Virus record (IMG/VR): IMGVR_UViG_3300020442_000009
Location: 1-64,000 of that record
Origin: a virus
Length of the DNA: 64,000 bases
Direction: 5' to 3' (one strand)
The stretch's first letter is position 1. Each line of letters starts with the position of its first letter. Below the pieces are notes generated by a model. The model saw only the letters and a list, made by a program, of their open reading frames with translations, was not told the DNA's origin and made no database searches. The position numbers and the translations under genes are program-made. Of the stretch, positions 1 to 64,000 are shown piece after piece.

Positions 1-80
1 AACCTGTCAATATTTCTAACTGCATACAATGCCATACTGAATCCATGTCTTGCTCCACTATTAAATTCATCGTGCGCCAT
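1..80 (-). CDS. N-terminal fragment of a hypothetical protein
   Basis: ATG at 80 opens a frame that runs off the left edge. Only 26 residues are visible (MAHDEFNSGARHGFSMALYA and a few more). The start overlaps the stop of the upstream gene as TAATG, the coupling used throughout this region. Nothing in the fragment identifies a function. Confidence 0.6.
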   Translation of the reverse strand, partial: MAHDEFNSGARHGFSMALYAVRNIDR

Positions 81-253
81 TATTTATCCCCCCAAAATCC
101 ACAAACGCATGGTTTATCAGATACTTTATCAAATAAATTAAATAATATTTTTTGATTATTAAATATTTTTTGTGCCAATGAATTAATTTGATCGTCACTC
201 AATTCATCATCTACTTCATAAAGAAAATTTTGTATTTGTGTTTCTGTAATCAT
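80..253 (-). CDS. Small hypothetical protein with C-terminal CxC
   Basis: This is a 57-residue acidic protein. It ends in a short cysteine/tryptophan tail (CVCGFWGDK) that resembles the C-termini of other tiny phage proteins but matches no family I know. It is locked into the operon: the ATG overlaps the stop of the preceding membrane protein (ATGA), and its own TAA overlaps the next ATG (TAATG). The overlaps at both ends are the main support for it being a gene. Confidence 0.6.
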   Translation of the reverse strand: MITETQIQNFLYEVDDELSDDQINSLAQKIFNNQKILFNLFDKVSDKPCVCGFWGDK

Positions 254-366
254 TTGTCTGAATCTATGCTAGTAATAATTAAAACAAAAAGCAAGACTAA
301 AATGCACCCAACTAAAACATTAAGTGCATAAAAGACATCAGGAAGAGATTCCAATAATTTTTTCAT
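250..366 (-). CDS. Tiny single-pass membrane protein
   Basis: A 38-residue protein with one clear hydrophobic segment (about residues 12-32, VFYALNVLVGCILVLLFVLI) and a short charged tail. Both ends overlap neighbours by ATGA. It is one of at least eight such micro-membrane proteins in the window. The sequence does not show a function; roles in lysis, superinfection exclusion or host membrane remodelling are possible. Confidence 0.6.
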   Translation of the reverse strand: MKKLLESLPDVFYALNVLVGCILVLLFVLIITSIDSDK

Positions 367-575
367 GTATTTATATTTGATGGATTTAATTGCTTATTTA
401 CATTATGTTGCATACGAAGCATAATGCCATCTACATATCCAAGATTATTAAAATCTGATTGTTCAATATTTGCTCCATTTTCAAGATCGTCAAGTATGCA
501 CTCGCAAGAACTAATAATATCATATAAATAATATTCTTCTTTACTTATATCTTCTCTATTTGCTTCTTCTTTCAT
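363..575 (-). CDS. Hypothetical acidic protein
   Basis: A 70-residue helical, acidic protein starting MKEEANRED. I chose the ATG at 575 over the upstream TTG at 587 because it lies 1 nt after the stop of the upstream gene. It contains a CxC (SSCECI) near residue 23. No family recognised; part of the early-looking small-gene run. Confidence 0.65.
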   Translation of the reverse strand: MKEEANREDISKEEYYLYDIISSCECILDDLENGANIEQSDFNNLGYVDGIMLRMQHNVNKQLNPSNINT

Positions 576-576
576 T

Positions 577-1203
577 TTAAACTGCAATTAAACATTCTTC
601 TTCTTGTTCTTCCATTACTGAATTTGTATGTTTATTGTAACCTAGAACTTCTTCTACTATGAAATTTTTAACTGCTTCAGTTATTTGAACTAATTCATGA
701 AACTCATCAAACCCTAAAGCATTTGAATCTCCTTGCCCACCATAACACATACGATAACCTTCGTAAGCAGGAGCAACATTTTTAGAATAAATTTTTTGCC
801 AACTATGTGTTTTTGGGCATTGCTTCCATTGCCAAGGACTATGAAAGGAATTTAGATATACTAATACATCAAGACTCGATTGTTTGTTACCGACACTATC
901 TTCTCTGCTTGTATAGTCAATGAAATCAATATTAGCAGATGGAAAATTTGTTCTCATCTCTTTCATCTGCACCATAACACCTTTATAATTTTCTTTACTA
1001 TAATAAGGATGACCATTTGGGGAAAAATTTTTGCAACCTGTTCGCTTGCACATCTTCACATCACGATCATTCTTACTTTTCCAAGACAAAATATTCTCGC
1101 TAGGTAAAAGTTTCTTAACTAAAGAATTGCTTTTAAAGATAACATCTTTTGGACTCCAAGTAGACCAATTTACATTTACATTTTCAAAATAATTTTTCAT
1201 CAT
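577..1203 (-). CDS. Hypothetical protein, 208 aa
   Basis: A 208-residue protein rich in aromatic residues and cysteines (CKRTGCKNF near residue 52, later CPKTH and CYGG), with an acidic C-terminus (EEQEEE). The scattered CxxxxC and CP motifs could bind a metal, but no known fold is evident. Two consecutive ATGs (1203 and 1200) are possible starts. It is the first sizeable gene at the left of the window and leads into the small acidic genes. Confidence 0.7.
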   Translation of the reverse strand: MMKNYFENVNVNWSTWSPKDVIFKSNSLVKKLLPSENILSWKSKNDRDVKMCKRTGCKNFSPNGHPYYSKENYKGVMVQMKEMRTNFPSANIDFIDYTSREDSVGNKQSSLDVLVYLNSFHSPWQWKQCPKTHSWQKIYSKNVAPAYEGYRMCYGGQGDSNALGFDEFHELVQITEAVKNFIVEEVLGYNKHTNSVMEEQEEECLIAV

Positions 1204-1221
1204 GTAATCATACTGACAGAG

Positions 1222-1491
1222 TTATTCATTAATGTCAACATTTTTTTCGCTTACATCTGCAATTTTATTGCACAACCATTCCACAAACTCCCTAGTATCA
1301 ATCATTAATCTCTTTGTATTATCTTGTTTTAACCAAAAAGCAAATTGATCTGCATACATTTTATGACGATCTCTAACTTCTTCCAAATCTAATAGCGTAA
1401 ATTTTTTCATGCAATTATCTAAGAAATGTGCTATAATTTTACTTCCTTCTTGAATTTCTCTTATTTCAAACTCTCTATCTTGGTAACTCAT
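1222..1491 (-). CDS. Hypothetical helical protein, 89 aa
   Basis: Charged, predicted mostly helical, with no recognised domain. Its ATG overlaps the stop of the upstream gene, which ends at 1488. It has the size and composition of the early phage host-takeover proteins commonly found in such clusters, but nothing specific supports a role. Confidence 0.65.
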   Translation of the reverse strand: MSYQDREFEIREIQEGSKIIAHFLDNCMKKFTLLDLEEVRDRHKMYADQFAFWLKQDNTKRLMIDTREFVEWLCNKIADVSEKNVDINE

Positions 1492-1679
1492 TTTTCAACT
1501 CCTACAACAATATCCTCAATTAAATTTTTTATATGGTCATCAATAGACTCGCATATTGCATCGGCAATCATTAGTTGTGCAGATTCTGATTGTAAATTAA
1601 TTTGACAAGAACCTGTATTAGTGCAAGCAATAGATTTTATTGTATTTAAAATTAAACTATGTATATCTTCATTAACCAT
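1488..1679 (-). CDS. Hypothetical protein, 63 aa
   Basis: A 63-residue protein with a helical, weakly hydrophobic C-terminus (IKNLIEDIVVGVEK). Start ATG at 1679 lies 1 nt after the stop of the upstream 59-aa gene, and its stop overlaps the next start. No homologue recognised. Confidence 0.6.
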   Translation of the reverse strand: MVNEDIHSLILNTIKSIACTNTGSCQINLQSESAQLMIADAICESIDDHIKNLIEDIVVGVEK

Positions 1680-1680
1680 A

Positions 1681-1860
1681 CTAAATTATATTTGAAATAT
1701 GTCCTGTTTCTTCTGTTGTGTAATTTGCAAAATGATAACCATGATCTGTATAAAATCCTTCTATTATTTCACAGGCATCTAATACTAATTGATTTCCCTC
1801 ACCTAATGCAGAAGACTCTGCTTCATTTAAAACTAATTCTAATGCTTTTTCAAGATTCAT
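1681..1860 (-). CDS. Small hypothetical protein, 59 aa
   Basis: Start MNLEKALELVLNEAES, ending TAG at 1681-1683. It fills the gap between its neighbours exactly, with 1-nt spacing on both sides. The N-terminal half is predicted amphipathic helix. No recognised function. Confidence 0.6.
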   Translation of the reverse strand: MNLEKALELVLNEAESSALGEGNQLVLDACEIIEGFYTDHGYHFANYTTEETGHISNII

Positions 1861-1861
1861 A

Positions 1862-2596
1862 TTATTTATTATTTAATTCTAGTATTTGTTTATTTGCTCT
1901 TTCAGCAAAATTTAACATTTCAGTTTTAGTTAAAATTTTATCTAACTTAAATATCATTTGTTGTTGCTCAAGAAAATCCTGCAAATTCTGATTTCTAATA
2001 GGAGAATATGTATTTTTAGTTTGTCTATTAGAATTTTCAGATGCAGTTTTCTTTTGGTGAAACTCTGTTAGTAACCATTGTATATTTTCTAAATGATAAT
2101 GCAAGCCTTTTTGTTTGTCTGCTTCTGCCCAATCATTTCGACGCACCCTATGGTCTACATCTAGTCTTGCCATCACTTCCAAATTATTTTCATTTTGACC
2201 ATGATGTAAAAATGTACTAGCAACTACTCTATGAATTGCAACTGCACAACGTTTTGGCTTTATTGAAGCATCAGAGCATACATTGACAAATTCATTTTTA
2301 GATATATTGCAAACTTTATAATTAAAAACTCCATTACTATTTTTACCTTGATGTGTTGCGCCTTTCCCATTAACTCTTATCATATCACCACTCTTGGAAA
2401 TTTTATAAATAGATGCAAACTTTTCTTTTACTTGTTTTTGTTTTTCTTTAGGAGTATTCCCCCACCACATAGTGTCTTGTTGGTTTTTTTTCCTAGATTT
2501 AGTCCAAGTCCATTCACAATTTGCATCATAGAATTTTACCCCTTCAATAGTTGCAAAATAAGATAATTCTTTTTCTTTCTTTAATATTCTTTTCAT
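1862..2596 (-). CDS. HNH-type homing endonuclease-like protein
   Basis: A 244-residue protein with a phage-type HNH arrangement: AIHRVVASTFL (H122), then VDHRV (D148, H149), and NIQWLL (N171) matching the final Asn helix. The N-terminal half has the beta-rich NUMOD-like look common in free-standing HNH homing endonucleases. The C-terminal third (from about residue 185) is a polar helical tail, probably for DNA binding. It sits inside the small-gene operon, as mobile endonuclease genes often do. Family assignment rests on motifs only. Confidence 0.75.
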   Translation of the reverse strand: MKRILKKEKELSYFATIEGVKFYDANCEWTWTKSRKKNQQDTMWWGNTPKEKQKQVKEKFASIYKISKSGDMIRVNGKGATHQGKNSNGVFNYKVCNISKNEFVNVCSDASIKPKRCAVAIHRVVASTFLHHGQNENNLEVMARLDVDHRVRRNDWAEADKQKGLHYHLENIQWLLTEFHQKKTASENSNRQTKNTYSPIRNQNLQDFLEQQQMIFKLDKILTKTEMLNFAERANKQILELNNK

Positions 2597-2597
2597 A

Positions 2598-2813
2598 TTA
2601 TTTTGTATTCCAATTTTTTAATTCACCAAAAGTTCTTTCCCATTCTTCTCTTACTTGAACATCAAAAATTTCATCAAGAGGTTCAACTCCATACATTAAC
2701 ATATCAATAATATCTGAAACACTCATATTCATTGCTTCGTATTCTGCAAGGTCATATCTCATTTCGTCAATGGTAGGATTGCCTTCTCGCATTTCTCTTT
2801 GTGTTGTTCTCAT
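2598..2813 (-). CDS. Hypothetical acidic protein, 71 aa
   Basis: Highly acidic, methionine-rich protein (SVSDIIDMLMYGVEPLDEIF) with predicted helices and no known domain. The ATG overlaps the TGA of the upstream gene. Acidic proteins of this size are often phage inhibitors or DNA mimics, but there is no direct evidence here. Confidence 0.65.
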   Translation of the reverse strand: MRTTQREMREGNPTIDEMRYDLAEYEAMNMSVSDIIDMLMYGVEPLDEIFDVQVREEWERTFGELKNWNTK

Positions 2814-3016
2814 GTTTTTTCTCCTTCTTGTGTTGCTACTATCAATAACTTAACATCTTCACCATCTCCTGTCAAGCCTAATTCTTCGACAATTTGCCCA
2901 AATATTGCTCCATCAGAAGGATCAATACTAATCCATGCACAATTTCCATGATCGTTAGAAACTATATCCCACTCATGCTCTAGCAATCTAGCTTTTTGAT
3001 ATTTAGTTAATTTCAT
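2810..3016 (-). CDS. Hypothetical protein, 68 aa
   Basis: Mixed alpha/beta composition (MKLTKYQKARLLEHEWD at the N-terminus, then a strand-rich middle). Overlaps the upstream gene by 14 bp and the downstream gene by 4 bp. Unrecognised. Confidence 0.65.
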   Translation of the reverse strand: MKLTKYQKARLLEHEWDIVSNDHGNCAWISIDPSDGAIFGQIVEELGLTGDGEDVKLLIVATQEGEKT

Positions 3017-3227
3017 AATCCTTTAGTTCTTCTAGTTGTTCATATAAGTCATCTATATGCTTTTCTATTCTAGCAATAGTTTCAACTTCATTTGGCTCTC
3101 TTAGGTGAAAATGTTCTAATTCTGCTTCTAAGTCTCTAATATGCAAGAAAGTGTCTTTGCACATTTGCTTTCTTTCTTCTTCAGTTTTTAAACCCTCTAA
3201 TGCTTTACTATTCATATCTTCTGTCAT
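3003..3227 (-). CDS. Hypothetical coiled-coil protein
   Basis: A 74-residue, nearly all-helical charged protein (heptad-like run through DLEAELEHFH and EKHIDDLYEQLEEL). The start is uncertain: in-frame ATGs exist at 3251, 3227 and 3215. I prefer 3227 or 3215 because they reduce overlap with the upstream gene, which stops at 3208. No Shine-Dalgarno sequence settles it. Confidence 0.6.
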   Translation of the reverse strand: MTEDMNSKALEGLKTEEERKQMCKDTFLHIRDLEAELEHFHLREPNEVETIARIEKHIDDLYEQLEELKDYEIN

Positions 3228-3468
3228 AAATTCTATCATCTCTTTCGTCATCTAATTTAGACCAATCGACTTCATCGGCTTTTATTTTCCATGCAATTTC
3301 TCCATTTGTAGGATCAGCATATTCAATACTAAAATCACAATCGTCAAGAGTTTTATATGGATCATACTCTCGCACTATTTGCTCTGCCTCATCTCGACTT
3401 TCTGCTTCGACATAAAAACAATTAATTATTTTTATTCCAACACAATATTCTCTTTTTTTATTATTCAT
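3208..3468 (-). CDS. DpnD/PcfM-like small protein
   Basis: An 86-residue protein whose first half has a beta strand followed by an (E/D)A-(E/D)-S-x-(D/E)EA helix (FYVEAESRDEAEQIV), the signature of the DpnD/PcfM-like family of small phage and conjugative-element proteins of unknown function. Two further copies of the motif occur in this region (3461-3649 and 6679-6876). The C-terminal half is acidic and unrelated to them. Confidence 0.65.
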   Translation of the reverse strand: MNNKKREYCVGIKIINCFYVEAESRDEAEQIVREYDPYKTLDDCDFSIEYADPTNGEIAWKIKADEVDWSKLDDERDDRIYDRRYE

Positions 3469-3649
3469 TTTTTTCTTGTTCTTCTACAAAACTAAGTTCT
3501 GCATTAAGTTTCCACACTTTCGGAATTTCCCAATCAGCATCAACTTCATCCATTGCCCTATCTACTGCATCATCTGCTGATTCTGCATCAATAAAATAAG
3601 TGCGATAAGTTGTACCCATTATTTCTACTTCATACGTCTTCATCTTCAA
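3461..3649 (-). CDS. DpnD/PcfM-like small protein
   Basis: A 62-residue protein with strand YEVEIMGTTYRTYFIDAES followed by the DDAVDRAMDEV helix, the same fold signature as its downstream neighbour at 3208-3468, with which it overlaps by 8 bp. It is probably a tandem paralogue. Function unknown. Confidence 0.65.
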   Translation of the reverse strand: MKMKTYEVEIMGTTYRTYFIDAESADDAVDRAMDEVDADWEIPKVWKLNAELSFVEEQEKNE

Positions 3650-3926
3650 TATCCTTTAGTTTAGATTTTATTGCTTCTTCGCATAATTGATTAAATGTTA
3701 TTCCTTTTTCATGCGCGAATATCATATATCTTAGCAAATCGTCCTTATCAATGTCAAGCGAAATAGTTTCATATTTTACTTTTTTAATAATAAATGCGTC
3801 ATCTTGTGGGATAAACTTTAACTCATCCCCCACTTCCCAACCCAATCTATCTAGTAATTCATTAGGCAAACGAAAATATAATTCTCCATCAAAACTTTCT
3901 TTAACTTCTAATTCTGTTACTTTCAT
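3630..3926 (-). CDS. AbrB/MazE-like DNA-binding regulator
   Basis: A 98-residue protein. Residues about 10-48 fit a swapped-hairpin AbrB/MazE domain (GELYFRLPNELLDRLGWEVG followed by DELKFIP and an aliphatic strand). The C-terminal half is helical (ITFNQLCEEAIKSKL), like antitoxins or transition-state regulators. No toxin gene is recognised beside it, so a phage transcriptional regulator is as likely as an antitoxin. Confidence 0.65.
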   Translation of the reverse strand: MKVTELEVKESFDGELYFRLPNELLDRLGWEVGDELKFIPQDDAFIIKKVKYETISLDIDKDDLLRYMIFAHEKGITFNQLCEEAIKSKLKDIEDEDV

Positions 3927-4195
3927 GTCAGTTGGTTGTACATATTATGTTGCCAATCTTCTACTTTTTTTTGTTTATCTTCTTTAAGGTGACCTTGCAT
4001 ATTGTCATTCCTCTCTTCTTCAGTAAACCATTGATACTCGGTATTAAACATATCGTCTACATTGCTTGGATGGAATCCTGCATTGACAAGTAGACCTTTA
4101 AACTGCTCTACCAATTCATTCAAATTTGTACCATCAAATGATTCATCTGATTCAACACTATAAGTTTTTTCATGTAATGTAAGTGATAATTTCAT
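3923..4195 (-). CDS. Hypothetical protein, 90 aa
   Basis: Starts MKLSLTLHEKTYSVES. The N-terminal 55 residues look like a compact beta-alpha unit ending in a helix (NELVEQFKGLLVNAGFHP), followed by a very polar helical tail rich in Gln, Asn and Lys. It overlaps both neighbours by 4 bp. Not recognised. Confidence 0.6.
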   Translation of the reverse strand: MKLSLTLHEKTYSVESDESFDGTNLNELVEQFKGLLVNAGFHPSNVDDMFNTEYQWFTEEERNDNMQGHLKEDKQKKVEDWQHNMYNQLT

Positions 4196-4602
4196 TTTAT
4201 ATAATTTCCTTTTTCTGCCATAACTTTACTACCCCAATGCAATGGTTCGTCATCATTTAAATCGCAAGCAATTTCTATGTTAGAAACATTATGCCATGCT
4301 TGGTCTGCATAAATAGTACCATCGGCATTAAGACTTGGTTTTTTAAATTTTTTATTGCAATTATTTTGAATATGTCTATCAATAAGCTCAATGTCATCAG
4401 CAATGCAAGCCAAACGATGTCTAAGTTCAAAATTTTCTTTCAACAATCTTTCCATATTTTCCTTATGTATTCTTTGCTCGACTTCATTTAGATAAGTACA
4501 AGCAGAATCAAGAGTCAAGTCAGATGTCTTTGCTTTTTCTGCAAGTGTCTGCTTAACAGAATCTTCGTAAGTTGGATAATCGTCTCCTATAATTTCTTTC
4601 AT
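4192..4602 (-). CDS. Hypothetical coiled-coil protein, 136 aa
   Basis: The central part (about residues 40-85) is a continuous heptad-like helix (NMERLLKENFELRHRL). The C-terminal 50 residues form a separate polar domain ending WGSKVMAEKG. No known domain. It lies 3 nt downstream of the 4606-4962 gene in the same unit. Confidence 0.65.
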   Translation of the reverse strand: MKEIIGDDYPTYEDSVKQTLAEKAKTSDLTLDSACTYLNEVEQRIHKENMERLLKENFELRHRLACIADDIELIDRHIQNNCNKKFKKPSLNADGTIYADQAWHNVSNIEIACDLNDDEPLHWGSKVMAEKGNYIK

Positions 4603-4605
4603 AAT

Positions 4606-4962
4606 TTATTCCTCGTAAATATAAATAGGAGTATATTCCCCTATGTAAGCGCCGTCAACATTAAAATCAAAAAACTCTCTTGCTTCTTCCTCTGTCATTC
4701 CATCTCTCTCGATAAAAGTTTCAACAATTTTATTAACAGAGTAAACTACTTTACCCTTTGTGTCAATACCTAAAATTGACTCATCAAGCCCATCGGCAAA
4801 CATTGCCTCTTCATTCGCTTGTAGACACATCTCTTTCATTAACCTAATCCTTTCGGAATGTTCTAGTCTCATTTGTTCTATTGTTTCATCCATTTCTTCA
4901 CCCTCATTTGCTCTTAGATTTTTTAAATCTTCTATTGCTTTAAATTTAATATTTGCTAACAT
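4606..4962 (-). CDS. Hypothetical acidic protein, 118 aa
   Basis: Strongly acidic with a long N-terminal helix. It is the first gene of a transcription unit: the promoter at 4970-4998 (TTGACA, 17-bp spacer, TATTGT) ends 7 nt before the ATG at 4962, so the mRNA should be nearly leaderless. Genes down to the left edge follow without an obvious terminator. Function unknown. Confidence 0.65.
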   Translation of the reverse strand: MLANIKFKAIEDLKNLRANEGEEMDETIEQMRLEHSERIRLMKEMCLQANEEAMFADGLDESILGIDTKGKVVYSVNKIVETFIERDGMTEEEAREFFDFNVDGAYIGEYTPIYIYEE

Positions 4963-4969
4963 AATGAAA

Positions 4970-4998
4970 ACAATAAACTATAAATTATAAATTGTCAA
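4970..4998 (-). promoter_or_regulatory. Sigma70-like promoter, near-leaderless
   Basis: Minus strand: -35 TTGACA (4998-4993), 17-bp spacer, -10 TATTGT (4975-4970), 7 nt to the ATG at 4962. Drives the leftmost small-gene operon. Confidence 0.65.
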
Positions 4999-5291
4999 GA
5001 ATTTATTTTAGGCAACCCTGTTTTCTTTCTGCACTTTACATTTGATTTATACATCTCTTGTTGATGTTTAAGTTCTCTGTCATCTTGTTGCAACAAGCGA
5101 ATTGCTTTATCTTCTGTCATATTTTTATGAAGAATTTGATTTACAAATAATTGTATATTTCTAGTCGTAAGACGATAGGGATGACTTCTACAAAGAAATT
5201 TATAAAACTTCCCACTAATTTTGCCATGCTTTACTTTTTTATAAAGAAACCTTCTGTAATTGCAATTTCTAGTATTATGTAAAGTTTTCAT
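4995..5291 (-). CDS. Small basic protein, 98 aa
   Basis: A very basic protein (many Lys/Arg, RRFLYKKVKHGKISG near the start), unlike the acidic genes around it, so probably nucleic-acid binding. Its 3' end overlaps the -35 box of the next promoter, so that promoter sits inside this coding end. No domain recognised. Confidence 0.6.
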   Translation of the reverse strand: MKTLHNTRNCNYRRFLYKKVKHGKISGKFYKFLCRSHPYRLTTRNIQLFVNQILHKNMTEDKAIRLLQQDDRELKHQQEMYKSNVKCRKKTGLPKINS

Positions 5292-5497
5292 TTATTTAAT
5301 TTTTTTAATAAATACTCTGCCTCTGTTATTGCTCTATCATAATTACCTTGATCCATGAAAAATTCAAGACTTTTAAGTACATCAAAACAGGATTCTTTTT
5401 CTTCTTCTGATTGAAATTGTTTAGTATTTGCAATAGCATCAACTATTTTTTCAGTCAACTCAAGTAATTTTTGTTCTTGTTTACTCATTAATTCCAA
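5288..5497 (-). CDS. Hypothetical helical protein, 69 aa
   Basis: Predicted helical hairpin (KQEQKLLELTEKIVDAIA, then EAEYLLKKLNK). 4-bp overlap with the basic gene downstream and 10-bp overlap with the upstream gene. No known family. Confidence 0.6.
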   Translation of the reverse strand: MELMSKQEQKLLELTEKIVDAIANTKQFQSEEEKESCFDVLKSLEFFMDQGNYDRAITEAEYLLKKLNK

Positions 5498-5766
5498 TCA
5501 AAATCTGCTGATATTGCAAAAGCCAATCTATCTTTCCAAGGATTGCCATATTGATCTTTTTGAGTAGGATCGGTAATCTTTACTATAATATTTGCACCCC
5601 AATCATTTAACTCTTCTCCATCGGTACAATAATCACAATCAATATTTAATGTAGCAGTATCCTCTACGTGAACATCTTCTTTGTAATCAAGAAACCAAAC
5701 AGGGACAGATAAACCTTCTTCCACTAAATCATCTCTAATTGTTAAATGACTATTTTTTGCACTCAT
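5488..5766 (-). CDS. Hypothetical acidic beta-rich protein
   Basis: A 92-residue protein rich in Asp and aromatics, with CDYC near residue 46 and a strand-rich C-terminus ending ISADFDWN. Unrecognised. Overlaps the next upstream gene by ATGA. Confidence 0.6.
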   Translation of the reverse strand: MSAKNSHLTIRDDLVEEGLSVPVWFLDYKEDVHVEDTATLNIDCDYCTDGEELNDWGANIIVKITDPTQKDQYGNPWKDRLAFAISADFDWN

Positions 5767-5990
5767 TCAAATATATCTCCTTTATAATAATTAAATCCTT
5801 CTAATTGATTTTCAGCTTCGTGATTCAACTTATAAAGATTAACTGAAATTGTATCATCATGATTATTGATATGCAAAGAATATCCATCTATTGTAATCCA
5901 TGCAGTTTTACCTGTCAAGACAAAATCTTCCCCACTACCATTAGCTAGTTGAATTGTCATGTCTTCACTTGCTACTATATTATTTTGCAT
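5763..5990 (-). CDS. Hypothetical beta-rich protein, 75 aa
   Basis: Short strand-rich protein (TAWITIDGYSLHINNHDDTI). Its N-terminus overlaps the end of the upstream gene by 11 bp. No family recognised. Confidence 0.6.
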   Translation of the reverse strand: MQNNIVASEDMTIQLANGSGEDFVLTGKTAWITIDGYSLHINNHDDTISVNLYKLNHEAENQLEGFNYYKGDIFE

Positions 5991-6654
5991 ATTCTTTTTT
6001 CTCCATTAATTTTTTAATTTCATCACTTGCATTTGCCCAATAAGAACTTTTCATATCATCAGTCTGATGGCGTCTTTCTGCTTGAACCATTCTCATACCA
6101 TAATGATGCCATACTTTGCATATCTTGTCAATATTTTTATCATTAGGCTTTACTTTAAAATGATTCCAACATTTTTCTCCATCAATAGTTTCTGTCTCTA
6201 TCCATTCAGCAGGAAAACCTTGAGAAAAATACATTAAATAATTGTCATCTGCAAACTTCATAGCAAGAGATACAAAACTATCTTCTCGCTCATGCGACTC
6301 GTAAAGGTCGGCATCTTCATACCAAGACTCATGGACACTAATTTCAAATTGAAAAGTATCTTTAATTGCAACGTATTCTTGTTCCCACTTTTGGCGATTA
6401 TCGTCACCATGTTCTAATATGTCAAGGGTATGAGCTTTGCCATACCATTTCATATGCTTCATGACAGGACTTGCATAGATAATTTTTTGAAACTCTCTAA
6501 GAAGTTCTGCATTTGACTTTTCAGTCATTGATGTTCTTCTAAAACTTACTGATAAACCTTCTCCACTCATAGTACAAAAAATATTATTAAACTGATAGTT
6601 AGTATATTGATTCCAATAATGTAAGTCAACAATAAAATATCTTTTATTGTCCAA
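5980..6654 (-). CDS. Hypothetical protein, 224 aa, TTG start
   Basis: Begins with TTG at 6654 (DNKRYFIVDLHYW); the only nearby upstream ATG, at 6658, is out of frame and terminates after four codons. Mixed alpha/beta, many Trp, Tyr and acidic residues, no recognised motif. If the TTG is wrong, the next in-frame ATG is MSGEGL about 28 codons in. Confidence 0.65.
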   Translation of the reverse strand: MDNKRYFIVDLHYWNQYTNYQFNNIFCTMSGEGLSVSFRRTSMTEKSNAELLREFQKIIYASPVMKHMKWYGKAHTLDILEHGDDNRQKWEQEYVAIKDTFQFEISVHESWYEDADLYESHEREDSFVSLAMKFADDNYLMYFSQGFPAEWIETETIDGEKCWNHFKVKPNDKNIDKICKVWHHYGMRMVQAERRHQTDDMKSSYWANASDEIKKLMEKKEYAK

Positions 6655-6678
6655 CCATTTTCTTTGAAATCTTTATCA

Positions 6679-6876
6679 TCAAACTGATTCATTATTCCAA
6701 GTTTCTTCAAGAATAGCATTTTGATAGTCTTTGCGAGTCATGTCACAAAGTTCACCCACAATGTCCATGCCCCCTTCTTCTTCCAATAGTTGTCTTGCCT
6801 CTTCCTCGCTATCAGCATTTACCTCGTAAACATAAGTAGCAGGAACACTAAATATATAAGTATTACTCATCTTCAA
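6679..6876 (-). CDS. DpnD/PcfM-like small protein
   Basis: A 65-residue protein with a VYEVNADSEEEARQLLEEE segment, the third copy of the beta-strand plus acidic-helix signature also found at 3208-3468 and 3461-3649. Starts MKMSNTY (ATG at 6876, alternative at 6870). Overlaps the upstream gene by 14 bp. Function unknown. Confidence 0.65.
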   Translation of the reverse strand: MKMSNTYIFSVPATYVYEVNADSEEEARQLLEEEGGMDIVGELCDMTRKDYQNAILEETWNNESV

Positions 6877-7255
6877 ATTCTACCTCAAAATTTCCATAAC
6901 TTTTATTATAACTAAATAGATAATGATCTCTACTTGTATCTATTTGATGATATTTACTTTCTTCATTTGGTGGATCAACTGCATAGGCACAAACATCCCA
7001 AGACCATTCGCTTGGATCGCCATATTTATATTCACCATCCTCGGTAAATTCTCCAACCTCATCGCCACAATAAATATTGTAATCTATGTAAGTGCCATCT
7101 TCTAGTTTATAACTATTCCAATAATCAAAGTTATCTCCATCAGTTTTAACTTCAGCATTAAGCTCAACTTTTTTAATATGAGTTAATGCTAGATCAATTA
7201 TCGCAAGCCTAGCACTAGCAGGGACTCTCCATCGTTCTTCTACTTCTAATTTCAT
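6863..7255 (-). CDS. Hypothetical acidic protein, 130 aa
   Basis: Acidic, aromatic-rich (GDPSEWSWDVCAYAVDPPNE). It is first in its transcription unit: promoter 7265-7293 has TTGACA, 17 bp, TAGGAT, with 9 nt to the ATG at 7255. No recognised domain. Confidence 0.65.
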   Translation of the reverse strand: MKLEVEERWRVPASARLAIIDLALTHIKKVELNAEVKTDGDNFDYWNSYKLEDGTYIDYNIYCGDEVGEFTEDGEYKYGDPSEWSWDVCAYAVDPPNEESKYHQIDTSRDHYLFSYNKSYGNFEVEFEDE

Positions 7256-7264
7256 AATCCATGT

Positions 7265-7293
7265 ATCCTAAGTTAATTATTTTATAATGTCAA
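7265..7293 (-). promoter_or_regulatory. Sigma70-like promoter
   Basis: Minus strand: TTGACA (7293-7288), 17-bp spacer, TAGGAT (7270-7265), 9 nt from the ATG at 7255. The -10 matches consensus at four of six positions. Confidence 0.5.
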
Positions 7294-7330
7294 ACACAAA
7301 CTAAAATATTATCACAATATGATACCTTCA

Positions 7331-8326
7331 CTATAGCATAGGAAAAAGTATCTTAAAATTTTTTCTCAAAAGTTTAATTGCAAGGTCTTTCTGTTTCACT
7401 TCACATTCCCATTTTGCTTCCATATTTGGTTCAATGGCAATCATAGGTGGAAGATTACCTAGAGCAAAATAATCTGCATGGGAACGAGGTTTTTGTGGAG
7501 TACCTTCTGACCAATGAAAGACAGGAGCAAGGAAATTGTTATCACCTCTTCCTTGATTTATCCATGTATATGCACACCTTTCTGCTTGAAATACAATACT
7601 GCGATCTTCTGATGGATTGCAAAAGTCATGTAGATTGTCATAGCAAACAGGAATATTAACACCATGAACTGCAAATAAATGCTCGCTAAATTTAATGCAA
7701 TTATCTACATTAAAGAAACCTTTGTCTTCATTCTCGATAGTTAGTCGATTGTAAACACCTTTATCGCACATAGAAAGATTGCGAAAAAATCTAGTTGCAA
7801 CTACCTCTAGTGTCTCATCTGCTTGTGGAGTATAATTAACATGAATATTCATTGGTGCAGTATGGTCTTGAGGTAGACCTAGCATATCAAGCACACTTGC
7901 TTGAAAATTTAGTTCATTTATTGTGCGATCAACTTTTGACCTATCTGTTGATGCAAGAACATTAAATTGGTCGGGATGAGAACCGATAGATATATTAAAT
8001 TTTTTAGCAATTTTACCTGCAAAAGCCAACTCTTCTTTTATCTGAACTAGATGAGGTAGATCATCTAAGCATACATCTGTTTTGTCATCTGTGATAAGAG
8101 GAAACAATGCAGAACTTAGTCTGTAATGAGATATATCATTCAATGCACAATGATTTAGTATGTATCTAGTCACCCTTGCATTATGCAAGATTCTCTCTGA
8201 CAACTGATGGATTGCATCATCTCTATCGAGATCATTGAATCTTTTGCGAGTCATAGTGCGAAAGGAATATTTCTTCTTATCCTTTAGCTTTAGTTCTTCG
8301 CTAATACAAGTAAGACCTAGTATCAT
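7331..8326 (-). CDS. uvdE: UV damage endonuclease UvdE
   Basis: A 331-residue TIM-barrel endonuclease of the UvdE family, which nicks 5' of UV photoproducts and some other lesions. All expected metal-binding residues can be placed: H67 (SHYRLSS), H117 (GSHPDQF), H162 (NIHVN), E198 (TIENED), D230 and H233 (CYDNLHD), H271 (FHWSEG), H283 (SHADYF) and E303 (NMEAKWE). Length is normal for the family. It should give the phage light-independent repair. A second UvdE-like gene at 31153-32241 has lost nearly all of these residues. Confidence 0.93.
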   Translation of the reverse strand: MILGLTCISEELKLKDKKKYSFRTMTRKRFNDLDRDDAIHQLSERILHNARVTRYILNHCALNDISHYRLSSALFPLITDDKTDVCLDDLPHLVQIKEELAFAGKIAKKFNISIGSHPDQFNVLASTDRSKVDRTINELNFQASVLDMLGLPQDHTAPMNIHVNYTPQADETLEVVATRFFRNLSMCDKGVYNRLTIENEDKGFFNVDNCIKFSEHLFAVHGVNIPVCYDNLHDFCNPSEDRSIVFQAERCAYTWINQGRGDNNFLAPVFHWSEGTPQKPRSHADYFALGNLPPMIAIEPNMEAKWECEVKQKDLAIKLLRKNFKILFPML

Positions 8327-8601
8327 TCTACTTCTCCTTCTGAATTTGTTACTTTCATTGCCATTGTTCCATCATCATAGTTTGGAAAATTAGATTTGTC
8401 AACATTTTTATTTTTAGAAAATTGATAATCTTGCCACATCATTTCATAACGAGCTTTATGTAGCTCACTCATACCTATCAACATATTTAGTAGTTCATCT
8501 TCTGTAAATTTTCGAGCAGAATCACCTATCGCATAGATTATTGCTTCTATATCTTGTTGGATATGATTCATCCTACCCATTGTTTCTTCTAATTTATTCA
8601 T
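8323..8601 (-). CDS. Hypothetical helical protein, 92 aa
   Basis: Mostly helical protein (NKLEETMGRMNHIQQDIEAI) between the macro-domain gene and uvdE, overlapping both (8 bp and ATGA). The placement suggests co-translation with UvdE, but no function is evident. Confidence 0.65.
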   Translation of the reverse strand: MNKLEETMGRMNHIQQDIEAIIYAIGDSARKFTEDELLNMLIGMSELHKARYEMMWQDYQFSKNKNVDKSNFPNYDDGTMAMKVTNSEGEVE

Positions 8602-9073
8602 TGTATTTGACTATGTATGTTTTGAATTTCCTATTAACTAAAATGTCATTTATCATGGCAAAAATTATAGACCAACTTCCCCCTGCAAGCCCACAAGAAA
8701 TCATCCAAGGTAATCCCAAAACAGAAGTCTTGTCATCATTATTATCTTCCCACTCAATAGTATTTGCAACTTTAGTTAAAGCTACATAAAATGCTTCATA
8801 ATTTACTGATCTTTCATCCCCAATCTTCGATTGCGTATACATATTATAGATGCCTTTAGTTTGAGTTGCATCTGTAACTGCAAAACTATAATCACCTAAC
8901 ACATTGTCATCCTCATACATTGCATGACAATCAGCTTCATAAGCCATAGGATAACGATCTTTTATTTGCCTAGCAATCCCTGCTCCCATAACATTATGTG
9001 TGTTACAAGAATGAGCAATAAAATCTATGCCATTAGGGAAATCAAGAAGATTGCCATTTATTATTTTTACCAT
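8594..9073 (-). CDS. Macro-domain protein (ADP-ribose binding)
   Basis: A 159-residue single macro domain. VKIINGNLLDF opens the fold, and HSCNTHNVMGAGIARQI is the classic N-x-x-x-x-MGAG-IA loop binding the distal ribose of ADP-ribose. Such proteins hydrolyse ADP-ribose 1''-phosphate or remove or bind ADP-ribose. In a phage this could serve tRNA-splicing product clean-up, NAD metabolism or reversal of host ADP-ribosylation defence; the sequence does not say which. Its promoter (9080-9108) ends 6 nt before the ATG. Confidence 0.85.
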   Translation of the reverse strand: MVKIINGNLLDFPNGIDFIAHSCNTHNVMGAGIARQIKDRYPMAYEADCHAMYEDDNVLGDYSFAVTDATQTKGIYNMYTQSKIGDERSVNYEAFYVALTKVANTIEWEDNNDDKTSVLGLPWMISCGLAGGSWSIIFAMINDILVNRKFKTYIVKYNE

Positions 9074-9079
9074 AGAGAT

Positions 9080-9108
9080 ATGTTAGCATAGCGATGTTTA
9101 TATGTCAA
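9080..9108 (-). promoter_or_regulatory. Sigma70-like promoter, leaderless
   Basis: Minus strand: TTGACA (9108-9103), 17 bp, TAACAT (9085-9080), 6 nt to the ATG at 9073. It lies across the 3' end of the upstream gene. Confidence 0.55.
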
Positions 9109-9658
9109 GTTTAAATGGTATAATTGTATTACCTTTTTCGTCTTTATTAAGTGGTTCTACTAACTTACATTTATTTGGGTCAGCAATAAAAATACTAGGA
9201 TGATTTTCTGAATCTAATACTCTTTTTAAGTTATTTGGATTAATCTCAACACATTCTAGCAAGTCTTTACCATTATGTTTATGTATATCATAAGAATGAG
9301 GATATAATCCCTCTTCTTGATTTAGATAACACAAAATCCTTCCATACCTTTTTCTTGTTTTACCTTTGTAAAAAACAAAAGAACCTATTTCAAAATCCTT
9401 TTTCTTAAAAAGGTCTAGTCTAGGAATATAATATTTAACATTATCTCTTTTAATTTTAAAAAGTTTATGCTCACCAAAAAGATTTTCAATCGGCATTAAT
9501 GTTTTGTGATGAACTAAAATACATTCAAGTGTTGGATTAGAATTATTGTCATCTAAAATGGTAACTATTTGACCTATTCTTCTTTTAAATTTAAAATTCT
9601 TTTCTTTAACAAAATCGCCTATTGATAAATTTTTGTTAATCTTCTTTATTGTAGCCAT
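9098..9658 (-). CDS. Hypothetical protein with two SH3/KOW-like units
   Basis: A 186-residue basic protein. Two similar segments can be seen: IGDFVKEKNFKFKRRIGQIV (about residues 13-32) and IGSFVFYKGKTRKRYGRIL (about 96-114), each followed by a short strand and LEC. This suggests a duplicated SH3-like barrel, as in nucleic-acid or ribosome-binding proteins. Family unknown. Promoter 9665-9693 lies 6 nt before the ATG. Confidence 0.7.
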   Translation of the reverse strand: MATIKKINKNLSIGDFVKEKNFKFKRRIGQIVTILDDNNSNPTLECILVHHKTLMPIENLFGEHKLFKIKRDNVKYYIPRLDLFKKKDFEIGSFVFYKGKTRKRYGRILCYLNQEEGLYPHSYDIHKHNGKDLLECVEINPNNLKRVLDSENHPSIFIADPNKCKLVEPLNKDEKGNTIIPFKLDI

Positions 9659-9664
9659 AACTCA

Positions 9665-9693
9665 AATATAGCAACATTTTTCATTTAAGTCAA
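9665..9693 (-). promoter_or_regulatory. Sigma70-like promoter, leaderless
   Basis: Minus strand: TTGACT (9693-9688), 17 bp, TATATT (9670-9665), 6 nt to the ATG at 9658. Confidence 0.65.
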
Positions 9694-10079
9694 GTCTTTT
9701 CCCATCTATTATCGTAATTTAATCTAAAACTACCTTTATGTTTTTCTCCCCAAGAACATTCGTGTGGGGCAAATAAGCTCATAAAATATTTTCCATTATC
9801 TTTTTGGTATAAATGATATATATTTCCAATGACAGGTTTCATTCGCATCTCTGCATTAAATATAATTTCATTCCATTTTACATCTTCTGAAAGTTTTTCA
9901 AATTCTTCTTTTAATTTATTAAAACGTTCTTCATAATGTTTATTTGCAGAGTGAACTGCTCCAATTTTCCATCCACCAAGACTATGATTGGGGCGAATGA
10001 TAGGAGCGCCTATATTGCTTGCATAAGGTAAAGAATGTGGGTTGGGTGCAACATTGTCTGGTAGATTTTTTTCATTCAT
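9690..10079 (-). CDS. DUF2452-like phage protein
   Basis: A 129-residue protein. The core (residues about 36-125) runs GAVHSANKHYEERFNKL, a helix, then IGNIYHLYQK and SLFAPHECSWG, resembling the DUF2452 family (distantly like eukaryotic C1orf50), whose role is unknown. The ATG at 10079 overlaps the upstream TGA by 1 nt and is preferred over upstream TTG/GTG codons. The domain name is from memory of the motif and should be treated as tentative. Confidence 0.65.
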   Translation of the reverse strand: MNEKNLPDNVAPNPHSLPYASNIGAPIIRPNHSLGGWKIGAVHSANKHYEERFNKLKEEFEKLSEDVKWNEIIFNAEMRMKPVIGNIYHLYQKDNGKYFMSLFAPHECSWGEKHKGSFRLNYDNRWEKT

Positions 10080-10273
10080 CACCAATTTTTAATTATATTT
10101 GCTATAATAAATAAACAAGTCACCATATTTAAAACGACTATAATGGTTCTTAGGATTAAACTATATCTAGCTTCTTTTAATGAAAGAATAGGTATATTTG
10201 GTTCATCTTCGTCTGTTTTGCCAACTCGATGATCCAATGTTCTAGCCCATATTAACCAAAATTTTTTAATCAT
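10079..10273 (-). CDS. Single-pass membrane protein, 64 aa
   Basis: N-terminal charged region, then a hydrophobic segment at about residues 38-60 (SLILRTIIVVLNMVTCLFII). It lies directly downstream of a lipoprotein and two micro-membrane proteins, so the four form a membrane-protein cluster at 10.08-10.85 kb. A lysis role is possible but unproven. Confidence 0.65.
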   Translation of the reverse strand: MIKKFWLIWARTLDHRVGKTDEDEPNIPILSLKEARYSLILRTIIVVLNMVTCLFIIANIIKNW

Positions 10274-10695
10274 TCTACATCAATAAAAACTTCTTCTTCA
10301 ACAAAAAGTAAATCTTTATCTTCTTCCTTTTTTGTTAAATTTAATGGACGTTGCCATCCTTCTCCATTATGTATTTCAGCAGTATCTTTTGGTTGTTCAA
10401 ATTTTAAATTTAAAGATTGAGCCAAAGCTCTTATTTCATGACTACTCAAAGGTAGTCTTTTGCCATTTACCCAAACTGCATAAGGGCGACTGCCATTTAA
10501 ATTAAATGGATGGGGAATTGGGTTAATTTGTATTTCAGCTAACTCCAAAATATTTGGAGTGTAATTAGGTGGTGGTGTAGGTGGAACTATGATAGGTGGT
10601 GGTGGTGGTATAGGTAGTTCTATATCTTCAACCACCTTGTTACTATGTTTACATCCAATGCAAACAAAAAATAATCCAATAATTCCATACTTCAT
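10270..10695 (-). CDS. Proline-rich lipoprotein
   Basis: A 141-residue protein with a short signal and lipobox (GLFFVCIGC, lipid Cys at about 15), followed by a poly-proline stretch (PIPPPPPIIVPPTPPP) suited to crossing the periplasm, and a soluble domain with VWVNGKRLPLS. Together with the two tiny membrane proteins just upstream it could form an o-spanin-like or exclusion lipoprotein set. No family identified. Confidence 0.7.
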   Translation of the reverse strand: MKYGIIGLFFVCIGCKHSNKVVEDIELPIPPPPPIIVPPTPPPNYTPNILELAEIQINPIPHPFNLNGSRPYAVWVNGKRLPLSSHEIRALAQSLNLKFEQPKDTAEIHNGEGWQRPLNLTKKEEDKDLLFVEEEVFIDVE

Positions 10696-10701
10696 AATAT
10701 T

Positions 10702-10776
10702 TTACTCCCAAAACAATATCATTATAAAAATGATAACCAATAAAATCAACCCCCAATTTTGTTTTTCCCAATTCAT
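10702..10776 (-). CDS. Micro-membrane protein, 24 aa
   Basis: Reads MNWEKQNWGLILLVIIFIMI and four more residues: a short N-terminus and one membrane helix. The ATG overlaps the TGA of the 25-aa gene upstream; the stop is 6 nt before the lipoprotein start. Size and translational coupling support it, but genes this short remain tentative. Confidence 0.45.
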   Translation of the reverse strand: MNWEKQNWGLILLVIIFIMILFWE

Positions 10777-10850
10777 TTGTTTTTTAAAAATTCGTAAGTG
10801 AAAGCAAGAGCGAGAAAAATTAACATACCTATAACAAAATAATCTAACAT
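10773..10850 (-). CDS. Micro-membrane protein, 25 aa
   Basis: Reads MLDYFVIGMLIFLALAFTYE plus FLKNK: one membrane helix with a basic tail. The start overlaps the end of the MazG-like gene by 7 bp and its TGA overlaps the next ATG. The tandem arrangement with the 24-aa gene is holin/antiholin-like in form only. Confidence 0.45.
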   Translation of the reverse strand: MLDYFVIGMLIFLALAFTYEFLKNK

Positions 10851-11026
10851 TTTCTAAATTCCTTGATTTTAGCAATCCAATTTTCTACATCAGAAATTTC
10901 GTCACAAATTTTACCCCAATTATTTTTATCATGTTTATTTACTGCTTGTAAAAGTTCAACAGAAAGTTCTGTCAACTCCTCTGTAAGTTTAAGAAATATA
11001 TGTTTCTCTAAGCGTTTTAATTTCAT
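10844..11026 (-). CDS. MazG-like all-alpha NTP pyrophosphatase, short
   Basis: A 60-residue all-helical protein with the MazG pattern EE-x-x-E (TEELTEL, about residues 15-21) and E/D-E-I-x-D (CDEISDVEN, about 41-49). Full MazG domains are usually longer, so this is a minimal or trimmed version. The family hydrolyses non-canonical or alarmone nucleotides, and phage copies are linked to (p)ppGpp or dNTP control. Activity here is uncertain. Confidence 0.6.
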   Translation of the reverse strand: MKLKRLEKHIFLKLTEELTELSVELLQAVNKHDKNNWGKICDEISDVENWIAKIKEFRKC

Positions 11027-11952
11027 AATTGTTTACAAAGGTCGATACCTTTTCCTGTTATTTTACGTTTACCATCTATTTCTATTAAACCTTTATTTAG
11101 TAGATACAATTCATGATCTCTCTGTAAGGCAGATTTACTAAGTCCAATCTTAGCCGCCAACCCTGTTAGTGTAGCAGAACCACAATCATTTAGGGCTTGC
11201 AGTATTTGTTTTTCTGTATAGCTAATACCCATAGGTAATATACCTACTTGATCGCACAAATCATTTAGTTGTTGTAATCCAAATGCTTGACTATCTTTTG
11301 CCCCACAATAAAGGTTAATTTCTTTTGACCTTTTAACTGCACTTCTAGCATTATTTCTGATAGTGCTTGCAACCTTGTCTAATGAATTGTTATAGTAAAC
11401 AACATCAGGAGTGCATAACTTTACTATTTGAGCAAGTTCTTCCTCATTATAAGGTTCAAAGTCAATAGTTGTTAATCTATCTTTTAATGGTGGAAATATT
11501 TTATCACTTTCAGTAGTAGCAAAAATAAAAGTTTGCCTTTTGAAATTGAAAGTAAAAGTCATTTCATTCCATTCAAATTTTTTGATAGAATTTTTCTCTG
11601 TATTAAAAATACTTAGAAATGCCATAGTTAAGTCTTGAGGTAAAGCATGGCACTCATCAAATAGAATTGTAATCTCATTATCTGCAATGACAGGCAAGAA
11701 TATTTGCTCAAAAAATGCTTCGTTATTTTTAATTGTAGAGCAATTAAGTTCAAGGAAAGTCCTTCTGTCTCCATCTTCATTATAAAGATTTTTAGCAAAA
11801 GCCTTGGCAAATTCTGTTTTACCTAGACCCTTTGCTCCAATTAAGTTAAGAAACGGAGCTTGTCCTGTTTTGCGAAAAGCATCTAGGTAAAAACTAAGTT
11901 TTTTCTTTACATTATGCTGACCTATTAAATTTGGAAAATAATCACTCATCAT
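11023..11952 (-). CDS. RuvB-like AAA+ ATPase
   Basis: A 309-residue AAA+ protein resembling the RuvB Holliday-junction branch-migration motor: NLIGQHNVKKKL at the N-terminus, Walker A GAKGLGKTE (about 39-47), Walker B ILFDECHALP, sensor 1 FIFATTESDKI, arginine finger region PPLKDRL, and a C-terminal winged-helix domain (TLTGLAAKIGLSKSALQRD). No ruvA or ruvC is recognised nearby. It may act in phage recombination or as a clamp-loader-like helper. Confidence 0.85.
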   Translation of the reverse strand: MMSDYFPNLIGQHNVKKKLSFYLDAFRKTGQAPFLNLIGAKGLGKTEFAKAFAKNLYNEDGDRRTFLELNCSTIKNNEAFFEQIFLPVIADNEITILFDECHALPQDLTMAFLSIFNTEKNSIKKFEWNEMTFTFNFKRQTFIFATTESDKIFPPLKDRLTTIDFEPYNEEELAQIVKLCTPDVVYYNNSLDKVASTIRNNARSAVKRSKEINLYCGAKDSQAFGLQQLNDLCDQVGILPMGISYTEKQILQALNDCGSATLTGLAAKIGLSKSALQRDHELYLLNKGLIEIDGKRKITGKGIDLCKQL

Positions 11953-12178
11953 TTAAATCTGTTAATTTATATTCTATTTTTGGGACAATTTCTTTAGCAA
12001 CTTCTTCATTTATCTCCCTAACTTCATCATCTGAAGCAACTTCACTACAAGGCTCAAAATCACCTGTTAGATTGACAAGCCATGCCTTACTCACCTTTAC
12101 AAGTCCTTTCCTGCCTACATACTCACCTAACTCTTCGTAAGTAATGTCTACAAGTGCTAATGGTCTACCCCTAGACAT
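11942..12178 (-). CDS. Hypothetical acidic protein, 78 aa
   Basis: Begins with a basic-looking RGRPLALVDITYEELGEYVG segment (HTH-like, similar to the start of phage DNA-binding subunits) and ends very acidic. Overlaps the RuvB-like gene by 11 bp, suggesting coupled translation. Function not recognised. Confidence 0.6.
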   Translation of the reverse strand: MSRGRPLALVDITYEELGEYVGRKGLVKVSKAWLVNLTGDFEPCSEVASDDEVREINEEVAKEIVPKIEYKLTDLNDE

Positions 12179-12351
12179 TACAGAAATTTGTAAAGAAGAT
12201 TTAGTTGATTAGTGCCAAGATACTTATTAAAATAAGCACAAAATTCTGCAACTCTAGCAGGATTCCACTCTTCATTATTAATTGTATTGGCAACCTCGGT
12301 AAACTGACCATCTTGCCATAGTTCTGTTAATTTTATATATTCTGTATTCAT
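12178..12351 (-). CDS. Small hypothetical protein, 57 aa
   Basis: Reads MNTEYIKLTELWQDGQFTEV and onward, a helical protein resembling a tetratricopeptide-like hairpin (WQDGQFTEVANTI). Its TAA overlaps the next ATG (TAATG). It fills an otherwise empty gap exactly. Confidence 0.6.
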   Translation of the reverse strand: MNTEYIKLTELWQDGQFTEVANTINNEEWNPARVAEFCAYFNKYLGTNQLNLLYKFL

Positions 12352-12353
12352 TT

Positions 12354-12632
12354 TTATTTTTTATTTTGATTAATGCAAAAATGCTTAACTTCCTGTAAAG
12401 CATGACATAGGTCATCAATTTTGTCAACAGGAATCTGAAAGTATTTTCTGCTTGTTTTGCCATCACTAGAATGAGCATGGAATGTAATATAAGACGGAAA
12501 ATCATAAGCTGTCAAGGATAAACCACCAAGGTATCCATAATCTTTAGAACTTGACCATGCAGTATATTTAGATTGTTCTGACTTTTTTCTACCCTTAGCC
12601 CAAATTACTTCTTTCTCTATAATGTTATTCAT
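12354..12632 (-). CDS. Hypothetical protein, 92 aa
   Basis: Basic N-terminal half (WAKGRKKSEQSKYTAW), a strand-rich middle and a C-terminal helix with PVDKIDDLCHALQEVKHF. First gene of the unit leading into the RuvB-like gene; promoter 12639-12667 lies 6 nt upstream of its ATG. The form suggests a single-strand or RNA-binding protein, but no family is recognised. Confidence 0.65.
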   Translation of the reverse strand: MNNIIEKEVIWAKGRKKSEQSKYTAWSSSKDYGYLGGLSLTAYDFPSYITFHAHSSDGKTSRKYFQIPVDKIDDLCHALQEVKHFCINQNKK

Positions 12633-12638
12633 GCAACT

Positions 12639-12667
12639 AATCTTGCATAGATTTTAAATTATGTCAA
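12639..12667 (-). promoter_or_regulatory. Sigma70-like promoter, leaderless
   Basis: Minus strand: TTGACA (12667-12662), 17 bp, AAGATT (12644-12639, weak), 6 nt to the ATG at 12632. The -35 and spacing match the other promoters of this class; the -10 is poor. Confidence 0.45.
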
Positions 12668-12679
12668 GAACTTTTTTAT

Positions 12680-12765
12680 TGGTACGGATGGTGGGACTTG
12701 AACCCACACGCCCTATGGGCAACAGATTTTAAGTCTGTAGCGTCTACCGATTCCGCCACATCCGC
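12680..12765 (-). tRNA. tRNA-Leu (anticodon UAA)
   Basis: The minus strand folds as a class II tRNA. Acceptor GCGGATG pairs with CATCCGT (one G-U pair), D-arm GGCGGAATCGGTAGACGC, anticodon arm ACAGACTTAAAATCTGT with anticodon TAA, a short variable stem (TGCCCATAGGGCGT), T-arm GTGGGTTCAAGTCCCAC, discriminator A and an encoded CCA. UUA is a favoured Leu codon in this AT-rich genome, so the tRNA probably supplements the host pool. Confidence 0.95.
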
Positions 12766-12769
12766 GTAG

Positions 12770-12845
12770 TGGAGCTATCTATCGGACTTGAACCGATGAC
12801 CTGTTGCTTACAAGGCAACTGCTCTACCAACTGAGCTAAGATAGC
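12770..12845 (-). tRNA. tRNA-Thr (anticodon UGU)
   Basis: Acceptor GCTATCT pairs with AGATAGC; D-arm TAGCTCAGTTGGTAGAGCA, anticodon arm TTGCCTTGTAAGCAA with anticodon TGT, T-arm ATCGGTTCAAGTCCGAT, discriminator T and encoded CCA. It lies 4 bp from the tRNA-Leu gene, and its 5' end abuts the stop of the HNH gene, so the tRNAs are probably processed from the upstream transcript. Confidence 0.95.
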
Positions 12846-13427
12846 TTATTTTAAATTTTTATTTCGCCAAGATAATATATCTTCGCATAACTTATAAAGT
12901 TCTTCAAGACTTAAATCTCCCTTTGCGACATTAGCTTCTTTGATACATATATTTAAATTATTTAAATCGTTAGTCCCACCTCTTGAAGTTGGTATTATAT
13001 GATCGAGATTGTAAGTTTCGGGTTTATTTAAATCAATTTTCTTTCCAGTTAAATAACAAAGTGGATTCTCTCCAATTTTTTTAAGAACATCTTTGCAATA
13101 ATAATTTTTAGATATGTTATGAACAATTAAATTTGTTCTGCTCCCGTAAGAATCTTTTCGTTTAAATGTTTTTAATTTTATTCTAAGAGCCTTCCAATTT
13201 TTTCGAGCGCACCTACTTTTAAACCTACTTACTTTTTTGCAAATTTCTTTTCTTGTGCTATTAGTTTTTGATACTCTCTTTTTTTCATTACCATTACCAC
13301 AATGATATGAGATTAAACTTTTAGAGCATCCTAATTCTTTTTCAATTTGTCTATAACTTTTTCCTTCAGACCTTAATTTTAATATGTCTTCTTTTCGACG
13401 CTTATTATTTAAACTTCTTTCTTTCAT
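12846..13427 (-). CDS. HTH plus HNH endonuclease
   Basis: A 193-residue protein. Residues about 10-45 form a resolvase-like helix-turn-helix (RSEGKSYRQIEKELGCSKSL). The C-terminus carries a canonical HNH nuclease: LDHIIPTSRGGTNDLNNLN (D-H, N) and an N-x-A-K-G end (EANVAKGD). The middle is highly basic. It overlaps the PD-(D/E)XK-like gene upstream by 4 bp, so the two nucleases are co-expressed; a restriction-like or homing pair next to the tRNA genes. Confidence 0.85.
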   Translation of the reverse strand: MKERSLNNKRRKEDILKLRSEGKSYRQIEKELGCSKSLISYHCGNGNEKKRVSKTNSTRKEICKKVSRFKSRCARKNWKALRIKLKTFKRKDSYGSRTNLIVHNISKNYYCKDVLKKIGENPLCYLTGKKIDLNKPETYNLDHIIPTSRGGTNDLNNLNICIKEANVAKGDLSLEELYKLCEDILSWRNKNLK

Positions 13428-14011
13428 TTTTGAGGTATATTTAAAAGGTCTTCAAAGGATAGTAAGTTTTTGTAAGGTACATTGTAGCAACTACTTCTAA
13501 CCTTCCAACCATTGCTTGGGTCAATATCTCCAACCTTCCAATATTTAGCATTTTTAAAATAATTTTTTTTACCCATAAAACCACAAAACCATACTGACTT
13601 TGGGTCATAATAAACTGCATCTTTTCCCTTTTTTCCGTTCGATCTCCCAAAAGTAATGCTCATAAAAATATAACCATCAGTTTTTTGATGTAGGCTTGTT
13701 TCTGCTATAGAAGCATCGTATGTTAATCTATTTGTATCTATTGGGTCAATAGTTCTACGTTTTAATTTAACATCAAATTTAAAACCCCTAAAAAACATAT
13801 CAAAATTAAATTTTTGAGTGCCATAATTTGTACTAATATTATTTGCACCTAACTCATTAGCAATTACCTCTTCAGCAAAATAAGCGGCTAAATCTGCTTT
13901 GCCCCCACATATTGATTCTGCTTTATGCCTTTCTCCCGCCTCTTGTTTTAAATTTTTAGCTTTTGATATGGCATCTTTAATATTTTTATTTGTAAAATTT
14001 AGTTTCTTCAT
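13424..14011 (-). CDS. PD-(D/E)XK-like nuclease
   Basis: A 195-residue protein. ADLAAYFAEEVIANELGA (helix with E) is followed by FNFDMFFRGFKFDVKLKRR, where D and D-V-K fit the D-x(n)-(D/E)-x-K catalytic pattern of restriction-like nucleases. The remainder is aromatic-rich and may bind DNA. Translationally coupled to the HNH gene downstream. The fold assignment is by motif only. Confidence 0.6.
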   Translation of the reverse strand: MKKLNFTNKNIKDAISKAKNLKQEAGERHKAESICGGKADLAAYFAEEVIANELGANNISTNYGTQKFNFDMFFRGFKFDVKLKRRTIDPIDTNRLTYDASIAETSLHQKTDGYIFMSITFGRSNGKKGKDAVYYDPKSVWFCGFMGKKNYFKNAKYWKVGDIDPSNGWKVRSSCYNVPYKNLLSFEDLLNIPQK

Positions 14012-14187
14012 CTCATTGACATCACAATAGCCATTGCGCCCTCCTTATTGTCAGTCATAATTATTTCGCCATTTGACAATAATATTTTGAATCTAGGTTG
14101 AGCTTTCGCAGGTCTTCTTTTTACATAAATCACATGAGCAGGGTTTATGTAATATTTTTCATTATTTGTATCCTCTATGGTAATCAT
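14008..14187 (-). CDS. Small FlbD-like protein, 59 aa
   Basis: Starts MITIEDTNNEKYYINPAHVI, with the beta pattern and L-x-N-G-E-I-I of short FlbD-like proteins, common in phages as uncharacterised genes. ATGA overlaps at both ends tie it between the sigma-factor gene and the nuclease gene. Function unknown; homology tentative. Confidence 0.6.
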   Translation of the reverse strand: MITIEDTNNEKYYINPAHVIYVKRRPAKAQPRFKILLSNGEIIMTDNKEGAMAIVMSMR

Positions 14188-14693
14188 AATTTATTTTTAT
14201 TTTCTTCTATGTAAGATTTAATTTTTTTAATACCTCTTTTTCTATATGCAGAAACATGAGGGGCGTGTATATTTAATACATCAGCTATCTCAATATTTTT
14301 ATAACTTTTCAAACATAAACAGATAACTTCTTTTTCTCTTTTAGTGAATTTAATTTTATTTATTATTTCTTTAACAATAATTCGCTTTTCTTTCCTTTTG
14401 TAAAAAGGATTATGGTTAAATATTTCATCCATTTTCCATTCTTCATCATAGAGATCAATCCTATTTCTTTTTGATGAAGTTAAATACGCCTTTATTTGAA
14501 GATTAGCTATTCGCATTGCCCAAGGCATAAAAGGTAAATTTGGTTTGAAGTCTTTTCTTTTATTTATTAAAACATGGTTAGTATTTTGAATGACATCTTT
14601 TGCGTCACTCTTGTTGTATATTTTGCTATATATAAATCTGCTTATTTGGGGTTGGGCATTTTGTAATTCTGTGTTGTAACACATTTTAATCAT
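14184..14693 (-). CDS. ECF-type RNA polymerase sigma factor, PVC-like
   Basis: A 169-residue sigma-70 family protein. Region 2 (about 12-85) has RFIYSKIYNKSDAKDVIQNT and FMPWAMRIANLQIKAYL. Region 4 (about 115-165) has FTKREKEVICLCLKSYKNIE followed by an HTH (IADVLNIHAPHVSAYRKRG). The D-A-x-D-V-x-Q-x-T-N pattern and A-W-A-x-R-I-A-x-x-Q-x-x-A-Y resemble the Rhodopirellula/Verrucomicrobium ECF family. It could redirect host polymerase to phage promoters such as the TGTAAT class. Confidence 0.85.
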   Translation of the reverse strand: MIKMCYNTELQNAQPQISRFIYSKIYNKSDAKDVIQNTNHVLINKRKDFKPNLPFMPWAMRIANLQIKAYLTSSKRNRIDLYDEEWKMDEIFNHNPFYKRKEKRIIVKEIINKIKFTKREKEVICLCLKSYKNIEIADVLNIHAPHVSAYRKRGIKKIKSYIEENKNKL

Positions 14694-14967
14694 CCTCTAA
14701 ATCAAGGTTTTTTTTAGCAATTAAGACGCCTAGATGGTATCCATCATCTTCTACCTGAACTCTTAGGTCAATACTTGCAAATTTTTGAACATATAAGATA
14801 TGTTTTAGTATTTCAGTTACATGAGATGGATTTAAACCGCCTGTATAACTAGCTTCTGGATATTCGTCTTCTACTTCCATAAGTTTTTTTACTAATTTTT
14901 TTAAATCACTCTTAGTTATTTTATATTTAGTTTCACTTGGAGACCAACCTTCTGCAAAATTAATCAT
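14686..14967 (-). CDS. Hypothetical protein, 93 aa
   Basis: Helical protein with a Gly/Asn/Pro turn (TGGLNPSHVTEILKHILYVQ) and a strand-rich C-terminus. Overlaps both neighbours (8 bp each). Co-transcribed with the sigma factor. No family recognised. Confidence 0.65.
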   Translation of the reverse strand: MINFAEGWSPSETKYKITKSDLKKLVKKLMEVEDEYPEASYTGGLNPSHVTEILKHILYVQKFASIDLRVQVEDDGYHLGVLIAKKNLDLEDD

Positions 14968-15298
14968 TTATTTGCCATGTATGTATTTGTTTTCCAAATG
15001 TTCCCTTTTTCATAAAAGAAGTCTTTTTTAAATAACCTGCATAAGTAAGATTTGTCATAGCTCTCCTAACACTTGTGATCGGTACAGATTTACCGAAATC
15101 AACTTGAGCCAAGACATCTTCTGCGCTAAATCTTTCATCTTTATTATTTGCTTGAAAAAACTTTAGAACTTTAAGTTCTTGTTTATTTGCCTTAGTCTTA
15201 CTAGTAATTAATGTTTTTCCCGACTCTTTATTAGTATTATAATAAGAATTGTGATCTTCTTTTATAAAGTTAAATATTTTTTGCATAATTTTTTTCAT
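14960..15298 (-). CDS. Winged-helix DNA-binding protein
   Basis: A 112-residue basic protein. The C-terminal 70 residues fit a winged helix: ELKVLKFFQANN (H1), FSAEDVLAQV (H2), ITSVRRAMTNLTYAGYLKK (recognition helix and wing), then a strand HTWQIND. It lies directly upstream of the sigma-factor unit, so a transcription regulator is likely. Confidence 0.7.
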   Translation of the reverse strand: MKKIMQKIFNFIKEDHNSYYNTNKESGKTLITSKTKANKQELKVLKFFQANNKDERFSAEDVLAQVDFGKSVPITSVRRAMTNLTYAGYLKKTSFMKKGTFGKQIHTWQIND

Positions 15299-15549
15299 GG
15301 TAATATTAATCTGTTTGTGTCATTTTCTAATTCGTAGTTATTCCAATAATCGTGGTCATATTCACTATACTTTATATCTTCAAAAAGAACCAACGTGGTG
15401 ATCGGACCTGCGAGGTCATGATCTTCGTCTTCATAACCAATGGCAACTCCATCAGGAACTCTACCTCGTCCATTCTTGTATTCAAAGCACTCATCTATGT
15501 CATGTTCTGAATATATTATTTGGCTGGATTTTATTTTACTGATTATCAT
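15295..15549 (-). CDS. Acidic protein, paralogue of 15970-16155
   Basis: An 84-residue acidic protein with GRVPDGVAIGYEDEDHD and VLFEDIKYSE. The same order (VPEGEPVGIDWEDD, then LFENIYF) occurs in the gene at 15970-16155, so the two are paralogues. Function unknown. Confidence 0.65.
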   Translation of the reverse strand: MIISKIKSSQIIYSEHDIDECFEYKNGRGRVPDGVAIGYEDEDHDLAGPITTLVLFEDIKYSEYDHDYWNNYELENDTNRLILP

Positions 15550-15781
15550 CGCTAGTCATCACTTCTAATAATTCATTATATTGATCGTTAGATTCTTGTT
15601 GCATTTCGATAGAATCTAACAACATTTCGTAAAAAACTTTTCGTTGTAAATTTTTAAGTTCAAAATCAGTATTGTAAGATACTGCTTTTTCTAATTCCTT
15701 GATCTGTATTTCTTGTTTATTTATGTAGAAACCGCCAAGGGCTATAACCACAACCCAAACTATTCGCTCATTTAATTTCAT
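15536..15781 (-). CDS. Membrane-anchored coiled-coil protein
   Basis: An 81-residue protein with one N-terminal membrane segment (about 6-22, RIVWVVVIALGGFYI) followed by a charged coiled coil to the C-terminus. The layout is i-spanin-like, and a comparable gene occurs at 21956-22213. No lipoprotein partner overlaps it, so a spanin role is only a possibility. Confidence 0.65.
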   Translation of the reverse strand: MKLNERIVWVVVIALGGFYINKQEIQIKELEKAVSYNTDFELKNLQRKVFYEMLLDSIEMQQESNDQYNELLEVMTSDDNQ

Positions 15782-15960
15782 TAATAATTGTTATTAAAAT
15801 CATTTTTAGCAGTATGTCTGTCAATTTGTTGATTCCAACCCCCTCTAGCAGGTTGAATCAAGCCTCTTCTGCCCCTAGTGCCTTGACCTCCATATCTTTT
15901 GAAATACTCAGATGTGGAAAACACGGCTTTGTAAAAGATTTTTGAAATAGCAAGTATCAT
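15781..15960 (-). CDS. Short protein with HTAKN module
   Basis: A 59-residue basic protein. Residues about 17-54 (SEYFKRYGGQGTRGRRG, ending RHTAKNDF) match the N-terminal about 42 residues of the two fibre-like proteins at 20143-21075 and 21079-21954 (FQYFQRYGDEGTTGR, ending VHTAKNETR). Here the module stands alone after a short N-terminal extension. It is preceded by a TGTAAT box 8 nt from the ATG, so it is probably late; a virion attachment or assembly module is a reasonable guess. Confidence 0.65.
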   Translation of the reverse strand: MILAISKIFYKAVFSTSEYFKRYGGQGTRGRRGLIQPARGGWNQQIDRHTAKNDFNNNY

Positions 15961-15968
15961 AATATATT

Positions 15969-15974
15969 ATTACA
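15969..15974 (-). promoter_or_regulatory. TGTAAT-type (late-like) promoter box
   Basis: Minus strand reads AGTGTAATAATATATTATG: the TGTAAT core ends 8 nt before the ATG at 15960. Same geometry as the other boxes of this class. Confidence 0.55.
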
Positions 15975-16155
15975 CTTCTATAAGAATAGGTTCTCTGCTT
16001 TGAAAGTAAATATTTTCAAATAAATGCAAATCAACTGATTTATCATCTTCCCAATCTATTCCAACAGGCTCTCCTTCGGGAACAGGATTATCTGTATCTT
16101 GGTAGAAAAACTCTTCTACTTCACTCGCTAAAACTAATTCTATTGATCTACTCAT
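15970..16155 (-). CDS. Acidic protein, paralogue of 15295-15549
   Basis: A 61-residue acidic protein (FFYQDTDNPVPEGEPVGID, then HLFENIYF) sharing its central pattern with the 84-aa protein at 15295-15549. Its end overlaps the TGTAAT box of the next gene. No function recognised. Confidence 0.6.
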   Translation of the reverse strand: MSRSIELVLASEVEEFFYQDTDNPVPEGEPVGIDWEDDKSVDLHLFENIYFQSREPILIEV

Positions 16156-16453
16156 TGTTAAACATTTTTAATTGGTTTGGATTTTCTTTTTCTTGTTCTG
16201 CTTCTAATTGTAGCATAAATTCATCTGCTTTGTCAAGCTCTTTTTTTTCTTGTTTGCTCTGCCTTAGCCAATTTCTTTGAGCCATTCTAACTACAAAACG
16301 CATAAAGGCAAAAGCATATACTTTATTTAATCTAATTTTATAAAAAGTTTTTTCTGTAGATTGTCCACCAGCCTCTTCAGCCTCTATGGTAAAATGCTTA
16401 GTGTCCTCATCGTAATCGAATGTAGCATATTTTAATCTTTTTGTAATTTTCAT
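16148..16453 (-). CDS. Hypothetical protein, 101 aa
   Basis: The first half is strand-rich (TFDYDEDTKHFTIEAEEAGG); the second is a long charged helix (LRQSKQEKKELDKADEF) ending NQLKMFNNE. The C-terminal QLKMF resembles a short linear clamp-binding peptide (QL-x-x-F type), which could hint at sliding-clamp contact, but one motif is weak evidence. Confidence 0.6.
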   Translation of the reverse strand: MKITKRLKYATFDYDEDTKHFTIEAEEAGGQSTEKTFYKIRLNKVYAFAFMRFVVRMAQRNWLRQSKQEKKELDKADEFMLQLEAEQEKENPNQLKMFNNE

Positions 16454-16454
16454 T

Positions 16455-16895
16455 TTACTTATTCTTATTTGTCCACCATGTTTTCATATATGCCACATCT
16501 GAACTAGAAAAACTATGTATTGGAATATTGTAAGAGCGACCTTTAGAGCTTTTTATTTTTGCAGTTTTATCATTCGTATTTATTGAAACTAAATAACCGT
16601 CTATAGTTTTTCCATTCAATCCTGTAAAAGTCCTTACAGGTTTTTTTCTTGATGTCCTAACTGTAGTAGAAGTTCTAGGAGCATAGTAACTAGTGTTATT
16701 ACGCCAAACTGAAGTAGGCATAGGTGAAACTCTTTGATATATAACTTGAGCAGGTAGCACACGCGGAGGTCTAGCAATGTTACATGTAGTTCCTCCGCTT
16801 CTATCAACAGTTACAGTAACTTTTGCATTTAATGCAGAAGATAATAAAATTTGAAATAAAAAGAAAAGGTGTAATATATTTATATGATTTGTCAT
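16455..16895 (-). CDS. Exported protein with SHD1-like domain
   Basis: A 146-residue protein starting MTNHINILHLFFLFQILLSS, a signal peptide ending near SALNA. A basic, Thr/Ser-rich linker leads to a C-terminal domain FTGLNGKTIDGYLVSINTN, then IPIHSFSSSDVAYMKTW, resembling the SHD1 (SLA1 homology domain 1) units abundant in exported proteins of Planctomycetes and Verrucomicrobia. I chose ATG 16895 over 16919 because the signal peptide begins there. It overlaps the divergent plus-strand gene by 12 bp. Confidence 0.7.
   Translation of the reverse strand: MTNHINILHLFFLFQILLSSALNAKVTVTVDRSGGTTCNIARPPRVLPAQVIYQRVSPMPTSVWRNNTSYYAPRTSTTVRTSRKKPVRTFTGLNGKTIDGYLVSINTNDKTAKIKSSKGRSYNIPIHSFSSSDVAYMKTWWTNKNK
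16870..16875 (+). promoter_or_regulatory. TGTAAT-type promoter box, plus strand
   Basis: Plus strand GGTGTAATATATTTATATG: core 16870-16875, 8 nt to the ATG at 16884. It precedes one of only a few plus-strand genes, so the box follows gene orientation. Confidence 0.6.
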
Positions 16896-17447
16896 GATAG
16901 TAAAAGTATTTTTATTCATATTCCTAAGACTGGTGGTACAAGTATAGAAAAAACATTAAGAAATGTCAAGGAAAAAAATTGGGTACATGAACCCGATCAT
17001 CGAAATGCCAAAGATTATTTTAATTTGAATGCAACTCAATTTTGGAGATATCATAAATTTACTGTAGTTAGAGATCCTGTTGAGAGAGAGTTGTCTTTGT
17101 ATAGATTTTTAGTCAAAAGCCCAAAGCGAAAAACATTGAGTCAATATCTAGATAGTATAATAAGTAAGGATAATTTCTATAAAAATATGTCAAAAACTTA
17201 TCACCATTTATTTAGCAATCAAGTTGATTATTTTTTAATAAACGAGCAGATATGCGTAGACCAAATAATAAGGTTTGAGGATTTACAAAATGGTTTTGAT
17301 TTATTGTCTAATACTTTAAATATAGATCAAAAAACTCTACCTCACTTAAGAAAAACTTATATAAAGAGACACGTTGATCCTGATTTAGATGAAATTAATA
17401 AAATTAAAAAAATAAGACAAAAAGATTACGATTTATTGGGTTATTGA
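16884..17447 (+). CDS. Sulfotransferase family protein
   Basis: A 187-residue plus-strand protein. FIHIPKTGGTSIE (about 10-22) is the 5'-phosphosulfate loop of the Sulfotransfer_2 family, and FTVVRDPVERELSLYRFL (about 58-75) is the 3'-phosphate binding motif. These enzymes move sulfate from PAPS to carbohydrates or proteins. It lies opposite to its neighbours, next to an epimerase/reductase gene, so a role in modifying a host or virion glycan is plausible. Confidence 0.85.
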   Translation: MICHDSKSIFIHIPKTGGTSIEKTLRNVKEKNWVHEPDHRNAKDYFNLNATQFWRYHKFTVVRDPVERELSLYRFLVKSPKRKTLSQYLDSIISKDNFYKNMSKTYHHLFSNQVDYFLINEQICVDQIIRFEDLQNGFDLLSNTLNIDQKTLPHLRKTYIKRHVDPDLDEINKIKKIRQKDYDLLGY

Positions 17448-17680
17448 TTTAAAATTTTTAAATTAGGATTTGGAGGCAAATTGGGGAATTGCATTTTCAT
17501 AATTTCTTGAATAAAAAAGTATTGAGACTCCTTATCGTCATTTTCAACAGCAATTTTAAGCTCATCACCATAAATTGTTAACCAGTCTCGTTGGCTTTCT
17601 TTAAATTTGGTGTCATCGGGTGTGGGACTATGCTTAATAGCACAGCCTGTTAGAGCTAAACAAGCCATTAAAATCCTCAC
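17441..17680 (-). CDS. Small lipoprotein
   Basis: A 79-residue protein with a short signal and lipobox (LALTGC, Cys at 13), then a charged helical domain. GTG start at 17680, with ATG at 17668 as an alternative. The TGTAAT box at 17688-17693 lies 7 nt from the GTG. It converges with the sulfotransferase, overlapping its end by 7 bp. Function unknown; exclusion or lysis lipoprotein are options. Confidence 0.65.
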   Translation of the reverse strand: MRILMACLALTGCAIKHSPTPDDTKFKESQRDWLTIYGDELKIAVENDDKESQYFFIQEIMKMQFPNLPPNPNLKILNQ

Positions 17681-17687
17681 ATAGTAA

Positions 17688-17693
17688 ATTACA
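17688..17693 (-). promoter_or_regulatory. TGTAAT-type promoter box
   Basis: Minus strand AATGTGTAATTTACTATGTG: core 17693-17688, 7 nt to the GTG at 17680. Confidence 0.55.
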
Positions 17694-17695
17694 CA

Positions 17696-18571
17696 TTAAA
17701 ATAAAGAGAAATGCAAAAGAGCTTCTTCTAGAGCATCTCTAACACTTCTTATTTGTATATATTTTTCTATTTTTGAGGTATCTAAGACACAGTTTGATCT
17801 TGGAGCTTTGACTTCTTTGTTAAATTGATCTAAACTACTAAAGAATTTAAATTTTTTATTAGGTAAAATTGTTTCATTAATAAGTTTTGTAACTTCTTTT
17901 GTGGAAACGCTTCCTTTATTTGTTACATTATAAATTCCATGTGGTACTTTTTGTTCAAGTAAATTAATAACATATTTTGCAAAATCGCCCCTATGTGAAA
18001 GAGAGTTATTAACATCTATTAAAGTTTCGTAATTAATTAATTTTGTTAAATAATTTCTTGAGTGATTAAATTGATCAAAAGGTATCCTTAATCTAAATAT
18101 ATAAGATTGTGGATTGTGTTTTAAAATCATTCTTTCACATAAGGCTTTAGTTCCGCTATAGAAACTGCCGTTATTGAAAGTAAAATTAGGTTTATCCTCT
18201 TCTGTAAATTTTTTTTCATATCCATTATAAATACAGCCAGAGGATATTTGAACTAAAGTGGCATCAGTGTTTGAGCAAAAATTAGCTAAATTAGTAGGAA
18301 ATACAACGTTACCCATAATTGTGTCGCCTTTATTTGACTCACAAGCATCAACATTTGGCTTTCCTATGTACCCCGCACAATTAATTATTATAGCATTTTT
18401 AAAAGGTTTGCTATAGCTATTGTGGTGAATCTGAGCATAATTACTAAATTGTTTAAAATCAGTATAATCTACATCAGATCTACTTAAGGCCAAATATTTT
18501 AATTGTCTAGACTCTAATTCATTTATTATAGCTTTTGCTATATAACCATTTTTGCCTAAAACGACATACAT
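17696..18571 (-). CDS. NAD(P)-dependent nucleotide-sugar epimerase/reductase (RmlD/NRS-ER-like)
   Basis: A 291-residue short-chain dehydrogenase. The Rossmann start VVLGKNGYIAKAI is a G-x-x-G-x-x-A variant; SSGCIYNGYEKKFTEEDKPN and the catalytic Y-x-x-x-K (FYSGTKALCE) closely resemble the bifunctional epimerase/reductase that makes UDP- or dTDP-rhamnose in plants and mimivirus (NRS/ER). No dehydratase partner is seen in the window, so the substrate may come from the host. Likely role: nucleotide-sugar supply for surface or virion glycosylation. Confidence 0.8.
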   Translation of the reverse strand: MYVVLGKNGYIAKAIINELESRQLKYLALSRSDVDYTDFKQFSNYAQIHHNSYSKPFKNAIIINCAGYIGKPNVDACESNKGDTIMGNVVFPTNLANFCSNTDATLVQISSGCIYNGYEKKFTEEDKPNFTFNNGSFYSGTKALCERMILKHNPQSYIFRLRIPFDQFNHSRNYLTKLINYETLIDVNNSLSHRGDFAKYVINLLEQKVPHGIYNVTNKGSVSTKEVTKLINETILPNKKFKFFSSLDQFNKEVKAPRSNCVLDTSKIEKYIQIRSVRDALEEALLHFSLF

Positions 18572-18822
18572 TACAGAACTTCTGGCTTAAACCAAAGTAT
18601 GGCTTGCTTTCTTGATGCATCTTTTTGAAAACTACTACAATAATAACCGATTTGTTCCATTCTATCTAATATTGCATCAAAAAAATCTTCTTGAATAATG
18701 CATTTTATTTCTTCTATTTCGGGAGCGCAAATACTTTGTCCTTGGTAGAATGGCTTTTCTGTATAAGTTAAGTGAACCTTATTACTAAATTCTTCGCAAA
18801 TACTTTGTTCTATTGGTTTCAT
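18571..18822 (-). CDS. Hypothetical protein, 83 aa
   Basis: Mixed alpha/beta protein with four cysteines (SICEEF, SICAPE, KCIIQ, YYCSS) and a C-terminal ILWFKPEVL. Start overlaps the stop of the 38-aa membrane protein by ATGA; its end shares one base with the epimerase start. Unrecognised. Confidence 0.6.
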   Translation of the reverse strand: MKPIEQSICEEFSNKVHLTYTEKPFYQGQSICAPEIEEIKCIIQEDFFDAILDRMEQIGYYCSSFQKDASRKQAILWFKPEVL

Positions 18823-18935
18823 TTTTTAAATTTATTATCTATCCAAACTTTATAAGTATATAAGCCCATAAGTATTATTATAAACATAATACCATCTGAC
18901 CAACTCAGATCCCATAATTCAACTAATTCTGTCAT
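18819..18935 (-). CDS. Tiny membrane protein, 38 aa
   Basis: Begins MTELVELWDLSWSDGIMFII, with a membrane helix at about 15-30 and a basic end (DNKFKK). It is the first gene after the promoter at 18942-18970, whose -10 lies 6 nt before this ATG, supporting this small gene as real. Confidence 0.6.
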   Translation of the reverse strand: MTELVELWDLSWSDGIMFIIILMGLYTYKVWIDNKFKK

Positions 18936-18941
18936 GCCGAG

Positions 18942-18970
18942 AGTATATCAAAAAAAAATATAAATGTCAA
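18942..18970 (-). promoter_or_regulatory. Sigma70-like promoter, leaderless
   Basis: Minus strand: TTGACA (18970-18965), 17 bp, TATACT (18947-18942), 6 nt to the ATG at 18935. One of the best matches in the window. Confidence 0.7.
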
Positions 18971-18978
18971 TTATAAAA

Positions 18979-19056
18979 TTAATACCATTTATACTTTTCT
19001 TTGCTACAAAAATAATATAATACCGCTAACGCTCCTATAATGATTATCGTTTCCAT
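18979..19056 (-). CDS. Micro-membrane protein, 25 aa
   Basis: Reads METIIIIGALAVLYYFCSKE and KYKWY: one hydrophobic helix and a basic-aromatic tail. Lies 2 nt downstream of the pyrophosphatase stop. Supported by position and composition only. Confidence 0.4.
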   Translation of the reverse strand: METIIIIGALAVLYYFCSKEKYKWY

Positions 19057-19058
19057 AA

Positions 19059-19643
19059 TTAAAATTTTTCGTGGACTAAAAGTTCTTCAAATAAATCATC
19101 TGGCAAAGAGCTATATAATTTATTTAATTGTTCTATACTCGAACATTCTTTAATAATTTTTTTTGCCTTTTTTGGCCCATGCCAATTATAAACTTTTACT
19201 GTTTTATTATTTAAATCTTTATAATGTAAGAAAAAGTTTCTTGAGATATCTAAAAATAAAGGATCTATGTCAGATAAATTTTTATAATCTCTTACATGAG
19301 ATGTTGGTACTCCTAATATTTTATAATCTTTGCACATTTTACCATTATGATCCTCGTCTTCCATATCAAGAACTCCAATAACTTGACACTCTACAACAGT
19401 AGCTCTTTCTATCGGTGTTGAGTTATAAACTAATATGTCTAGTGGATCTCCATCATCTGCATATGTTTGGGGTATAAAGCCATAACTCGCTGGATAAACC
19501 ATAGCACTGGTTAAGCTTCTATCGTATTTAAAATAGCCTTGTGGTTCATATTCATACTTAGCGCTAGTACCCTTTGGTATTTCTATTACTGCATTAATTA
19601 TATCTGGGCTAGTATTTGGCTGTTTTATTTTAAAAAGATTCAT
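19059..19643 (-). CDS. ppa: Inorganic pyrophosphatase (family I)
   Basis: A 194-residue soluble pyrophosphatase. The family signature D-x-D-P-x-D is present (DDGDPLDILV, about 64-73), preceded by the substrate-site block (EIPKGTSAKYEYE) and followed by EDEDHNGKMCKDYKILGV with the remaining metal ligands. It would pull polymerase reactions forward by removing pyrophosphate. Overlaps the gene upstream by 1 bp. Confidence 0.92.
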   Translation of the reverse strand: MNLFKIKQPNTSPDIINAVIEIPKGTSAKYEYEPQGYFKYDRSLTSAMVYPASYGFIPQTYADDGDPLDILVYNSTPIERATVVECQVIGVLDMEDEDHNGKMCKDYKILGVPTSHVRDYKNLSDIDPLFLDISRNFFLHYKDLNNKTVKVYNWHGPKKAKKIIKECSSIEQLNKLYSSLPDDLFEELLVHEKF

Positions 19644-20146
19644 TAGATATTAGATAGAGATTTTTTAAATTCATCTAAAGTCATTGGTTTTGTTTTATCT
19701 ATTTCAGAAATTGCATTTTTCAACTTTTGTTTTTCTTCTTCTATTGATTCTAAATCAAAACCATAAAAAGTCAACTCCCATAAAATACTACCTAATAGTG
19801 AGTAGTTATCTAAATTTAAACAGTCTAATATTTCAAGGTCAATTAATTCAGACCAGTTAATTAAATCAATTGAAAAAATTTGATCTATTTCTTCGTCATA
19901 GAGGCAGACGTCTGTAAATTTTATTGGGTCTTCATCTTCTAGAGAAACTTCTTCTTTTTCTGTAATATATATTTTATAATTAATGTTTCCATTAAATTTT
20001 AAATTTTTTAATAAATCATAAACTTGATTATATTTAAATGCATACTTGGCTACTTCATCGTCTGGTAAGTGTTTATAATTGTTTTTATATATATAATTAA
20101 ACGCTCCTTTGTAAGAAGTTTTAAGAATTAATTCCCTTAATGTCAT
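19643..20146 (-). CDS. Hypothetical acidic protein, 167 aa
   Basis: Starts MTLRELILKTSYKGAFNYIY; helical N-terminus, acidic strand-rich centre, and a C-terminal helix (MTLDEFKKSLSNI). The pattern resembles single-domain uncharacterised proteins in Bacteroidetes/PVC genomes, but I cannot name a family. It follows the fibre-like gene with a 4-bp overlap. Confidence 0.65.
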   Translation of the reverse strand: MTLRELILKTSYKGAFNYIYKNNYKHLPDDEVAKYAFKYNQVYDLLKNLKFNGNINYKIYITEKEEVSLEDEDPIKFTDVCLYDEEIDQIFSIDLINWSELIDLEILDCLNLDNYSLLGSILWELTFYGFDLESIEEEKQKLKNAISEIDKTKPMTLDEFKKSLSNI

Positions 20147-21075
20147 ACTCTTCTAGTGATGTAACTGTCGCAAGTAGACGAGCTAAAGTCATCATAGCAT
20201 GCTTCAAAATTTATCATTCTTTGGCCTTCTGATTCTCCTCCTCCACCATCGTCAGTCAGAAAAAGTATATGTCCAGTTCTAAAACCTAAAGGTGTATTTT
20301 CATTATAACTTGGTTGAGCCAAATTAAAATTATCAGTTCCAAATCCATTTATACCAAACCATGGAGTTCTTCTACTTGTTCCGGGTAAAAAGTGAGCAGA
20401 GGTTGTACCAAATAAAGTTGGGTCTGTGTAACCCCATGCTGGTTCATTAGGATCTGTAAAAGAACCATGAGAAATAGTTTCTCCTTTGCCGCTACCTCTG
20501 GTTATTAAAAGGCTTTGTCCACTGACATCAATAACTTCCATTGAGTAAATACCTGTAACATGTTGGTTACTATTAAATGTAGCAACATCATCATCTTTAA
20601 CCCAAAGTTGCTTGCCATTTGAAACATAAGATACTCTAGTCCAATTTCCTGTAATGTCAAATGGGTGGGTTTCAAATTGTGTTCCTTTATTTATGGCGCT
20701 TGCAGGATTAGTATAGTATCTAACTCCTGTAACTACCAATGTAGCTAAGCTCGATGAGTTTCTAATAGAAAAACTTGAGAGATCTACAGGGATCGCACTA
20801 GGGGTAATGCTAGGGGTGACACTAATAGTTGGGGTAACTGTTATTGAAGGAGTTATCGAAATTGTTGTAGTAATTGAAGGTGTGATAGATATTGTTGGAG
20901 TAATTGAGGGCGTAACGGATATTGTTGGTGTTGGGGTTGGGGTAATCCAGTTTCTCGTCTCGTTTTTAGCTGTATGCACATAAAGCTGATTATTATAGTT
21001 GCCTCTCAATGTTGGTGCATTAAATCGACCTGTTGTTCCTTCGTCTCCATATCTCTGAAAATATTGAAAAGACAT
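20143..21075 (-). CDS. Fibre-like protein with HTAKN module and Thr-Pro linker
   Basis: A 310-residue protein in three parts: (1) N-terminal module MSFQYFQRYGDEGTTGR to VHTAKNETRNW (about 1-43); (2) Thr/Pro/Ser/Ile repeat ITPTPTPTISVTPSITPT through about residue 95; (3) a beta-rich C-terminal domain with NWTRVSYVSNGKQLWVKDDD, HVTGIYS, GQSLLITRG and TPLGFRTGHI. The adjacent gene at 21079-21954 is a paralogue over its whole length. Linker repeats plus duplication suggest an adhesin or tail-fibre subunit. No match to a named fibre family. Confidence 0.75.
   Translation of the reverse strand: MSFQYFQRYGDEGTTGRFNAPTLRGNYNNQLYVHTAKNETRNWITPTPTPTISVTPSITPTISITPSITTTISITPSITVTPTISVTPSITPSAIPVDLSSFSIRNSSSLATLVVTGVRYYTNPASAINKGTQFETHPFDITGNWTRVSYVSNGKQLWVKDDDVATFNSNQHVTGIYSMEVIDVSGQSLLITRGSGKGETISHGSFTDPNEPAWGYTDPTLFGTTSAHFLPGTSRRTPWFGINGFGTDNFNLAQPSYNENTPLGFRTGHILFLTDDGGGGESEGQRMINFEACYDDFSSSTCDSYITRRV
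20943..21075 (-). repeat. Direct repeat, copy 1 (5' end of fibre-like gene)
   Basis: The first 133 bp of this gene align without gaps to 21822-21954, with only scattered differences; the copies lie 879 bp apart. The match marks a recent duplication or gene-conversion tract and could recombine. Confidence 0.8.
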
Positions 21076-21078
21076 TTT

Positions 21079-21954
21079 TTATACTCCAGCTGGTTTTTGT
21101 GTATTGAAGTCACCAATCTTAAATCCGTGGCTCAGTCTAGAGTCATTTCCAAGAGCTGAAACAAAATTAATTGATCCAGTTCTGTACCCAAGAGGAGTGT
21201 CTGGAGCATATCCGTGACTAGCCATAGTTACTTTTTGAGCGTCTCCGCTTCTTATTCCACGCCAATAGACGGGTTGACCTAAGTAACTCTTTTGGTTGCC
21301 ATCGTTTGCCCCAACTTTGGTAGGGTCAGTGAGATTATAAGCTAATGAAGCGGTGTAAGCTGCAAATGCGAGAGTTTCCCCTGCGACCTTGCCTCTCATT
21401 ATGAGAACATCTTGACCACTTACAGATGTAGTTTCAACAGAATAAATACCTGTAACATGTCCATTACCACTGAAAGTTGTCTTATCTTCTTCTTTTACCC
21501 AAGCAGTTTTAGTAGTTCCGGGATATGTAACTTGATGCCAATTGCCGGTTTGATCAGCACCAAAACCAAAATCAATAAATTCAGTTCCATTTGCATTAGT
21601 AATAGAATATCCAGTTTGCGCTCCCACTAGCTGAGATATATGAAGTGATAACTTGGTCAAGTCGGGTGCAACATATGATGGAGTAACCGTTGGGGTGGTG
21701 GATATGGTTGGGGTAATTGTTATTGAAGGAGTTATACTTGGAGTAACGGTAATTGTTGGAGTCACCGAAATTGAAGGCGTAATTGAGGGTGTGATAGATA
21801 TTGTTGGCGTTGGAGTCGGAGTAATCCAGCTTCTTGTCTCGTTCTTAGCTGTATGGACATAGACCTCATTATTATAGTTACCTCTTAATGTAGGTGCATT
21901 AAATCGACCTGTTGTTCCTTCGTCTCCGTATCTCTGAAAATATTGAAAAGACAT
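21079..21954 (-). CDS. Fibre-like protein, paralogue of 20143-21075
   Basis: A 291-residue protein with the same architecture: N-terminal HTAKN module (nearly identical to its neighbour), a Thr/Pro/Ile linker of similar length but different repeat order, and a diverged beta-rich C-terminal domain (NWHQVTYPGTTKTAWVKEED, HVTGIYSVE, GQDVLIMRG, TPLGYRTGSI). The conserved N-terminus with diverged C-terminus is what one expects of a virion-anchored receptor-binding pair. The gap between the two genes is 3 bp. Confidence 0.75.
   Translation of the reverse strand: MSFQYFQRYGDEGTTGRFNAPTLRGNYNNEVYVHTAKNETRSWITPTPTPTISITPSITPSISVTPTITVTPSITPSITITPTISTTPTVTPSYVAPDLTKLSLHISQLVGAQTGYSITNANGTEFIDFGFGADQTGNWHQVTYPGTTKTAWVKEEDKTTFSGNGHVTGIYSVETTSVSGQDVLIMRGKVAGETLAFAAYTASLAYNLTDPTKVGANDGNQKSYLGQPVYWRGIRSGDAQKVTMASHGYAPDTPLGYRTGSINFVSALGNDSRLSHGFKIGDFNTQKPAGV
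21822..21954 (-). repeat. Direct repeat, copy 2 (5' end of fibre-like gene)
   Basis: Partner of 20943-21075; same orientation, ungapped, covering the start codon through the ITP linker entry. Confidence 0.8.
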
Positions 21955-21955
21955 T

Positions 21956-22213
21956 TTAATCTGATGCTCTAGGGGTTAATTGAAGAGGGCTTTGTTCATA
22001 GTAATATTTATTATAAATAATATTGTACGAAGTTTCTAGCTGTTTTATATATTTTTTTTGAGATTCAATTGCTTGATTCAAATCTTTAATAACAAAATCA
22101 GCATCAACTGATAATTCATAAAGTTTTTTTCTTTCTTGTGTTTGCTCGTACAGCATATATCCTAGCAATAAAACTAGGAAACCTAAGAAATGAGTTAAAC
22201 TTTTTTTAGCCAC
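21956..22213 (-). CDS. Membrane-anchored coiled-coil protein, GTG start
   Basis: An 85-residue protein with an N-terminal membrane helix (about 8-22, HFLGFLVLLLGYML) and a long coiled coil, i-spanin-like in layout and similar in form to the gene at 15536-15781. Starts GTG at 22213, with a TGTAAA box 7 nt upstream. It is the first gene of the unit containing the two fibre-like genes, which supports late expression. Confidence 0.65.
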   Translation of the reverse strand: MAKKSLTHFLGFLVLLLGYMLYEQTQERKKLYELSVDADFVIKDLNQAIESQKKYIKQLETSYNIIYNKYYYEQSPLQLTPRASD

Positions 22214-22220
22214 ATATTAG

Positions 22221-22226
22221 TTTACA
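22221..22226 (-). promoter_or_regulatory. TGTAAT-type promoter box (TGTAAA variant)
   Basis: Minus strand TTAGTGTAAACTAATATGTG: core 22226-22221, 7 nt to the GTG at 22213. The box lies in an imperfect palindrome (ATTAGT...ACTAAT). Confidence 0.5.
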
Positions 22227-22233
22227 CTAATAT

Positions 22234-22422
22234 TTGTTGTATTTTGAACTATATGTGGATAAACCACAGAACATAGACATCAAAAAAGAGAAAATCCAGA
22301 AGCTACTACCGTCTCTAGCAAAAACGATACAGCAAATTAAATTTACTACACAGGAGATTAATAAAATTCTACCCTGTAAATTAAGATGTCTCCAAGGTTT
22401 TATTTTTGCTTTCTTTCTTTAA
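22234..22422 (+). CDS. Possible small plus-strand gene, doubtful
   Basis: The 167-bp gap 22214-22380 has no minus-strand gene. On the plus strand a TTG-initiated 62-codon frame reads LYFELYVDKPQNIDIKKEK and on to a hydrophobic end, overlapping the end of the sigma-factor gene by 42 bp. Composition is protein-like but there is no ATG start, promoter box or Shine-Dalgarno sequence. The gap may instead hold a terminator or untranslated RNA. Confidence 0.25.
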   Translation: MLYFELYVDKPQNIDIKKEKIQKLLPSLAKTIQQIKFTTQEINKILPCKLRCLQGFIFAFFL

Positions 22423-23277
22423 GAAACAATGAATTTTTCTTTTTGACAAAGAATTAGAAATTTGCTTTTTTGTATACTCTGCACACCATTTTTTTCTAGA
22501 AATTTTAATTAAATCATTTAATGTATAATTATATGGTTTATTTAAAACAAGTTCTTTGAGATGTTTGGAATGAGCTTGAGCTAAGCAATGATTACCTTTT
22601 GTGTCAAAAAAACTACTGATAGCTTTATTACCTTTTTCAACTTCTTTGTAATTACTTCCAAAAACTTGATCTGTACTAATAAAAGACCTTAACTTTGCAA
22701 CAATTGTATGGTAATTAAAATTAACCGCTTGCCTAGTAACCTCAAGCTCTTCAGCCATTTGTTCTTCAGTCATACCTTTTTGCATCATTGATATTAATCT
22801 GACCTCATTTTCAGTTAAAATATCATAATATTTAGTAATAACTTTTATAATTTTTTTATATTTGTCAGTAACAAAAAGATTATTTACTTCTTCATCTTCT
22901 TGCCCTTGAAGATCTACTACCATTTCAAATGTAGTTTTTGGGCCATCTTCAGTATTTATAACAGCATCTACTCTTCTAGTATTATATTTCTTGTTATCTT
23001 CTGCATAGTGACTCCAATTAATAATATTTTTAATATATGTAAAAGCCATTTTTTGAAATGCAGAATAGTCAAATGTTCCTTCATATTCATTAAGCATTTT
23101 TTCTTTATATTTAATTAAAGAAAGGTTTGCTTGGCTTGCTATTTCATCTGGGTCAAGCCTATGAAAAGGTTTTCTATATTTCCCAATAATTTTTTTAATA
23201 TCTTGCTGGTAGCCAGCAAGCCACTCATCATATTGATCACTTAAAGTTTTTTTATCAATTTTATTTATCATTTTCAT
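22381..23277 (-). CDS. Phage sigma-70-like transcription factor
   Basis: A 298-residue protein. A region-2-like part (about 40-100: LDPDEIASQANLSLIKYKEK, FQKMAFTYIKNIINWSHY) is followed by a region-4 HTH (about 160-210: LTENEVRLISMMQKGMTEEQ, MAEELEVTRQAVNFNYHTI). The C-terminal 80 residues are basic and unlike sigma factors. ATG at 23277 limits overlap with the upstream gene to 17 bp; the ATG at 23319 would give 59 bp. A good candidate for the late sigma factor that reads the TGTAAT boxes. Confidence 0.75.
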   Translation of the reverse strand: MKMINKIDKKTLSDQYDEWLAGYQQDIKKIIGKYRKPFHRLDPDEIASQANLSLIKYKEKMLNEYEGTFDYSAFQKMAFTYIKNIINWSHYAEDNKKYNTRRVDAVINTEDGPKTTFEMVVDLQGQEDEEVNNLFVTDKYKKIIKVITKYYDILTENEVRLISMMQKGMTEEQMAEELEVTRQAVNFNYHTIVAKLRSFISTDQVFGSNYKEVEKGNKAISSFFDTKGNHCLAQAHSKHLKELVLNKPYNYTLNDLIKISRKKWCAEYTKKQISNSLSKRKIHCFLKKESKNKTLETS

Positions 23278-24343
23278 TCTTAACAAACCTTCCTGTTTTT
23301 TTGCATAATTTTTTAACATGAGGATTTGGATATTCAGTAGACCAATCCACTTTGTCTTTAGTTTGATTTAGCCTTTTAGAAAAAAGACTAGGTTTCATAC
23401 CTAACATTTTGGCAGCTTTTGATCTAGAGTTATTATATTTAGAAAGAGCAGCTTTTGCTTTTGGTATAAATTCTTTCAGCATAGATTCTCTTCTTTTTGC
23501 CCAAGTAGCTACATTATTTCTAATTTTCTTTTTTTGTTGTTCTTCTGTAAGTCCAGCAAAAGGAATATAACCCGCCTCTTGCCTTTTTTTCATAACTCTT
23601 TTTTGAGTTTCAGATCTTTGCTCTCTAGGAACTCTAGGGGGAATTGGCTTTGGTGGTGGAAAATCTTTTGCCCAATCAACTCCAGATACTCTTTTCATTA
23701 ACTTTTGAAATGAATTTCTAGAAACGCCTATCTCCTTGCAAGCTTTGCATCTTACATTATTATGCAAAATTAAAGCTGCCATCATTCTTTTTTTAATTCT
23801 TTCCATGTCTTGCTTATCCCAATCAATCCACTCATGACCTGTCCAGATTTTACCTTCTCTTAGTTCAAGAGCAAGGCTTTTGCCTTTTCTATTTTTGGAA
23901 ACCCAATTTTCTTGACCTTTTTGAAAACCAATCTTTTTTAAATGCTCATAGTCTGTAGCATTATAGCGATTACTTTTCCAAGATGGTCTTGGGACAAAAA
24001 GTTTGAATAAGGTATTGCTTGGATTTGGGAAAGCTGCGCTTCTTATTTCTTCCCATTCTTTAGTTCCAAGTTTTTTCCCATGATCAGTTTTATATTCTTT
24101 ATGAAACATAAATCCTTGAAGAGCTTTTACTTTTATATCAGGGTCATCTTCCATAAGTCTTAGCTTCAGGATTTCTTTTGCACTTTGGAAAGATTTAGCT
24201 CTAATAAAAGTTTTAAAATCCTTCTCTTCTCCATTGCCATACCTTTCGGTATAACTAATATTCCAGTATTGATGAAATTGGAAATTTTTTGCTCTAAACT
24301 TAGCTTGAAGGCTTTTACTTTTTCTTCCGCGTTTTTTATTCAT
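23261..24343 (-). CDS. DNA-binding protein with two tandem HTH units
   Basis: A 360-residue basic protein. Two FIS-like repeats are visible near the C-terminus: ALILHNNVRCKACKEIGVSR ending VDWAKDFPPP, and ALSKYNNSRSKAAKMLGMKP ending VDWSTEYPNP, joined by a Lys/Arg/Pro-rich linker. The N-terminal 150 residues are basic with many aromatics and may form another DNA-binding domain. It sits upstream of the sigma-factor gene, overlapping it, and has its own leaderless promoter (24351-24379). Confidence 0.7.
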   Translation of the reverse strand: MNKKRGRKSKSLQAKFRAKNFQFHQYWNISYTERYGNGEEKDFKTFIRAKSFQSAKEILKLRLMEDDPDIKVKALQGFMFHKEYKTDHGKKLGTKEWEEIRSAAFPNPSNTLFKLFVPRPSWKSNRYNATDYEHLKKIGFQKGQENWVSKNRKGKSLALELREGKIWTGHEWIDWDKQDMERIKKRMMAALILHNNVRCKACKEIGVSRNSFQKLMKRVSGVDWAKDFPPPKPIPPRVPREQRSETQKRVMKKRQEAGYIPFAGLTEEQQKKKIRNNVATWAKRRESMLKEFIPKAKAALSKYNNSRSKAAKMLGMKPSLFSKRLNQTKDKVDWSTEYPNPHVKKLCKKTGRFVKNENDK

Positions 24344-24350
24344 AAGACTC

Positions 24351-24379
24351 AGTATAACGCGTTTTTACATAAAAGTCAA
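24351..24379 (-). promoter_or_regulatory. Sigma70-like promoter, leaderless
   Basis: Minus strand: TTGACT (24379-24374), 17 bp, TATACT (24356-24351), 7 nt to the ATG at 24343. Should drive the tandem-HTH and sigma-factor genes. Confidence 0.7.
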
Positions 24380-24380
24380 G

Positions 24381-24533
24381 TCATTTCCACTTGCAATAGT
24401 GAGGATTTTCAAGTCTTTTTCTCCTCATATAGTCTCTTTTTTGCTGACGCCGTCTTTCTGGGTCAGCTTCATCATATTTTTTTCTAGCTTTTTTTTGTGC
24501 TTCTGTATTTTTTTTCTTTTTACTTTGGCTCAT
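24381..24533 (-). CDS. Small highly basic protein, 50 aa
   Basis: About half the residues are Lys or Arg (KKKKNTEAQKKARKKYDEAD, then RRRQQKRDYMRRKRLENP). Start overlaps the dNMP kinase ATG region by 4 bp. Resembles the basic region of the HNH gene at 25376-26098 and may be a remnant or a nucleic-acid binding peptide. Confidence 0.5.
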   Translation of the reverse strand: MSQSKKKKNTEAQKKARKKYDEADPERRRQQKRDYMRRKRLENPHYCKWK

Positions 24534-25114
24534 ATTAACTGCTGTACTTTGCTATTTTCCTTAGTTACAACTTCACTCAAAAAGGGAACAACAAATTCAT
24601 CACATTTATCCAGTTCGTCTTCTCCAAATGTAGGCCAGTAAACTTTGTGAGATATAAAAGGTCTAATCCTATGTAACTCTCTATGCTCTTCATGATTAGC
24701 TGGGCCAACTTCATGTCTTGTTAAATTAATCACTAAACCCCCATTAATTTTTATCCACTCAGCTTCATTTTTATACCTAACATCGGTAACAAAGACATAA
24801 TAACCTTCTTTTATTTTTTTCTCAACATCAGACTGAATTTTTTTAATCCAGCAATTTTCATCAATTTTACGTCTAATGTCAGTTCCCCAAGTTACTAAGA
24901 GTGGTCTTATTAATTCTTTTTCGGTTTTATTTTCAGTAAAAGCAGAAATTTCTGTATATTTTGCTAAAATTTCATCAATTTCATACTTTAATGCATCTGC
25001 AAAAGCAAATCTACAAGCCTTATAGCCTTCTTTTTCTAAAGCAATTTTGCCACGTTGATAAAATGTATCTTTGCCTGATCTAGCAAAGCCTGATATTCCT
25101 ATTAGTTTACTCAT
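24530..25114 (-). CDS. Deoxynucleoside monophosphate kinase
   Basis: A 194-residue P-loop kinase like T4 gp1 dNMP kinase: Walker A GISGFARSGKDTF (about 6-18), a dNMP-binding helix with RPLLVTWGTDIRRK, LID-like R-x-x-E region, and FVTDVRYKNEAEWI as the D-x-R-Y motif of the family. It converts dNMPs, including those from degraded host DNA, to dNDPs, fitting with the dCMP deaminase and NrdB encoded elsewhere. Confidence 0.85.
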   Translation of the reverse strand: MSKLIGISGFARSGKDTFYQRGKIALEKEGYKACRFAFADALKYEIDEILAKYTEISAFTENKTEKELIRPLLVTWGTDIRRKIDENCWIKKIQSDVEKKIKEGYYVFVTDVRYKNEAEWIKINGGLVINLTRHEVGPANHEEHRELHRIRPFISHKVYWPTFGEDELDKCDEFVVPFLSEVVTKENSKVQQLI

Positions 25115-25346
25115 CGTCTATATCTATATCGCTCTCAAATTCTACATTACCTTCTGATGCGAGTTCTTGTATTTTTTCTTGTAGTGCTCCTATTATTGTT
25201 ATTGTGTTTATATCATATTCATCTATATATCTATAGATTAAATTTTCTAAATCCATGCGAAAAGAATCGGTTTGCTCATCGTAATCTTTTGGTCCGCTAA
25301 AAAATAATTCTTCGTCTGTCACATAACATAATAAATTGTCGTCCAC
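25107..25346 (-). CDS. Hypothetical acidic protein, GTG start
   Basis: A 79-residue acidic protein starting GTG (DDNLLCYVTDEELFFSG) and ending in an Asp/Glu run. Overlaps the dNMP kinase by 8 bp. Upstream there is only a weak TGTGAT-like box. Unrecognised. Confidence 0.6.
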   Translation of the reverse strand: MDDNLLCYVTDEELFFSGPKDYDEQTDSFRMDLENLIYRYIDEYDINTITIIGALQEKIQELASEGNVEFESDIDIDDE

Positions 25347-25375
25347 TATTTTCTAATTAAATAATTTAAATCACA

Positions 25376-26098
25376 CTAATCTGGCATTTTATTTGATTTT
25401 CGCTTATTATCTATTCCTCTCATTGGTTGTATGTTGGTATAATGACCTGCTTTATAAACATCTTTTGAATTTTTAACAAACCAATCCAGAGGTATCTTGT
25501 GATCAAGTTGCCATTGGTTATAAGGATCTGGCCCATAGTTGTCCCAATTCATCCAATCTTCCCATAAGGATTCTATGTGTGCTCTATATTCTTTTATTGT
25601 GCAACCTAATTGAGTTAAGGAACTTGGGTGAACTTTTCTTTTTCTTTTTCCTGCCGCTGCCGCATTTACCCTTCTAGCATTCCTTCTTACCTGATTTACC
25701 AATACATGATTTGGATCAGTTTTTCGCAGATGTCTGGCTCGATCTCTAAAGTATTTTCTAAGATGTTCTCTATTTTTAGCTTTCCATTTCTTATCAGAAA
25801 TAGCTTTTCTTTTCTTGTATTCTGGGTCTTTTCTCTTTTTTCTTAGGTTTGCAAGTATTTCTTCTCTATTATTTTGGTAGCGCTCTTTTGCTTGTTTAGA
25901 TGCTCTTTCTTTATTTTCAGAATACCACTTAGCATCCATTGCAGCTTTTTTTTCTTTATTAGCTTCTCTCCAAACCTTATCTTGAGCATATTTACATGTT
26001 TTGCATTGACTTTGCCTTCCATTTTTTTTGCTTTTTTGTTTACCAAACTCATTAATCGGCTTTTCTTCACCACATTTTGAACATTTTAACTTTTCCAT
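25376..26098 (-). CDS. HNH endonuclease with N-terminal zinc ribbon
   Basis: A 240-residue very basic protein. N-terminal CSKCGEEKPINEF with QCKTCKYAQ forms a CxxC...CxxC zinc ribbon; a long Lys/Arg-rich helical middle follows; the C-terminus has WQLDHKIPLDWF and YTNIQPMRGIDNKRKSNKM, the HNH pattern (D-H, N, N-x-x-K). Adjacent to the cytosine methyltransferase, with a 1-bp overlap, so it could be a restriction partner or a homing endonuclease that tracks it. Confidence 0.85.
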   Translation of the reverse strand: MEKLKCSKCGEEKPINEFGKQKSKKNGRQSQCKTCKYAQDKVWREANKEKKAAMDAKWYSENKERASKQAKERYQNNREEILANLRKKRKDPEYKKRKAISDKKWKAKNREHLRKYFRDRARHLRKTDPNHVLVNQVRRNARRVNAAAAGKRKRKVHPSSLTQLGCTIKEYRAHIESLWEDWMNWDNYGPDPYNQWQLDHKIPLDWFVKNSKDVYKAGHYTNIQPMRGIDNKRKSNKMPD

Positions 26099-27207
26099 TA
26101 TTTTTTAATTTTATTTAATATTTTGAGACACATTTTAGGCAAAAACATTTCACCTAGCACTTTTCTAATAAAATTAGGAGAATAATCATATTTATAAGAC
26201 CCATCTTTTTGTTTATGAGCAAATTTGTCTAGACAATCAGTTGGTAGACCACAAATAGCTAAAATTTCTCGTATAGTTAGCACTCTGGCATCAGAATAAG
26301 TGCCATCAACAAACTTTCTGCCGGGATGCACATTGTTTTGGCTTGATATAGCCCCATTACACATTGTAACTGTCGGGGCAGGTGAATCCCACTTCATTCG
26401 CTTGTAAGTCGTTTTAAAGCCGTTTATGGGGCGTTTCTCGCCATCTTCTATTAAATGTGGGTAATGTACCTTATTATCGAATGCGGTGCATCCTGTAGGA
26501 GTATTTGACATCCAAGTGATATGATTTTTGCTGTGTTTTGGTGCAAAGTGCCAAGGAATATTTAAATGATCTGCATTTTCTTCTGATTCAAGTGTTGGAA
26601 ATTCGGCAAAATCATCTAACACATCACGCAAAGTAATTTCACTTTCTTTTTCTTCGGGATGCTTCCACTCACCGTTTTTAGATATTAAACATATTGATCT
26701 GCTCCTAGATTGAGGAGTTCCTAAATTCTTTGCATTTAAAATCTTACAATGACATTCAAAGCCATCGGGTAGTTGACTTTGTATAAATTTTACTATATTT
26801 ATTGTGTTGCCTTTGTAATTTATAAATGTTTTTGCCATCTGAGGTACATTTTCAATAAGCATATAGTCTGGCTTTATTTTGTTGAAAACTTCCATTGCAT
26901 GAACAATAAGAGTATTTCGTTCATCCTTGGGATTCTTTTGAGCATTAGCTACGCTCATTCCCTGACATGGGGGCGTTGCAATAATTATATCTATTTTGCC
27001 ATGTTTTTTACAGGCAGCCTGAATATTATTTTTTATTGTTTTTTCTGCTATGCTTCCACAAATTAAATCTACTGAATTTGAATGAAATTTATTGTAAAAA
27101 TCTACCCTGTCTTCAAGCAGTTCGTTTGCGACAACGACATTAAAATTATTTTGTTTGAGGTAGTATTCTCCAAAACCTACATTAGCAAATAAAGACAAAA
27201 CATTCAT
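26098..27207 (-). CDS. Cytosine-C5 DNA methyltransferase
   Basis: A 369-residue C5 methyltransferase. SAM motif NVLSLFANVGFGEYYL (I), catalytic loop IIATPPCQGMS (IV, Cys in PCQ), MLIENVPQM (VI), LGTPQSRSRSICL (VIII), a target-recognition region (about 180-290) and a C-terminal motif X. Such enzymes protect phage DNA from host restriction or regulate expression. The promoter 27229-27257 is embedded in a hairpin, so expression may be controlled. Confidence 0.92.
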   Translation of the reverse strand: MNVLSLFANVGFGEYYLKQNNFNVVVANELLEDRVDFYNKFHSNSVDLICGSIAEKTIKNNIQAACKKHGKIDIIIATPPCQGMSVANAQKNPKDERNTLIVHAMEVFNKIKPDYMLIENVPQMAKTFINYKGNTINIVKFIQSQLPDGFECHCKILNAKNLGTPQSRSRSICLISKNGEWKHPEEKESEITLRDVLDDFAEFPTLESEENADHLNIPWHFAPKHSKNHITWMSNTPTGCTAFDNKVHYPHLIEDGEKRPINGFKTTYKRMKWDSPAPTVTMCNGAISSQNNVHPGRKFVDGTYSDARVLTIREILAICGLPTDCLDKFAHKQKDGSYKYDYSPNFIRKVLGEMFLPKMCLKILNKIKK

Positions 27208-27210
27208 AAT

Positions 27211-27245
27211 AAAAAAGGGGACTCAGCTATTATAGCTGAATCCCC
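27211..27245 (-). terminator. Intrinsic terminator hairpin overlapping a promoter
   Basis: Minus strand: AAGGGGATTCAGCTATAATA and the complementary arm form a long GC-containing stem around a short loop, followed by TTTTTT. It should end transcription of the 27.27-28.95 kb membrane-gene unit. The loop and upper stem contain the TATAAT of the methyltransferase promoter. Confidence 0.75.
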
Positions 27246-27257
27246 TTAGAAAGTCAA
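27229..27257 (-). promoter_or_regulatory. Sigma70-like promoter of the methyltransferase gene
   Basis: Minus strand: TTGACT (27257-27252), 17 bp, perfect TATAAT (27234-27229), 21 nt to the ATG at 27207. The -10 sits in the palindrome CAGCTATAATAGCTG, which could also be an operator. Confidence 0.7.
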
Positions 27258-27270
27258 GAGAAATATTTAA

Positions 27271-27510
27271 CTACTTACTCTTACTTCCTCCCTGCATAAG
27301 GGCCACAATGAGAATCAATGTGACGACTCCAGCTAAGCTGGCACCTTCACCAATGAAACCGCCAACAATCTCTTGAAGATTGCTGATGACATTAACAGGA
27401 GCACCATTCCCGAAAACAACTTGGGAAACTACCAGTAGTCCAATTACTGACAAAAGGACACTGGTAAGACCTCCTGCATATGCTTTGATTGTATCTAGTG
27501 TATTTTTCAT
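27271..27510 (-). CDS. Small two-helix membrane protein
   Basis: A 79-residue protein with membrane helices at about 13-33 and 55-75 separated by a polar loop (GNGAPVNVISNLQE), ending GGSKSK. The form resembles pilin-like or TrbC-type subunits and some phage coat or holin proteins; none can be assigned. It follows the outer-membrane protein by 13 bp and precedes the terminator. Confidence 0.7.
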   Translation of the reverse strand: MKNTLDTIKAYAGGLTSVLLSVIGLLVVSQVVFGNGAPVNVISNLQEIVGGFIGEGASLAGVVTLILIVALMQGGSKSK

Positions 27511-27523
27511 AAATAATTACTAA

Positions 27524-28174
27524 TTAGAATTTAAAGCTCAAAGATGTACCGAAAACATATTCTCTATCAATATCATCGGCATCTACATAATCCACACCTA
27601 AAGAAAGGTCAGCTGCATCAGAAACACTCTTAGAAAGAGATGCTCCAACAACATAATATGTCCTATCGGATGCGGAAGTTAACTCTGTATTTCCAACAGT
27701 AGCTTCAAGATCAAGAGAAGCGAAAGATAAATCAAAATCATGACTTACTCCAGCTTCAAATGTATAAAGAGAATCATCTAAATCTCTAAAAAGAGAAACA
27801 GAAGGATTCAATACTGTATTGGAAGAAAGAACTAATTCAACTTCAGAAAGAGCATTTCCGGGAACGTCTTCGAAGTGATTTAATCCTACATATGCTGAAA
27901 GAAGACCTTCAGCAAAAGACTTGCCAAGTCCAGCACCAAGATGGTAGCTATCATTGCCCACATCCACTGCTTGGTTTGTGCAAGCATGTGCAGAGGCATC
28001 TAATCCAGCAACTCCAGCTCCAAGCATTAAAGATGCTTGAACAGACTGTTCTGCTTTCTGTGAACCTCTATAAAAGAAGTCAGAAGCATAACCAATCTTG
28101 GCAGAATTGCCCAAAAGGGCGGCGTTACAAATAAGTCCACAAAGGACAAGTAGTGATGTTAGTTTATTTTTCAT
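27524..28174 (-). CDS. Outer-membrane beta-barrel protein
   Basis: A 216-residue protein with a signal peptide (MKNKLTSLLVLCGLICNAAL), then alternating amphipathic strands to a C-terminal aromatic (TSLSFKF), as in outer-membrane barrels. The opening IGYASDFFYRGSQKAEQSVQ resembles the TorF/Gcw_chp-type porin family. I chose ATG 28174 because the signal peptide begins there; an upstream in-frame ATG at 28297 would overlap the holin-like gene. Possible roles: host envelope change or superinfection exclusion. Confidence 0.8.
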   Translation of the reverse strand: MKNKLTSLLVLCGLICNAALLGNSAKIGYASDFFYRGSQKAEQSVQASLMLGAGVAGLDASAHACTNQAVDVGNDSYHLGAGLGKSFAEGLLSAYVGLNHFEDVPGNALSEVELVLSSNTVLNPSVSLFRDLDDSLYTFEAGVSHDFDLSFASLDLEATVGNTELTSASDRTYYVVGASLSKSVSDAADLSLGVDYVDADDIDREYVFGTSLSFKF

Positions 28175-28193
28175 AATATATAGATGAAAGGTT

Positions 28194-28367
28194 TTAGGAG
28201 GACTTTTTTGCGACATGTTCTCCGACATTGCCAGCGGCATAAAGTCCAAAAATCCATTTGACGAAATCAGCCCAATCTTTAAATTCAGCCATTCCATACA
28301 GTAATGCGGTAGTTGCAGAAATAAAGCAAATTGCCGCGCATAGTAGTTTTCTACTTTTAAAATTCAT
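28194..28367 (-). CDS. Holin-like small membrane protein, 57 aa
   Basis: Reads MNFKSRKLLCAAICFISATT onward, with a hydrophobic N-terminal helix, an amphipathic middle (DWADFVKWIFGLYAAGNVGE) and a basic tail. The GLYAAGNVGEH ending is typical of short phage membrane proteins annotated as holins or holin-like. ATGA overlap with the upstream gene. Confidence 0.6.
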   Translation of the reverse strand: MNFKSRKLLCAAICFISATTALLYGMAEFKDWADFVKWIFGLYAAGNVGEHVAKKSS

Positions 28368-28945
28368 TGTATTCTAATTTCTTTCCAAGCAACTAATTTT
28401 GACTTTACTTGATCTCTAATATGTCGTTGCTTTTTATTAAGTTGACTATTGCCGCTTTTTACTTCAATAAATGTAATTTCTTCGTCTCCAAAAGATATAT
28501 AGTCAATAGGTTTTCCTAAAAATGTACATTCTTCTGGGTTAAAATCAAATTGGTCTAAAAATGGGGCAAGAGTTTCTGCAATATGTCCTAGTCTTACTTC
28601 GCTACTTTTTTTCTGTGAAGTTACTTTTTTCTTAGCTTCAGTTTCTTCGCTTAGTTTTAATTCTAGTTCAGCAATATCCTTTAAGATTTTTTCTTCTCTC
28701 TGTTGTAGCTCTTCTTTTCTGCTTTCTATTGATTTTTGTTCGATCTCAAAACTTGATTGTAAGCTGTGGATTGTTTGCTGAAGATTGCTTTCTCTTAATT
28801 TAAAGTCTGATTCCTTTTCTATCAGTTGTTCTTTTAGTGATTGATTTAAAGAATTGGCGTTAAGTTGTTCCTGTTTAAGGTTTCGTAAATAAAATACTAA
28901 ATATATTATACACCCAACTAGGGTAATTTCTACAAAAAAATTCAA
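28364..28945 (-). CDS. Membrane-anchored Holliday-junction-resolvase-like nuclease
   Basis: A 193-residue protein: N-terminal membrane helix (about 4-21), a coiled coil (about 22-110) and a C-terminal restriction-like domain (about 115-193). The last has EVRLGHIAETLAPFL, GKPIDYISFG (Asp) and ITFIEVKSGNSQLN (E-x-K), matching the Holliday junction resolvase-related family PF10107. In family members the TM plus coiled coil is common, and the cellular role is unclear. Here it could act on DNA at the membrane. Confidence 0.8.
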   Translation of the reverse strand: MNFFVEITLVGCIIYLVFYLRNLKQEQLNANSLNQSLKEQLIEKESDFKLRESNLQQTIHSLQSSFEIEQKSIESRKEELQQREEKILKDIAELELKLSEETEAKKKVTSQKKSSEVRLGHIAETLAPFLDQFDFNPEECTFLGKPIDYISFGDEEITFIEVKSGNSQLNKKQRHIRDQVKSKLVAWKEIRIQ

Positions 28946-28948
28946 AAT

Positions 28949-29197
28949 TCACTTTTTGGTTATAGAAATAATTCTGTCATGACGGAAAGATCTAATTTGA
29001 TTTCTGCCAAAACAAAAAGCTCTAAATCCAACATTATCTCTATCAAATCTCTTGTTACCAAAAGAATTATAAAGATTGATTGCTCCTATTTGATAAGTTT
29101 TAATTTTTCCATCCCTATTTCTGTAAACTACATAGTAGCGTGGGCCAAAATTTTTTCTAATACTAAATTTTAATTTATTGTATAATTTATTCATCAT
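28949..29197 (-). CDS. Small basic protein, 82 aa
   Basis: Basic, aromatic-rich protein (MMNKLYNKLKFSIRKNFGPR, with YYVVYRNRDGKIKTYQIGA) suggestive of a WYL/SH3-like nucleic-acid-binding unit. ATG at 29197 is favoured over 29224 to limit overlap with the upstream gene to 11 bp. Unrecognised. Confidence 0.6.
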   Translation of the reverse strand: MMNKLYNKLKFSIRKNFGPRYYVVYRNRDGKIKTYQIGAINLYNSFGNKRFDRDNVGFRAFCFGRNQIRSFRHDRIISITKK

Positions 29198-29405
29198 TTT
29201 TAGGAATAAGTCCTCTCTCTTCACATAAAGCTACTGAATAACCAACTCTATAACTAAATTTATCAATGAAAAACACAAAACCCATAATTACATAAGGTTC
29301 CCAAGTTTCAAATCCTATTTTATAGAATAAAATAAATGCCACCAAAATAACTGGCAGGAATTTATTTAAACTATAATTTAACATCATTAATTTATTTTCT
29401 CTCAT
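29187..29405 (-). CDS. Membrane protein, 72 aa
   Basis: Two hydrophobic stretches (about 15-28 FLPVILVAFILFYK, and 37-48 VIMGFVFFIDKF) and an acidic C-terminus. Overlaps the dCMP deaminase gene by 4 bp. Function unknown. Confidence 0.6.
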   Translation of the reverse strand: MRENKLMMLNYSLNKFLPVILVAFILFYKIGFETWEPYVIMGFVFFIDKFSYRVGYSVALCEERGLIPKNDE

Positions 29406-29836
29406 TTTACTTCTATTACTTCTATGTTTGCTTTTTTTAATAAGTTTATTCCTTCTTTATTTCTATATAAATCTCCGTAAACAACTCTAGATATTCCTGA
29501 CTGTATAATTAATTTAGCGCAATCAATGCAAGGAGATATTGTAATATACATAGTTGCTCCGTCGCTGGACTGCGTTGATTTAGCCAATTTAGTGATTGCA
29601 TTGCTTTCTGCATGTAAGACTTCTGGTTTAGTTATTAATTTATGTTGTAAATTTGGGTTAGGGTTGTATTCGCAGGTATTGTCAAAATTTTTTGGAGTTC
29701 CATTATATCCATCAGAAATAATTGCTCCATCCTTTACAATTAAGCAACCAACTTGTTTCCGTTTAGCTTTAGAAAGCTGAGACCAAGTTTTAGCCATTGA
29801 AAGATATGTTTCATCAAGCTGTTTCTGTGACGGCAT
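29402..29836 (-). CDS. dCMP deaminase
   Basis: A 144-residue zinc deaminase. HAESNAI (zinc His and catalytic Glu, about 75-81) and SPCIDCAKLI (two zinc Cys, about 101-110) are intact, preceded by an N-terminal S-K-A-K-R-K-Q-V-G-C block and GYNGTP, typical of deoxycytidylate deaminases. Makes dUMP for dTMP synthesis, fitting the other nucleotide genes. Its start overlaps the upstream gene by 23 bp. Confidence 0.92.
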   Translation of the reverse strand: MPSQKQLDETYLSMAKTWSQLSKAKRKQVGCLIVKDGAIISDGYNGTPKNFDNTCEYNPNPNLQHKLITKPEVLHAESNAITKLAKSTQSSDGATMYITISPCIDCAKLIIQSGISRVVYGDLYRNKEGINLLKKANIEVIEVK

Positions 29837-30131
29837 TATTATTGAATAGTATGCTAGAATTAGAAAGTATTAATTTTTCTGACTCCGTATTTTCTATGGC
29901 TTTCTCTGTTCTGTCAATCCACTTTTCACTATAAGGGCAAAATTCTTCAATTGATAAAACATTGATATCTTTACCTTTTATATTTTTTTTATTTAAATGA
30001 TAAAGTAAGTCTACTAATGCTTCACTTGAATGAAAAACTTGATAATAGTTAGTACTAGCAAGCATAGAATTATGCAGTACATACTCTATTTTATATTGAA
30101 CTGGTTGAGGATGCTTAAGTTTTGCCATCAT
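29814..30131 (-). CDS. Hypothetical protein, 105 aa
   Basis: Alpha/beta protein (YKIEYVLHNSMLASTNYYQ, then GKDINVLSIEEFCPYSEKW) with no named family. The promoter at 30138-30166 fixes the start: transcription begins near 30131, so MMAKLKHP at 30131 is used rather than the ATG at 30146. Heads the unit with dCMP deaminase. Confidence 0.65.
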   Translation of the reverse strand: MMAKLKHPQPVQYKIEYVLHNSMLASTNYYQVFHSSEALVDLLYHLNKKNIKGKDINVLSIEEFCPYSEKWIDRTEKAIENTESEKLILSNSSILFNNNAVTETA

Positions 30132-30137
30132 GAAAAC

Positions 30138-30166
30138 AGTATACAAAAAATATACCGAAAAGTCAA
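30138..30166 (-). promoter_or_regulatory. Sigma70-like promoter, leaderless
   Basis: Minus strand: TTGACT (30166-30161), 17 bp, TATACT (30143-30138), 6 nt to the ATG at 30131. Confidence 0.7.
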
Positions 30167-30175
30167 GAAAAAAGT

Positions 30176-30370
30176 TTAATTTATTTTTTCTGGCTCTGTG
30201 GTTTCTATAATAACCACACTTTTATAGCTTGGATCTTTTAAAGATTTTAAACTTTGAATTAAACTATCAGCATGAGACCTTGCTTCACCTACAGTCCAAT
30301 AATCTCTTGGCCAAGCTCTCCTACCATCACGTGTTACAACATAAAAAGTTGGTTTTCTTGAATAGCTCAT
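30176..30370 (-). CDS. Hypothetical protein, 64 aa
   Basis: Small alpha/beta protein: KPTFYVVTRDGRRAWPRDYW, a helix EARSHADSLIQSLK, and strand SVVIIETTEP. This compact beta-alpha-beta look is common in phage accessory proteins. ATGA overlap with the upstream gene. Unrecognised. Confidence 0.6.
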   Translation of the reverse strand: MSYSRKPTFYVVTRDGRRAWPRDYWTVGEARSHADSLIQSLKSLKDPSYKSVVIIETTEPEKIN

Positions 30371-30525
30371 GTATTTTTTTTCCAGTTGATTTTTTTGTAG
30401 TTTTTGTCGTATGTGTTTTTATCTGTCGGTCTAGGCTTATCACCTTTTCCGTTTTGATGCTTAGCTTTTACTTCTGGCTTGCATCCACAATTTACATTAC
30501 ATTTTACTTTTTTTTCAGTTTTCAT
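30367..30525 (-). CDS. Short phage protein with GKGDKPRP motif
   Basis: A 52-residue basic protein: CNVNCGCKPEVKAKH, then GKGDKPRPTDKNTYDKNYKK and INW. The GKGDKPRP...Y-x-x-N-Y-x-x-I motif is frequent in tiny uncharacterised phage proteins. Cysteines near the N-terminus may bind metal. Both ends overlap neighbours (ATGA; 11 bp). Confidence 0.6.
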   Translation of the reverse strand: MKTEKKVKCNVNCGCKPEVKAKHQNGKGDKPRPTDKNTYDKNYKKINWKKNT

Positions 30526-30676
30526 GAAACCATGTTGATTTTGGGGTTTTCTTATCTTTTAGTTTAAAGTACCAATAAAAAGGACACGCTAAAGAGTGGC
30601 CTATACTATATATTAAAATAATAGTGCCTAAAAATACCCAAACACTACTAAAAATAAATTTTAAAACTTCTTCCAT
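30515..30676 (-). CDS. Small membrane protein, 53 aa
   Basis: Reads MEEVLKFIFSSVWVFLGTII onward: a membrane helix at about 6-30, then CPFYWYFKLKDKK. Overlaps the nuclease-like gene end by 16 bp and the GKGDKPRP gene by 11 bp. Function unknown. Confidence 0.55.
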   Translation of the reverse strand: MEEVLKFIFSSVWVFLGTIILIYSIGHSLACPFYWYFKLKDKKTPKSTWFHEN

Positions 30677-31143
30677 ACACTCACTCCGTCTACATTCAAT
30701 AAATCTTCGACTTGAATTTGAGTTATTGTTTCTAAATTTCCAGTTCTTCTATATAAGCGATATTTAGCTGACCAAGGATTAGAAACATATGGTAAATCCC
30801 ATCTTACCATCTGAGAAGAAGATAGCCAATTTAAAAGCTTTGTTCGATTAACGAAAATAAAAGATTGAGAGGTTTCAAAAACAATAAACTGGGCAGAGCC
30901 ATAAATCCATCCATCTTTACCTTTCGATGTTTCATATTCTATCCAAACCCATTTATTGGCATTTTTAGAATTTTTCTTTTTTATATCAACTGTAACTTTA
31001 GTTGGTTTTTTATTGTTATGACCCTCTAAAATTAGATCAATATTATTCTTTTTTTGACCAAAATTAGGTTTATGCACAATATAGCCTTTCGATTCAGCTA
31101 TTTCAATAAACATTGATTTATAATTATTGTTTTTCGATGGCAT
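30661..31143 (-). CDS. PD-(D/E)XK-like nuclease, tentative
   Basis: A 160-residue basic protein. NIDLILEGHNNK (Asp) followed by strand KVTVDIKKKN (D-x-K) resembles the D-x(n)-(D/E)-x-K site of small resolvase/nuclease folds, with a later strand pair SAQFIVFETSQSFIFVNRTK as in phage proteins of this type. The C-terminal part is rich in Tyr, Arg and Trp. Catalysis unproven. Confidence 0.5.
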   Translation of the reverse strand: MPSKNNNYKSMFIEIAESKGYIVHKPNFGQKKNNIDLILEGHNNKKPTKVTVDIKKKNSKNANKWVWIEYETSKGKDGWIYGSAQFIVFETSQSFIFVNRTKLLNWLSSSQMVRWDLPYVSNPWSAKYRLYRRTGNLETITQIQVEDLLNVDGVSVWKKF

Positions 31144-31152
31144 ACATGGTAA

Positions 31153-32241
31153 CTATTGAACCTTGTCGTATAAGGCATTAAAAGCTCTAGATGCATCTCT
31201 AGACTTTTTGTATTTAGTTTTTGTGATAGTCATAATCACTTCTTCTGTTACCTTGTCTTCTGCCTCAGGCATAGTAAATTTTACAATACCTTTGTCTCTT
31301 GATTTAATATCGCATTCCCATTTTATAGTATAATTAAAATAAGGAATTGCATTACTTAAAAACTCAACAGGAGTATTAGACGAACCTTGTTTTTCAGACC
31401 ATAGAAAAATTGGAACAACTCCCATCCATGTTTCATGGAAAGCTCCTATATTAACTTCTTTTTCTATAGTATTGCCTTCTTCTATCATTCCGGGATTGCG
31501 TTCATCCGCAACATTAGAATAACTTAAGATCATACCTTTTTCATATTTTTCGTTTAAATAAACATGAAAATATTTAAATAAATTAATTGGATTCCAAAAG
31601 CCAGACTCTTCATTTTGTAAAACTAATCTTTTTTGAGTGTCTTTGTTTAGCTTCTCAAAATTTTCATAAAAAGCTTGAACAAACTTTACTGCACTGCCAT
31701 GATTTTCTTGTTCTGGTTGAGCAAAAGGTTTTATTATAATCGGATTTGCTGCATTTGATGGAAATCCTGCAGTCTCGAAAAACCAACTGTGAAAATCTAG
31801 TTCCTTTACTGTTTGATCAACTAATGTATCATCTGTAGAGGATAGATTATTTGTGGAATCTGGATAAACTGAAAGTGTTACATTGTATTTTCTAGCAGAA
31901 AAACCAATAGACCTAATTAATTCTAAAATTTTACTAGAATTAGGTAGATTGGTGATCGAAACATTTATAGAATCTTTAAAATCCCCAGCTAGACTAAAAA
32001 TAGAACTGCTAATTCTATAATGATTGATATTAATTTTTGGAATAAACTCTATGATGTCTTTTGTTAGGCTTAAATTATGTTCTATTCTAATTCCTAGTTC
32101 GCCCAATGCCTCATCATCTCCTCGCTCCTTTTTTAAAGAGGAAAAGTTTCGCTGAGTAATTCCCGAAAAAGACCAAGTGCCTTCTGGCTCTCTTTCTTTG
32201 AGAAGTTCTGAGGTTCCTATTAATCCGTATGAGACATCCAT
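31153..32241 (-). CDS. UvdE-fold pseudoenzyme
   Basis: A 362-residue protein aligning with the phage UvdE (7331-8326) over nearly all its length: NHYRISSSIF, YPDSTNNLSSTD, LVLQNEESGF, YSNVADERNP, FLWSEK, KWECDIKSRD. Of nine metal ligands only the first His (H74) remains; the others read Y126, K171, Q209, S242, A245, L280, about T290 and T305. The fold is kept but nicking should be lost. About 45 extra C-terminal residues (from about 318) are absent from the active paralogue. Preceded by a TGTAAT box, so probably late and possibly structural or DNA-binding. Confidence 0.85.
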   Translation of the reverse strand: MDVSYGLIGTSELLKEREPEGTWSFSGITQRNFSSLKKERGDDEALGELGIRIEHNLSLTKDIIEFIPKININHYRISSSIFSLAGDFKDSINVSITNLPNSSKILELIRSIGFSARKYNVTLSVYPDSTNNLSSTDDTLVDQTVKELDFHSWFFETAGFPSNAANPIIIKPFAQPEQENHGSAVKFVQAFYENFEKLNKDTQKRLVLQNEESGFWNPINLFKYFHVYLNEKYEKGMILSYSNVADERNPGMIEEGNTIEKEVNIGAFHETWMGVVPIFLWSEKQGSSNTPVEFLSNAIPYFNYTIKWECDIKSRDKGIVKFTMPEAEDKVTEEVIMTITKTKYKKSRDASRAFNALYDKVQ

Positions 32242-32248
32242 GACATTA

Positions 32249-32254
32249 ATTACA
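32249..32254 (-). promoter_or_regulatory. TGTAAT-type promoter box
   Basis: Minus strand TTTAGTGTAATTAATGTCATG: core 32254-32249, 7 nt to the ATG at 32241 (UvdE pseudoenzyme). Confidence 0.6.
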
Positions 32255-32512
32255 CTAAATTTCTGGCAATTGCTCTTTCTCTACATTCTCAGTAGGCTTT
32301 TTGTCTTCTGATTTATATATAACATAATCTGGGGCTCTATCATTATTCTTATGCCTGTTGGGAAAGACTATTACTTTTACTTTCTTTTTAATTCCAAGTT
32401 CGTCAATTTCAATATTGCCTGTAAGATACTTTCCTTTTGGGCCATCTTTTGTCCAAAAAGCTCCCATCTCACGATTACTCCAATCTGACTTTTGTTTATT
32501 ATCTTCTAACAT
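32255..32512 (-). CDS. DUF736-like protein
   Basis: An 85-residue protein with GAFWTKDG, YLTGNIEIDELG, KVIVFPNRHKNNDRAPDYVI, matching the beta pattern of DUF736 (G-x-F, Y-x-G-x-I, N-x-x-K-x-x-D-x-A-P-D-[FY]). Function of the family unknown; many occur in mobile elements. Divergent from the plus-strand gene at 32529 with only 16 bp between starts. Confidence 0.7.
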   Translation of the reverse strand: MLEDNKQKSDWSNREMGAFWTKDGPKGKYLTGNIEIDELGIKKKVKVIVFPNRHKNNDRAPDYVIYKSEDKKPTENVEKEQLPEI

Positions 32513-32513
32513 G

Positions 32514-32523
32514 TGTATATAAT
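32514..32523 (+). promoter_or_regulatory. TGTA-type promoter box, plus strand
   Basis: Plus strand TGTGTATATAATTTTATATG: TGTATATAAT core, 5 nt to the ATG at 32529. A longer variant of the TGTAAT class within the divergent 16-bp intergenic region. Confidence 0.45.
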
Positions 32524-32528
32524 TTTAT

Positions 32529-32849
32529 ATGGTTGTGATTTATGATTGCCAGTTAACTGAGCCACCTAGCTCAATTCATTGCTTTAGGGATGTAACATTA
32601 TTTGCTCAAGTATTTTTAAAAGCTGATAATTTAATTAAATGCCCAAAGGGTACAAGAACCGCTTATTGGGAGTGGATAAAAAATTATGGTGCTCACGACT
32701 TTGTGAAATACTTAATTAAAGAGGAAGAGCAACAAGTCGGTGTGACAGTTGGCTCTACTAACTCTACAATTACAATTGATCATATTGATGAATTTAATTA
32801 TGCAAATTTAATTAATTCTTTAAAAAATTATAATTACTCGGAGTTTTGA
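32529..32849 (+). CDS. Hypothetical plus-strand protein, 106 aa
   Basis: Starts MVVIYDCQLTEPPSSIHCFR. Alpha/beta composition with TRTAYWEWIKNYGAHDFVKY and a short Gly/Thr turn. It converges with the 32834-33181 gene (16-bp overlap). Together with the sulfotransferase it is one of the few plus-strand genes, and both carry a TGTA-type box. Not recognised. Confidence 0.65.
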   Translation: MVVIYDCQLTEPPSSIHCFRDVTLFAQVFLKADNLIKCPKGTRTAYWEWIKNYGAHDFVKYLIKEEEQQVGVTVGSTNSTITIDHIDEFNYANLINSLKNYNYSEF

Positions 32850-33181
32850 TTTTTGCTTTTAAATTTAGAGACAAGTCTACCATCTTCATATAAATCAGTA
32901 GGTTCTCCGGTTGCTTGTGAATTTTGTCCTTGCTCCTCTTCATTCTCCGAATCATCTATTTGAGGATATAGATTCATAATAGTTTGCAAGATTGAATCAT
33001 ATTTATCTATAGCTTCAAGTTTACGCTTTACTTCTTCACCAATATCAGAATGCTCTCCCACTCCAACAGGCGTCTTAATATAGACTTGAAGATCGGCAAT
33101 GGCTATATTTCTAGAGCCAATGTATTCTTTAAAGATAGCATCAATATGCGGGGGAACACCTTGTTGTTGTTGATTTTGCAT
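32834..33181 (-). CDS. Hypothetical acidic protein, 115 aa
   Basis: Gln-rich start (MQNQQQQGVPPHIDAIFKEY), helical core (EEVKRKLEAIDKYDSIL) and a very acidic tail before SKFKSKNQ. The ATG at 33181 is 1 nt after the stop of the micro-membrane gene; an ATG at 33205 is an alternative. Function unknown. Confidence 0.6.
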   Translation of the reverse strand: MQNQQQQGVPPHIDAIFKEYIGSRNIAIADLQVYIKTPVGVGEHSDIGEEVKRKLEAIDKYDSILQTIMNLYPQIDDSENEEEQGQNSQATGEPTDLYEDGRLVSKFKSKNQNSE

Positions 33182-33182
33182 T

Positions 33183-33278
33183 TTACTTAGATTGATCTTT
33201 TGCATGTAAAACGGTAAACACTAAGAAAGGCATACCTAACAAGCAAATTAATTCATACATAACTAATATTAAGTCCAT
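33183..33278 (-). CDS. Micro-membrane protein, 31 aa
   Basis: Reads MDLILVMYELICLLGMPFLV and FTVLHAKDQSK: one membrane helix and a short charged tail. Stop sits 1 nt before the next ATG. Supported by composition and spacing only. Confidence 0.4.
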   Translation of the reverse strand: MDLILVMYELICLLGMPFLVFTVLHAKDQSK

Positions 33279-33296
33279 AATCTTTTTTTTCTATAA

Positions 33297-33836
33297 TTAA
33301 CGATATTTTTTTTGAAGCAGCCTCCAGCGATCAGAATCAATCTCTTTATTGCCACTATCTATAGCATACAACATTTCCATAATTTCGTCAAGCGAATTAT
33401 AAATATATTTATGAGGAAACATTCCTAACATCCAGAGAGGAGTTTTAGCTTTACCGCCTTCCATACTCACAAAAACAGGTTTTTTCTCTCTCACTGCAGT
33501 TACTATTTCCTCTGCGCTTCCCCAAGAGGCCACATCTGGTACAAGATGAGCAATAATAAAGTCTGATCTATCTACAAGATTAAGATCATAAGCTCTCACC
33601 ATTTTCATTCTTTCTGTTACCCTGTCATATTGTTTTGTTTTCATCCAAGTTTCCATTTCTTGACGAGAAGCTTCATCTTCTTCTACATCTTTCATAAATG
33701 GCTTTTTATAAGGGTCAAAACAAGTAATACCTAAAGGTTCTAGCTTTTCTGTAACTTCTTCACGCCAATTTCTGCCGCTTAGATATTGCATATGTCCGAC
33801 AAGATAAGTTTTAGTCTTATATAGTAAGTTACTCAT
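33297..33836 (-). CDS. Nucleoside 2-deoxyribosyltransferase-like protein
   Basis: A 179-residue Rossmann-like protein: KTYLVGHMQYL start, ITCFDPYKKP, then DLNLVDRSDFIIAHLVPDVA and SWGSAEEIVTA (Glu equivalent to the catalytic nucleophile of deoxyribosyltransferases), and KPVFVSMEGG. These enzymes swap bases on deoxyribonucleosides; related DUF4406-type proteins also hydrolyse N-glycosidic bonds. Fits the nucleotide set. The promoter 33843-33871 overlaps a TTTCGAC/CAGTGGACGA element. Confidence 0.75.
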   Translation of the reverse strand: MSNLLYKTKTYLVGHMQYLSGRNWREEVTEKLEPLGITCFDPYKKPFMKDVEEDEASRQEMETWMKTKQYDRVTERMKMVRAYDLNLVDRSDFIIAHLVPDVASWGSAEEIVTAVREKKPVFVSMEGGKAKTPLWMLGMFPHKYIYNSLDEIMEMLYAIDSGNKEIDSDRWRLLQKKYR

Positions 33837-33842
33837 GATATA

Positions 33843-33871
33843 ATCATACCATGAAACTCGTCCACTGTCAA
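33843..33871 (-). promoter_or_regulatory. Sigma70-like promoter, leaderless
   Basis: Minus strand: TTGACA (33871-33866), 17 bp, TATGAT (33848-33843), 6 nt to the ATG at 33836. The -35 and early spacer are part of the repeated element at 33858-33888. Confidence 0.7.
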
Positions 33872-33888
33872 CAAAAAACTTGTCGAAA
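33858..33888 (-). promoter_or_regulatory. Bipartite repeated element, copy 3
   Basis: TTTCGAC (33888-33882), exactly 14 nt, CAGTGGACGA (33867-33858). Identical half-sites and spacing to the two copies before dnaE. Overlaps the -35 region, as an activator or repressor site would. Confidence 0.6.
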
Positions 33889-33909
33889 TTTTTTTTTGTT
33901 TATTGCGAT

Positions 33910-35175
33910 TTAGGCAATAATATCTAAAATAGGGGGCTTGCCATTAGAAATTTTAAATGGTCTACCACTTGGCGAGTATGTAATTTTTTCAACACTTAAC
34001 CCCATAGCATATGCTATAGTAGCATTAATTGATTCTATATCAACTCCATTTTCCTCAACATAGTGAGCTCCTTTGTCAGATTTACCATGAACATAACCAG
34101 CTTTTATTCCTCCGCCAGCAAATAGAGCACTAAATGCAGATGGGTGATGATCTCTACCAACTCTACCAGCTTTGATTTCTGGGCTTCTGCCAAATTCACT
34201 AGCAACAACAACCATTGTATCGGAAAGCAAGCCTCTGATATTTAAATCTTCTAATAAAGAACTTAATCCGGCATCTAAAACTGCTCCACGAGTTTCCATA
34301 TTGCCAAAAACATCATTATGCATATCCCAGCCCCCATAAGACACTTCAATAAATCTAACTTTATTCTCAACTAATCTCCTAGCAAGCAAGCAACCTTGGC
34401 CGAAATTATCTCTACCATACCTATCTCTAGTCTCTTCGCTTTCTTTAGTTAAATCAAAAGACTCTAGATCTTTACTTTTCATTAAACTAATTGCATTGTC
34501 ATATAAATCAGAATAAGCTCTAACTTTTTTTTGCGGAAAATCTTTGGAAAAATGTTTATTGAGTAAACGTGATGCATCTAAACGTTTATAAAACATGTTT
34601 TCATCGACATATCCAGATTTTTTAACATTTTGTATACCAGCATTTGGGTTTCCTAGCGGCAACGGGCCATGCTTGCTTTCAAAATAACCAGCTCCAATAA
34701 TTCCACTACCGCCATTAATTTTTATATTATCAGGTAATGTTTCATTTAAACTTCCGCTTAACTTACTAACCCAACTACCCATACTAGGATGGACAATTGT
34801 TCCTCTTTTTTGGTAACTTGTGTGAAGTAAATAATTAGCTTGATCGTGAGCTCCTTGATTACTATTAATTGAACGAACTAAAGATGCTAAATGCATTTGT
34901 TTTGCAGTTTTAGGTAACCAATGACCTAACTGAATGCCATCTGCAGAGGTGTCGATAGCTTCAGTTTCACCCATAATCTCTTTGTTTTCTGGTTTAGGGT
35001 CAAATGTATCTACATGAGTCATTCCGCCTGTCATATTCAGAAATATAACATGTCTAGCAGTAGGCACTCTCGTGGTCTTTGCTATAAGGTTTGGTCCATA
35101 AATTAAGGCATTAACGCCTAAATACGTTTTTGCAATTGTTTTTGCAAAATCTCTTCTTGATAGTTCTTCGTTCAT
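33910..35175 (-). CDS. DUF1501 family protein (PVC-type), Tat signal
   Basis: A 421-residue protein of the DUF1501 family, an alkaline-phosphatase-like superfamily member abundant in Planctomycetes and Verrucomicrobia. N-terminal twin-arginine motif SRRDFAKTI (residues 6-14) is followed by a hydrophobic stretch, so Tat export is likely. Hallmarks: VIFLNMTGGMTHVDTFDPKP (about 43-62), GGWDMHNDVFGNM, VVASEFGRSPEI, GRDHHPSAFSALFAGGG. It lies 5 bp downstream of the DUF1549/DUF1553 gene, the usual pairing in PVC chromosomes. Very unusual in a phage. Confidence 0.92.
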   Translation of the reverse strand: MNEELSRRDFAKTIAKTYLGVNALIYGPNLIAKTTRVPTARHVIFLNMTGGMTHVDTFDPKPENKEIMGETEAIDTSADGIQLGHWLPKTAKQMHLASLVRSINSNQGAHDQANYLLHTSYQKRGTIVHPSMGSWVSKLSGSLNETLPDNIKINGGSGIIGAGYFESKHGPLPLGNPNAGIQNVKKSGYVDENMFYKRLDASRLLNKHFSKDFPQKKVRAYSDLYDNAISLMKSKDLESFDLTKESEETRDRYGRDNFGQGCLLARRLVENKVRFIEVSYGGWDMHNDVFGNMETRGAVLDAGLSSLLEDLNIRGLLSDTMVVVASEFGRSPEIKAGRVGRDHHPSAFSALFAGGGIKAGYVHGKSDKGAHYVEENGVDIESINATIAYAMGLSVEKITYSPSGRPFKISNGKPPILDIIA

Positions 35176-35180
35176 AGTAA

Positions 35181-37205
35181 TTATTTAATAAATATAAATT
35201 CGTGAGAATTAAGTAAGATCCAAGATATGTGCTTGAACCCATCCTTTTCATCTACAAAGTTTTTTAAAATTTTTAATTCATTGGCTTTGGGTTTTCTTCC
35301 AAGAATCGATAAGAATGCACTCGTTACTTGTTTTTCTTTGTTTTTTTCTGCTCCTATTAATTTTATAAAGTCTGCATCTTTTTTGTTTAAAATATTAGTT
35401 TCAACAAAACCATTTAAAAGATTTAATACTTGTGTGGTGTTTGGTTCTGAGTTGCTATTATCTATTTGTTCTTTATCGCTACCACCAAACTGCCTAATTA
35501 AGTGACCTCCGGGCGCTGGATGTTGCAGATAGCTGCTTCTTACTAAATTTCTATCTTTAATGGTTTTATTTTGATATTTAGAATTAATTATTCCAAGTAA
35601 ATTTCTATTTCCTTTGTTTTCTTCTGCTATTTTTTTAAAATCATCATATATTTCTTCCCCTGTCATATCTTTATATCTTTCATATATAGGAGTATAGTCT
35701 TGCATATTATGTAAGTAAACTCTTTCTTTGGTGTCAATATTATTATATACTAAAGTCACAAGAGAATCCCATAATTGCTCTCCTGTCATTCTCCTTAAGA
35801 TAGGACCTTCAAAATCATAACTTTCGAGAGTTTTGTAATCTTCTTTTTTGCTTTCTCTTTGAAATAGTTTTGTGTTTAATAAAATTCTTTGATATTCTCT
35901 TAAGTCATAATTCACACTAACCATTAATCTTTCTAAATATTTCATTAATTTAGTATTGCTGGCAATTGTGTCATCCATCATTGTATCTATGGGTTCAATA
36001 AGCCCCGCTCCAAAAATTTGCTTCCAAATTCTATTACTAATCATTGTTGTGAATCTAGGATTATCTTTGCTGACAATCCAATCTGCGAAAATTTTTCTAC
36101 TCTCACCTTCTGGGGACTCTGTTGGCTTTGGGGTAAAAATAGCTTTAGCAACAACTGTATCTCCGGGGTTGCCGTCATCTTCAGCAAAATCTCTAGGTAA
36201 TTTAATTGTGCCTGTGCCATTATTATCTATACCAAATTGTATAGAATCTCTGACTTGATTTCTCCAATTATTAAATAATCCAGCATTGGCGTCGCCATCT
36301 GCATTAATCGCTCTACTTAAGGCTCCTATGACTTTGCCACCCTCCTTTGTTCTTACGTTGCCAATTCCAGAAGTGAATGCTGTCATTTCATAAAATTGTT
36401 TTTGACTCCACTTGTCAAATGGGTGATTATGGCACATGGCACATTCTAATCTAGTGCCGAGAAAAATTCTAATAGTGTGAGATAAATTATCTTCTTGCAT
36501 ACCTCTGTCTCTTAGGTAATAGCTTATTGCCTCCCCGCCATCAAAAAGTTTTCCTGTACTTGAAACTAATTCTTTTACTATTGTATCATAATTTTTTTTG
36601 TCTGCAATTGCATCTCTTAACCACTGCCTGTAAGCAGATCCAACATTTATATTTGTTCCATTAACTCTATCTTTTACTCTCAGCATGTCAGTCCACCAGT
36701 TTAGTTGGTGGTTTACATAGCCATTTGAATGTAGAAGTTTTTGTACTAAATTATCTCTTTTATTACTATCCCTGTCATCAATAAAGCTATTGATTTCTTC
36801 TTGAGTGGGGATTCTTCCGACTGTGGTAAGATATAATCTTCTTACATAGGAATAGTCATCTAAAGGCTTAGTCTTTTGTAATTTTTTTGATCTTAAGTTT
36901 TGATCTATTAATTGATCTATATAAGAAACATATTGTTTTAGTGTGCGTTCATCTACGGGAGTTTTGACTGTAGGTATTGTGCTATACCTATTTTTAGAGA
37001 AATATAATTCTATTTGTTTTTGAGTATCTAGTGTCAATAAATCAATTTTAAACCTAAATTGTTGTAAATCTTGAGATCTAGCTATTCTAACATGGGTTTC
37101 ATTTGCCTCTAATATTTCAGCATCAAGAGATTTACCATCTTTAAAATAAAGAGTGGAGCCAAAACAAAAAGTAGTGGCAAAGAAGAGAAATATAATGTTT
37201 TTCAT
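35181..37205 (-). CDS. DUF1549/DUF1553 (PSCyt2-PSD1) protein with SHD1-like N-terminus
   Basis: A 674-residue exported protein: signal peptide (MKNIIFLFFATTFCFGS), an SHD1-like segment (YFKDGKSLDAEILEANETHV, about 20-65), DUF1549 with RRLYLTTVGRIPT (about 122-134) and a CxxCH motif (LECAMCHNHPFDKWSQK, about 253-269), then DUF1553 (GEQLWDSLVTLVYN onward, ending with SAFLSILGRKP). Start ATG 37205 (a TTG at 37208 also opens the frame). PSCyt1 (PF07635) is absent. Partner of the adjacent DUF1501 gene; a TGTAAT box lies 27 nt upstream. Confidence 0.92.
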   Translation of the reverse strand: MKNIIFLFFATTFCFGSTLYFKDGKSLDAEILEANETHVRIARSQDLQQFRFKIDLLTLDTQKQIELYFSKNRYSTIPTVKTPVDERTLKQYVSYIDQLIDQNLRSKKLQKTKPLDDYSYVRRLYLTTVGRIPTQEEINSFIDDRDSNKRDNLVQKLLHSNGYVNHQLNWWTDMLRVKDRVNGTNINVGSAYRQWLRDAIADKKNYDTIVKELVSSTGKLFDGGEAISYYLRDRGMQEDNLSHTIRIFLGTRLECAMCHNHPFDKWSQKQFYEMTAFTSGIGNVRTKEGGKVIGALSRAINADGDANAGLFNNWRNQVRDSIQFGIDNNGTGTIKLPRDFAEDDGNPGDTVVAKAIFTPKPTESPEGESRKIFADWIVSKDNPRFTTMISNRIWKQIFGAGLIEPIDTMMDDTIASNTKLMKYLERLMVSVNYDLREYQRILLNTKLFQRESKKEDYKTLESYDFEGPILRRMTGEQLWDSLVTLVYNNIDTKERVYLHNMQDYTPIYERYKDMTGEEIYDDFKKIAEENKGNRNLLGIINSKYQNKTIKDRNLVRSSYLQHPAPGGHLIRQFGGSDKEQIDNSNSEPNTTQVLNLLNGFVETNILNKKDADFIKLIGAEKNKEKQVTSAFLSILGRKPKANELKILKNFVDEKDGFKHISWILLNSHEFIFIK

Positions 37206-37232
37206 CAAAAGCTAATAGTTTATTAATAATAA

Positions 37233-37238
37233 ATTACA
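37233..37238 (-). promoter_or_regulatory. TGTAAT-type promoter box
   Basis: Minus strand AATAGTGTAATTTATTAT: core 37238-37233, with 27 nt to the ATG at 37205, longer than usual for the class. It lies between the tmRNA 3' end and the DUF1549/1553 gene. Confidence 0.5.
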
Positions 37239-37254
37239 CTATTTTTTAATAAAA

Positions 37255-37621
37255 TGGTGGAGGTGGCGGGACTTGAACCCGCGTCCTGATGGTCTTCAAG
37301 CAGACACATCTACAAGTTTAGTTAATTTTTTTTAAAGTTATGACATTAACATCCAACTACCTATTACAATTATTTACAGTTTATTAACAGGTAAACCTTT
37401 TCTGTTTTGCAGATTGATGACCCCTTATCTGTAATATCTGCGTCTTACAGTAAGAGGTAGCAGGACTAAGCTGCTAAAGCAAGCCCACGGCTCTTTTGGA
37501 AACCGAAAGCTTTAAGACGTGACTTATTGCCATGTACAAGTTTGCACTTTTTTATCGAAGCCAAGTGCGTCTCCGACTTGCAGTGTAAGAATCCAACCTC
37601 AGTCGAATCCAGTACACCCCC
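37255..37621 (-). ncRNA. ssrA: Transfer-messenger RNA (tmRNA)
   Basis: Minus strand. 5' GGGGGTG pairs with 3' CACCTCC (one G-U), followed by ACTGGATTCGACTGAGG, the conserved D-loop-like start of tmRNA; the 3' end is GGACGCGGGTTCAAGTCCCG, then CCACCTCC, discriminator A and encoded CCA. Internal reading frame ends CTTGCTTTAGCAGCTTAG, i.e. a tag terminating LALAA. In that frame the upstream residues are basic (KSRLKAFGFQKSRGLALAA); the exact resume codon cannot be set by eye. Two candidate promoters lie upstream. One-piece form, about 367 nt. Confidence 0.93.
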
Positions 37622-37645
37622 ATAAAATTTTAAAGAACTAAATAT

Positions 37646-37674
37646 ATATTACAGCAAAAAAAACAAAAAGTCAA
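37646..37674 (-). promoter_or_regulatory. Candidate tmRNA promoter(s)
   Basis: Minus strand: TTGACT (37674-37669), 17 bp, TAATAT (37651-37646). A TGTAAT box (37653-37648) overlaps the -10. Either could initiate about 20 nt before the mature tmRNA 5' end, which RNase P would then trim. Confidence 0.5.
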
Positions 37675-37681
37675 GAAAAAA

Positions 37682-39013
37682 TTACAAGGGTACACCCCAA
37701 GCTAATATATTTGGCTTCTCTGGTATAAAACTTTTTCCTGAAATAAAAACTCCAGAATCTTCGTCATCTTCAGAGCCTAACTGAGCTGTAAATTTTAAAG
37801 TAACCTGTTTGTTGTCTCCTATTGATGATTGAAAATCTTCATTGGTTAGAGTTGCTTTTCTAATTTCAACTGTCATGTTTTGTTGTTTTTGTACAGCTAC
37901 ATTACAACAATCAACTAAACAGCGACAATCGTGCAGCACAATCCTTATATCAAAAGGATTTTTGCAATATTCAGTCGCAAACCCTCCCTTTTTAAGCTCT
38001 CCAACTATAGCGTCTACCTGAAGTTCTACATTAACTGGAAAGTTTACTGATCGAGTCCACTCTAAGTGGGTTCCAACTCTATGCATCCTTGTGTTGCCTA
38101 GGGGAATGTTTAAAGCAAAGCCTTGTATGCTGCCTGCGCCTCGATCATAACTACTTTGGCCCACTTCTCCATGAGTATCACTAAATCCGCTAACTTGTTC
38201 AGTAACCATAGAGCGATTTTGTAAATCAATTCGGATATCTCCGGGCCTTAAAGCAGTGGTTCCCGGCTTAACATAAATATCTTCCATTCCTGAAACTTGT
38301 TCATAAAGTATACCTTGCTCTGGGTCTGGCAAACTAAATCGCAAGTCTTCTGATCCTAGCTCGCTTAATATACAGTCTTTATTTGGATTAACACTTGGTA
38401 ACGGTAAATTGCATACTCCAGTGTTGTAGGAGCGAATATTAAAACCCTCAAAGGTTGCTCTAGCTCTAGGAAGTTTATCTACTTCGGCAACAAGTGCATA
38501 TTGAGATAAGAAAGCATTACCTATTCCTACAATCCTTTTTGTTTCAGGTTTTATACTTAAATCTGTACCAATTGCATCATGTCCATAGTCTGAGGTTAAT
38601 AGAAAAAAGTTTGCTCCAACCTTTCTATTATAGTCATATATATGGTTCCTTAAGGCTTGATGTGTCCCATCAACATGAAAACCCATTAATTTTTCATTAT
38701 AACCATCTGCAAGTAAGTACTCAAAGTCTAAAGTTATGTCTGGGGTAGTTAGCTGCATAAAGTCTAGCCTTGCTCCTTGGCCATATTGATCTACATTAGT
38801 CCAGTTAATTTTGTAATCAAAATTGACTGATTGTATTCTATGTAGTTGCCTTACTAGATTGCCAGAGCAGCCAGTGGGGGATTCATTTCTTAAGAGGCAA
38901 CCAGAAATGTCATGTGCTGTGTTATTGCCAAAATGGTAGCCTGTAGCATCTAAGCTTGTATATAAAGCTTCAGTTTGGTATATAACCCTAGGTCTGTCAT
39001 AATAATGAGTCAC
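37682..39013 (-). CDS. Probable virion structural protein, GTG start
   Basis: A 443-residue beta-rich protein (MTHYYDRPRVIYQTEALYTS; FDYKINWTNVDQYGQGARLD; later GSIQGFALNIPLGNTRMH), with paired cysteines late (LHDCRCLVDCCNVAV). No known family, but size, composition and a late-type box 7 nt before the GTG start suggest a structural protein, perhaps tail or capsid decoration. It overlaps the Clp ATPase gene by 17 bp. Confidence 0.6.
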   Translation of the reverse strand: MTHYYDRPRVIYQTEALYTSLDATGYHFGNNTAHDISGCLLRNESPTGCSGNLVRQLHRIQSVNFDYKINWTNVDQYGQGARLDFMQLTTPDITLDFEYLLADGYNEKLMGFHVDGTHQALRNHIYDYNRKVGANFFLLTSDYGHDAIGTDLSIKPETKRIVGIGNAFLSQYALVAEVDKLPRARATFEGFNIRSYNTGVCNLPLPSVNPNKDCILSELGSEDLRFSLPDPEQGILYEQVSGMEDIYVKPGTTALRPGDIRIDLQNRSMVTEQVSGFSDTHGEVGQSSYDRGAGSIQGFALNIPLGNTRMHRVGTHLEWTRSVNFPVNVELQVDAIVGELKKGGFATEYCKNPFDIRIVLHDCRCLVDCCNVAVQKQQNMTVEIRKATLTNEDFQSSIGDNKQVTLKFTAQLGSEDDEDSGVFISGKSFIPEKPNILAWGVPL

Positions 39014-41402
39014 ATACTATATTACAGTAAAATTCACCATCTTTAAAGTTTAAAGAAATTTTTTCCGGATTTTTTTCTAAATTAATTAATTTTTTTGCAA
39101 TGCAAGTTTCAATTTTATTTTGCATAATTCTTCTAACTGGTCTTGCTCCCATGTTGTCGGACAGTGTTTGCTTTAAAATTTCCTCTCTAGCTTTTTTAGA
39201 TAAAATACATTTAATATTTTTATTTTTTAATTTTAATTTTACCTTATTAAATTCTAAAGTTATAATAGATTTTATCTGTTCTTTATTTAAGTCATTAAAT
39301 ATTACAATGTCATCTAGTCTATTTATAAGTTCAGGACTAAAGACTTTTTTAGCTTCATCTAAAACTCTTGAGTTTTGATTTGAAGAAGATGGGTTAAAAC
39401 CAACTGAATCTGACTTATCTACAACAAAAGCTCCAACATTACTAGTTAATATAATGACTGAATGCTTGCATGATACTTCTTCTCCAGAATTATCCGTAAT
39501 TCTACCTTCTTCTAATATCTGCAGTAAAGACTGCATAACTGTTGGGTGAGCCTTCTCAATTTCATCAAAAAGTAAAACTGAGTACGGGTTACGTTTTAAT
39601 TTTTCAGTTAAACCTCCTCCTTCTTCATAACCTACATAACCGGGAGATGATCCAATTAATTTAGAGGTTGATACGGATTCTGAAAATTCACTCATGTCAA
39701 AATAAATTAAATTTTTAGATCCTCCAAAATAATTTTTAGCTAAAGATTTTGCAGTAAGAGTTTTCCCTAAGCCAGTTTTACCCAAGAATAAAAAACTTGC
39801 AGTTGGTCTATTTTCATCCTTTAATCCTATTTGATGTCTGCAAAGTGAATCATATATTTTTGATATTACATTCGATTGGCCGATTATTTCTTTAGACATT
39901 AGCAAGTTTATTTTTGAAAGTCTTGAAGAGTTGCTTTCATTTAAAACTTCAATAGGTATTGAAAATCTCTCCGAAATAATTTCTTTAATGTGAATAGGTA
40001 AAACGACTGGTGGGGATTTTAATGATTTTGAACCCCACACCCTCATTTGTTTTTGATATTTTGTAAAAACTGTTTTTTTTGTATCATCGTCAACTTCTGG
40101 ATCTACAATAATTTTCTCCAAAGCTTTTATGGAATTTGGTTTTTTGTAACCTTTTATTTTTAATCTAGCTCCAGCTTGATCAATCAAATCGATTGCTTTA
40201 TCAGGTAAAGCCCTATCCTTAATGTATCTGTTTGACAGGAAAATAGCCTCTTCTAGGGATGATTCGTCATACTTTACACTATGAAAACTACTATAACTTT
40301 CCGCTAAAGTATTTAAAATATTTAAACATTCTTTAGGGCTAGGCTCACTTACCCTGACGATTGCAAATCTTCTTTTGAGAGCAGAGTCTTTTTCTATACT
40401 TTTTTTGTATTCCTTATTTGTTGTTGCTCCTATGCAAGTAATTTCTCCTCTAGCAAGATAAGGTTTTAAAATATTAGCAGCATCTAAAGTACCTTCTGCA
40501 TTTCCAGCACCAATTAGAGTGTGAATTTCATCTATAAATAGAATTATATTTTTATCTTTTTTAATATATTCTATAAAAGATTTTAAACGTTCTTCAAATT
40601 GCCCACGGTATTTAGTTCCAGCAACCATGCTAAACAAATCAAGAGATATGACTTGTTTGTTAATTAAATAATCATTGCTGTCGAAATTGGATATTTTTTT
40701 TGCTAAATGCTCAACAAGGGCTGTTTTGCCAACCCCTGCTTCACCAACAAGCATGACGCTTGATTTTGTTTTTCTACATAGAGCTTCTGATATTTGAGAA
40801 TAATAGCCATCATGACAGGATATATAGTCATATTTTCCAGTCGAAGCAATTTCCGTTAAATTTGTGCTATAAGATTCTATGGATTTTGGATTAGATAAAG
40901 ATGTTGGGGCAGTAAGATCATTATTGTTTGTTGACGACATTGAACTTAAGTCTAAATCTAGATTATCGAAATCTATAATTTTTTCTAAATATTTTTTTAA
41001 ATCTTCAACATCTATATCTATAACCAAAAAGAACTCAGGCACTACTGAATTTTCTGCAACTATTAAACTGTATAATATATGCTCTACTGAAACAAAACTG
41101 TGAGATTTTTCGTTCGATAATTGTAAAGCAAAATCTAAGCAGTTTTTGTATTCTTTAGAAAATTTCATCTCGCTTGGTTCATTTATGGTTGGAGTTGTTC
41201 TAATTGTATCTTCAACTAAATCAACCAAGGCTTGCCAATCTATAGAGTACCTTGAAATAAGAAAAGGTAGGATTAATGAATCACTTTTTAATATTGCAAG
41301 AAATAAATGATCTAATCTAATTCTTGAATGAGAAAATTTTTCAGCTAACTTTTTTGAAGTAGCTATTATCTCTTGTGTTCTTGGAGTAAAATTTGGTATC
41401 AT
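38997..41402 (-). CDS. ClpA/ClpC-type AAA+ unfoldase
   Basis: An 801-residue double-AAA+ protein. N-domain repeats (about 1-145: FTPRTQEIIATSKKLAEKFS; SVEHILYSLIV), D1 Walker A GEAGVGKT (220-227) and Walker B IILFIDEIHT, D2 Walker A GKTGLGKT (541-548) and Walker B VLLFDEIEKAHP. A VGF tripeptide (667-669) sits where ClpC/ClpA carry the ClpP-docking loop, so it may feed host ClpP. No long ClpB-type middle domain. No phage clpP is visible. Confidence 0.9.
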   Translation of the reverse strand: MIPNFTPRTQEIIATSKKLAEKFSHSRIRLDHLFLAILKSDSLILPFLISRYSIDWQALVDLVEDTIRTTPTINEPSEMKFSKEYKNCLDFALQLSNEKSHSFVSVEHILYSLIVAENSVVPEFFLVIDIDVEDLKKYLEKIIDFDNLDLDLSSMSSTNNNDLTAPTSLSNPKSIESYSTNLTEIASTGKYDYISCHDGYYSQISEALCRKTKSSVMLVGEAGVGKTALVEHLAKKISNFDSNDYLINKQVISLDLFSMVAGTKYRGQFEERLKSFIEYIKKDKNIILFIDEIHTLIGAGNAEGTLDAANILKPYLARGEITCIGATTNKEYKKSIEKDSALKRRFAIVRVSEPSPKECLNILNTLAESYSSFHSVKYDESSLEEAIFLSNRYIKDRALPDKAIDLIDQAGARLKIKGYKKPNSIKALEKIIVDPEVDDDTKKTVFTKYQKQMRVWGSKSLKSPPVVLPIHIKEIISERFSIPIEVLNESNSSRLSKINLLMSKEIIGQSNVISKIYDSLCRHQIGLKDENRPTASFLFLGKTGLGKTLTAKSLAKNYFGGSKNLIYFDMSEFSESVSTSKLIGSSPGYVGYEEGGGLTEKLKRNPYSVLLFDEIEKAHPTVMQSLLQILEEGRITDNSGEEVSCKHSVIILTSNVGAFVVDKSDSVGFNPSSSNQNSRVLDEAKKVFSPELINRLDDIVIFNDLNKEQIKSIITLEFNKVKLKLKNKNIKCILSKKAREEILKQTLSDNMGARPVRRIMQNKIETCIAKKLINLEKNPEKISLNFKDGEFYCNIVCDSLL
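39021..39026 (-). promoter_or_regulatory. TGTAAT-type promoter box
   Basis: Minus strand ACTGTAATATAGTATGTG: core 39026-39021, 7 nt to the GTG at 39013, inside the 3' end of the Clp ATPase gene. Confidence 0.55.
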
Positions 41403-41420
41403 ACAGGCTAGATATATAAA

Positions 41421-41426
41421 ATTACA
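41421..41426 (-). promoter_or_regulatory. TGTAAT-type promoter box
   Basis: Minus strand AAAGTGTAATTTTATATATC: core 41426-41421, 18 nt to the ATG at 41402 (Clp ATPase), longer spacing than the standard 7-8 nt. Confidence 0.4.
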
Positions 41427-41428
41427 CT

Positions 41429-43990
41429 TTATTTTATATCAGCTAACTTCATGTAAATCTTTTCATCCATTATATTCATGTCTTCTATAAATATAATGTC
41501 TTCACCTTTTCTTCCAACAACTATAAGTATATTGCCTTTTTCTGGTATTTTTCCACCAGAAGAAATATAATCTGTGCATGAAGCTTTTCTGCGGTTATCG
41601 ACTATAATTGCGGGTATAGTTCCATGTTCATCGGTTAATATAACTTTTATATATTGATTGCCATTTGCACTAGTTCTCCTAATTGAATCTTCTACAGTTC
41701 CAATAAACTTACCCCTTTGATTTAATTCCATTGAGTTAAAATATACAGAATCTCTAATTGCTCCATCTGAATCTGAGAAAACATCTTTTAGTTTTTTTGA
41801 ATAACTATAGCCTAATAAATGCTTTTCAAAAAACCAATTCGCAAAATCTTCGTAGTTTTTATTCTTATCATAAATTAATTTATACTTATCATATTTCTTT
41901 TTAAAAGTGGTAAATCTAGATTCTTTCATCAAAGGTTTATTATCATCCGCCACTAGGTTTTCTGATTTTGCTGCATGAATTGAATTTAATATATCATAAT
42001 TATATTTAGGCCCAAGAGCTATAAAATTTCTTTTTTCTCTATCTGTTAGCAAATTAAAAGCTTGAGCCTCTAGCACTAATCTAGGTCTACTTGAAGAAGA
42101 CTGCTCTTCTAGCGCTCCAGCTTGAATTAAGGCAGAAACAACCCCAATATTTAACCCAGCCTGTTTTGCAGACATAAAAATGTCATACTTTGTTACATTT
42201 TCAGTATCCCTAAATTCTTCTAGAGATTTTAGTGATTTTTCACTGACGCCCTTGATATTATTTAATCCGAATCTGATATTATCTGCATCAATTTTAAAAT
42301 CAAAATCAGATTTTACTAAATTAGGTTGAAGTAATCTTATATTAAAAAAAGCAAGTTCTCTGCTAATTTTTGAAATTTCATCTTGAGGGCTAGGTTCAAA
42401 CTGAGCCATCTTTAGTAAGCTAAGAAAGAATTGATGAGGATATTTAAATTTTAGATATGTAGTCCATGCAGCTAGAGTTGAATATGCAATAGCATGAGAT
42501 TTATTAAAAGAATAGTTTGCACTATCTTCCGCAACTCCCCAAAGTATATCTCCAACTTCTTCTGGTAAATTGTTTGATTCAATTTTTTTAGAAATTTTCT
42601 TTTTCCATTTTGGCATTTCTTTTACTTTTTTCTTGCCAACAATTCTCCTTAACTGTTCCGCTTCATCTAAAGTAAATCCGACCTTTACGGCCATTTTCAT
42701 TAATTGCTCTTGATACAACGGAATGCCCCCAGTATAGTCTAATACATCATCAAAAACTTCATGAGTGCTTTGGAAATTAGAAGTTGCTACATATTCTGCA
42801 TACTTATCTGTAAATTCTAAAGCTCCCGGTCTTGCTATTGCAACTACCGCGCTTAATTGCTCCATATTTTTAGGTTTTATTTTTTTGCAAACTCTAAAAT
42901 TAGTATCAGCTTCTATTTGAAATAAGCCATGAGGATTTTCTAAACTCTGCAAAGGCTTATACAAATCTTTTGAATCTAAATCTATATCATAGACATCAAT
43001 ACCTATACTATTGCAAACATCATATATAACACTTAATGTCCTGAGACCTAATATATCAAATTTTACCATCAACTCTGAAACCCAATGCATGTCATACCCA
43101 GAAACTATATTTCCATCAGCAGTTTTTTGAGTAGGACAAATTTCTGAAATTTTATGGTGAGAAATAGCTATACCTGAAGGATGCACTCCAGTATTTTTAT
43201 TTAAACCTTCTATTTTTTTAGCGATTTTTAAAACTCTAGAATTTTCTTCAGACCACTTTTTAAACCTTTGGCTTTCTTCTATAGAATCTTCTATTGAGGC
43301 AACTTTACCAAATTTTTTAGGGATAAAGCCACTAACATCATTAACTTCTTGCTCAGAATACTCTCCAACAATTTTGCCACACTCTTTTATGCAAAGTTTA
43401 CTAGTAAGAGTATTTAATGTTAAAATGTTTGCAGTTCTTCCGGGATGTTTATCTTCGATATACTGTATTACTTTTTGTCTATGCTCATATGCTATATCAT
43501 TATCTACATCAGCCAGTAAACTTCCATCTAAATAGGTAACTCCATCTACCTTTGTTTTCTTTGCCCGACTTTTTGATACAAACCTTTCAAAAAACAACTC
43601 ATATTTGACAGGATCGACCTTGGTAACTCCAATAAGGTATAAAACAAGGGAACCCGCAGCAGATCCACGACCCGGACCAGTGGGTATATTATTATCATGA
43701 CAATAATTAAGAATATCCCAATTAAGAAGAATGTAATCGATAAACCCAAGATCTTTAAGAATTGAAAGTTCTTCTTTTGTTCTAGCATAGTACTCTGTTT
43801 TGTTTGGTAATTCATCTATTCCTTTCTCTTTTACGCCTTGAAGACACAATTGTCTAAGAAAATTAAAATTATCAACATTAGAGTCAATGTCTAATTTTTT
43901 GTAAAACTTATCATCTATATTGATTTTTGGTAAAAGCACCCCCGGAGGTACATGGTTTTCATATTTTGTAAATTTTTTTAAAAAGCTCAT
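41429..43990 (-). CDS. dnaE: DNA polymerase III alpha subunit lacking the PHP domain
   Basis: An 853-residue C-family polymerase that begins after the PHP region. GPGRGSAAGSLVLYLIG (about 105-121) is the palm entry, DVDNDI (161-166) holds catalytic aspartates, KFDILGLRTLSVI the third-Asp motif, followed by GIPLYQEQLMKMA and the helix-hairpin-helix part. A C-terminal OB domain (FIGTVEDSIRRTSANGNQY, about 765 on) completes it. The missing PHP half is encoded at 45868-46587 and proofreading at 44090-44740. Two copies of a bipartite element lie upstream. Probably the replicative polymerase. Confidence 0.95.
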   Translation of the reverse strand: MSFLKKFTKYENHVPPGVLLPKINIDDKFYKKLDIDSNVDNFNFLRQLCLQGVKEKGIDELPNKTEYYARTKEELSILKDLGFIDYILLNWDILNYCHDNNIPTGPGRGSAAGSLVLYLIGVTKVDPVKYELFFERFVSKSRAKKTKVDGVTYLDGSLLADVDNDIAYEHRQKVIQYIEDKHPGRTANILTLNTLTSKLCIKECGKIVGEYSEQEVNDVSGFIPKKFGKVASIEDSIEESQRFKKWSEENSRVLKIAKKIEGLNKNTGVHPSGIAISHHKISEICPTQKTADGNIVSGYDMHWVSELMVKFDILGLRTLSVIYDVCNSIGIDVYDIDLDSKDLYKPLQSLENPHGLFQIEADTNFRVCKKIKPKNMEQLSAVVAIARPGALEFTDKYAEYVATSNFQSTHEVFDDVLDYTGGIPLYQEQLMKMAVKVGFTLDEAEQLRRIVGKKKVKEMPKWKKKISKKIESNNLPEEVGDILWGVAEDSANYSFNKSHAIAYSTLAAWTTYLKFKYPHQFFLSLLKMAQFEPSPQDEISKISRELAFFNIRLLQPNLVKSDFDFKIDADNIRFGLNNIKGVSEKSLKSLEEFRDTENVTKYDIFMSAKQAGLNIGVVSALIQAGALEEQSSSSRPRLVLEAQAFNLLTDREKRNFIALGPKYNYDILNSIHAAKSENLVADDNKPLMKESRFTTFKKKYDKYKLIYDKNKNYEDFANWFFEKHLLGYSYSKKLKDVFSDSDGAIRDSVYFNSMELNQRGKFIGTVEDSIRRTSANGNQYIKVILTDEHGTIPAIIVDNRRKASCTDYISSGGKIPEKGNILIVVGRKGEDIIFIEDMNIMDEKIYMKLADIK

Positions 43991-44000
43991 TTAATTAATA

Positions 44001-44031
44001 TCGTCCACTGTTAAAAATCTTTTTGTCGAAA
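44001..44031 (-). promoter_or_regulatory. Bipartite repeated element, copy 1
   Basis: TTTCGAC (44031-44025), 14 nt, CAGTGGACGA (44010-44001), ending 11 bp before the dnaE ATG at 43990. Confidence 0.6.
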
Positions 44032-44047
44032 AAAAATTTTGATTATA

Positions 44048-44078
44048 TCGTCCACTGTAAAAATGTTTTTTGTCGAAA
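44048..44078 (-). promoter_or_regulatory. Bipartite repeated element, copy 2
   Basis: TTTCGAC (44078-44072), 14 nt, CAGTGGACGA (44057-44048), followed by TATAAT. It lies 47 bp from copy 1 and in the same orientation, so the two sit on similar faces of the helix. Confidence 0.6.
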
Positions 44079-44089
44079 AAATTTTTTAA

Positions 44090-44740
44090 TCATACATCTA
44101 ATTCCCAAATCATTTTTTTAAAAACTTCATAGTTCTGTTCAATGTCATACATTGCATCATGTAGTCTTGACTCATCAATTTTAATATCATAGTAATGGCA
44201 AAGGTCAATTAATTTTTTCTTAGATTTTTTATCCATCATATTATTTAATTTATATTGCCAGCTATAAAAACTTTCGTCTCTGCAAAATTTTATATCATTT
44301 TTTAGAGCTTTAGCAAGGCAAACTGTGTCTATTGATCTTTTAATGTAAGAATAGTCAGGTTTTTTTCCAAGGCATCTCCTGTAAATTCCATGTATGTAAA
44401 CATCAAACCCCAAAATGTTATGACCAACATTAATATATTCTTCATTGTATAAATACTTTTCAAATAGCTCTAAAGGTTTTTTTGGTTCTACTCCTAGTTT
44501 TTTATATTTTTTTTCAGTCCAGCCTGTCATTTTAGCTGCAGTACTAGACATCTTTAGGTCTTCCCAGTAAAGCCAAAAATCATGCTTCTCTACAATTTTA
44601 CCACTGTCAACAACAATGAAACCTAATTGCCAAGGTTTATTATCAATAGAACCTAAATTTAGGTTGCATGTTTCAAAGTCAAAAAATATATACTTTTGAT
44701 TTCTCTGAAACCTTAGTAAACTATCAATCTTATCAGTCAT
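44090..44740 (-). CDS. DnaQ-like DEDDh 3'-5' exonuclease
   Basis: A 216-residue exonuclease: ExoI YIFFDFETCNL (D-x-E), ExoII GHNILGFDVYIH (Asp), ExoIII RLHDAMYDIEQN (H-x4-D), the full DEDDh set. Probably the proofreading subunit (epsilon-like) of the phage polymerase III, encoded directly upstream of the polymerase gene; they are separated by the repeated regulatory elements. Confidence 0.88.
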   Translation of the reverse strand: MTDKIDSLLRFQRNQKYIFFDFETCNLNLGSIDNKPWQLGFIVVDSGKIVEKHDFWLYWEDLKMSSTAAKMTGWTEKKYKKLGVEPKKPLELFEKYLYNEEYINVGHNILGFDVYIHGIYRRCLGKKPDYSYIKRSIDTVCLAKALKNDIKFCRDESFYSWQYKLNNMMDKKSKKKLIDLCHYYDIKIDESRLHDAMYDIEQNYEVFKKMIWELDV

Positions 44741-44906
44741 CTTTTTTATTAAAAGCTTTTTTAAGATCTTCTAGAAGATTTACTTTAGATCCAGCAGGTA
44801 GCTTTTGGTATTCTTTTTTTAGTCTTTTTAATATCCTCTTATGCTCTGGAACAGAGCCATCATAGCCTATAATTTTTTTAATTTCTTTTAATTTACTTTT
44901 ATTCAT
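44733..44906 (-). CDS. Small basic protein, 57 aa
   Basis: Reads MNKSKLKEIKKIIGYDGSVP onward; helical and lysine-rich, ending KKAFNKKDD. Overlaps the exonuclease start by 8 bp and the GMP reductase end by 4 bp. Position suggests a replication accessory role, but nothing in the sequence shows it. Confidence 0.6.
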   Translation of the reverse strand: MNKSKLKEIKKIIGYDGSVPEHKRILKRLKKEYQKLPAGSKVNLLEDLKKAFNKKDD

Positions 44907-45871
44907 ACTTCTACATATCTTACATCTTTTAATACATCTAGATTCTCTCCCCCACCGTAGGAAATAGAACTTTGTAAATCTTGTTTTATTTCTAAAAGTT
45001 TATTCTCGTAAGTCATTGAATTTGAAGCGATATGATTTAGCTTTCCCTCTACATGATTAGTATGACCCTTATTTTCTGCACTTGCAGAACCAAAATAAGC
45101 TTTATGAGAAACACCATTTATTACTGTTGGAATTGCAGGGCTGTCAGTGCAAGAGGCAAATATACCGCCAGCCATAACAAGATCAGCTCCCGCCACTATC
45201 GCTTTTGCTATATCTCCATTAGATTTTATTCCGCCATCTGCAATAATTGGAATTGGTGATGTGTCACCCTCAACAAAGTCTCCCGAATGTAAACCCGAAC
45301 ACTCTTTGATACAACTAAACATTGGTAAAGTAAAACCCGTCTTATCTTTTGTTGTGCAAGGAGAACCTTGACCTATTCCTACTTTTACTATATCAGCACC
45401 CCAGTCAGATAGGGCTCTTACTGCTTCTGCAGTAGCAACATTTCCAGCAATAATTTTAGTGTTAGGTAAATGATTTTTAATCCAACGAATCATTACCTTC
45501 ATTCGCTTGCAGTAACCGTGAGCAATATCAATAGTTAAGTAATCTACTCGATGTTCTCGTTTGCTAATTTTTTGAATTGCCATTTTATCTTTAGCCTTAA
45601 CTCCAACACTAAATGAAATGTTATTCCAATCTTGCGCATTAGCAATATCTTCTGCTATGTCACGATTAAACCTATGCATTATATAAAAGTAATTGCAATC
45701 GCTCATCCATTTAGCCAAACTCATATCAATAACAGATTTCATATTGGCAGGAATAATTGGTAGCAAAAACTTTTTTCCATATAAATTTATGGAAGTATCA
45801 CAATCAGACCTACTATGAACTTCGCTATAGTTAGGAACAAGGGAAACATCTGAATATTTTAAGTATTTCAT
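44903..45871 (-). CDS. guaC: GMP reductase (GuaC)
   Basis: A 322-residue TIM-barrel protein of the IMPDH/GMP reductase family without CBS domains. KVGIGQGSPCTTKDKTGF carries the catalytic Cys (C172) and Thr; IIADGGIKSNGDIAKAI and VMAGGIFA form the phosphate site; YFGSASAENKGHTNHVEG is the GMP reductase-type flap. Converts GMP to IMP, rebalancing purines. It lies between the PHP gene and the exonuclease gene. Confidence 0.88.
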   Translation of the reverse strand: MKYLKYSDVSLVPNYSEVHSRSDCDTSINLYGKKFLLPIIPANMKSVIDMSLAKWMSDCNYFYIMHRFNRDIAEDIANAQDWNNISFSVGVKAKDKMAIQKISKREHRVDYLTIDIAHGYCKRMKVMIRWIKNHLPNTKIIAGNVATAEAVRALSDWGADIVKVGIGQGSPCTTKDKTGFTLPMFSCIKECSGLHSGDFVEGDTSPIPIIADGGIKSNGDIAKAIVAGADLVMAGGIFASCTDSPAIPTVINGVSHKAYFGSASAENKGHTNHVEGKLNHIASNSMTYENKLLEIKQDLQSSISYGGGENLDVLKDVRYVEV

Positions 45872-46587
45872 TTTTCTAGATAACTTTCAAAAGAAAATTC
45901 TGGACTTGCTAGATGATCAAAATTTGGAACAGATAAAGTTCGCTGTTTAAATCTCCTACTGCATATACATTTATATGTTTGAAATGCTTCGAAATCTTCT
46001 TTTGTTTCATAAAAAATAGACTTTGTTTCTTCTGTAGGATAATTATTTTTTTTGCAATATTCAAAAACCTTTTCTCTTATAATTAAATCAAAAGGTAGAT
46101 GATTATCTTCTAGGAAAAATGTTGGTTTACAAAATGAAAAGTCAGGTATGCAGCTACAGAAATGTAAAGTATTTTTAAAAATAAAAGAGTCATAGAATGG
46201 TATGGCAAGAGTTAAATCTTCTTCGCTCCACATTTTTTTTAAGCTAGGAAAATCAATTACTCCTTCATTTTCACAAAATGCTTTTGAGTATATTTGATTT
46301 ATTAAATTACAACCAGTTCCGTTTTTTGCAAAAATTAAAATCTTATGAAAACATTTTTCGTTTTCTTTTTTATCTTTGGGTATAGTACTACAAGCATTAA
46401 TTCGTAACCCAAAAACTAAATCAATGTCACTTTCTATAGAATGTTTGTTAGCTTCTAGAAAGCCAATTAATGTATCTTCAACTATTACAACTTGTTTAAG
46501 GTTATTATCATTTGCTATTTTAAAAACTTCATCAGTTTTTAGTATGCTTCTGCCTATGCTGTAATGTGTTTTAAATAGTGGAATCAT
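45868..46587 (-). CDS. Stand-alone PHP domain of DNA polymerase III alpha
   Basis: A 239-residue protein resembling the N-terminal PHP domain of DnaE: FKTHYSIGRSILKT opening, LKQVVIVEDTLIGFLEANKH, ILIFAKNGTGCNLINQIYSK, and LSVPNFDHLASPEFSFESYL as the junction toward the polymerase part. Metal-binding His/Asp of active PHP domains are largely missing, so a structural role is likely. The promoter at 46599-46627 fixes the start at 46587 (leader about 5 nt) rather than 46608. Confidence 0.8.
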   Translation of the reverse strand: MIPLFKTHYSIGRSILKTDEVFKIANDNNLKQVVIVEDTLIGFLEANKHSIESDIDLVFGLRINACSTIPKDKKENEKCFHKILIFAKNGTGCNLINQIYSKAFCENEGVIDFPSLKKMWSEEDLTLAIPFYDSFIFKNTLHFCSCIPDFSFCKPTFFLEDNHLPFDLIIREKVFEYCKKNNYPTEETKSIFYETKEDFEAFQTYKCICSRRFKQRTLSVPNFDHLASPEFSFESYLEK

Positions 46588-46598
46588 ATTTAAAAACA

Positions 46599-46627
46599 AT
46601 GATACCACAAATAGGTTAAGAAGTCAA
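46599..46627 (-). promoter_or_regulatory. Sigma70-like promoter
   Basis: Minus strand: TTGACT (46627-46622), 17 bp, TATCAT (46604-46599), 11 nt to the ATG at 46587. Drives the PHP, GMP reductase and exonuclease genes. Confidence 0.65.
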
Positions 46628-46628
46628 G

Positions 46629-47621
46629 CTATATTTTATACTTATCAATAAAAGATTCTGCTGGCTTTCCTTCGCCTAAGTGAAGCTCAAGCTCGTCAAT
46701 TAACTGAGTTCTGTACTGAAGTAAATCTTTGGGGACTCCGCCGTCCATCTGTTTGAAGGTTATGGATGCAGATACAACTAGCAATATAGCTAGAGGATCG
46801 AACACAAAAATTAAGATTAATATAACTATCCTGACTGCTTTAGGGGCATCAACTTCGGGACCGCCAAAATCAGAAACAATTTCTGCTATATATTTTACTG
46901 GACCAATTTCGGCTTCCAGTTTTTTGACTTCGGATTCAATTTTACTTTTGTCTAAATTTAATGAAAGCAATTCTTCTTCTAGTTTTTCTAGATTGGGGAA
47001 TATTTCTTCTTCAATTTTGACTCTGTACTTTTCAACTCTATTTTGTATGTCTCCTTTTTGAGTTGTGATAGATTGCCTTTCCTGTAATTGAGATTCAGAT
47101 AATGCTTTTAGCTTACTACTAACACTGAATCCACCCTTGTTTCTGACTTCTGAAACAGCTTCATCTAGCATTTTCAATCTATCATTTAATCTTGATAGTA
47201 AATTAAAATCCTCTTCTTTTAGTTGATTGTTATTCTTTTTTTGTTCGTTTAAAGAAAGTTTTTTAGATTCTATGGATTCAATTTTATTATTTAATAAATT
47301 TAATTGAGCGACATATTGATAAGAACCTGACTCTTGCTCGATATGGGATTGACTTAAGAAACCAAAGATACCCATGCTTGTAATACCAGATAGAATTAAG
47401 ACTGCAAAAGTTAAATAAAATTTAATTGTTTTAGCTGACTTTTTCCAATTTCTATGTAGCCACACTGCTGTAACAAGTTTGCCTACTTCTAATGCTCCAC
47501 CCATTACTACTATAGACCAAAAAGCTCCCGGAAAAATTGCCGTTAACCCAATTATACTAAAATAAGCAGCAACCGCTGCAAGCGATAATGAAGAAAATAA
47601 GATAAGGTATGCAAAAATCAT
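46629..47621 (-). CDS. Large membrane protein with central coiled coil
   Basis: A 330-residue protein: three or so membrane helices at the N-terminus (about 2-27, 35-50, 68-92; GGALEVGKLVTAVWLHRNWK between), a periplasmic coiled coil (about 95-245) and further helix (about 260-285, RIVILILIFVFDPLAILL). This layout recurs in large marine phages as an uncharacterised protein. Late-type box 7 nt before the ATG. A virion or envelope-penetration role is a guess. Confidence 0.7.
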   Translation of the reverse strand: MIFAYLILFSSLSLAAVAAYFSIIGLTAIFPGAFWSIVVMGGALEVGKLVTAVWLHRNWKKSAKTIKFYLTFAVLILSGITSMGIFGFLSQSHIEQESGSYQYVAQLNLLNNKIESIESKKLSLNEQKKNNNQLKEEDFNLLSRLNDRLKMLDEAVSEVRNKGGFSVSSKLKALSESQLQERQSITTQKGDIQNRVEKYRVKIEEEIFPNLEKLEEELLSLNLDKSKIESEVKKLEAEIGPVKYIAEIVSDFGGPEVDAPKAVRIVILILIFVFDPLAILLVVSASITFKQMDGGVPKDLLQYRTQLIDELELHLGEGKPAESFIDKYKI

Positions 47622-47628
47622 ACTTTAT

Positions 47629-47634
47629 ATTACA
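47629..47634 (-). promoter_or_regulatory. TGTAAT-type promoter box
   Basis: Minus strand AATGTGTAATATAAAGTATG: core 47634-47629, 7 nt to the ATG at 47621. Confidence 0.65.
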
Positions 47635-47636
47635 CA

Positions 47637-48719
47637 TTAATCAAACAAATCCACATGTTCTGGGGTATTCCAATGAGGGCAGCCAGCATATTCCATATGT
47701 TTAATTTCTTGACCGTCTTTTTGAATTTTTATTAAATCTTCTTTGTCTTCTATGAATGCAGTTTTGATAATTTTATCTCCATCAAGTAATGCATAATACT
47801 CCATAGGTTTTCTATGTGGACAAATAAAAGCAACAATAGGTTCTCCATTTTTATCTAACATTGGTTGCCCTCCCCTCATTTTAAAACCATCTTTTCCGCA
47901 TGCAAGAGGCCCACCAAAAGTTCCGTCTTTAGGGTAGCCTTGATTGGCCGCAAAATTAGCAACAGCTTTTTCAGAGTCAAAATTATCGATATAAGATTGA
48001 ATTTCTGTCAATTCATATTCAAGCCCAACAAGCTCAGATTCATCTACTGGTTCCATTTTTAATACCCCATTGCCTGTGCCTCCAAACATGTCTTTCTCTA
48101 AATCAAATTTTAAAAATATAAATTCAGATTGCCTTATGGAATATTCTGGATATAAATGTCTAATGGCGAGAGAGTACATCAAGTTTTGCATGTTATCTGT
48201 GACTTCTTTACCTTTAAAGACTTGCTTGCTGCTTTTAAAATCTCTAATTAATGCGTAAGATGAATCTTTATATAAAAATAATTTATCTATAAATCCTTTT
48301 ATTCTATATGAAATGTTTTCTCCTTCGATTTCTATGTCAAAATACTTTTCAGATATACCCTCAGTTAATCCTTCTTTATCTAAACCAAAAAAATCATAAT
48401 GCAATCCATTGATTGTCATTGTGTCAATTAATTTTAAATTTTCATCGTCATCTACATTTAATTTTTTTGCATGATACAAAACTAATCTTTCAATGGCTTT
48501 ACATGCAAAAATAGATCCACTGTTAATTAAGGTTTCGTAGTTTTTTCTATGCCTATCTTCCCCAAGAAGCTCAAAGATTAAGTGACATATCCAACCTCGA
48601 CTAGCACCTTCGTTAGATTTGTCGGGCAGTTTTAGTTTGTAGTTACACCAGTACTTCCACGAGCATTGCTGTAATGTTTTAATTCTACTCGCTGAAAGAG
48701 CTGATTCATGTTTTTTCAT
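47637..48719 (-). CDS. PD-(D/E)XK exonuclease, RecB/Cas4-like
   Basis: A 360-residue protein of the PDDEXK_1 type: SASRIKTLQQCSWKYWCNYK at the N-terminus, HLIFE, IKGFIDKLFLYKD (catalytic Asp) and YALIRDFKSSKQ (D-x-K), then NMQNLMYSLAI. Cysteines near the N-terminus (C19, C25) and in LACGK, FICPHRK and AGCPHW could hold an iron-sulfur cluster, as in Cas4/AddB. It probably processes DNA ends in recombination. 2 bp from primase. Confidence 0.82.
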   Translation of the reverse strand: MKKHESALSASRIKTLQQCSWKYWCNYKLKLPDKSNEGASRGWICHLIFELLGEDRHRKNYETLINSGSIFACKAIERLVLYHAKKLNVDDDENLKLIDTMTINGLHYDFFGLDKEGLTEGISEKYFDIEIEGENISYRIKGFIDKLFLYKDSSYALIRDFKSSKQVFKGKEVTDNMQNLMYSLAIRHLYPEYSIRQSEFIFLKFDLEKDMFGGTGNGVLKMEPVDESELVGLEYELTEIQSYIDNFDSEKAVANFAANQGYPKDGTFGGPLACGKDGFKMRGGQPMLDKNGEPIVAFICPHRKPMEYYALLDGDKIIKTAFIEDKEDLIKIQKDGQEIKHMEYAGCPHWNTPEHVDLFD

Positions 48720-48721
48720 AA

Positions 48722-49753
48722 TTAATTTTCTAGTAAAGATATTTTCTTCATTAAATTTTTTGATATTTTATTATTCTTATTCAAGTTTCTGGCTTTAGAT
48801 ATGACAAGTTTTGATTGGTCAGTTTCTGCAACTTGTTTTAATTTTTTATCCCACTGTTCAAAGTCGTCTTCATTCATATCCCCAAAATCATTTTGTGTTG
48901 GTAGGCATATCCTTATTAGGTCTGGAGAAAAGTAATTTAAAAGTTTTAAATAGTTTTTTATGGCTGCATCAAGCCCTCTATTATTAGATTTTTCTTTATC
49001 ATTATTAAAAGATATAAAAATTTTACTAAAACCTTTCTCTATCATCCAGCAAGATAATGTAGACGATATATCTAAACCAAAAGAAACTACAACATTTGTA
49101 TAGCCGTAATTAAATAAATTTAAACAATCTCCTATACTTTCTACTATTATAATAAAATCAGAATCAATTTTGTCTATATTTGGAATGTAATGTGGGTATA
49201 TCCAGTTTGCTTTTTTGCCCATATGTTTCCATTTAGCATCCTTTTTACTCGTCATATCTCTGCCTGAGAAACCATGAATCTGTCCATATCTATTGTATAT
49301 CGGGAAGGTATATCGTTGATACATAGATCCCTTGGTAGCATAACCCCCTTTAAATTTTTTTAATACAGATAAGTCTATTCCTCTGTCTTGATAAAATTGA
49401 TGATGTGGTAGTAACTCTGCAAGCCATTCTTCTGGATAGAGTTTTTCTTCTTCTGTTTTTCTTTTTGTGTTTTTTCCTTTTTCTGAAAGAAATCTTATGT
49501 CGTCTTGATTTAAATACTTGCTTAATTGTTTTGGATCGTTAGTATTTAGTGTTAAAACTAGAAGTTGTTTAAAAGGTTGAAACGGTGTATCTTTAACATA
49601 ATCTTTCCAAGTTCCACTATCTTTGTAGATTTGTAATGCAGTCTCATTGTCTCCGCCTCTATATAAAGCGGCGCATTGCCAATAAGGGCCTTTATCTCTG
49701 AGCTTATAGCCCAAATCTTCCAAAACGGAACGAATAGAGTCTGTGTTAATCAT
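48722..49753 (-). CDS. DnaG-like primase (Toprim)
   Basis: A 343-residue primase. The N-terminal region resembles a reduced CHC2 domain with degenerate zinc ligands (PYWQCAALYRGGDNETALQI). The catalytic core has RYTFPIYNRYGQIHGFSGRD and the Toprim motif FIIIVESIGDCLNLFNYGY with FISFNNDK and GLDAAIKNYL. It lies directly downstream of the helicase gene (4-bp overlap), a primase-helicase pair. No C-terminal helicase-binding domain is obvious. Confidence 0.88.
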   Translation of the reverse strand: MINTDSIRSVLEDLGYKLRDKGPYWQCAALYRGGDNETALQIYKDSGTWKDYVKDTPFQPFKQLLVLTLNTNDPKQLSKYLNQDDIRFLSEKGKNTKRKTEEEKLYPEEWLAELLPHHQFYQDRGIDLSVLKKFKGGYATKGSMYQRYTFPIYNRYGQIHGFSGRDMTSKKDAKWKHMGKKANWIYPHYIPNIDKIDSDFIIIVESIGDCLNLFNYGYTNVVVSFGLDISSTLSCWMIEKGFSKIFISFNNDKEKSNNRGLDAAIKNYLKLLNYFSPDLIRICLPTQNDFGDMNEDDFEQWDKKLKQVAETDQSKLVISKARNLNKNNKISKNLMKKISLLEN

Positions 49754-51261
49754 AAGTCAGGAACCTCATTTAATTCATCGTTAGAAACTATATCTAAAGT
49801 AGCTACATTTCTGTCAACTAAATCTTGAAGATCTCCTACTTCAGACATGTGAAAATTATTAAAGTTATAGTACAGTGCATTTGGAGCTAAGCTGCCATCG
49901 TCTAATCTAATTAGATTTGTAGCCCTTTCTGGAGACTCTCCTAGATGTCTATGCTTTAAGCAAAACAGTCTATGGGTTCCAAACTCATTATTGGAAATTA
50001 ATTCTTCCGTACTAAGTTTTCGTAAAAAGTAAAGATGTGTTGCTGCATGAATTATCCTATCTGAAAGAGAAACTACACTTTCATCTTCGACAATATTTTC
50101 AGTTGCTCTATTAGTGCTAATTCCTGATCTATTGCTTTGAACACTAGTTACCATTGATATTACAGGCTCTCCATCAAAAATAAAATCTTGGGTAAATCTT
50201 TTCCATTTGTCACACATGTCTCCAATAATTTGATACTCTTGTTTGTTGCCAAATTTTTCGGAAGTACTCTTAATGTAATCAAAATTAACTATCATTTCAT
50301 TTCCCCTACCAACCTTACTATAATAAAAACGTTTAGCTAAATTAATTTGCTCGTCAACATTCATTCCTCCCACATTAAAATAATGGAAGTTATAATTTTT
50401 TATTGTAGACCAGACTGACCTAACTTTTTTAACTACAGCATCTCCTGCCTGTCTCCACTTTCCTGTTTGAAGCAAATGAAATGGAACTCCTGTCTCTCTT
50501 GCAGCTAGCCTCATTTGAAGCTCTGTCTTGCTCATCTCCCCATTATCTAGATGCAATACAGGTACATGATTATTTAATTTTGATGTCTCTAAGCAAAGAT
50601 CAATAGTAAATTGAGTTTTGCCTACTCCAGAACGAGCGCAAAGCATGAATATGTTACCAGCTTGACAAGGATTTCCATAAAGCTCATTCATTCTTTTGTG
50701 AGGTCCAACTAATCCAAAATATTCAACAGGATTATTTCCCCTTTCCTCAACGACTTCTTCCATGTCTTCAAAAAGAGACTCTGGGTTAGAGCAAGAATTG
50801 TCGTAAGTATTTATATGGTCATTCCAAATTTTGTCGGAATCATTAATTAAAGATTCAAAAGGTGTGTCTATGGAAGTTTTTTCAAAAAACTTAGCCATCT
50901 CTCTGCATTTTGAAATACCTTTTCTTCTTATAGTTAATTGTTTTAAATCTTTTGCTGTTGATAATATAGATTTTTTAGAAACTTTTCTTAAATCTAAAGC
51001 CTGTACATACTGACCAATATGGACATTGGCATCAAAAGTTAAACCTAAGGAATTAATTCTTTCTGTTAGTGCTACATGATCTAGATGTATACCATTTTCT
51101 ATTGCATGTTTAACCACTGTAAAGATAGTCTTATTAACTAAATCTATTCCTTCGTCAAAATCTTCTTCATTTACAAAATGACCTATGTCAACATAAAGGT
51201 CTGGATATTTTATTAATCCAGCAAGAAGTTGCTTTTCTAGCTCAATAGAATTTAAACTCAT
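49750..51261 (-). CDS. dnaB: Replicative DnaB helicase
   Basis: A 503-residue DnaB family helicase: N-terminal helical domain (IELEKQLLAGLIKYPDLY, about 6-23), linker, RecA-like core with Walker A ARSGVGKTQ (209-217), PVLHLDNGEMSKTELQMRLA as the H1a/Walker B neighbour, and IVNFDYIKSTSEKFGNKQEY. No intein. Forms the replisome with primase, polymerase and exonuclease encoded downstream. Leaderless promoter at 51269-51297. Confidence 0.93.
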   Translation of the reverse strand: MSLNSIELEKQLLAGLIKYPDLYVDIGHFVNEEDFDEGIDLVNKTIFTVVKHAIENGIHLDHVALTERINSLGLTFDANVHIGQYVQALDLRKVSKKSILSTAKDLKQLTIRRKGISKCREMAKFFEKTSIDTPFESLINDSDKIWNDHINTYDNSCSNPESLFEDMEEVVEERGNNPVEYFGLVGPHKRMNELYGNPCQAGNIFMLCARSGVGKTQFTIDLCLETSKLNNHVPVLHLDNGEMSKTELQMRLAARETGVPFHLLQTGKWRQAGDAVVKKVRSVWSTIKNYNFHYFNVGGMNVDEQINLAKRFYYSKVGRGNEMIVNFDYIKSTSEKFGNKQEYQIIGDMCDKWKRFTQDFIFDGEPVISMVTSVQSNRSGISTNRATENIVEDESVVSLSDRIIHAATHLYFLRKLSTEELISNNEFGTHRLFCLKHRHLGESPERATNLIRLDDGSLAPNALYYNFNNFHMSEVGDLQDLVDRNVATLDIVSNDELNEVPDL

Positions 51262-51268
51262 TGGGCTA

Positions 51269-51297
51269 ATTATAGAATATAATCAAACAAAAGTCAA
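51269..51297 (-). promoter_or_regulatory. Sigma70-like promoter, leaderless
   Basis: Minus strand: TTGACT (51297-51292), 17 bp, TATAAT (51274-51269), 7 nt to the ATG at 51261. The strongest match in the replication module. Confidence 0.75.
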
Positions 51298-51566
51298 GAA
51301 TTTTCTCGATCTCCGCCAAATTCACTAGGAAAATCGGCTTCTTCTATTTGTATTAGATACTTTTCTGCAGCTTTTCTTAATCCCATTTCTGTAATCTGAG
51401 TTCCAGCTTTAGTTAAAACCATAGGCATTCCATCTTGATCTGCATAACAAAGAAGAAAACCTTTAGAAGCTTCTTCAGTATTTCCTGTAAACTCATACAA
51501 TTTTTCAAGAAAAGAAGAAGGTATTTGAAATTGTGGTAAGTTATCTGGGTCTAGATTTTCATTCAT
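51294..51566 (-). CDS. Hypothetical protein, 90 aa
   Basis: Acidic ends with a central compact domain (FLEKLYEFTGNTEEASKGFL, then LCYADQDGMPMVLTKAG). Resembles the small phage proteins that bind host polymerase or ligands, but is not recognised. Its 3' end overlaps the helicase promoter. Late-type box 8 nt before its ATG. Confidence 0.65.
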   Translation of the reverse strand: MNENLDPDNLPQFQIPSSFLEKLYEFTGNTEEASKGFLLCYADQDGMPMVLTKAGTQITEMGLRKAAEKYLIQIEEADFPSEFGGDRENS

Positions 51567-51574
51567 CAGTATAT

Positions 51575-51580
51575 ATTACA
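51575..51580 (-). promoter_or_regulatory. TGTAAT-type promoter box
   Basis: Minus strand TTAGTGTAATATATACTGATG: core 51580-51575, 8 nt to the ATG at 51566. Confidence 0.65.
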
Positions 51581-51584
51581 CTAA

Positions 51585-51995
51585 TTAGAGTAAGATGTCG
51601 AGCTTTTTAAAAAACGACTTAGATAATTTATCTTTTTCAAATATTTCAACAAGTTTTATTTCATTTAATTCACAAAAATCATGTTTATCATTATCTCTTT
51701 TTAGTTGCATGAGATAATTGTTTTTGTAATCTCCATGAAAAAAGGGTACATGCTTTGTATGTTGGGCTCCTTGTACTTCAATTGCTATCTTTTGGTTTGC
51801 ATTATAAAAATCAAAAGTCATCCTGCTGCCAGCTACTGGAAACTCTTCAAATACAATTTGCCTTTGCCAATAATCTTTTAAGAAATCTTTTACTGATTTT
51901 TGAAATTTACTTTTACTTGAACCATCCCAGTTTACTAAATATTTATTTATACCTATAACTTTTCTAGTTCTTCCTGTTAAGGTTTTAAACTTCAA
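51585..51995 (-). CDS. Vsr/DUF559-like endonuclease
   Basis: A 136-residue restriction-like nuclease: MTFDFYNANQKIAIEVQGAQ (Asp then E-x-Q in the E-V-Q-G-x-Q-H pattern), QLKRDNDKHDFCELNEIKLV as the K-R-D-x-x-K helix, as in Vsr-like and DUF559 proteins. Possibly a homing or repair nuclease. Overlaps the glycosyltransferase gene by 4 bp. Confidence 0.75.
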   Translation of the reverse strand: MKFKTLTGRTRKVIGINKYLVNWDGSSKSKFQKSVKDFLKDYWQRQIVFEEFPVAGSRMTFDFYNANQKIAIEVQGAQHTKHVPFFHGDYKNNYLMQLKRDNDKHDFCELNEIKLVEIFEKDKLSKSFFKKLDILL

Positions 51996-53698
51996 CCTTC
52001 AATCCTCTCTTCTGGTTTGTAATATTTAAACCTTTCATGAGTAACTGGAGAGGCTAGTAAAACTGCGGGATTAATTTCTCCTTTTAATGTTTCTTGAAAA
52101 ATGTGAGACATCCATGTCTGCTCGTATGGATGAGCCCATTTTGTATTAATAAACATTTTTTTATTACCTTCTCTGTTTACTATCATCGGCCAGTTTGCAT
52201 AGTAAATTTCTCCAGATATGTAAGCTAGACCATCAAGCATATTAATATTTTTAAATTGAGTTCTGGGGGAGTGTGGGTCAAGTCCGGTCACCGGTAATTT
52301 ATTATAATTTGGCCAAATCTCATCTCTTTTAGATTGTGGGACATTATACCAACTTACTTGAATATGGTTATCCATATATACTTCAGTAAAAGATAGCTTA
52401 AGGTAATCAAACTCTTCTTTAAGCATGATCTGATGAAGTTTTTTATATAAATTTGGAACATATTTTTGAAGTCCATTTCTACATATACCTTCATCTGGAT
52501 TTGATATGGTCATATCGTCCTCGAAAAATAAATAAAAGTCTGCATCGCTCTCATCAAAATGTTCTGCAGCAAACTGTCTGCCTCCGCATATGCCTGTATT
52601 CTTTTCTCTAGGCAAATGTTCGAATCCATACTTTTCACACAATTTTTTATTACCTTCTATAGCTTCAGCTGAAGTTGAGTTGTCGATAATAAATTTTTTA
52701 ACGGGATGAGTTAAGAATCCTTCATGCTTTTGTAAAGATTTAATTGTAAACTCTAATTGCTCTGGATAATTAAAAGTTAAAAAATATAAATGTGTTTTAA
52801 TTTTAGAAATGTCATGAACAATTGTCTTAAACTTTTGCATGGGTGATTCCACCTTAACGAGTTCAGCCTCGTCTTTTTCAATCGCTTGGATAAATTTTAC
52901 CACTAAACCATTGCCATCTAATGCATACCTCCTGTAGTTTTCAGGATGAAGATTCGCCATAATACTGAAAACACTCTCTTCTGTACCCATGAAGCCTTCC
53001 GATAAAGATCTATTTAGTAGGGCATAGTATAAGCTATTAGCTTCAGAAAGAAAATCTTTATGTGAACCAAATAAGCCACCCCTACAAACATAATCAACTT
53101 TTTTTCCTGCATATCTATCCATGGCTCTTGAATCAAATCCGTGAATTTCATCTGTAGCTTCATATGGATACGATAAAAATAAAAATGGATCTATTTTTTC
53201 TCTGATCCTATTTAAAATTTTTACATCATAAAAATAATTTTCATAGCATGTTTGACTAATTCCTGCATCGAGCCACATAAAGTAATCTGTATCAAATGGA
53301 TTCCAAATTTTGGCATCATGCATAAAAAACATCTTGGACATCACAATAGGATTGTACCATTCATTACTTGCTTGAGGGCTATTTGGTAGCCAACCATGCT
53401 CTCCAGTAATATGCAGCCACTCTTTGCTTGTCCTGATCTTTTGAGCATTTTCCCAAAAAGGATTGAACATTATATTTTTAATATCATCAAGTTCGTATAC
53501 CCTGATGTAAGTATTTTTTTCAGACCGCCTTTCTCTTACAAATGCTTCTAAGTCTTTAGGGACAAAAAGAACCATTGGGCAAGGTATTTTTAGAAACTTG
53601 TCAAAATGTTCCCTATATATAGAGAAGTCTCTACCGGCTCTAGCTATATCCCAAAGCCCTGTTACGATTGTTAAATTTTCTGCTTGATTTTCATTCAT
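51992..53698 (-). CDS. Two-domain glycosyltransferase (HtrL/YibB-like plus GT2-like)
   Basis: A 568-residue protein. Residues about 1-285 resemble HtrL/YibB glycosyltransferases (LTIVTGLWDIARAGRDFSIY; YFMWLDAGISQTCY with D-A-G; GTEESVFSIM). Residues about 300-560 have a second fold like GT2: YFLTFNYPEQLEFTIKSLQK, FIIDNSTSA, EKNTGICGGRQFAAEHFD and YLFFEDDM. The fusion is unusual. First in a glycan cassette downstream of the GT90-like gene; substrate unknown. Confidence 0.75.
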   Translation of the reverse strand: MNENQAENLTIVTGLWDIARAGRDFSIYREHFDKFLKIPCPMVLFVPKDLEAFVRERRSEKNTYIRVYELDDIKNIMFNPFWENAQKIRTSKEWLHITGEHGWLPNSPQASNEWYNPIVMSKMFFMHDAKIWNPFDTDYFMWLDAGISQTCYENYFYDVKILNRIREKIDPFLFLSYPYEATDEIHGFDSRAMDRYAGKKVDYVCRGGLFGSHKDFLSEANSLYYALLNRSLSEGFMGTEESVFSIMANLHPENYRRYALDGNGLVVKFIQAIEKDEAELVKVESPMQKFKTIVHDISKIKTHLYFLTFNYPEQLEFTIKSLQKHEGFLTHPVKKFIIDNSTSAEAIEGNKKLCEKYGFEHLPREKNTGICGGRQFAAEHFDESDADFYLFFEDDMTISNPDEGICRNGLQKYVPNLYKKLHQIMLKEEFDYLKLSFTEVYMDNHIQVSWYNVPQSKRDEIWPNYNKLPVTGLDPHSPRTQFKNINMLDGLAYISGEIYYANWPMIVNREGNKKMFINTKWAHPYEQTWMSHIFQETLKGEINPAVLLASPVTHERFKYYKPEERIEG

Positions 53699-54639
53699 TG
53701 ATCTAAAATGCCAGATTGTTCTATTAGTTTAAAAGAGTTTTCTACAATTTTTTCAGTAGTAAAATATTTTTTATAAAAATTATATCCATTTGCTCCTACT
53801 TTTTTTAATAAATTAGTGTTGTCTTTTATTTCTTGATATTTTTCTATAACACTTTCTTTTAATTTATCTAAATCTTTAGGTATGGGAGTTACTGTCTCAT
53901 AGCTAGGTTCCCATTCTATAGGAAAATAAACATCGTCAGGAATGTCAACAATTAATTTTGAAGTAAATCTAGGTCTTATAAAAGGTATTCCAGCTCTCCA
54001 GTATTCGATGTCTCTGTTGCACATATCTCTAATTCCAGACATGGAGAAGCACAGTTTTGCTTCACACATTTTTGTTTTATAGTCTTTTTCTTTTGACCCT
54101 TTTATATCTATTCCCTTTACTCCGCAATCCTCAAGCCGTTTGACTAAATTTCTAACGGTACTAATGTATAGACCCCTGAAATAAATTGATTCATTTTGAG
54201 GTTTATAACAGTTTTCTGGGTATAATGTCTCCCAGTTCCAAGGTCTAAAGTACCAAGGTTTTACTTTATGTCTAATATCTTCACGAACATCTCTGTCGAT
54301 AATTTTTTGATCATAATGACCTGAGTGAAGTACTACCAATTGTTCTCTTGGTATGTCGGAATAGCCTCCTGTGAGTTGTCTTAGGTCAAAATAGGTGGAA
54401 AAAATTAAACACTTTTCTGTTTTAGGGTTTGAAATGAGGGTGCTATTTGGATTAAAAGATGTTTTGTGTCCATATAAGTTATACTGGGGCCATCCTGATT
54501 GGTTTTTTGAGTTAGCTTTTTCAGCAAGCTCAATATCAAAACCTTTACTTTCTAGTAATTTTAGCAGCCTAATGTTAAAATCCCAAAACCACTCCAGTTT
54601 AGACTTTCCATTTACTCCTCCTATGTAATTAAGTTTCAT
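53695..54639 (-). CDS. Glycosyltransferase, GT90/CgeB-like
   Basis: A 314-residue protein. N-terminal NYIGGVNGKSKLEWFWDFNI; C-terminal TKMCEAKLCFSMSGIRDMCN and RDIEYWRAGIPFIRPRF, a pattern like the nucleotide-sugar binding part of GT90 (CAP10) and CgeB-like enzymes (R/E acid then G-x-P). Overlaps both neighbours by 1-4 bp. Donor and acceptor unknown. Confidence 0.6.
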   Translation of the reverse strand: MKLNYIGGVNGKSKLEWFWDFNIRLLKLLESKGFDIELAEKANSKNQSGWPQYNLYGHKTSFNPNSTLISNPKTEKCLIFSTYFDLRQLTGGYSDIPREQLVVLHSGHYDQKIIDRDVREDIRHKVKPWYFRPWNWETLYPENCYKPQNESIYFRGLYISTVRNLVKRLEDCGVKGIDIKGSKEKDYKTKMCEAKLCFSMSGIRDMCNRDIEYWRAGIPFIRPRFTSKLIVDIPDDVYFPIEWEPSYETVTPIPKDLDKLKESVIEKYQEIKDNTNLLKKVGANGYNFYKKYFTTEKIVENSFKLIEQSGILDQ

Positions 54640-55253
54640 TATTGTTTTTCAGCACATAACCAAACTTTTTTACTAAACTCCTCTTGCATAAAATGCTTTA
54701 AGTTGTTTTCTTCAAATTTATTTTTTATGTGAGAGTATTCAATTTCATGCCAGTTCCAAATTTTATCTTTTATGTAATCATTAAAAAAGTTTTTATCATG
54801 AGCATAATCATGAGCCATAATGAAATCTCCAGACTTTAAGAAAGAACTAAGTAAATTAAATTCTCTGTATTTACATCCACCATCACATAACAATAATGTT
54901 TTTTTTGAATTATTTAAATATTCATGAATGGATGCATCTTCTTTAATTTTATCCATAACATTGTTGAAAATATTCTCATCATATTTAATAATTTCACCTC
55001 TGGATAAGTAGGGCTCCATTCCTCTTGTTCCTGTATTAGGGTCATATGTAATAATTTTGCAAGAATCATTGCCGCATTCATTTAAGGCATCTCTAACTAT
55101 TAATGTAGTTCCAGCCTGAGCAGTTCCTATTTCAATTACTTGATCGAAAGTAATCTGTTGAAAAAGTTTTAAGAAAGTATCATAGATACCTTCTACTTGC
55201 ATTGCTGTAACAGTATGACCTAACTTTGATTTGTATGCAAACCATCCCTTCAT
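54639..55253 (-). CDS. SAM-dependent methyltransferase (CmcI/Methyltransf_24-like)
   Basis: A 204-residue class I methyltransferase. DQVIEIGTAQAGTTLIV is the SAM-binding G-x-x-x-G loop, IITYDPNTGTRG the acidic loop, and LLLCDGGCKYREFNLLSSFL with FIMAHDYAHDK the metal or catalytic region seen in CmcI-type O-methyltransferases. Probably methylates a sugar made by the adjacent enzymes. Confidence 0.78.
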   Translation of the reverse strand: MKGWFAYKSKLGHTVTAMQVEGIYDTFLKLFQQITFDQVIEIGTAQAGTTLIVRDALNECGNDSCKIITYDPNTGTRGMEPYLSRGEIIKYDENIFNNVMDKIKEDASIHEYLNNSKKTLLLCDGGCKYREFNLLSSFLKSGDFIMAHDYAHDKNFFNDYIKDKIWNWHEIEYSHIKNKFEENNLKHFMQEEFSKKVWLCAEKQ

Positions 55254-55254
55254 T

Positions 55255-56502
55255 TTATAATGTACTTTCTACTCTTTCGGCCCAGCCTTTTGATTTACTG
55301 TGAGCCCACATGACCCACTTTGTTGGCTTGCCTTTTGTGTTTTGATTAAATATATTTTCAAAGCTTAACCATTCTCCTGACTGAGAAAATTCTCTTTTAA
55401 TTCTAGCTTCATCCCAATCATCTCTAAATACAGAATTGCCATCTTTATCATCAAATGCAACAATCATACAATCATAATCATTACCTTTAAATTCAGATTT
55501 GTTTACATTAATACAGTGATAAAAAGAATCCACCCAAGGGTTTGTTTCTTCGTCTACTGGAGGATTATGTGGAACCTTATGGTCTAATGTATATTGCTGT
55601 ATTCTGTGATTAGTAAAATCTAAACCTGCAAAATTTTGATAATCTTCTATGGTTCTTTCGTTTCCAATATCAAAATCAGTAAGATCAAAGCCGTTGTCTT
55701 CAACTCGCAATAATTGGCGTATTTTTGCTCTCGCTTTCTCTTGGCCCTTGTTAAAATCTTTCCCAGCTTTATAAAAATCATCCCATACTAATATACCATC
55801 TCTTTCTTCCCTCATTGTAGCATGCCAAATAACTGGTTTAGGTAGGTGATATATATCATAGCCGTGGGTATACCCCCTGATTGTCATGTGCAATTCTTCG
55901 CCGCTAAACACAATATCTGGGTCATGCCTAATTGTTTTTCCCCAATCATTACTTGAAAATAAGAAATGTCCAGAAACGTATCTTCCTGCAATGGGCTCTT
56001 TTGTGTTTGGGTAATGGCCCGGTCTTACAAAACATGTGCCATGAGGGTAGAAACAAACTACATGCGTTTGCCAAGTTTCATTGACTCGATCTTTAGGGTC
56101 ATTAAATGGATTGTAATAGGGTAAGTAACCTCCTATGATTACCTTCTTTGATTTTTTTAAAAGTTTATTATGTAGCCTGATTAGATAATCATCCCAATTC
56201 TTGTCAAACCTGTGGTGAGAATCTAATTGTAATAAATAATCTTCATCAGTTAGAAGTTCATCGTTGATTAAGCCTCTAGCATAAGGTAATCCTTTAGCTT
56301 CGTTGTAAGGTATATCAATAATTTTAAACCTAGGGTCTGATCTAAATTCATCTATGTTATCAAATTTATCTTGTTCGTTAAACTGCCTACAGATACCAAA
56401 GTAAATTCTCTTAGGGTGCTTTGCATTTTCTAAAGCACTTTTAATTGTTGGAAGCAATTCTGGCTCTCTGTATGCAGGAAGATGAACTAAGATTGATTTC
56501 AT
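55255..56502 (-). CDS. GlcNAc-transferase-like glycosyltransferase (PF11397-like)
   Basis: A 415-residue GT-A enzyme: SILVHLPAYREPELLPTIKS opening, LLQLDSHHRFDKNWD (D-S-H, metal site), FSGEELHMTIRGYTHGYDIY and a conserved H/W end (VIWHATMREERD), as in the skp1/polypeptide GlcNAc-transferase family. Paralogue of the next gene. The cassette is unusual for a phage replication region; product could be a glycoprotein virion or host glycan. Confidence 0.82.
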   Translation of the reverse strand: MKSILVHLPAYREPELLPTIKSALENAKHPKRIYFGICRQFNEQDKFDNIDEFRSDPRFKIIDIPYNEAKGLPYARGLINDELLTDEDYLLQLDSHHRFDKNWDDYLIRLHNKLLKKSKKVIIGGYLPYYNPFNDPKDRVNETWQTHVVCFYPHGTCFVRPGHYPNTKEPIAGRYVSGHFLFSSNDWGKTIRHDPDIVFSGEELHMTIRGYTHGYDIYHLPKPVIWHATMREERDGILVWDDFYKAGKDFNKGQEKARAKIRQLLRVEDNGFDLTDFDIGNERTIEDYQNFAGLDFTNHRIQQYTLDHKVPHNPPVDEETNPWVDSFYHCINVNKSEFKGNDYDCMIVAFDDKDGNSVFRDDWDEARIKREFSQSGEWLSFENIFNQNTKGKPTKWVMWAHSKSKGWAERVESTL

Positions 56503-57764
56503 ATGTGAGGTATTTCTCCTTCAATAATTTCCATCCAACCTTTTTCTTTGCTATGAGGCCACACTAGCCATTTTTTTGGAATAACACTAGTATTAAAATC
56601 TCTCCACATTCTAACAAAATCATCACTAGGATCGTTTAACATTAAATTATTTAATTCATTTTCATCTGCATCAAGTCTTACTAATTCTTTTCCATTTTTA
56701 TCTTTAAATGCAACAACCCAAACATCATAATCTTTTTCTGTAAATGCAGGCTTATGTATATCTATACAATATTTAAATTTTGAAACAAACTTTGCATCAT
56801 ATTTCTTTTTATCTTTTATGAATTTTATTGGAGGAACTTTTCTGTCATAAGTGTCTTGATGTACTCTCCTGTCCTTGAATTTAATGCCCGCATACCTTTC
56901 GTAATCTACAAGACTTCTAACTTTTCCTAGACCATACTTTGGAAAATGTTTTCTTCTGATTCCATCCACTCCAAGAAGCTCTTTAAATCTTAAAAAACTT
57001 TTGTTATTTAATTCTTCCCATTTGGCAACATCATCCCAATGTCTTGAGCCTTTTGCTCTTGTATAATGATGCCAAAACCAAGGTCTGTGAAGGTGAAATA
57101 AGTCATACCCATGAGTAAAAGCTCTGACTGCAAGAGAGCTTTCTTCTCCATGAAAATATAGATGGGGATCATATGGAACCTCTTTAACAAAGTTGCCCTG
57201 AGAGAATAAAAAATGACCAGATAAAAATCTAGCTCGCTCTGGTTCAGCTTTTTTATCTTGTATGCTTTCTGGAAAAATAAAAATAGGTCCTTCTGGCATA
57301 AATCTATCTATGTATGTTCTCCAAACATCATTTAGTTTATCTTCATTCTTTGAACCTGTGTCTGGGTCATAAGAAGGCAAGTAAGAAGAGATGATGGGTT
57401 TTTTGTGACCTTTTTTAATTAAAGATCTAAATGTTTTTTTAATTTTAAAATCCCAATCTTTTATAAATCTATGGTGAGAATCTAATTGAAAATAAAACTC
57501 TTCATCATCATATAGTTTTTGAATTTTATGCCTAGCATTGCATACTCCTACGGATTTACTCCATAGTGTTTCAATGATTTTAAATCTTTTATCTTTTTTA
57601 TATTTGGTTAAATCATCGAAGCCATCGTCTGGGTGGTACTGCCTTGATATTGCAAACACTAAATTCTGTGGCATTTTAGCATTTTTAATGCAGTCTTCTA
57701 TTGTTGGTATTAGCTCAGAATCTCTGTAGCTTGCTATAGAAATAAAAATTTTATTTTTCTTCAT
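56499..57764 (-). CDS. GlcNAc-transferase-like glycosyltransferase, paralogue
   Basis: A 421-residue enzyme: KNKIFISIASYRDSELIPTI, FYFQLDSHHRFIKDWD (D-S-H), FHGEESSLAVRAFTHGYDLF, HLHRPWFWHHYTRAKGSRHW. Same family as 55255-56502 but diverged, so the two probably use different acceptors or linkages. ATG 57764 is chosen, overlapping the recA end by 14 bp; 57782 would overlap by 32 bp. Confidence 0.82.
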   Translation of the reverse strand: MKKNKIFISIASYRDSELIPTIEDCIKNAKMPQNLVFAISRQYHPDDGFDDLTKYKKDKRFKIIETLWSKSVGVCNARHKIQKLYDDEEFYFQLDSHHRFIKDWDFKIKKTFRSLIKKGHKKPIISSYLPSYDPDTGSKNEDKLNDVWRTYIDRFMPEGPIFIFPESIQDKKAEPERARFLSGHFLFSQGNFVKEVPYDPHLYFHGEESSLAVRAFTHGYDLFHLHRPWFWHHYTRAKGSRHWDDVAKWEELNNKSFLRFKELLGVDGIRRKHFPKYGLGKVRSLVDYERYAGIKFKDRRVHQDTYDRKVPPIKFIKDKKKYDAKFVSKFKYCIDIHKPAFTEKDYDVWVVAFKDKNGKELVRLDADENELNNLMLNDPSDDFVRMWRDFNTSVIPKKWLVWPHSKEKGWMEIIEGEIPHI

Positions 57765-58845
57765 TAAATATTTTCCTAACAATTGTTTCGAAGTGCTTTC
57801 TTATATTAATATTTGACTCTATTAGTTCAAGTAATTTTTGATCTCCTTGTATTTTTTCAGGACAATCAATTTTTGATTTTTTGAGGTCAGATAAAAGGTC
57901 TTCATCGAAGGATATCCAAGCTCCTTTTTTTTCTATAAATCCCCAAAGATACATCATGTCTATAATTTCTTTTTCTTTCCATATGGAATTACCATCGATT
58001 CTCCCATAGCGAATTGGATACCTGACTTGGGCTCCAGTTTTTTCATTAACACTTTTTCTAAATCTAATTTTGCAATAGTGGCCAATTGGATTGCCCTTGT
58101 CTTCTAGTTTTGTTGCCGAAGGATTTTGCCACATGATATCATTGTTGTATCTTTCTTCAAATTCTAAAATAAAATTAGCATAATGCTTTATTGCATTACC
58201 TCCAGCTTGTTTTACTTTTGGACCTCCTCTTGCAGCATATGGATTGGAAGCTACCTCAACTCTAACTTGAGAAGTAAGTAACATCATATGTCCCATTTTG
58301 GTGATAGGTAGTACCATCTTTTTTAAAAAAACTGATGTAACTAATGCTCCCCCGGCAACTTGTTCACTTTCTGCAAAAGGTTTGTCTACATCATTCATTC
58401 TGCAAAGAGCATCTACACTATCAATAATAAACATATATTTTTTACTTTCTTCATTATTGAATACTAGATCCCTTATAAACTCAAAAACTTTTTCAAAAAT
58501 ATTACAGTCTAATACAAAAAACTTTTCAGGGTCTTGGTCTACTCCTGTTCTTTTTAACATTTCTTTGCTTAGCCTACCTTCTGATTTTACTATGACAACC
58601 ATTCCATTTTTACCAAAATGTGATTGAAAATTTTTAGCAACTGTTAGTGCGCAGCTAGTTTTTCCTCCTTCATTAACTCCTGTGAACCGATGAGCTCCTG
58701 CGGGAAATCCTCCACCTAATGCGAGGTCTAAATTTAAACTTCCACTGGATACTTTGTAGTCTTCTTCTTCGAAATTATTGAAATGATATTTTTGATTGTC
58801 CTTGTCTTGTAAGAACTTATTGATTTGATCTAATGTTTTGCTCAT
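57751..58845 (-). CDS. RecA-family recombinase
   Basis: A 364-residue RecA/UvsX-like protein. Walker A GVNEGGKTS (56-64, with an unusual N-E in place of E-S/S-S), Walker B YMFIIDSVDALC, L1/L2 region SQVRVEVASNPYAARGGPKV and GGNAIKHYANFILEF. Length is close to RecA. It would handle strand exchange for replication restart and repair. Downstream of the 110-aa gene, in a short unit driven by the 59181-59209 promoter. Confidence 0.92.
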   Translation of the reverse strand: MSKTLDQINKFLQDKDNQKYHFNNFEEEDYKVSSGSLNLDLALGGGFPAGAHRFTGVNEGGKTSCALTVAKNFQSHFGKNGMVVIVKSEGRLSKEMLKRTGVDQDPEKFFVLDCNIFEKVFEFIRDLVFNNEESKKYMFIIDSVDALCRMNDVDKPFAESEQVAGGALVTSVFLKKMVLPITKMGHMMLLTSQVRVEVASNPYAARGGPKVKQAGGNAIKHYANFILEFEERYNNDIMWQNPSATKLEDKGNPIGHYCKIRFRKSVNEKTGAQVRYPIRYGRIDGNSIWKEKEIIDMMYLWGFIEKKGAWISFDEDLLSDLKKSKIDCPEKIQGDQKLLELIESNINIRKHFETIVRKIFNEEK

Positions 58846-59174
58846 GATAAAAACTCTCTAATTGTTTTTGGTTTTTTGTTTATAATTGCATCCTTGCCAC
58901 TTTTTTCTCCAAGAGTTTGACTTGTTATCTCTGGTAACTTATAATGAAATTCATTATACTTTTTTTCAAGAATTTTTTTTCCGTAGTCTGATTTTAATAT
59001 ACGAAGCGAATCCCATTCTTGGTTAAAATTTACTTTACTCCAAAACTCCATATTTGGATAGTTTTCTAGGAGGTCATTAAATAATTTAAATTCCCTTTTC
59101 CAAAATACAGCTCTCTGATTTGGGGGAATTTGTATAATTCTTTTTAATATTTCTCTCTTATTATACTTTGTCAC
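58842..59174 (-). CDS. Hypothetical basic protein, 110 aa, GTG start
   Basis: Basic helical protein (TKYNKREILKRIIQIPPNQR; FWKREFKLFNDLLENYPN) overlapping the recA start by 4 bp. Its promoter ends 6 nt before the GTG, so this is a leaderless GTG start. Position suggests a recombination partner, for example a mediator for RecA loading, but that is inference. Confidence 0.65.
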   Translation of the reverse strand: MTKYNKREILKRIIQIPPNQRAVFWKREFKLFNDLLENYPNMEFWSKVNFNQEWDSLRILKSDYGKKILEKKYNEFHYKLPEITSQTLGEKSGKDAIINKKPKTIREFLS

Positions 59175-59180
59175 TAAAGT

Positions 59181-59209
59181 ATAATAGCATATACAAAAAC
59201 AAAAGTCAA
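59181..59209 (-). promoter_or_regulatory. Sigma70-like promoter, leaderless (GTG start)
   Basis: Minus strand: TTGACT (59209-59204), 17 bp, TATTAT (59186-59181), 6 nt to the GTG at 59174. Confidence 0.65.
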
Positions 59210-59216
59210 CAATATT

Positions 59217-60431
59217 TTATACTAAAGGTTTATTTAGTGGAGTTTTAATCGACTTGCCTTGTGGATGAGTTCCGCAAGAATGATCAATGTCGCTTAGTCT
59301 GCCTCCATCACTTTGGTAATTTCCGTCCCTGCAAGATGCACCTTGTGGGTGACCCTCTCCAAAAGTATTAGTACCTTCATTGCAATCATCAAAACACATT
59401 TCTCGATACCTATCGGTGGCGGCACTAAAACTTTTAGAAGATGTGAAATTACTGTCTGTGTGAATTTCCGATAAACAATTTTCTAATTCTCCGTCTGGGT
59501 CATCATCCCACTCTTCCCCACAGGGAGATTCACTAACTAGGATTGAATCGGAGTCGTAGCAAGTCCATTGGTCCTCAGGTAGACTTTCTTCGCCTTTACA
59601 AGGACGTGGACTTTCGACGACTACATAATATGGAACATTTAAAGTACGCTCATAACAATCAATGCAATGATTGGCTTGGTCATAAATAGTTGCTTTAGCC
59701 CAGTCTGCTCTTGCATTGCAAATATTGCATTCATGACCCCATGTTGTTTTGTCTTTATCTGAACCTTTAGGTGAACAGGGTTGATCTGCAGATGCCACAT
59801 CAGAAGTTATTGCCCATTTATCCCAGTCTAATAATAATTTTCCTTTTGTTACATATATATTAGCTTTTAATGTACCATTACTATCAATTAATTCACCTCC
59901 ATTATTAATGGAAAATTCCCTACTATATCTATCTGCTTCTTGTGTGAGTATGTCGTAGGGTGGATATTTAGGATCATTTGGCAAATTCACTGGTCTGCCT
60001 AGAACTGTATTAGGGATTGTTATATCTTTGCCGTAATCATTAATATAAAAATGTTCATTGCTGGTAGGTGCAGAGTCTTTACCTACAGTAACTCCATATT
60101 CATTGGTATATAATGATCCATCCACTTCAAAGCCATATTCAGCTGGTTCTTCTTCGTATTTTCCTGAACAATCTAAAAGTATAGCTTCGCAGCCTCTAGC
60201 AACCGGAGCATCTACTCTAAACCAATAATCATCAGATTTTAATCCGTGGTAATCTCCAGACATTAAATTACAAGGAACTTTACCGACACTTGGTTCTCTT
60301 ATGCAGTGAGACTCTACTCTATGAACGTCGCCTCCTTGTTTATTAATTAGGTAATAATGGTCGGTTTTATTATTTTCTTCATCCTTTCTGTTTAGGATGT
60401 AATGTACATGTGTGTATGCTTTGTATGACAT
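59217..60431 (-). CDS. Cysteine-rich protein, probably virion
   Basis: A 404-residue acidic protein with many cysteines, including a zinc-ribbon-like pair (ECNICNARADW and NHCIDCYERT) and later CNEGT and CGTHPQGKS. The C-terminal half has CxxC/Cx8C-type spacing and Gly/Ser loops. It is followed by another Cys-rich gene; the cluster 59217-62438 is probably late and could be appendage proteins. No family recognised. Confidence 0.6.
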   Translation of the reverse strand: MSYKAYTHVHYILNRKDEENNKTDHYYLINKQGGDVHRVESHCIREPSVGKVPCNLMSGDYHGLKSDDYWFRVDAPVARGCEAILLDCSGKYEEEPAEYGFEVDGSLYTNEYGVTVGKDSAPTSNEHFYINDYGKDITIPNTVLGRPVNLPNDPKYPPYDILTQEADRYSREFSINNGGELIDSNGTLKANIYVTKGKLLLDWDKWAITSDVASADQPCSPKGSDKDKTTWGHECNICNARADWAKATIYDQANHCIDCYERTLNVPYYVVVESPRPCKGEESLPEDQWTCYDSDSILVSESPCGEEWDDDPDGELENCLSEIHTDSNFTSSKSFSAATDRYREMCFDDCNEGTNTFGEGHPQGASCRDGNYQSDGGRLSDIDHSCGTHPQGKSIKTPLNKPLV

Positions 60432-60433
60432 AT

Positions 60434-61444
60434 TTATCCCGCAGTAGTAATTAAATGTGAAGTTTCAAAATTTCCACCATGTTTTGCATTGTACCAACTT
60501 GTTAATTGTTCAACACAATCTTGACACCCACCTTCGTCTGCATCTCTAGAAGTTCCAGTAAATTCTAGCGTACCTTCTTGTCTCTCGTGAGTAAGGTCGT
60601 CTGTAGGAGATGTTGAATTTATCATATCTGGGGTGGCATTTTTAGCACAGGTTTTACATGTTCGAATATTAAGCTCATGTTTTTTTCCACCCGGAGATTT
60701 TGAATCTACTTTGATTGTAACTTTAGTTTTTGTGACTGTTATGATTAATTGTTCTTGTGTGTGTGTATGGAAATTACTTGTGTAAAATTTATCAAACTCA
60801 TCAAAAAGAACTTTAGTTTTTAAAGTTTCAATTTTTTTAATGTATGTATGAGCAAAAACTTCATGATTAAAACCATTATAAGTTGAATCTAGCATTTTTA
60901 AGCCTGTATCTTTATGAGTTTTATTTGTGTAAGGCTTTTGGACTCCATAAGGGTGGTTTCCTGCATCAGACATGTCATAACCCACAAAAAGTTGGTTGTA
61001 TTCATAGTCTAAAGATGAATGTCTATGTGACAAACCTACTGCTGCTGGAGTTATATTTCTTCTTTTAAATGAATGATAGTAAGACTGCGCAATTAGGCAG
61101 CATTTTTCCTTGTTTTCGGAAGGGAAAACAGCTGTTGAGCCTTGTAGGTCAAATGTACCCCTACTAGCATCATACATTCCTGCTACTCCGTAGGCTTTAG
61201 CCTGATCAACTTCATCATACAATAATTTAAAACAATAAGAATCAATGCCTTTGCAACCCTTTGAGGTTTTTTTTGTACCAATTATTTTGTATGGAACACA
61301 TAAATCACTACCAACAAATTTTTCATCTGCATCTTTGAAAAATTTCCAAAAGTCTAAACTCCATTTTTTATTTTTGTCAATTCCCATGCTTGATCCCAAT
61401 GGGAACATCATGACTTCTTTTCTAGTTAGAGGAGTGTTTTGCAT
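60434..61444 (-). CDS. Hypothetical protein, 336 aa, probably structural
   Basis: Mixed alpha/beta protein with several Cys pairs (CKGIDSYC; RTCKTCAKNATPD; GCQDCVEQL) matching the style of its neighbour at 59217-60431; the RTCKTC and GCQDC positions repeat the ribbon pattern. 6 bp from the 100-aa gene. Unrecognised; a virion component is the most likely guess. Confidence 0.6.
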   Translation of the reverse strand: MQNTPLTRKEVMMFPLGSSMGIDKNKKWSLDFWKFFKDADEKFVGSDLCVPYKIIGTKKTSKGCKGIDSYCFKLLYDEVDQAKAYGVAGMYDASRGTFDLQGSTAVFPSENKEKCCLIAQSYYHSFKRRNITPAAVGLSHRHSSLDYEYNQLFVGYDMSDAGNHPYGVQKPYTNKTHKDTGLKMLDSTYNGFNHEVFAHTYIKKIETLKTKVLFDEFDKFYTSNFHTHTQEQLIITVTKTKVTIKVDSKSPGGKKHELNIRTCKTCAKNATPDMINSTSPTDDLTHERQEGTLEFTGTSRDADEGGCQDCVEQLTSWYNAKHGGNFETSHLITTAG

Positions 61445-61450
61445 GGCATT

Positions 61451-61753
61451 TTATCTCCGATAACCTCGACCATCGTGGGGTGGGTGTATGTCCCTATATG
61501 CTCTGTGATCACTTTTAATCGCTCTCCTCGCTTTCGCTGTAGTTATATGAGAGGAGTCAAAAACAAAAACAGGATCTCCTAGTGCAGAAAGTAATTTCGC
61601 TGCATTGCCTTTGCTGTAGGCTATATATGCTAAATCACTTGCACTAGTCTGGTCTATTTCTCTCTTTTTAGCATTCCATATCTCATAATTACCAAAGTAT
61701 CCATTGGCACTCGGATCTTTACATGCATCACACTTTCCGTTTACATCACCCAC
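61451..61753 (-). CDS. Hypothetical protein, 100 aa
   Basis: Starts GDVNGKCDACKDPSANGYFG with an N-terminal CxxC, then a helical Ala-rich part and a basic, His/Arg-rich end (YRDIHPPHDGRGYRR). Overlaps the upstream gene by 8 bp. Same Cys-pair theme as its neighbours. Confidence 0.6.
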   Translation of the reverse strand: MGDVNGKCDACKDPSANGYFGNYEIWNAKKREIDQTSASDLAYIAYSKGNAAKLLSALGDPVFVFDSSHITTAKARRAIKSDHRAYRDIHPPHDGRGYRR

Positions 61754-62438
61754 AGCTACTTCCCTCGAAATTGTTATTATAATTTTTGTCTACTGATATT
61801 TCAGAGCTGGAAACTCCCTGTCCCTTAATGTATGCAGAGTCAGAGTTTCCTATTATTTCTACATCGACATATGAAACGATATCCATGCCGTTAAATTCTA
61901 CAATTGGCTCGCCGTTCTCGCCAACTATAACATCTCCTCCGTTTCCTAAATTATACTGTTGCATTTCTGAATCTAATTTAATTTTTATTTCTTTTTCTGA
62001 AGCATTTCTTTTATTCATACTTAAGCCTTCAAAGAAAACATTTTTGCCAAAACTTCCACCAAAAAATTCAAACTTTTCTGAGTAAAAGTAATTTCCTTTG
62101 AATGCCCAGCCGTAATCTTTAATGTGTTCTGGCTTAGGATCTGCACAGTTTGTGACTGATTTTTGTTTTGTTTGATAAGGAATGCGCGATTTTACATCAT
62201 CCCATTCACTTAATTCCGGTTTAAGTCTGTATGTTTTACTCGCAACTCCTTCTAGTTCGTCGGCTGAAAAGGAACCTGCTTCTAAATCTATGAACCTGTA
62301 TCCTCTATCATATAGGTCTTGAATTTTATCCTGTTCAGCCTTACCACATTCTGCACCTTCTGCTGCAGGAATTTTTTTGGCTTTTTCATCTCCATATTTT
62401 TCTAGAGCTTGAGCTAATGATGCATATTGTATGGCCAT
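61746..62438 (-). CDS. Hypothetical protein, 230 aa, first of the Cys-rich unit
   Basis: Helical N-terminus (IQYASLAQALEKYGDEKAKK), a beta-rich aromatic middle (FKGNYFYSEKFEFFGGSFGK) and a Gly/Asn/Ser-rich end with a final Cys. TGTATA box 7 nt before the ATG. Heads the four-gene unit 59217-62438, suggesting a late structural cassette. Confidence 0.6.
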   Translation of the reverse strand: MAIQYASLAQALEKYGDEKAKKIPAAEGAECGKAEQDKIQDLYDRGYRFIDLEAGSFSADELEGVASKTYRLKPELSEWDDVKSRIPYQTKQKSVTNCADPKPEHIKDYGWAFKGNYFYSEKFEFFGGSFGKNVFFEGLSMNKRNASEKEIKIKLDSEMQQYNLGNGGDVIVGENGEPIVEFNGMDIVSYVDVEIIGNSDSAYIKGQGVSSSEISVDKNYNNNFEGSSCG

Positions 62439-62445
62439 ACATATA

Positions 62446-62451
62446 TATACA
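62446..62451 (-). promoter_or_regulatory. TGTAAT-type promoter box (TGTATA variant)
   Basis: Minus strand TGGTGTATATATATGTATG: core 62451-62446, 7 nt to the ATG at 62438. Confidence 0.5.
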
Positions 62452-62472
62452 CCAAGACAATCATTTTTCTAT

Positions 62473-63486
62473 TTAAAAATCGTCTTCCAAAGAGCCACTT
62501 TGTTGATATTCTCTAACTCTTCTTTCGAAAAAATTACCCATGGCCTGAACATCAACAACCTCGCCCAGCCAAGGAAAAGGGTTTTTGTCACTAGGAAAGC
62601 GATAGTCTAAACCAATAGATTCTAGTCTTCTGTTACCTATATAATGCATATAGTCAACAAACATTTCTGCATTTAAACCAAGAATCCCTGTAGGTAAGAC
62701 ATCATGAGCATATGCAATTTCAAGTTCAACTGCTTTTTTAATATGCTCAACAAATTCATCTTGTATTTTTTTAGTCCATATAGATGGATTTTGCTCAATT
62801 AAAGTATTAATTAGGTATGCCCCAAAAGCAATATGTGAACTCTCATCTCTTAAAGTATATTTTATTTGATCAGAAATGCCCTGAAGTTTATTTTGTCTGC
62901 CTAATGCAAGCAGCATTGCAAAGCCGCTAAAGAAAAAAGTTCCTTCACATACAATCCAATAAGTTAAAAAGTTTCTAAGTATCTCTTGCTTACCTTCTTT
63001 AGTATGTGGATTGAAATCTTGACGACTAATGTCATTAGTGATACCCATTAAAAAATCATCTTTAGCTTTTATGCTTGGAATTGTCTCATAGGCTGTAAAA
63101 ACCTCATCAATATCTAGGTCAAGACTGTCACAAATATAAACTACCGTAAGATTGTGAAGGCTTTCTTCAAAAGCTTGACGCAAAATATACTGACGGCATT
63201 CAGCGTCCGTAATAAATCTGAAAGCCGAAAGCAAAAGGTTATTACCAACCAAAGACTCGCTTCCAGCAAAAAATCCAAGACAGCGTTTGACGAGTAATTT
63301 TTCATCTTCTGTGATTTCATTATTTTTCCATTGTTTAATATCATTCTGCATGCTAATTTCAGTAGGCATCCAGTTATTTGCACAGCTCTTTAGGAATAAA
63401 TCCCATGCATATTTATGTTTGTGAGGAAGTATTCTGTTTACTCCAGCAATATTTTTAGTTAAAAGTTCTCCTGTTTTTTCGCTCAT
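62473..63486 (-). CDS. nrdB: Ribonucleotide reductase beta subunit, class Ic-like
   Basis: A 337-residue R2 protein. Metal ligands: E77 (GSESLVGNN), E108 and H111 (FEESLHN), E181 (VCEGTFF), E215 and H218 (RDESSHIA). The position of the radical Tyr (four after H111) is V115; E77 replaces the usual Asp. Both features recall class Ic Mn/Fe R2 proteins such as that of Chlamydia trachomatis, which has Phe there. The alpha subunit is not in the window. Promoter 63527-63555. Confidence 0.92.
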   Translation of the reverse strand: MSEKTGELLTKNIAGVNRILPHKHKYAWDLFLKSCANNWMPTEISMQNDIKQWKNNEITEDEKLLVKRCLGFFAGSESLVGNNLLLSAFRFITDAECRQYILRQAFEESLHNLTVVYICDSLDLDIDEVFTAYETIPSIKAKDDFLMGITNDISRQDFNPHTKEGKQEILRNFLTYWIVCEGTFFFSGFAMLLALGRQNKLQGISDQIKYTLRDESSHIAFGAYLINTLIEQNPSIWTKKIQDEFVEHIKKAVELEIAYAHDVLPTGILGLNAEMFVDYMHYIGNRRLESIGLDYRFPSDKNPFPWLGEVVDVQAMGNFFERRVREYQQSGSLEDDF

Positions 63487-63526
63487 TATGTATGGTATAT
63501 CGTATTATTATGTTTTTAGGTTCATA

Positions 63527-63555
63527 ATAATAGCAAAAAAATATTAAAGTGTCAA
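63527..63555 (-). promoter_or_regulatory. Sigma70-like promoter of nrdB
   Basis: Minus strand: TTGACA (63555-63550), 17 bp, TATTAT (63532-63527), 40 nt to the ATG at 63486. Unlike the others of its class it gives a leader of about 34 nt. Confidence 0.6.
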
Positions 63556-63809
63556 GTTTTAATTCCGTCAACCGTTAGGGGTCTAAATCCAGCATCGTGA
63601 TCGTCTCCAATGCTTATAATTTCTGCTCCCATTCCAAAATTACTTAACTTTCTATACAATTCTCTGCCTGTATGGTTCATGTAATACAGTTCGGACTCAC
63701 CAGCAACTAGAGCTGTTTTAATTTGACCTTTTAAGGTGTTAAGTTTTGTTGCCATCTCATTTTGATTTTGAATGGCATGTATCTGGTTGTTTAATTCTTG
63801 AAGAGTCAT
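63552..63809 (-). CDS. Hypothetical protein, 85 aa
   Basis: A helical N-terminus (TLQELNNQIHAIQNQNEMAT), then a compact alpha/beta end (FGMGAEIISIGDDHDAGFRP). ATG 63809 is used because the TGTACA box (63818-63823) lies 8 nt before it; an upstream in-frame ATG at 63824 falls 5' of the box. Its 3' end lies on the nrdB promoter. Not recognised. Confidence 0.6.
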   Translation of the reverse strand: MTLQELNNQIHAIQNQNEMATKLNTLKGQIKTALVAGESELYYMNHTGRELYRKLSNFGMGAEIISIGDDHDAGFRPLTVDGIKT

Positions 63810-63817
63810 ATATAATA

Positions 63818-63823
63818 TGTACA
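63818..63823 (-). promoter_or_regulatory. TGTAAT-type promoter box (TGTACA variant)
   Basis: Minus strand AAAGTGTACATATTATATATG: core 63823-63818, 8 nt to the ATG at 63809. Confidence 0.5.
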
Positions 63824-63863
63824 CTTTTTTTGGAAAAAAACAAGCAACCTTTTAATATTGAAT

Positions 63864-64000
63864 ATGATTAAATCTATTTTAAAAAACAGAGAAATTCAAG
63901 ATAAAGAAGCATCGTTAAGCGATTTAGCGGATAAGCTTTTAAGTAATATAGATATGTCTTTGTTTGATAAAGATTTTGTAGAGCAAGAATGGGCTAAGTC
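63864..64000 (+). CDS. N-terminal fragment of a plus-strand protein
   Basis: ATG at 63864 opens a frame to the right edge (MIKSILKNREIQDKEASLSD, then LADKLLSNIDMSLFDKDFV and onward). It diverges from the minus-strand gene at 63809, leaving a 54-bp intergenic region, so this may be the border between the minus-strand block and a plus-strand block. Function unknown. Confidence 0.6.
   Translation, partial: MIKSILKNREIQDKEASLSDLADKLLSNIDMSLFDKDFVEQEWAK

What the first reader, a model, noticed from the sequence alone, without database searches (positions are those of the whole stretch)
31153..32241. UvdE paralogue with eight of nine metal ligands replaced
Seen: clear co-linear alignment with the intact phage UvdE at 7331-8326 (HYR(L/I)SS, PD...N.LSSTD, K/NRL, NP, WSE, KWEC), but the catalytic residues H117, H162, E198, D230, H233, H271, H283 and E303 correspond to Y, K, Q, S, A, L, about T and T. 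Known: those residues bind the three metals in UvdE. Inference: a retained fold without nicking, with an added C-terminal tail and late-type promoter, is a repurposed protein, perhaps a DNA-lesion binder, inhibitor or virion protein.
Basis: partly seen in the sequence, partly recalled or inferred. Interest (0 to 1): 0.8.

Follow-up and report, generated by a model that had tools for sequence, protein, structure and literature searches.

The report
Dead UV-repair enzyme kept as adaptor
A phage gene family descended from a UV-damage DNA-cutting enzyme has lost its metal-binding cutting site in different ways in each of its three branches, yet it is strictly conserved and carries a short C-terminal tag also found on small proteins at the same place in sister phages, so it most likely works as a docking protein and not as an enzyme.

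Summary
The observation largely holds. The 362-aa ORF at 31153-32241(-) is a UvdE-fold protein (Pfam UvdE 47.8 bits, cut-off 24; AlphaFold pLDDT 90.8; closest solved fold UVDE, Z 32). Of nine metal-ligand positions seven are replaced, one changes E to D, and one (Asp, as in most related phage UvdEs) is kept. I found 15 relatives in viral contigs and one on a phage-like contig of a MAG. All 17 form one clade in three branches, each with its own substitutions. The 76 other complete viral UvdEs keep the ligands. dN/dS is about 0.03 in the closest pairs, so this is not decay. The gene is not a local duplicate of the active UvdE, which most of these phages also carry.

New clue: the tail ends in FNALYD. 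Small coiled-coil-like proteins (102-194 aa) in sister phages, downstream of the same DUF736-like gene, end in the same tag; no record checked has both. Best reading: a catalytically dead barrel kept as a non-enzymatic adaptor acting through its C-terminal tag. The partner is unknown. A late promoter, a virion role and a specific nuclease partnership are not supported.

The parts
31153..32241 (-). UvdE-L: catalytically dead UvdE-fold protein, 362 aa, group A
31156..31281 (-). C-terminal tail, residues 321-362, predicted helix of low confidence, conserved in all 17 relatives
31165..31182 (-). C-terminal tag FNALYD (residues 354-359), shared with small proteins of sister phages
31426..31440 (-). 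FHETW motif (residues 268-272), in 16 of 17 UvdE-L (L133 reads FNETW), absent from the other viral UvdEs
32255..32512 (-). DUF736-like protein, 85 aa, 13 bases upstream of UvdE-L; also upstream of the small tagged proteins in sister phages
   Evidence: (PF05284 E 7e-4, below cut-off)
30661..31143 (-). PD-(D/E)XK-type nuclease-like protein, 160 aa, 9 bases downstream; a core gene of the block also in phages without UvdE-L
33297..33836 (-). nucleoside 2-deoxyribosyltransferase-like protein, upstream in 17 of 17 UvdE-L loci
33843..33871 (-). sigma70-like promoter TTGACA-17-TATGAT before the deoxyribosyltransferase-like gene; a box at the same place in 16 of 17 loci
29402..29836 (-). dCMP deaminase of the same block
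7331..8326 (-). the phage's UvdE with the ligand set intact (D80, H117, H162, E198, D230, H233, H271, H283, E309)

Best explanation
The protein is a pseudoenzyme: a full UvdE TIM barrel that no longer has the three-metal centre and so, by inference, does not nick DNA. It is kept as a non-catalytic docking or adaptor protein of the phage's DNA and nucleotide metabolism programme, and its C-terminal tail, ending in the tag FNALYD, is the part that matters most. Shown: fold, loss of ligands, three differently inactivated branches, purifying selection, fixed genomic slot next to a DUF736-like gene (groups A and C), and the same tag on small coiled-coil-like proteins in that slot in sister phages. 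Inferred: that it does not cleave DNA, that the tag binds a partner, and that the barrel serves as a carrier or second contact surface (the conserved LFKYFHVY and GAFHETW helices). The partner is not identified.
For: Fold: AlphaFold pLDDT 90.8; UVDE structures Z 30-32 at about 2 A, next best fold Z 17. All 17 UvdE-L lack the ligand set; all 76 other complete viral UvdEs keep HHEDHHH plus E. UvdE-L is one clade, support 1.0 with or without the ligand columns. The three branches replaced the ligands differently but fixed most of the new residues within each branch. dN/dS 0.029 and 0.032 in the closest pairs, 0.10-0.13 in group A with saturated dS, against 0.12-0.21 for active UvdEs. The tag: among 4063 ORFs scanned it occurs near the C-terminus only in UvdE-L, in the small proteins and in one tagged UvdE with its ligands intact (L073). 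19 distinct small proteins end in it or a close variant; in 20 of 21 loci the DUF736-like gene is upstream. None of 15 UvdE-L records has the small protein, 8 of 25 others do (Fisher p 0.016). The small proteins' first 34 residues align co-linearly with the UvdE N-terminus (hhalign P 0.0005-0.0019, no shuffle of 100-200 reaches it).
Against: No partner, no expression data and no binding data. The tag could be a structural capping helix; AlphaFold gives it low confidence (pLDDT 50-66). Group B keeps four ligands and puts E and D at two others, so it may still bind metal. Many pocket residues besides the ligands stay invariant (R76, D87, D128, R205, N243, N249, E283), which a pure carrier would not need. 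In group C the tag is followed by 10-21 further residues. The exclusivity test is modest, several records are fragments, and related sequences inflate it.
Confidence: 0.52

Rival explanations
1. Non-cleaving DNA binder: the barrel still grips damaged or unusual DNA, without metals, and marks it or shields it.
For: UvdE fold fully retained; each branch has gained one Lys or Arg in the former metal centre (K171 in A, R280 in B, K209 in C), which could take the place of metal charge next to a phosphate; invariant R76 and R205; DNA and nucleotide metabolism neighbours.
Against: The lesion-probing Gln-Tyr/Phe pair is changed (S-T in A, G-F in B, K-F in C); domain net charge median about -14 against -2 (p 7e-9); basic residues at 42, 190, 213, 289 and 313 are lost in part. 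One Lys/Arg gained per branch is not beyond chance.
Confidence: 0.17
2. A new enzyme: the pocket has taken on another chemistry, metal-free or with one metal held by residues other than the UvdE set.
For: Many pocket-side residues remain invariant in all 17 (D87, D128, N243, D246, E283, D311, new H181). Group B keeps H117, D230, H233 and H283 and has E and D at two other ligand positions.
Against: The former ligand positions hold different residues in the three branches, so no shared new active site is visible there; sister phages do with a barrel-less tagged protein at the same place.
Confidence: 0.15
3. Regulator or inhibitor of the phage's own active UvdE, or a decoy for a factor that attacks it.
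For: Eight of ten UvdE-L virus records of 100 kb or more also carry an active UvdE.
Against: Active UvdE is equally present in many relatives without UvdE-L; UVDE works as a monomer (own knowledge); the tag points elsewhere.
Confidence: 0.08
4. Specific targeting subunit of the PD-(D/E)XK nuclease encoded just downstream.
For: 9-base gap or 4-base overlap in group A; nuclease relatives directly follow active UvdEs in L032 and L037.
Against: The nuclease is a core gene of the block in most relatives without UvdE-L; groups B and C have UvdE-L without it nearby.
Confidence: 0.06
5. A decaying pseudogene of UvdE.
For: Catalytic residues are lost.
Against: Open in all 17 relatives; dN/dS about 0.03 in close pairs.
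Confidence: 0.01

Closest known systems
UV damage endonuclease UvdE/UvsE (PF03851; Thermus 2j6v, Sulfolobus 3tc3 and 4gle)
   Same: Sequence profile, TIM-barrel fold over residues 1-324 and conserved second-shell residues
   Different: No three-metal ligand set, changed lesion-probing pair, acidic domain, added C-terminal tail with FNALYD tag
Inactive nuclease relatives used as binding proteins, such as the RNase II-like pseudonucleases of fungi (PMC8097288, PMC8934651; abstracts read only)
   Same: A nuclease fold that lost catalysis, in those papers repeatedly, while the protein is kept for binding
   Different: Different fold and family, phage instead of fungus; here nucleic-acid binding is not shown and a C-terminal tag is the leading candidate
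Endonuclease IV (AP endonuclease, same TIM-barrel type)
   Same: Barrel architecture and three-metal chemistry of the ancestor (Z about 16)
   Different: Much more distant than UVDE; ligands absent here

Membership tests
UvdE (PF03851) by descent | Profile score over the curated cut-off | tested here: met
   47.8 bits against 24
UvdE (PF03851) by descent | UVDE-type TIM barrel | tested here: met
   pLDDT 90.8; Z 32.0 to 3tc3, next fold 17.2
UV damage endonuclease (functional) | Nine ligands of the three-metal centre | tested here: not met
   7 replaced, E309 to D311, one Asp kept
UV damage endonuclease (functional) | Lesion-probing Gln-Tyr/Phe pair | tested here: not met
   S129-T130 in the window protein
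UV damage endonuclease (functional) | Nicks DNA 5' of UV lesions | not testable with these tools
   Needs an assay
Pseudoenzyme (conserved catalytically dead homologue) | Catalytic residues lost across the family | tested here: met
   17 of 17 members; the other 76 complete viral UvdEs keep theirs
Pseudoenzyme (conserved catalytically dead homologue) | Purifying selection | tested here: met
   dN/dS 0.029 and 0.032 in close pairs
Pseudoenzyme (conserved catalytically dead homologue) | No residual catalytic activity | not testable with these tools
   Needs an assay; group B keeps part of the site
Phage virion protein | Present in virions, or encoded among structural genes | tested here: inconclusive
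   Neighbours are nucleotide-metabolism genes and sigma70-like promoters; no proteomics

The most novel reading that the evidence does not exclude
A stepwise conversion, caught in living lineages, of a DNA-repair enzyme into a docking peptide: a tagged UvdE with its ligands intact (L073), then tagged barrels inactivated independently in three branches (UvdE-L), then small proteins that keep only a UvdE-like N-terminus and the C-terminal tag. All serve one unknown partner together with the DUF736-like protein.
Probability: 0.27. Interest if true: 0.82.

Novelty: new variant of a known kind. Interest (0 to 1): 0.58.

Why it matters
I found no described pseudoenzyme of the UvdE family (open-access papers only). 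The family gives a natural series, from active to differently inactivated to probably barrel-less, in one genomic slot, which makes the question of what an enzyme fold is kept for after catalysis is gone directly testable. It also warns that 'UV endonuclease' labels on such phage genes would be wrong, and it points to a short C-terminal tag and a DUF736-like neighbour as an unexplored phage module.

Tried and rejected
Specific UvdE-L plus nuclease pair: first attractive because the genes abut, dropped as leading idea when the nuclease proved a core gene of the block in phages without UvdE-L. Late promoter: TATAAATA is not enriched and none lies before the gene. Decay: contradicted by dN/dS. 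Recent duplication of the local UvdE: contradicted by the tree. Tag on other proteins of this phage: in the window genome only UvdE-L carries it near its C-terminus; a looser pattern also hit a 75-aa ORF, which I take as chance. IQ-TREE on 94 sequences did not finish, so FastTree was used; IQ-TREE codon models ran but I recovered no omega, so dN/dS values are Nei-Gojobori counts. The UVDE structure paper I asked for is not held. Foldseek against viral models gave UvdE-like matches at the top and other barrels below. One search was an empty placeholder query and says nothing. A single Lys or Arg gained in the former metal site of each branch was noted but is not beyond chance.

Full report
1. 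Observation. The ORF at 31153-32241(-) is intact and encodes 362 aa. It matches Pfam UvdE at 47.8 bits (cut-off 24) and the UvdE at 7331-8326(-) at 112.3 bits; the two share 30% identity over 312 residues. The whole 125,909-base viral record holds just these two UvdE-fold genes.

2. Ligands. I aligned 94 distinct viral UvdE-fold proteins gathered and read the columns of the metal ligands. The position of Thermus H69 is Asp in most related phage UvdEs (D80) and stays Asp in the window protein (D87). The other seven are Y126, K171, Q209, S242, A245, L280 and P291. UvdEs of isolate phages of Erwinia, Dickeya, Bacillus (phage G) and Vibrio read HHHEDHHHE in the same columns; SP-15 and LIS04 have a gap and a K or R at two columns, which may be misalignment. 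The list of nine ligands and the Gln104-Tyr105 probing pair come from my knowledge of the Thermus papers, which are not in the library.

3. Family. Searches found five close relatives at 63-65% (group A: L003, L004, L005, L010, L011), one at 41-45% on a contig of a Halobacteriovorax MAG with phage synteny (L014), and others: group B (L014, L107/L134, L135) and group C (L106/L126, L108/L129, L127, L128, L130-L133). With the window protein that makes 17. They form one clade with support 1.0, also when the ligand columns are left out, far from the active UvdE of the same phages. Ligand states (H117, H162, E198, D230, H233, H271, H283) differ by group: A is Y(C)/K/Q/variable/A/L/S or P; B is H/E/D/D/H/R/H; C is Q/H/K/N/F/T/H, F or L; all have E309 as D. 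None of the other 76 complete viral UvdEs has lost one of the seven or E309 (one further sequence is a fragment). The collection search for those used patterns that include one ligand motif, so it is biased towards intact proteins. The simplest reading is that the common ancestor had most ligands, and that the site was lost separately in A and C and partly in B.

4. Selection. Nei-Gojobori dN/dS is 0.029 (L131/L108) and 0.032 (L135/L107); group A pairs give 0.10-0.13 with saturated dS; active UvdEs give 0.12-0.21. Within each group most former ligand positions are fixed for the new residue. This excludes decay.

5. Structure. AlphaFold with a 51-row alignment gives pLDDT 90.8 and the eight-strand barrel; residues 321-362 are of low confidence and partly helical. 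Foldseek and VIA-align put UVDE first (Z 32 over 275 residues at 2.0 A), other barrels at 17 or less. New invariant residues cluster in the helix LFKYFHVY, in GAFHETW, in H181, and in the tail (Y344, N355, A356, Y358). The domain is more acidic than other UvdEs.

6. Neighbourhood. In all 17 loci a nucleoside 2-deoxyribosyltransferase-like gene lies upstream and two small conserved genes downstream; a sigma70-like box (TTGAC-A/T, 17 bases, TATAAT-like) lies just before the deoxyribosyltransferase-like gene in 16 of 17 (10 or more matches of 12 occur in 3.5% of random 80-base stretches). A DUF736-like gene directly precedes UvdE-L in groups A and C. The PD-(D/E)XK-like neighbour is present in 24 of 35 other UvdE-bearing records, mostly without UvdE-L, in the order deoxyribosyltransferase-like, DUF736-like, variable slot, PD-(D/E)XK, dCMP deaminase, dUTPase, small genes, Endonuc_Holl-like, with variations. 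So UvdE-L fills a slot in a conserved block, and the nuclease is not its dedicated partner.

7. The tag. In several phages without UvdE-L the slot holds a 102-194-aa protein, rich in charged residues and of coiled-coil character by inspection, ending in a motif like S-x-x-I-[FLIM]-N-[AS]-[LI]-Y-x-x, the same C-terminal motif as UvdE-L's FNALYD. A collection scan gave 19 distinct members, all but one of 21 loci with the DUF736-like gene upstream. No UvdE-L record has one (0 of 15 against 8 of 25, p 0.016). Their first 34 residues align with the UvdE N-terminus better than any of 100-200 column shuffles. L073, a single UvdE with its ligands intact, also ends in a similar tag (FNQIYGR). I take this as the best evidence that the tail is the working part and the barrel is dispensable in sister phages; that the small proteins are UvdE-L remnants is possible but not shown.

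8. Verdict. A conserved pseudoenzyme branch of UvdE with a likely docking function: new variant of a known kind. No pseudoenzyme of this family turned up in the literature at hand. Weak points: function is inferred, the partner is unknown, group B may still bind metal, and a new pocket activity is not excluded.

Noticed in passing
window 33910-37208 (-): DUF1501 (E 3e-104) and PSCyt2/PSD1 (DUF1549/DUF1553) genes, a pair I know from planctomycete and verrucomicrobial genomes, inside a phage; homologues beside UvdE-L in L134 and L135 (both) and L129, L131, L132 (DUF1501).
   Followed up: partly
window 33843-33871 and the same place in 16 of 17 UvdE-L loci: A sigma70-like promoter whose -10 box ends 6-13 bases before the start codon of the deoxyribosyltransferase-like gene, so that the transcript would be nearly leaderless.
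   Followed up: partly
window 32529-32849 (+): A conserved gene on the opposite strand, divergent from the DUF736-like gene across a gap of 16 bases with an AT-rich core; relatives in groups A and B and in several phages without UvdE-L.
   Followed up: no
L073 2995-4164: A UvdE with its ligands intact and a long Lys/Glu-rich tail ending in FNQIYGR, a possible active ancestor-like form of the tagged proteins.
   Followed up: partly
L014 (PBIO01000024.1): A contig binned into a Halobacteriovorax MAG has the same phage gene order; either a binning artefact or a hint at the host of this phage group.
   Followed up: no

Follow-up and report, generated by a model that had tools for sequence, protein, structure and literature searches.

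Large T4-like marine phages carry, in genuine viral genomes, a host-derived, putatively auxiliary gene that encodes a DUF1501 protein. Judging from its predicted fold, this protein is most likely an exported metallohydrolase-like protein that would supplement an envelope function of the host in infection. In Planctomycetes and Verrucomicrobia, DUF1501 and PSCyt/PSD genes are multicopy, and the papers that we found give no function for them; PSCyt functions are described as wholly unknown in a study of freshwater Verrucomicrobia (PMC5615132). Here, we analysed a window of 64,000 nucleotides, positions 1 to 64,000 of the IMG/VR record IMGVR_UViG_3300020442_000009, a virus record of 125.9 kb in which a DUF1501 gene and a partner gene sit behind a tmRNA. 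An earlier note on this DNA, made from the sequence alone, had described the pair and missed the tmRNA. The features of the locus are as follows.

33297-33836, minus strand: nucleoside-deoxyribosyltransferase-like gene (PF15891, 30.9 bits against a cut-off of 30), the right flank of the empty site in phages L109, L110 and L112
33843-33871, minus strand: strong sigma-70-like promoter TTGACA-17-TATGAT with TG, the promoter of the next gene and the downstream border of the accessory insert
33910-35175, minus strand: DUF1501 protein of 421 amino acids, with the Tat signal SRRDF at residues 6-10 and an alkaline-phosphatase-superfamily-like predicted fold
35181-37205, minus strand: partner, an SHD1-DUF1549(PSCyt2)-DUF1553(PSD1) protein of 674 amino acids, with an N-terminal signal-peptide-like stretch and one CxxCHxH motif (CAMCHNH)
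37233-37238, minus strand: TGTAAT hexamer between the tmRNA and the pair
37255-37621, minus strand: complete tmRNA (E = 2e-54), directly upstream of the pair
37646-37674, minus strand: weak sigma-70-like promoter TTGACT-17-TAATAT (9/12 consensus matches), upstream of the tmRNA
37682-39013, minus strand: protein without a family match, the left flank of the empty site

The family assignments made in the earlier note are borne out by profile matches. The DUF1501 protein matched PF07394 over positions 1-389 of 390 with E = 2.8e-104 and 349.8 bits, against a curated cut-off of 27 bits, and is a full-length member of the family. In the partner, DUF1549 (PF07583, E = 2.5e-40, 139.1 bits, cut-off 29.8 bits) and DUF1553 (PF07587, E = 7.9e-32, 111 bits, cut-off 28.5 bits) occur in this order together with the proposed CxxCH motif. 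The two genes are separated by 5 bp, and ATG at 37205 is a likelier start for the partner than TTG at 37208. The Tat signal also stands: its twin-arginine RR is invariant across 83 aligned homologues, and a Tat pattern was matched by 32/32 phage DUF1501 copies; Tat substrates are recognised by an RR-x-phi motif ahead of a hydrophobic stretch and exported by TatABC. The CxxCHxH motif is kept in all 22 phage partner copies and may be a site of covalent haem, as in c-type cytochromes, with a metal site as an alternative. An NCBIfam search matched nothing useful, and no solved relatives were found by sequence.

The neighbouring genes are those of a phage, as the earlier note had stated, and include Clp, DNA polymerase III alpha, RNase T, DnaB, UvsX and NrdB. 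The weak promoter upstream of the tmRNA is the nearest one and probably also serves the pair; matches that good are common by chance, with 25 sites found in the region against 18.3 expected. The TGTAAT hexamer, which had been called a phage-type box, is present and enriched in minus-strand noncoding DNA, which makes up 5.5% of the sequence and has 11 of its 25 sites. However, it is a weak marker of positions just upstream of genes: 7 of 95 genes have it there, when 2.7 would be expected and shuffles reached up to 8, so this count is not clearly above the shuffles. For the tmRNA tag, the frame common to L112, L111 and L015 reads GNKSRLKAFGFQKSRGLALAA, and the tag given by ARAGORN is in the wrong frame. 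The 37682-39013 protein has RVIYQ-EALY at its start, which is similar to proteins encoded at the far end of this contig.

The DUF1501 gene was found among phage genes in 15 further IMG/VR contigs, with 54-85% identity, and the partner was present in 14 of the 15. When 28 records were chosen by NrdB alone, 16 of them carried DUF1501. A 222-kb record with DUF1501, G007, has a T4-type capsid protein (E = 1.6e-89) and a terminase, and another carrier has RIIA/RIIB, tail and ligase families. The capsid protein and terminase on one record, combined with the host-side phylogeny described below, identify DUF1501 as a host-derived gene in a genuine virus. Searches with the Terminase_6C and Gp23 models over 28 carrier records gave matches in G007 only. 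By these two models most carriers, among them G000, thus have no capsid gene; they are partial records or have divergent capsids. The pair was not found in 50,697 phage records and has no PHROG match, and we found no report of it in phages in the literature, in agreement with the view that it is not normally described for phages. The sole phage paper found that names DUF1501 concerns a protein of 61 residues (PMC5418858). In BFVD, the best viral structure match was one distant phage DUF1501, A0A6J5M742 from an uncultured Caudovirales phage (E = 2.7e-9).

The earlier note had treated the two genes as a unit deployed together. This is not upheld, since DUF1553 was not matched in 10 of the 27 phage records that have DUF1501 and the two genes are about 7.5 kb apart in L011. 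These observations rule out an obligate pair, and the records without DUF1553 point to DUF1501 as the core. In the closest phages, L109, L110 and L112 (DnaE 75-76%), the site is empty, with the tmRNA followed directly by the next gene; the pair is therefore accessory and dispensable. Related phages with the flanks joined had been named in the earlier note as evidence against a phage module; here they indicate an accessory module, not contamination. DUF1501 and its partner also change position between phages.

In the DUF1501 tree, the phage copies join a single ortholog group of Opitutales (96/91), apart from the other host paralogs. They occupy 5-6 places in the tree, and a single phage clade, and with it a single phage origin, was rejected by the AU test (p-AU = 6.6e-10). 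This implies about five separate captures at least, all from one Opitutales ortholog and in some cases along with the SHD1-DUF1549-DUF1553 partner. Searched Opitutales genomes have 6-26 DUF1501 matches each, with 45 in the larger G053, and each of the seven genomes checked has one clear ortholog. The chromosomal site of the captured ortholog is conserved; it lies beside SufS and has a multi-CxxCH partner. The DUF1501 of phage G037 is 95% identical to the chromosomal copy of L031, yet it lies between phage genes. From gene identity, the hosts are most likely low-GC marine Opitutales (Verrucomicrobiota). Repeated capture of the same gene suggests that it is useful during infection.

The AF2 model of the DUF1501 protein has a pLDDT of 88.5. 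Compared with the PDB using Foldseek, it matched sulfatases, alkaline phosphatase, LtaS/LtaP and phosphoethanolamine transferase with E from 2e-6 and a probability of 1.00; the TM values of 0.34-0.46 make these remote matches, which place the protein in the fold of the alkaline phosphatase superfamily. Nine residues are invariant or nearly so: H54, D56, T57, H110, D284, H286, E327, R330 and H343; the invariant H, D and E residues among them are metal-ligand-like. The protein matched the sulfatase profile only weakly. The strict formylglycine motif C-x-P-x-R was found in 0/32 phage and 0/78 cellular copies, and the looser [CS]-x-P-x-R in 0/32 phage copies; the missing motif rules out a sulfatase by motif. 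The AF2 model of the partner has a pLDDT of 89.2. Its N-terminal domain matched the NMR structure of Sla1 SHD1 (2hbp) with a probability of 1.00 and an rmsd of 1.7 over 47 columns, but with E = 0.32, which lends support to the SHD1-like region proposed earlier. In the PDB fold search SHD1 alone was recognised, the remaining matches being small beta-barrels or chance.

We propose, with about an even chance of being right, that the phage-exported DUF1501 protein, with or without its partner, works on an envelope component and supplements or replaces the host ortholog. DUF1501 would be exported by the host Tat system and the partner by Sec, and the CxxCH motif of the latter may be loaded with haem in the periplasm. 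The periplasmic DUF1501 protein would act on the envelope component as a metallohydrolase or transferase, and an envelope function would be kept running, or the cell surface altered, during phage replication. The host-envelope role suggested in the earlier note is compatible with the export signals and the fold but is unproven, and its suggestion of polysaccharide metabolism found no support, as the captured ortholog lies beside SufS with a multi-CxxCH partner. A further proposal, possible but doubtful, is that proteins of this DUF1501 subfamily control an envelope function in marine Verrucomicrobia that is both rate-limiting and short-lived, and important enough in infection to explain the repeated theft of this paralog by unrelated phage lineages.

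Export signals on both proteins would also suit superinfection exclusion, in which the pair, instead of maintaining a host function, alters a receptor or the surface of the infected cell and thereby blocks the adsorption of competing phages. The fold group includes the envelope-modifying LtaS and phosphoethanolamine transferase, and the genes are accessory and mobile in position between phages, as is often so with exclusion genes. We nevertheless regard this as unlikely: what the phages captured is a core ortholog of the host, which thus makes the product already, and PADLOC models matched neither protein, for which reason a known anti-phage defence system was dropped. That the best fold matches include alkaline phosphatase and sulfatases, and that these phages carry RNR, dUTPase and dNMP kinase, could instead point to a periplasmic phosphatase- or sulfatase-like enzyme that releases phosphate or sulfate to be used in phage nucleotide synthesis, as with the phosphate-acquisition genes of cyanophages. 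This is rather improbable given the missing formylglycine motifs and the usual cellular partner, a CxxCH protein, which is unlike known phosphatase operons.

There is a slim chance that the proteins are structural or moonlighting, placed in or on the virion or acting as scaffolds with the enzyme fold unused. Most of the DUF1549/DUF1553 model, SHD1 excepted, has no PDB match, and the first ligand loop and E327 of DUF1501 differ from classical alkaline phosphatases; against this, the export signals are conserved, the genes are located with those for replication and nucleotides, away from tail genes, and H54, H110, D284, H286, E327 and H343 are present in 83/83 homologues. Neutral host cargo or an assembly chimera, with bacterial DNA attached to a phage contig through chance or misassembly, is barely credible. 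Empty sites in close relatives and close host homologues are in its favour, but the same genes stand in phage context in many independent contigs, their GC3 (0.21 and 0.23) is equal to the phage value (0.217 +/- 0.032), and the median dN/dS of 0.08 for both genes indicates purifying selection. These three observations rule out a chimera or host contamination and confirm that the genes are phage-borne; moreover, one ortholog was captured repeatedly, and every tested residue is retained.

Repeated capture of a single ortholog by phages points to one member, out of 6-26 or more paralogs, as functionally critical. The shortened phage versions offer compact proteins for expression and assay. A Tat-signal auxiliary gene, with predicted export, is added to those of marine phages, and a large uncultured T4-like phage group is linked to marine Opitutales by gene sharing. 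If the rate-limiting envelope function is real, phages would have revealed the first phenotype for a PVC hallmark protein family.

The phage pair can be compared with several known systems. It shares domains, gene order and near-adjacency with the chromosomal PSCyt2/PSD1-DUF1501 pairs of Planctomycetes and Verrucomicrobia, as well as the Tat motif, CxxCHxH and the catalytic-like residues. The partner lies upstream of DUF1501 in 65/78 cellular loci, and this same-strand arrangement is also that of the window. The group nearest to the phage genes in trees is the Opitutales k0-k1-k2 operon beside SufS, whose third gene, k2 (SHD1 and PSCyt1-like CxxCH stretches), is adjacent in 11/11 Opitutales-type loci. 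By tblastn, none of the phage loci searched had k2 or, therefore, the complete operon, and the phage genes may be insufficient to re-form the host complex. Phage loci also differ in having tmRNA or replication genes as neighbours, and the partner is shorter, with 674-689 amino acids in the phage clade of the window against 756-891 in Opitutales. A0A6J5M742 is a phage DUF1501 already deposited in UniProt; however, with 489 amino acids and 14% identity over the alignment it belongs to another DUF1501 subfamily, and its readable entry has no pair or function attached. The predicted DUF1501 fold, in which core strands are followed by a D-x-H and a second ligand-like motif, resembles the alkaline phosphatase/sulfatase superfamily. 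In contrast to sulfatases, E327 aligns with their Asp ligand position and the formylglycine motif is absent, while classical alkaline phosphatases differ in the first ligand loop and at the position of E327. Cyanophages carry host-derived auxiliary metabolic genes, such as psbA and phosphate genes, and their bringing of their own copies of host core genes is the parallel for the proposed role. As in cyanophages, a host gene was taken more than once by large marine phages, is under purifying selection and lies among replication and nucleotide genes; unlike those genes, DUF1501 has a Tat signal, predicted export and a Verrucomicrobiota source.

The IMG/VR virus record is 125,909 bp in full, and the window covers its first 64 kb. 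The features at the site of the DUF1501 gene and of the gene paired with it (the partner) are as follows:

33910-35175, minus strand: DUF1501 gene (PF07394, E = 2.8e-104)
35181-37205 or 37208, minus strand: partner gene, upstream of the DUF1501 gene (DUF1549, E = 2.5e-40; DUF1553, E = 7.9e-32)
37255-37621: tmRNA, adjoining the upstream side of the partner (Rfam, E = 2e-54)
33871-33843: the next gene's own promoter, at the downstream border of the pair

An earlier note, made from the sequence alone, had named both genes and placed them 5 bp apart, which the profile matches and coordinates confirm; it had overlooked the tmRNA. The phage-type neighbourhood that it described, with polymerase III, Clp and nucleases, is also present. 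The genes around the pair form a large-phage set comprising a Clp-like ATPase, DNA polymerase III alpha, RNase T, PHP, PD-(D/E)XK, DnaB, UvsX and NrdB, while SSB, dUTPase, dNMP kinase, sigma factors and a clamp loader are found elsewhere in the phage. The two genes have the GC3 of the phage itself: 0.21 and 0.23 against 0.217 (sd 0.032). Median pairwise dN/dS is 0.080 for DUF1501 and for the partner (NG86, pairs with dS < 3), values that are rough because dS is high; near pairs (dS 0.7-1.3) have 0.01-0.06.

A protein scan found DUF1501 in 15 more IMG/VR contigs, at 54-85% identity, and the partner in 14 of these 15 within the DNA fetched. Their gene order is phage-like and conserved in part (NrdB, NrdA, PHP, RNase T, DnaE, Clp). 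When records were chosen without reference to DUF1501, the gene was present in 16 of 28 picked by NrdB versus 0 of 11 picked by DnaE. DUF1553 was found in 17 of the 50 records tested, always together with DUF1501; a DUF1553 match is absent from 10 of 27 DUF1501-positive records, which may be fragments, so that single absences are weak evidence. A terminase and a Gp23 capsid protein of the T4 type (E = 1.6e-89) are encoded in one 222-kb carrier, G007; in another, G009, there are members of the RIIA, RIIB, tail and ligase families. The pair had no match among 50,697 phage records and none in PHROGs. NrdB, encoded at 62473-63486 (minus strand) in the window, keeps 89-97% identity in at least 80 marine viral contigs (261 relatives were confirmed), whose DnaE, as far as compared, is only 60-76% identical; NrdB is either conserved to an unusual degree or was exchanged recently.

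The position of the pair changes. The earlier note would have given up its reading if related phages had the flanks joined and the pair absent, and such phages exist: in three contigs (L109, L110, L112), whose DnaE is 75-76% identical to that of the window, the order is Clp, the no-family protein (37682-39013 in the window), tmRNA and the nucleoside-deoxyribosyltransferase-like gene (33297-33836), as in the window, with the pair missing. L111 has the same pair-less order as far as its contig end. It follows that the pair either was inserted here, after the tmRNA and ahead of the promoter that belongs to the next gene, or has been lost elsewhere. It likewise lies behind a tmRNA in L007 and L015. 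Other phages have it next to NrdB/NrdA, next to the PD-(D/E)XK nuclease, or with Clp on one side and other genes on the other.

The tmRNA occupies one conserved site in the phage group (window 37255-37621, L112:16292-16654, L111:14180-14578, L015:7533-7930), and a tRNA-Ser follows it in L109 and L112. The tag peptides are long, start with GNK or GAK and end with ALAA. The ARAGORN tag peptide for the window is in the wrong frame; the GNKSR...ALAA frame is kept at the same site in L111, L112 and L015. A 32-nt minus-strand repeat, 81% identical between 30142-30173 and 37650-37681, contains CTTGACTTTT, and both copies probably represent one phage promoter. The hexamer TGTAAT is over-represented in the noncoding DNA of the window's minus strand, where 11 of its 25 sites fall in 5.5% of the sequence (examples at 15974, 17693, 32254, 41426, 47634 and 51580). 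It often comes straight after a stop codon, shortly ahead of an ATG, and is possibly the -10 element of nearly leaderless transcripts.

Other genes recur in carriers. Several of them encode a glycine-rich, membrane-anchored protein that has a DGSGS motif resembling VWA and, in the copy tested (L012), no Pfam match. Its gene is the immediate or almost immediate upstream neighbour of the DUF1549/1553 gene (L003:5222-6925, L006:3-1526, L010:5446-7359, L012:4634-6385, L014:4406-6157), except in L008 (L008:13483-15258), where it is downstream. DUF1501 and the partner are separated in several contigs (L003:9147-9995, L009:9148-9993, L010:9417-9995, L012:8442-9995, L014:8214-9995) by the gene for a lysine-rich protein, in which a GKKLNKPFRT...YWSCKMW block is conserved; elsewhere in the phages this gene lies away from the pair. 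A small beta-barrel-like secreted protein family is common to the window (27524-28297, minus strand), L008, L009, L015 and L016; in several of these it is followed by a 79-aa membrane protein, a further exported pair.

The closest cellular relatives of the window DUF1501 in a genome scan, at about 51% identity, belong to marine Opitutales, where the gene order SHD1-DUF1549-DUF1553, DUF1501, SHD1 protein with CxxCH stretches, SufS is conserved. In a tree with 30 sequences from phages and 20 from cellular genomes, the label has to change between phage and cellular 6 times, 5 of them forced by well-supported branches. Phages formed one clade in 0 bootstrap trees, and a tree constrained to a single phage clade was rejected (p-AU = 6.6e-10). 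The clade of the window is sister to the Opitutales group and is older or faster-evolving. Among the Opitutales genomes searched, DUF1501 matches number 6 to 26 per genome (45 in the larger G053), and each of the seven checked has one clear ortholog; when host paralogs were added, all these phage copies joined one host ortholog (96/91), apart from the other paralogs. Since the chromosomal gene order is conserved, we infer transfer from host to phage. A phage-to-host step may have occurred in the group of G042, G037 and the chromosomal L031, where the G037 copy, flanked by phage genes, is 95% identical to that of L031 (83% at the DNA level). G049 and G050 carry a different subfamily (32% identity), which is one further acquisition. 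A second, distant subfamily (32% identity) occurs in five viral contigs (L225, L226, L267-L271); two contigs were read (L256, L257), and both have it near RNase T/DnaE, PHP and PD-(D/E)XK genes.

The AlphaFold2 models are confident, with pLDDT of 88.5 for DUF1501 and 89.2 for the partner. The DUF1501 model matches sulfatases, alkaline phosphatase, LtaS/LtaP and phosphoethanolamine transferase (E from 2e-6, TM 0.3-0.46). Residues H54, T57, H110, D284, H286, E327, R330 and H343 are invariant among 83 homologues, and D56 nearly so; E327 falls on the Asp ligand position of sulfatases in a weak profile alignment, and the formylglycine motif was not found in the DUF1501 copies. The N-terminal domain of the partner matches the SHD1 structure 2hbp (probability 1.00, E = 0.32), and the remainder has no PDB match.

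Judged by sequence, both proteins have export signals. The phage would supply an extra copy of a periplasmic metallohydrolase-like protein of the host, with or without the CxxCH partner, to sustain or change a function of the envelope during phage replication. The pair may instead serve superinfection exclusion or nutrient scavenging. Because one and the same ortholog was taken up repeatedly, a specific function is favoured over random cargo.

In the open-access literature we found no report of the pair in phages and no function for it. Neither the protein families of the pair nor the concept of auxiliary genes taken from hosts is new, and UniProt already has an entry for a distant DUF1501 from a phage (A0A6J5M742).
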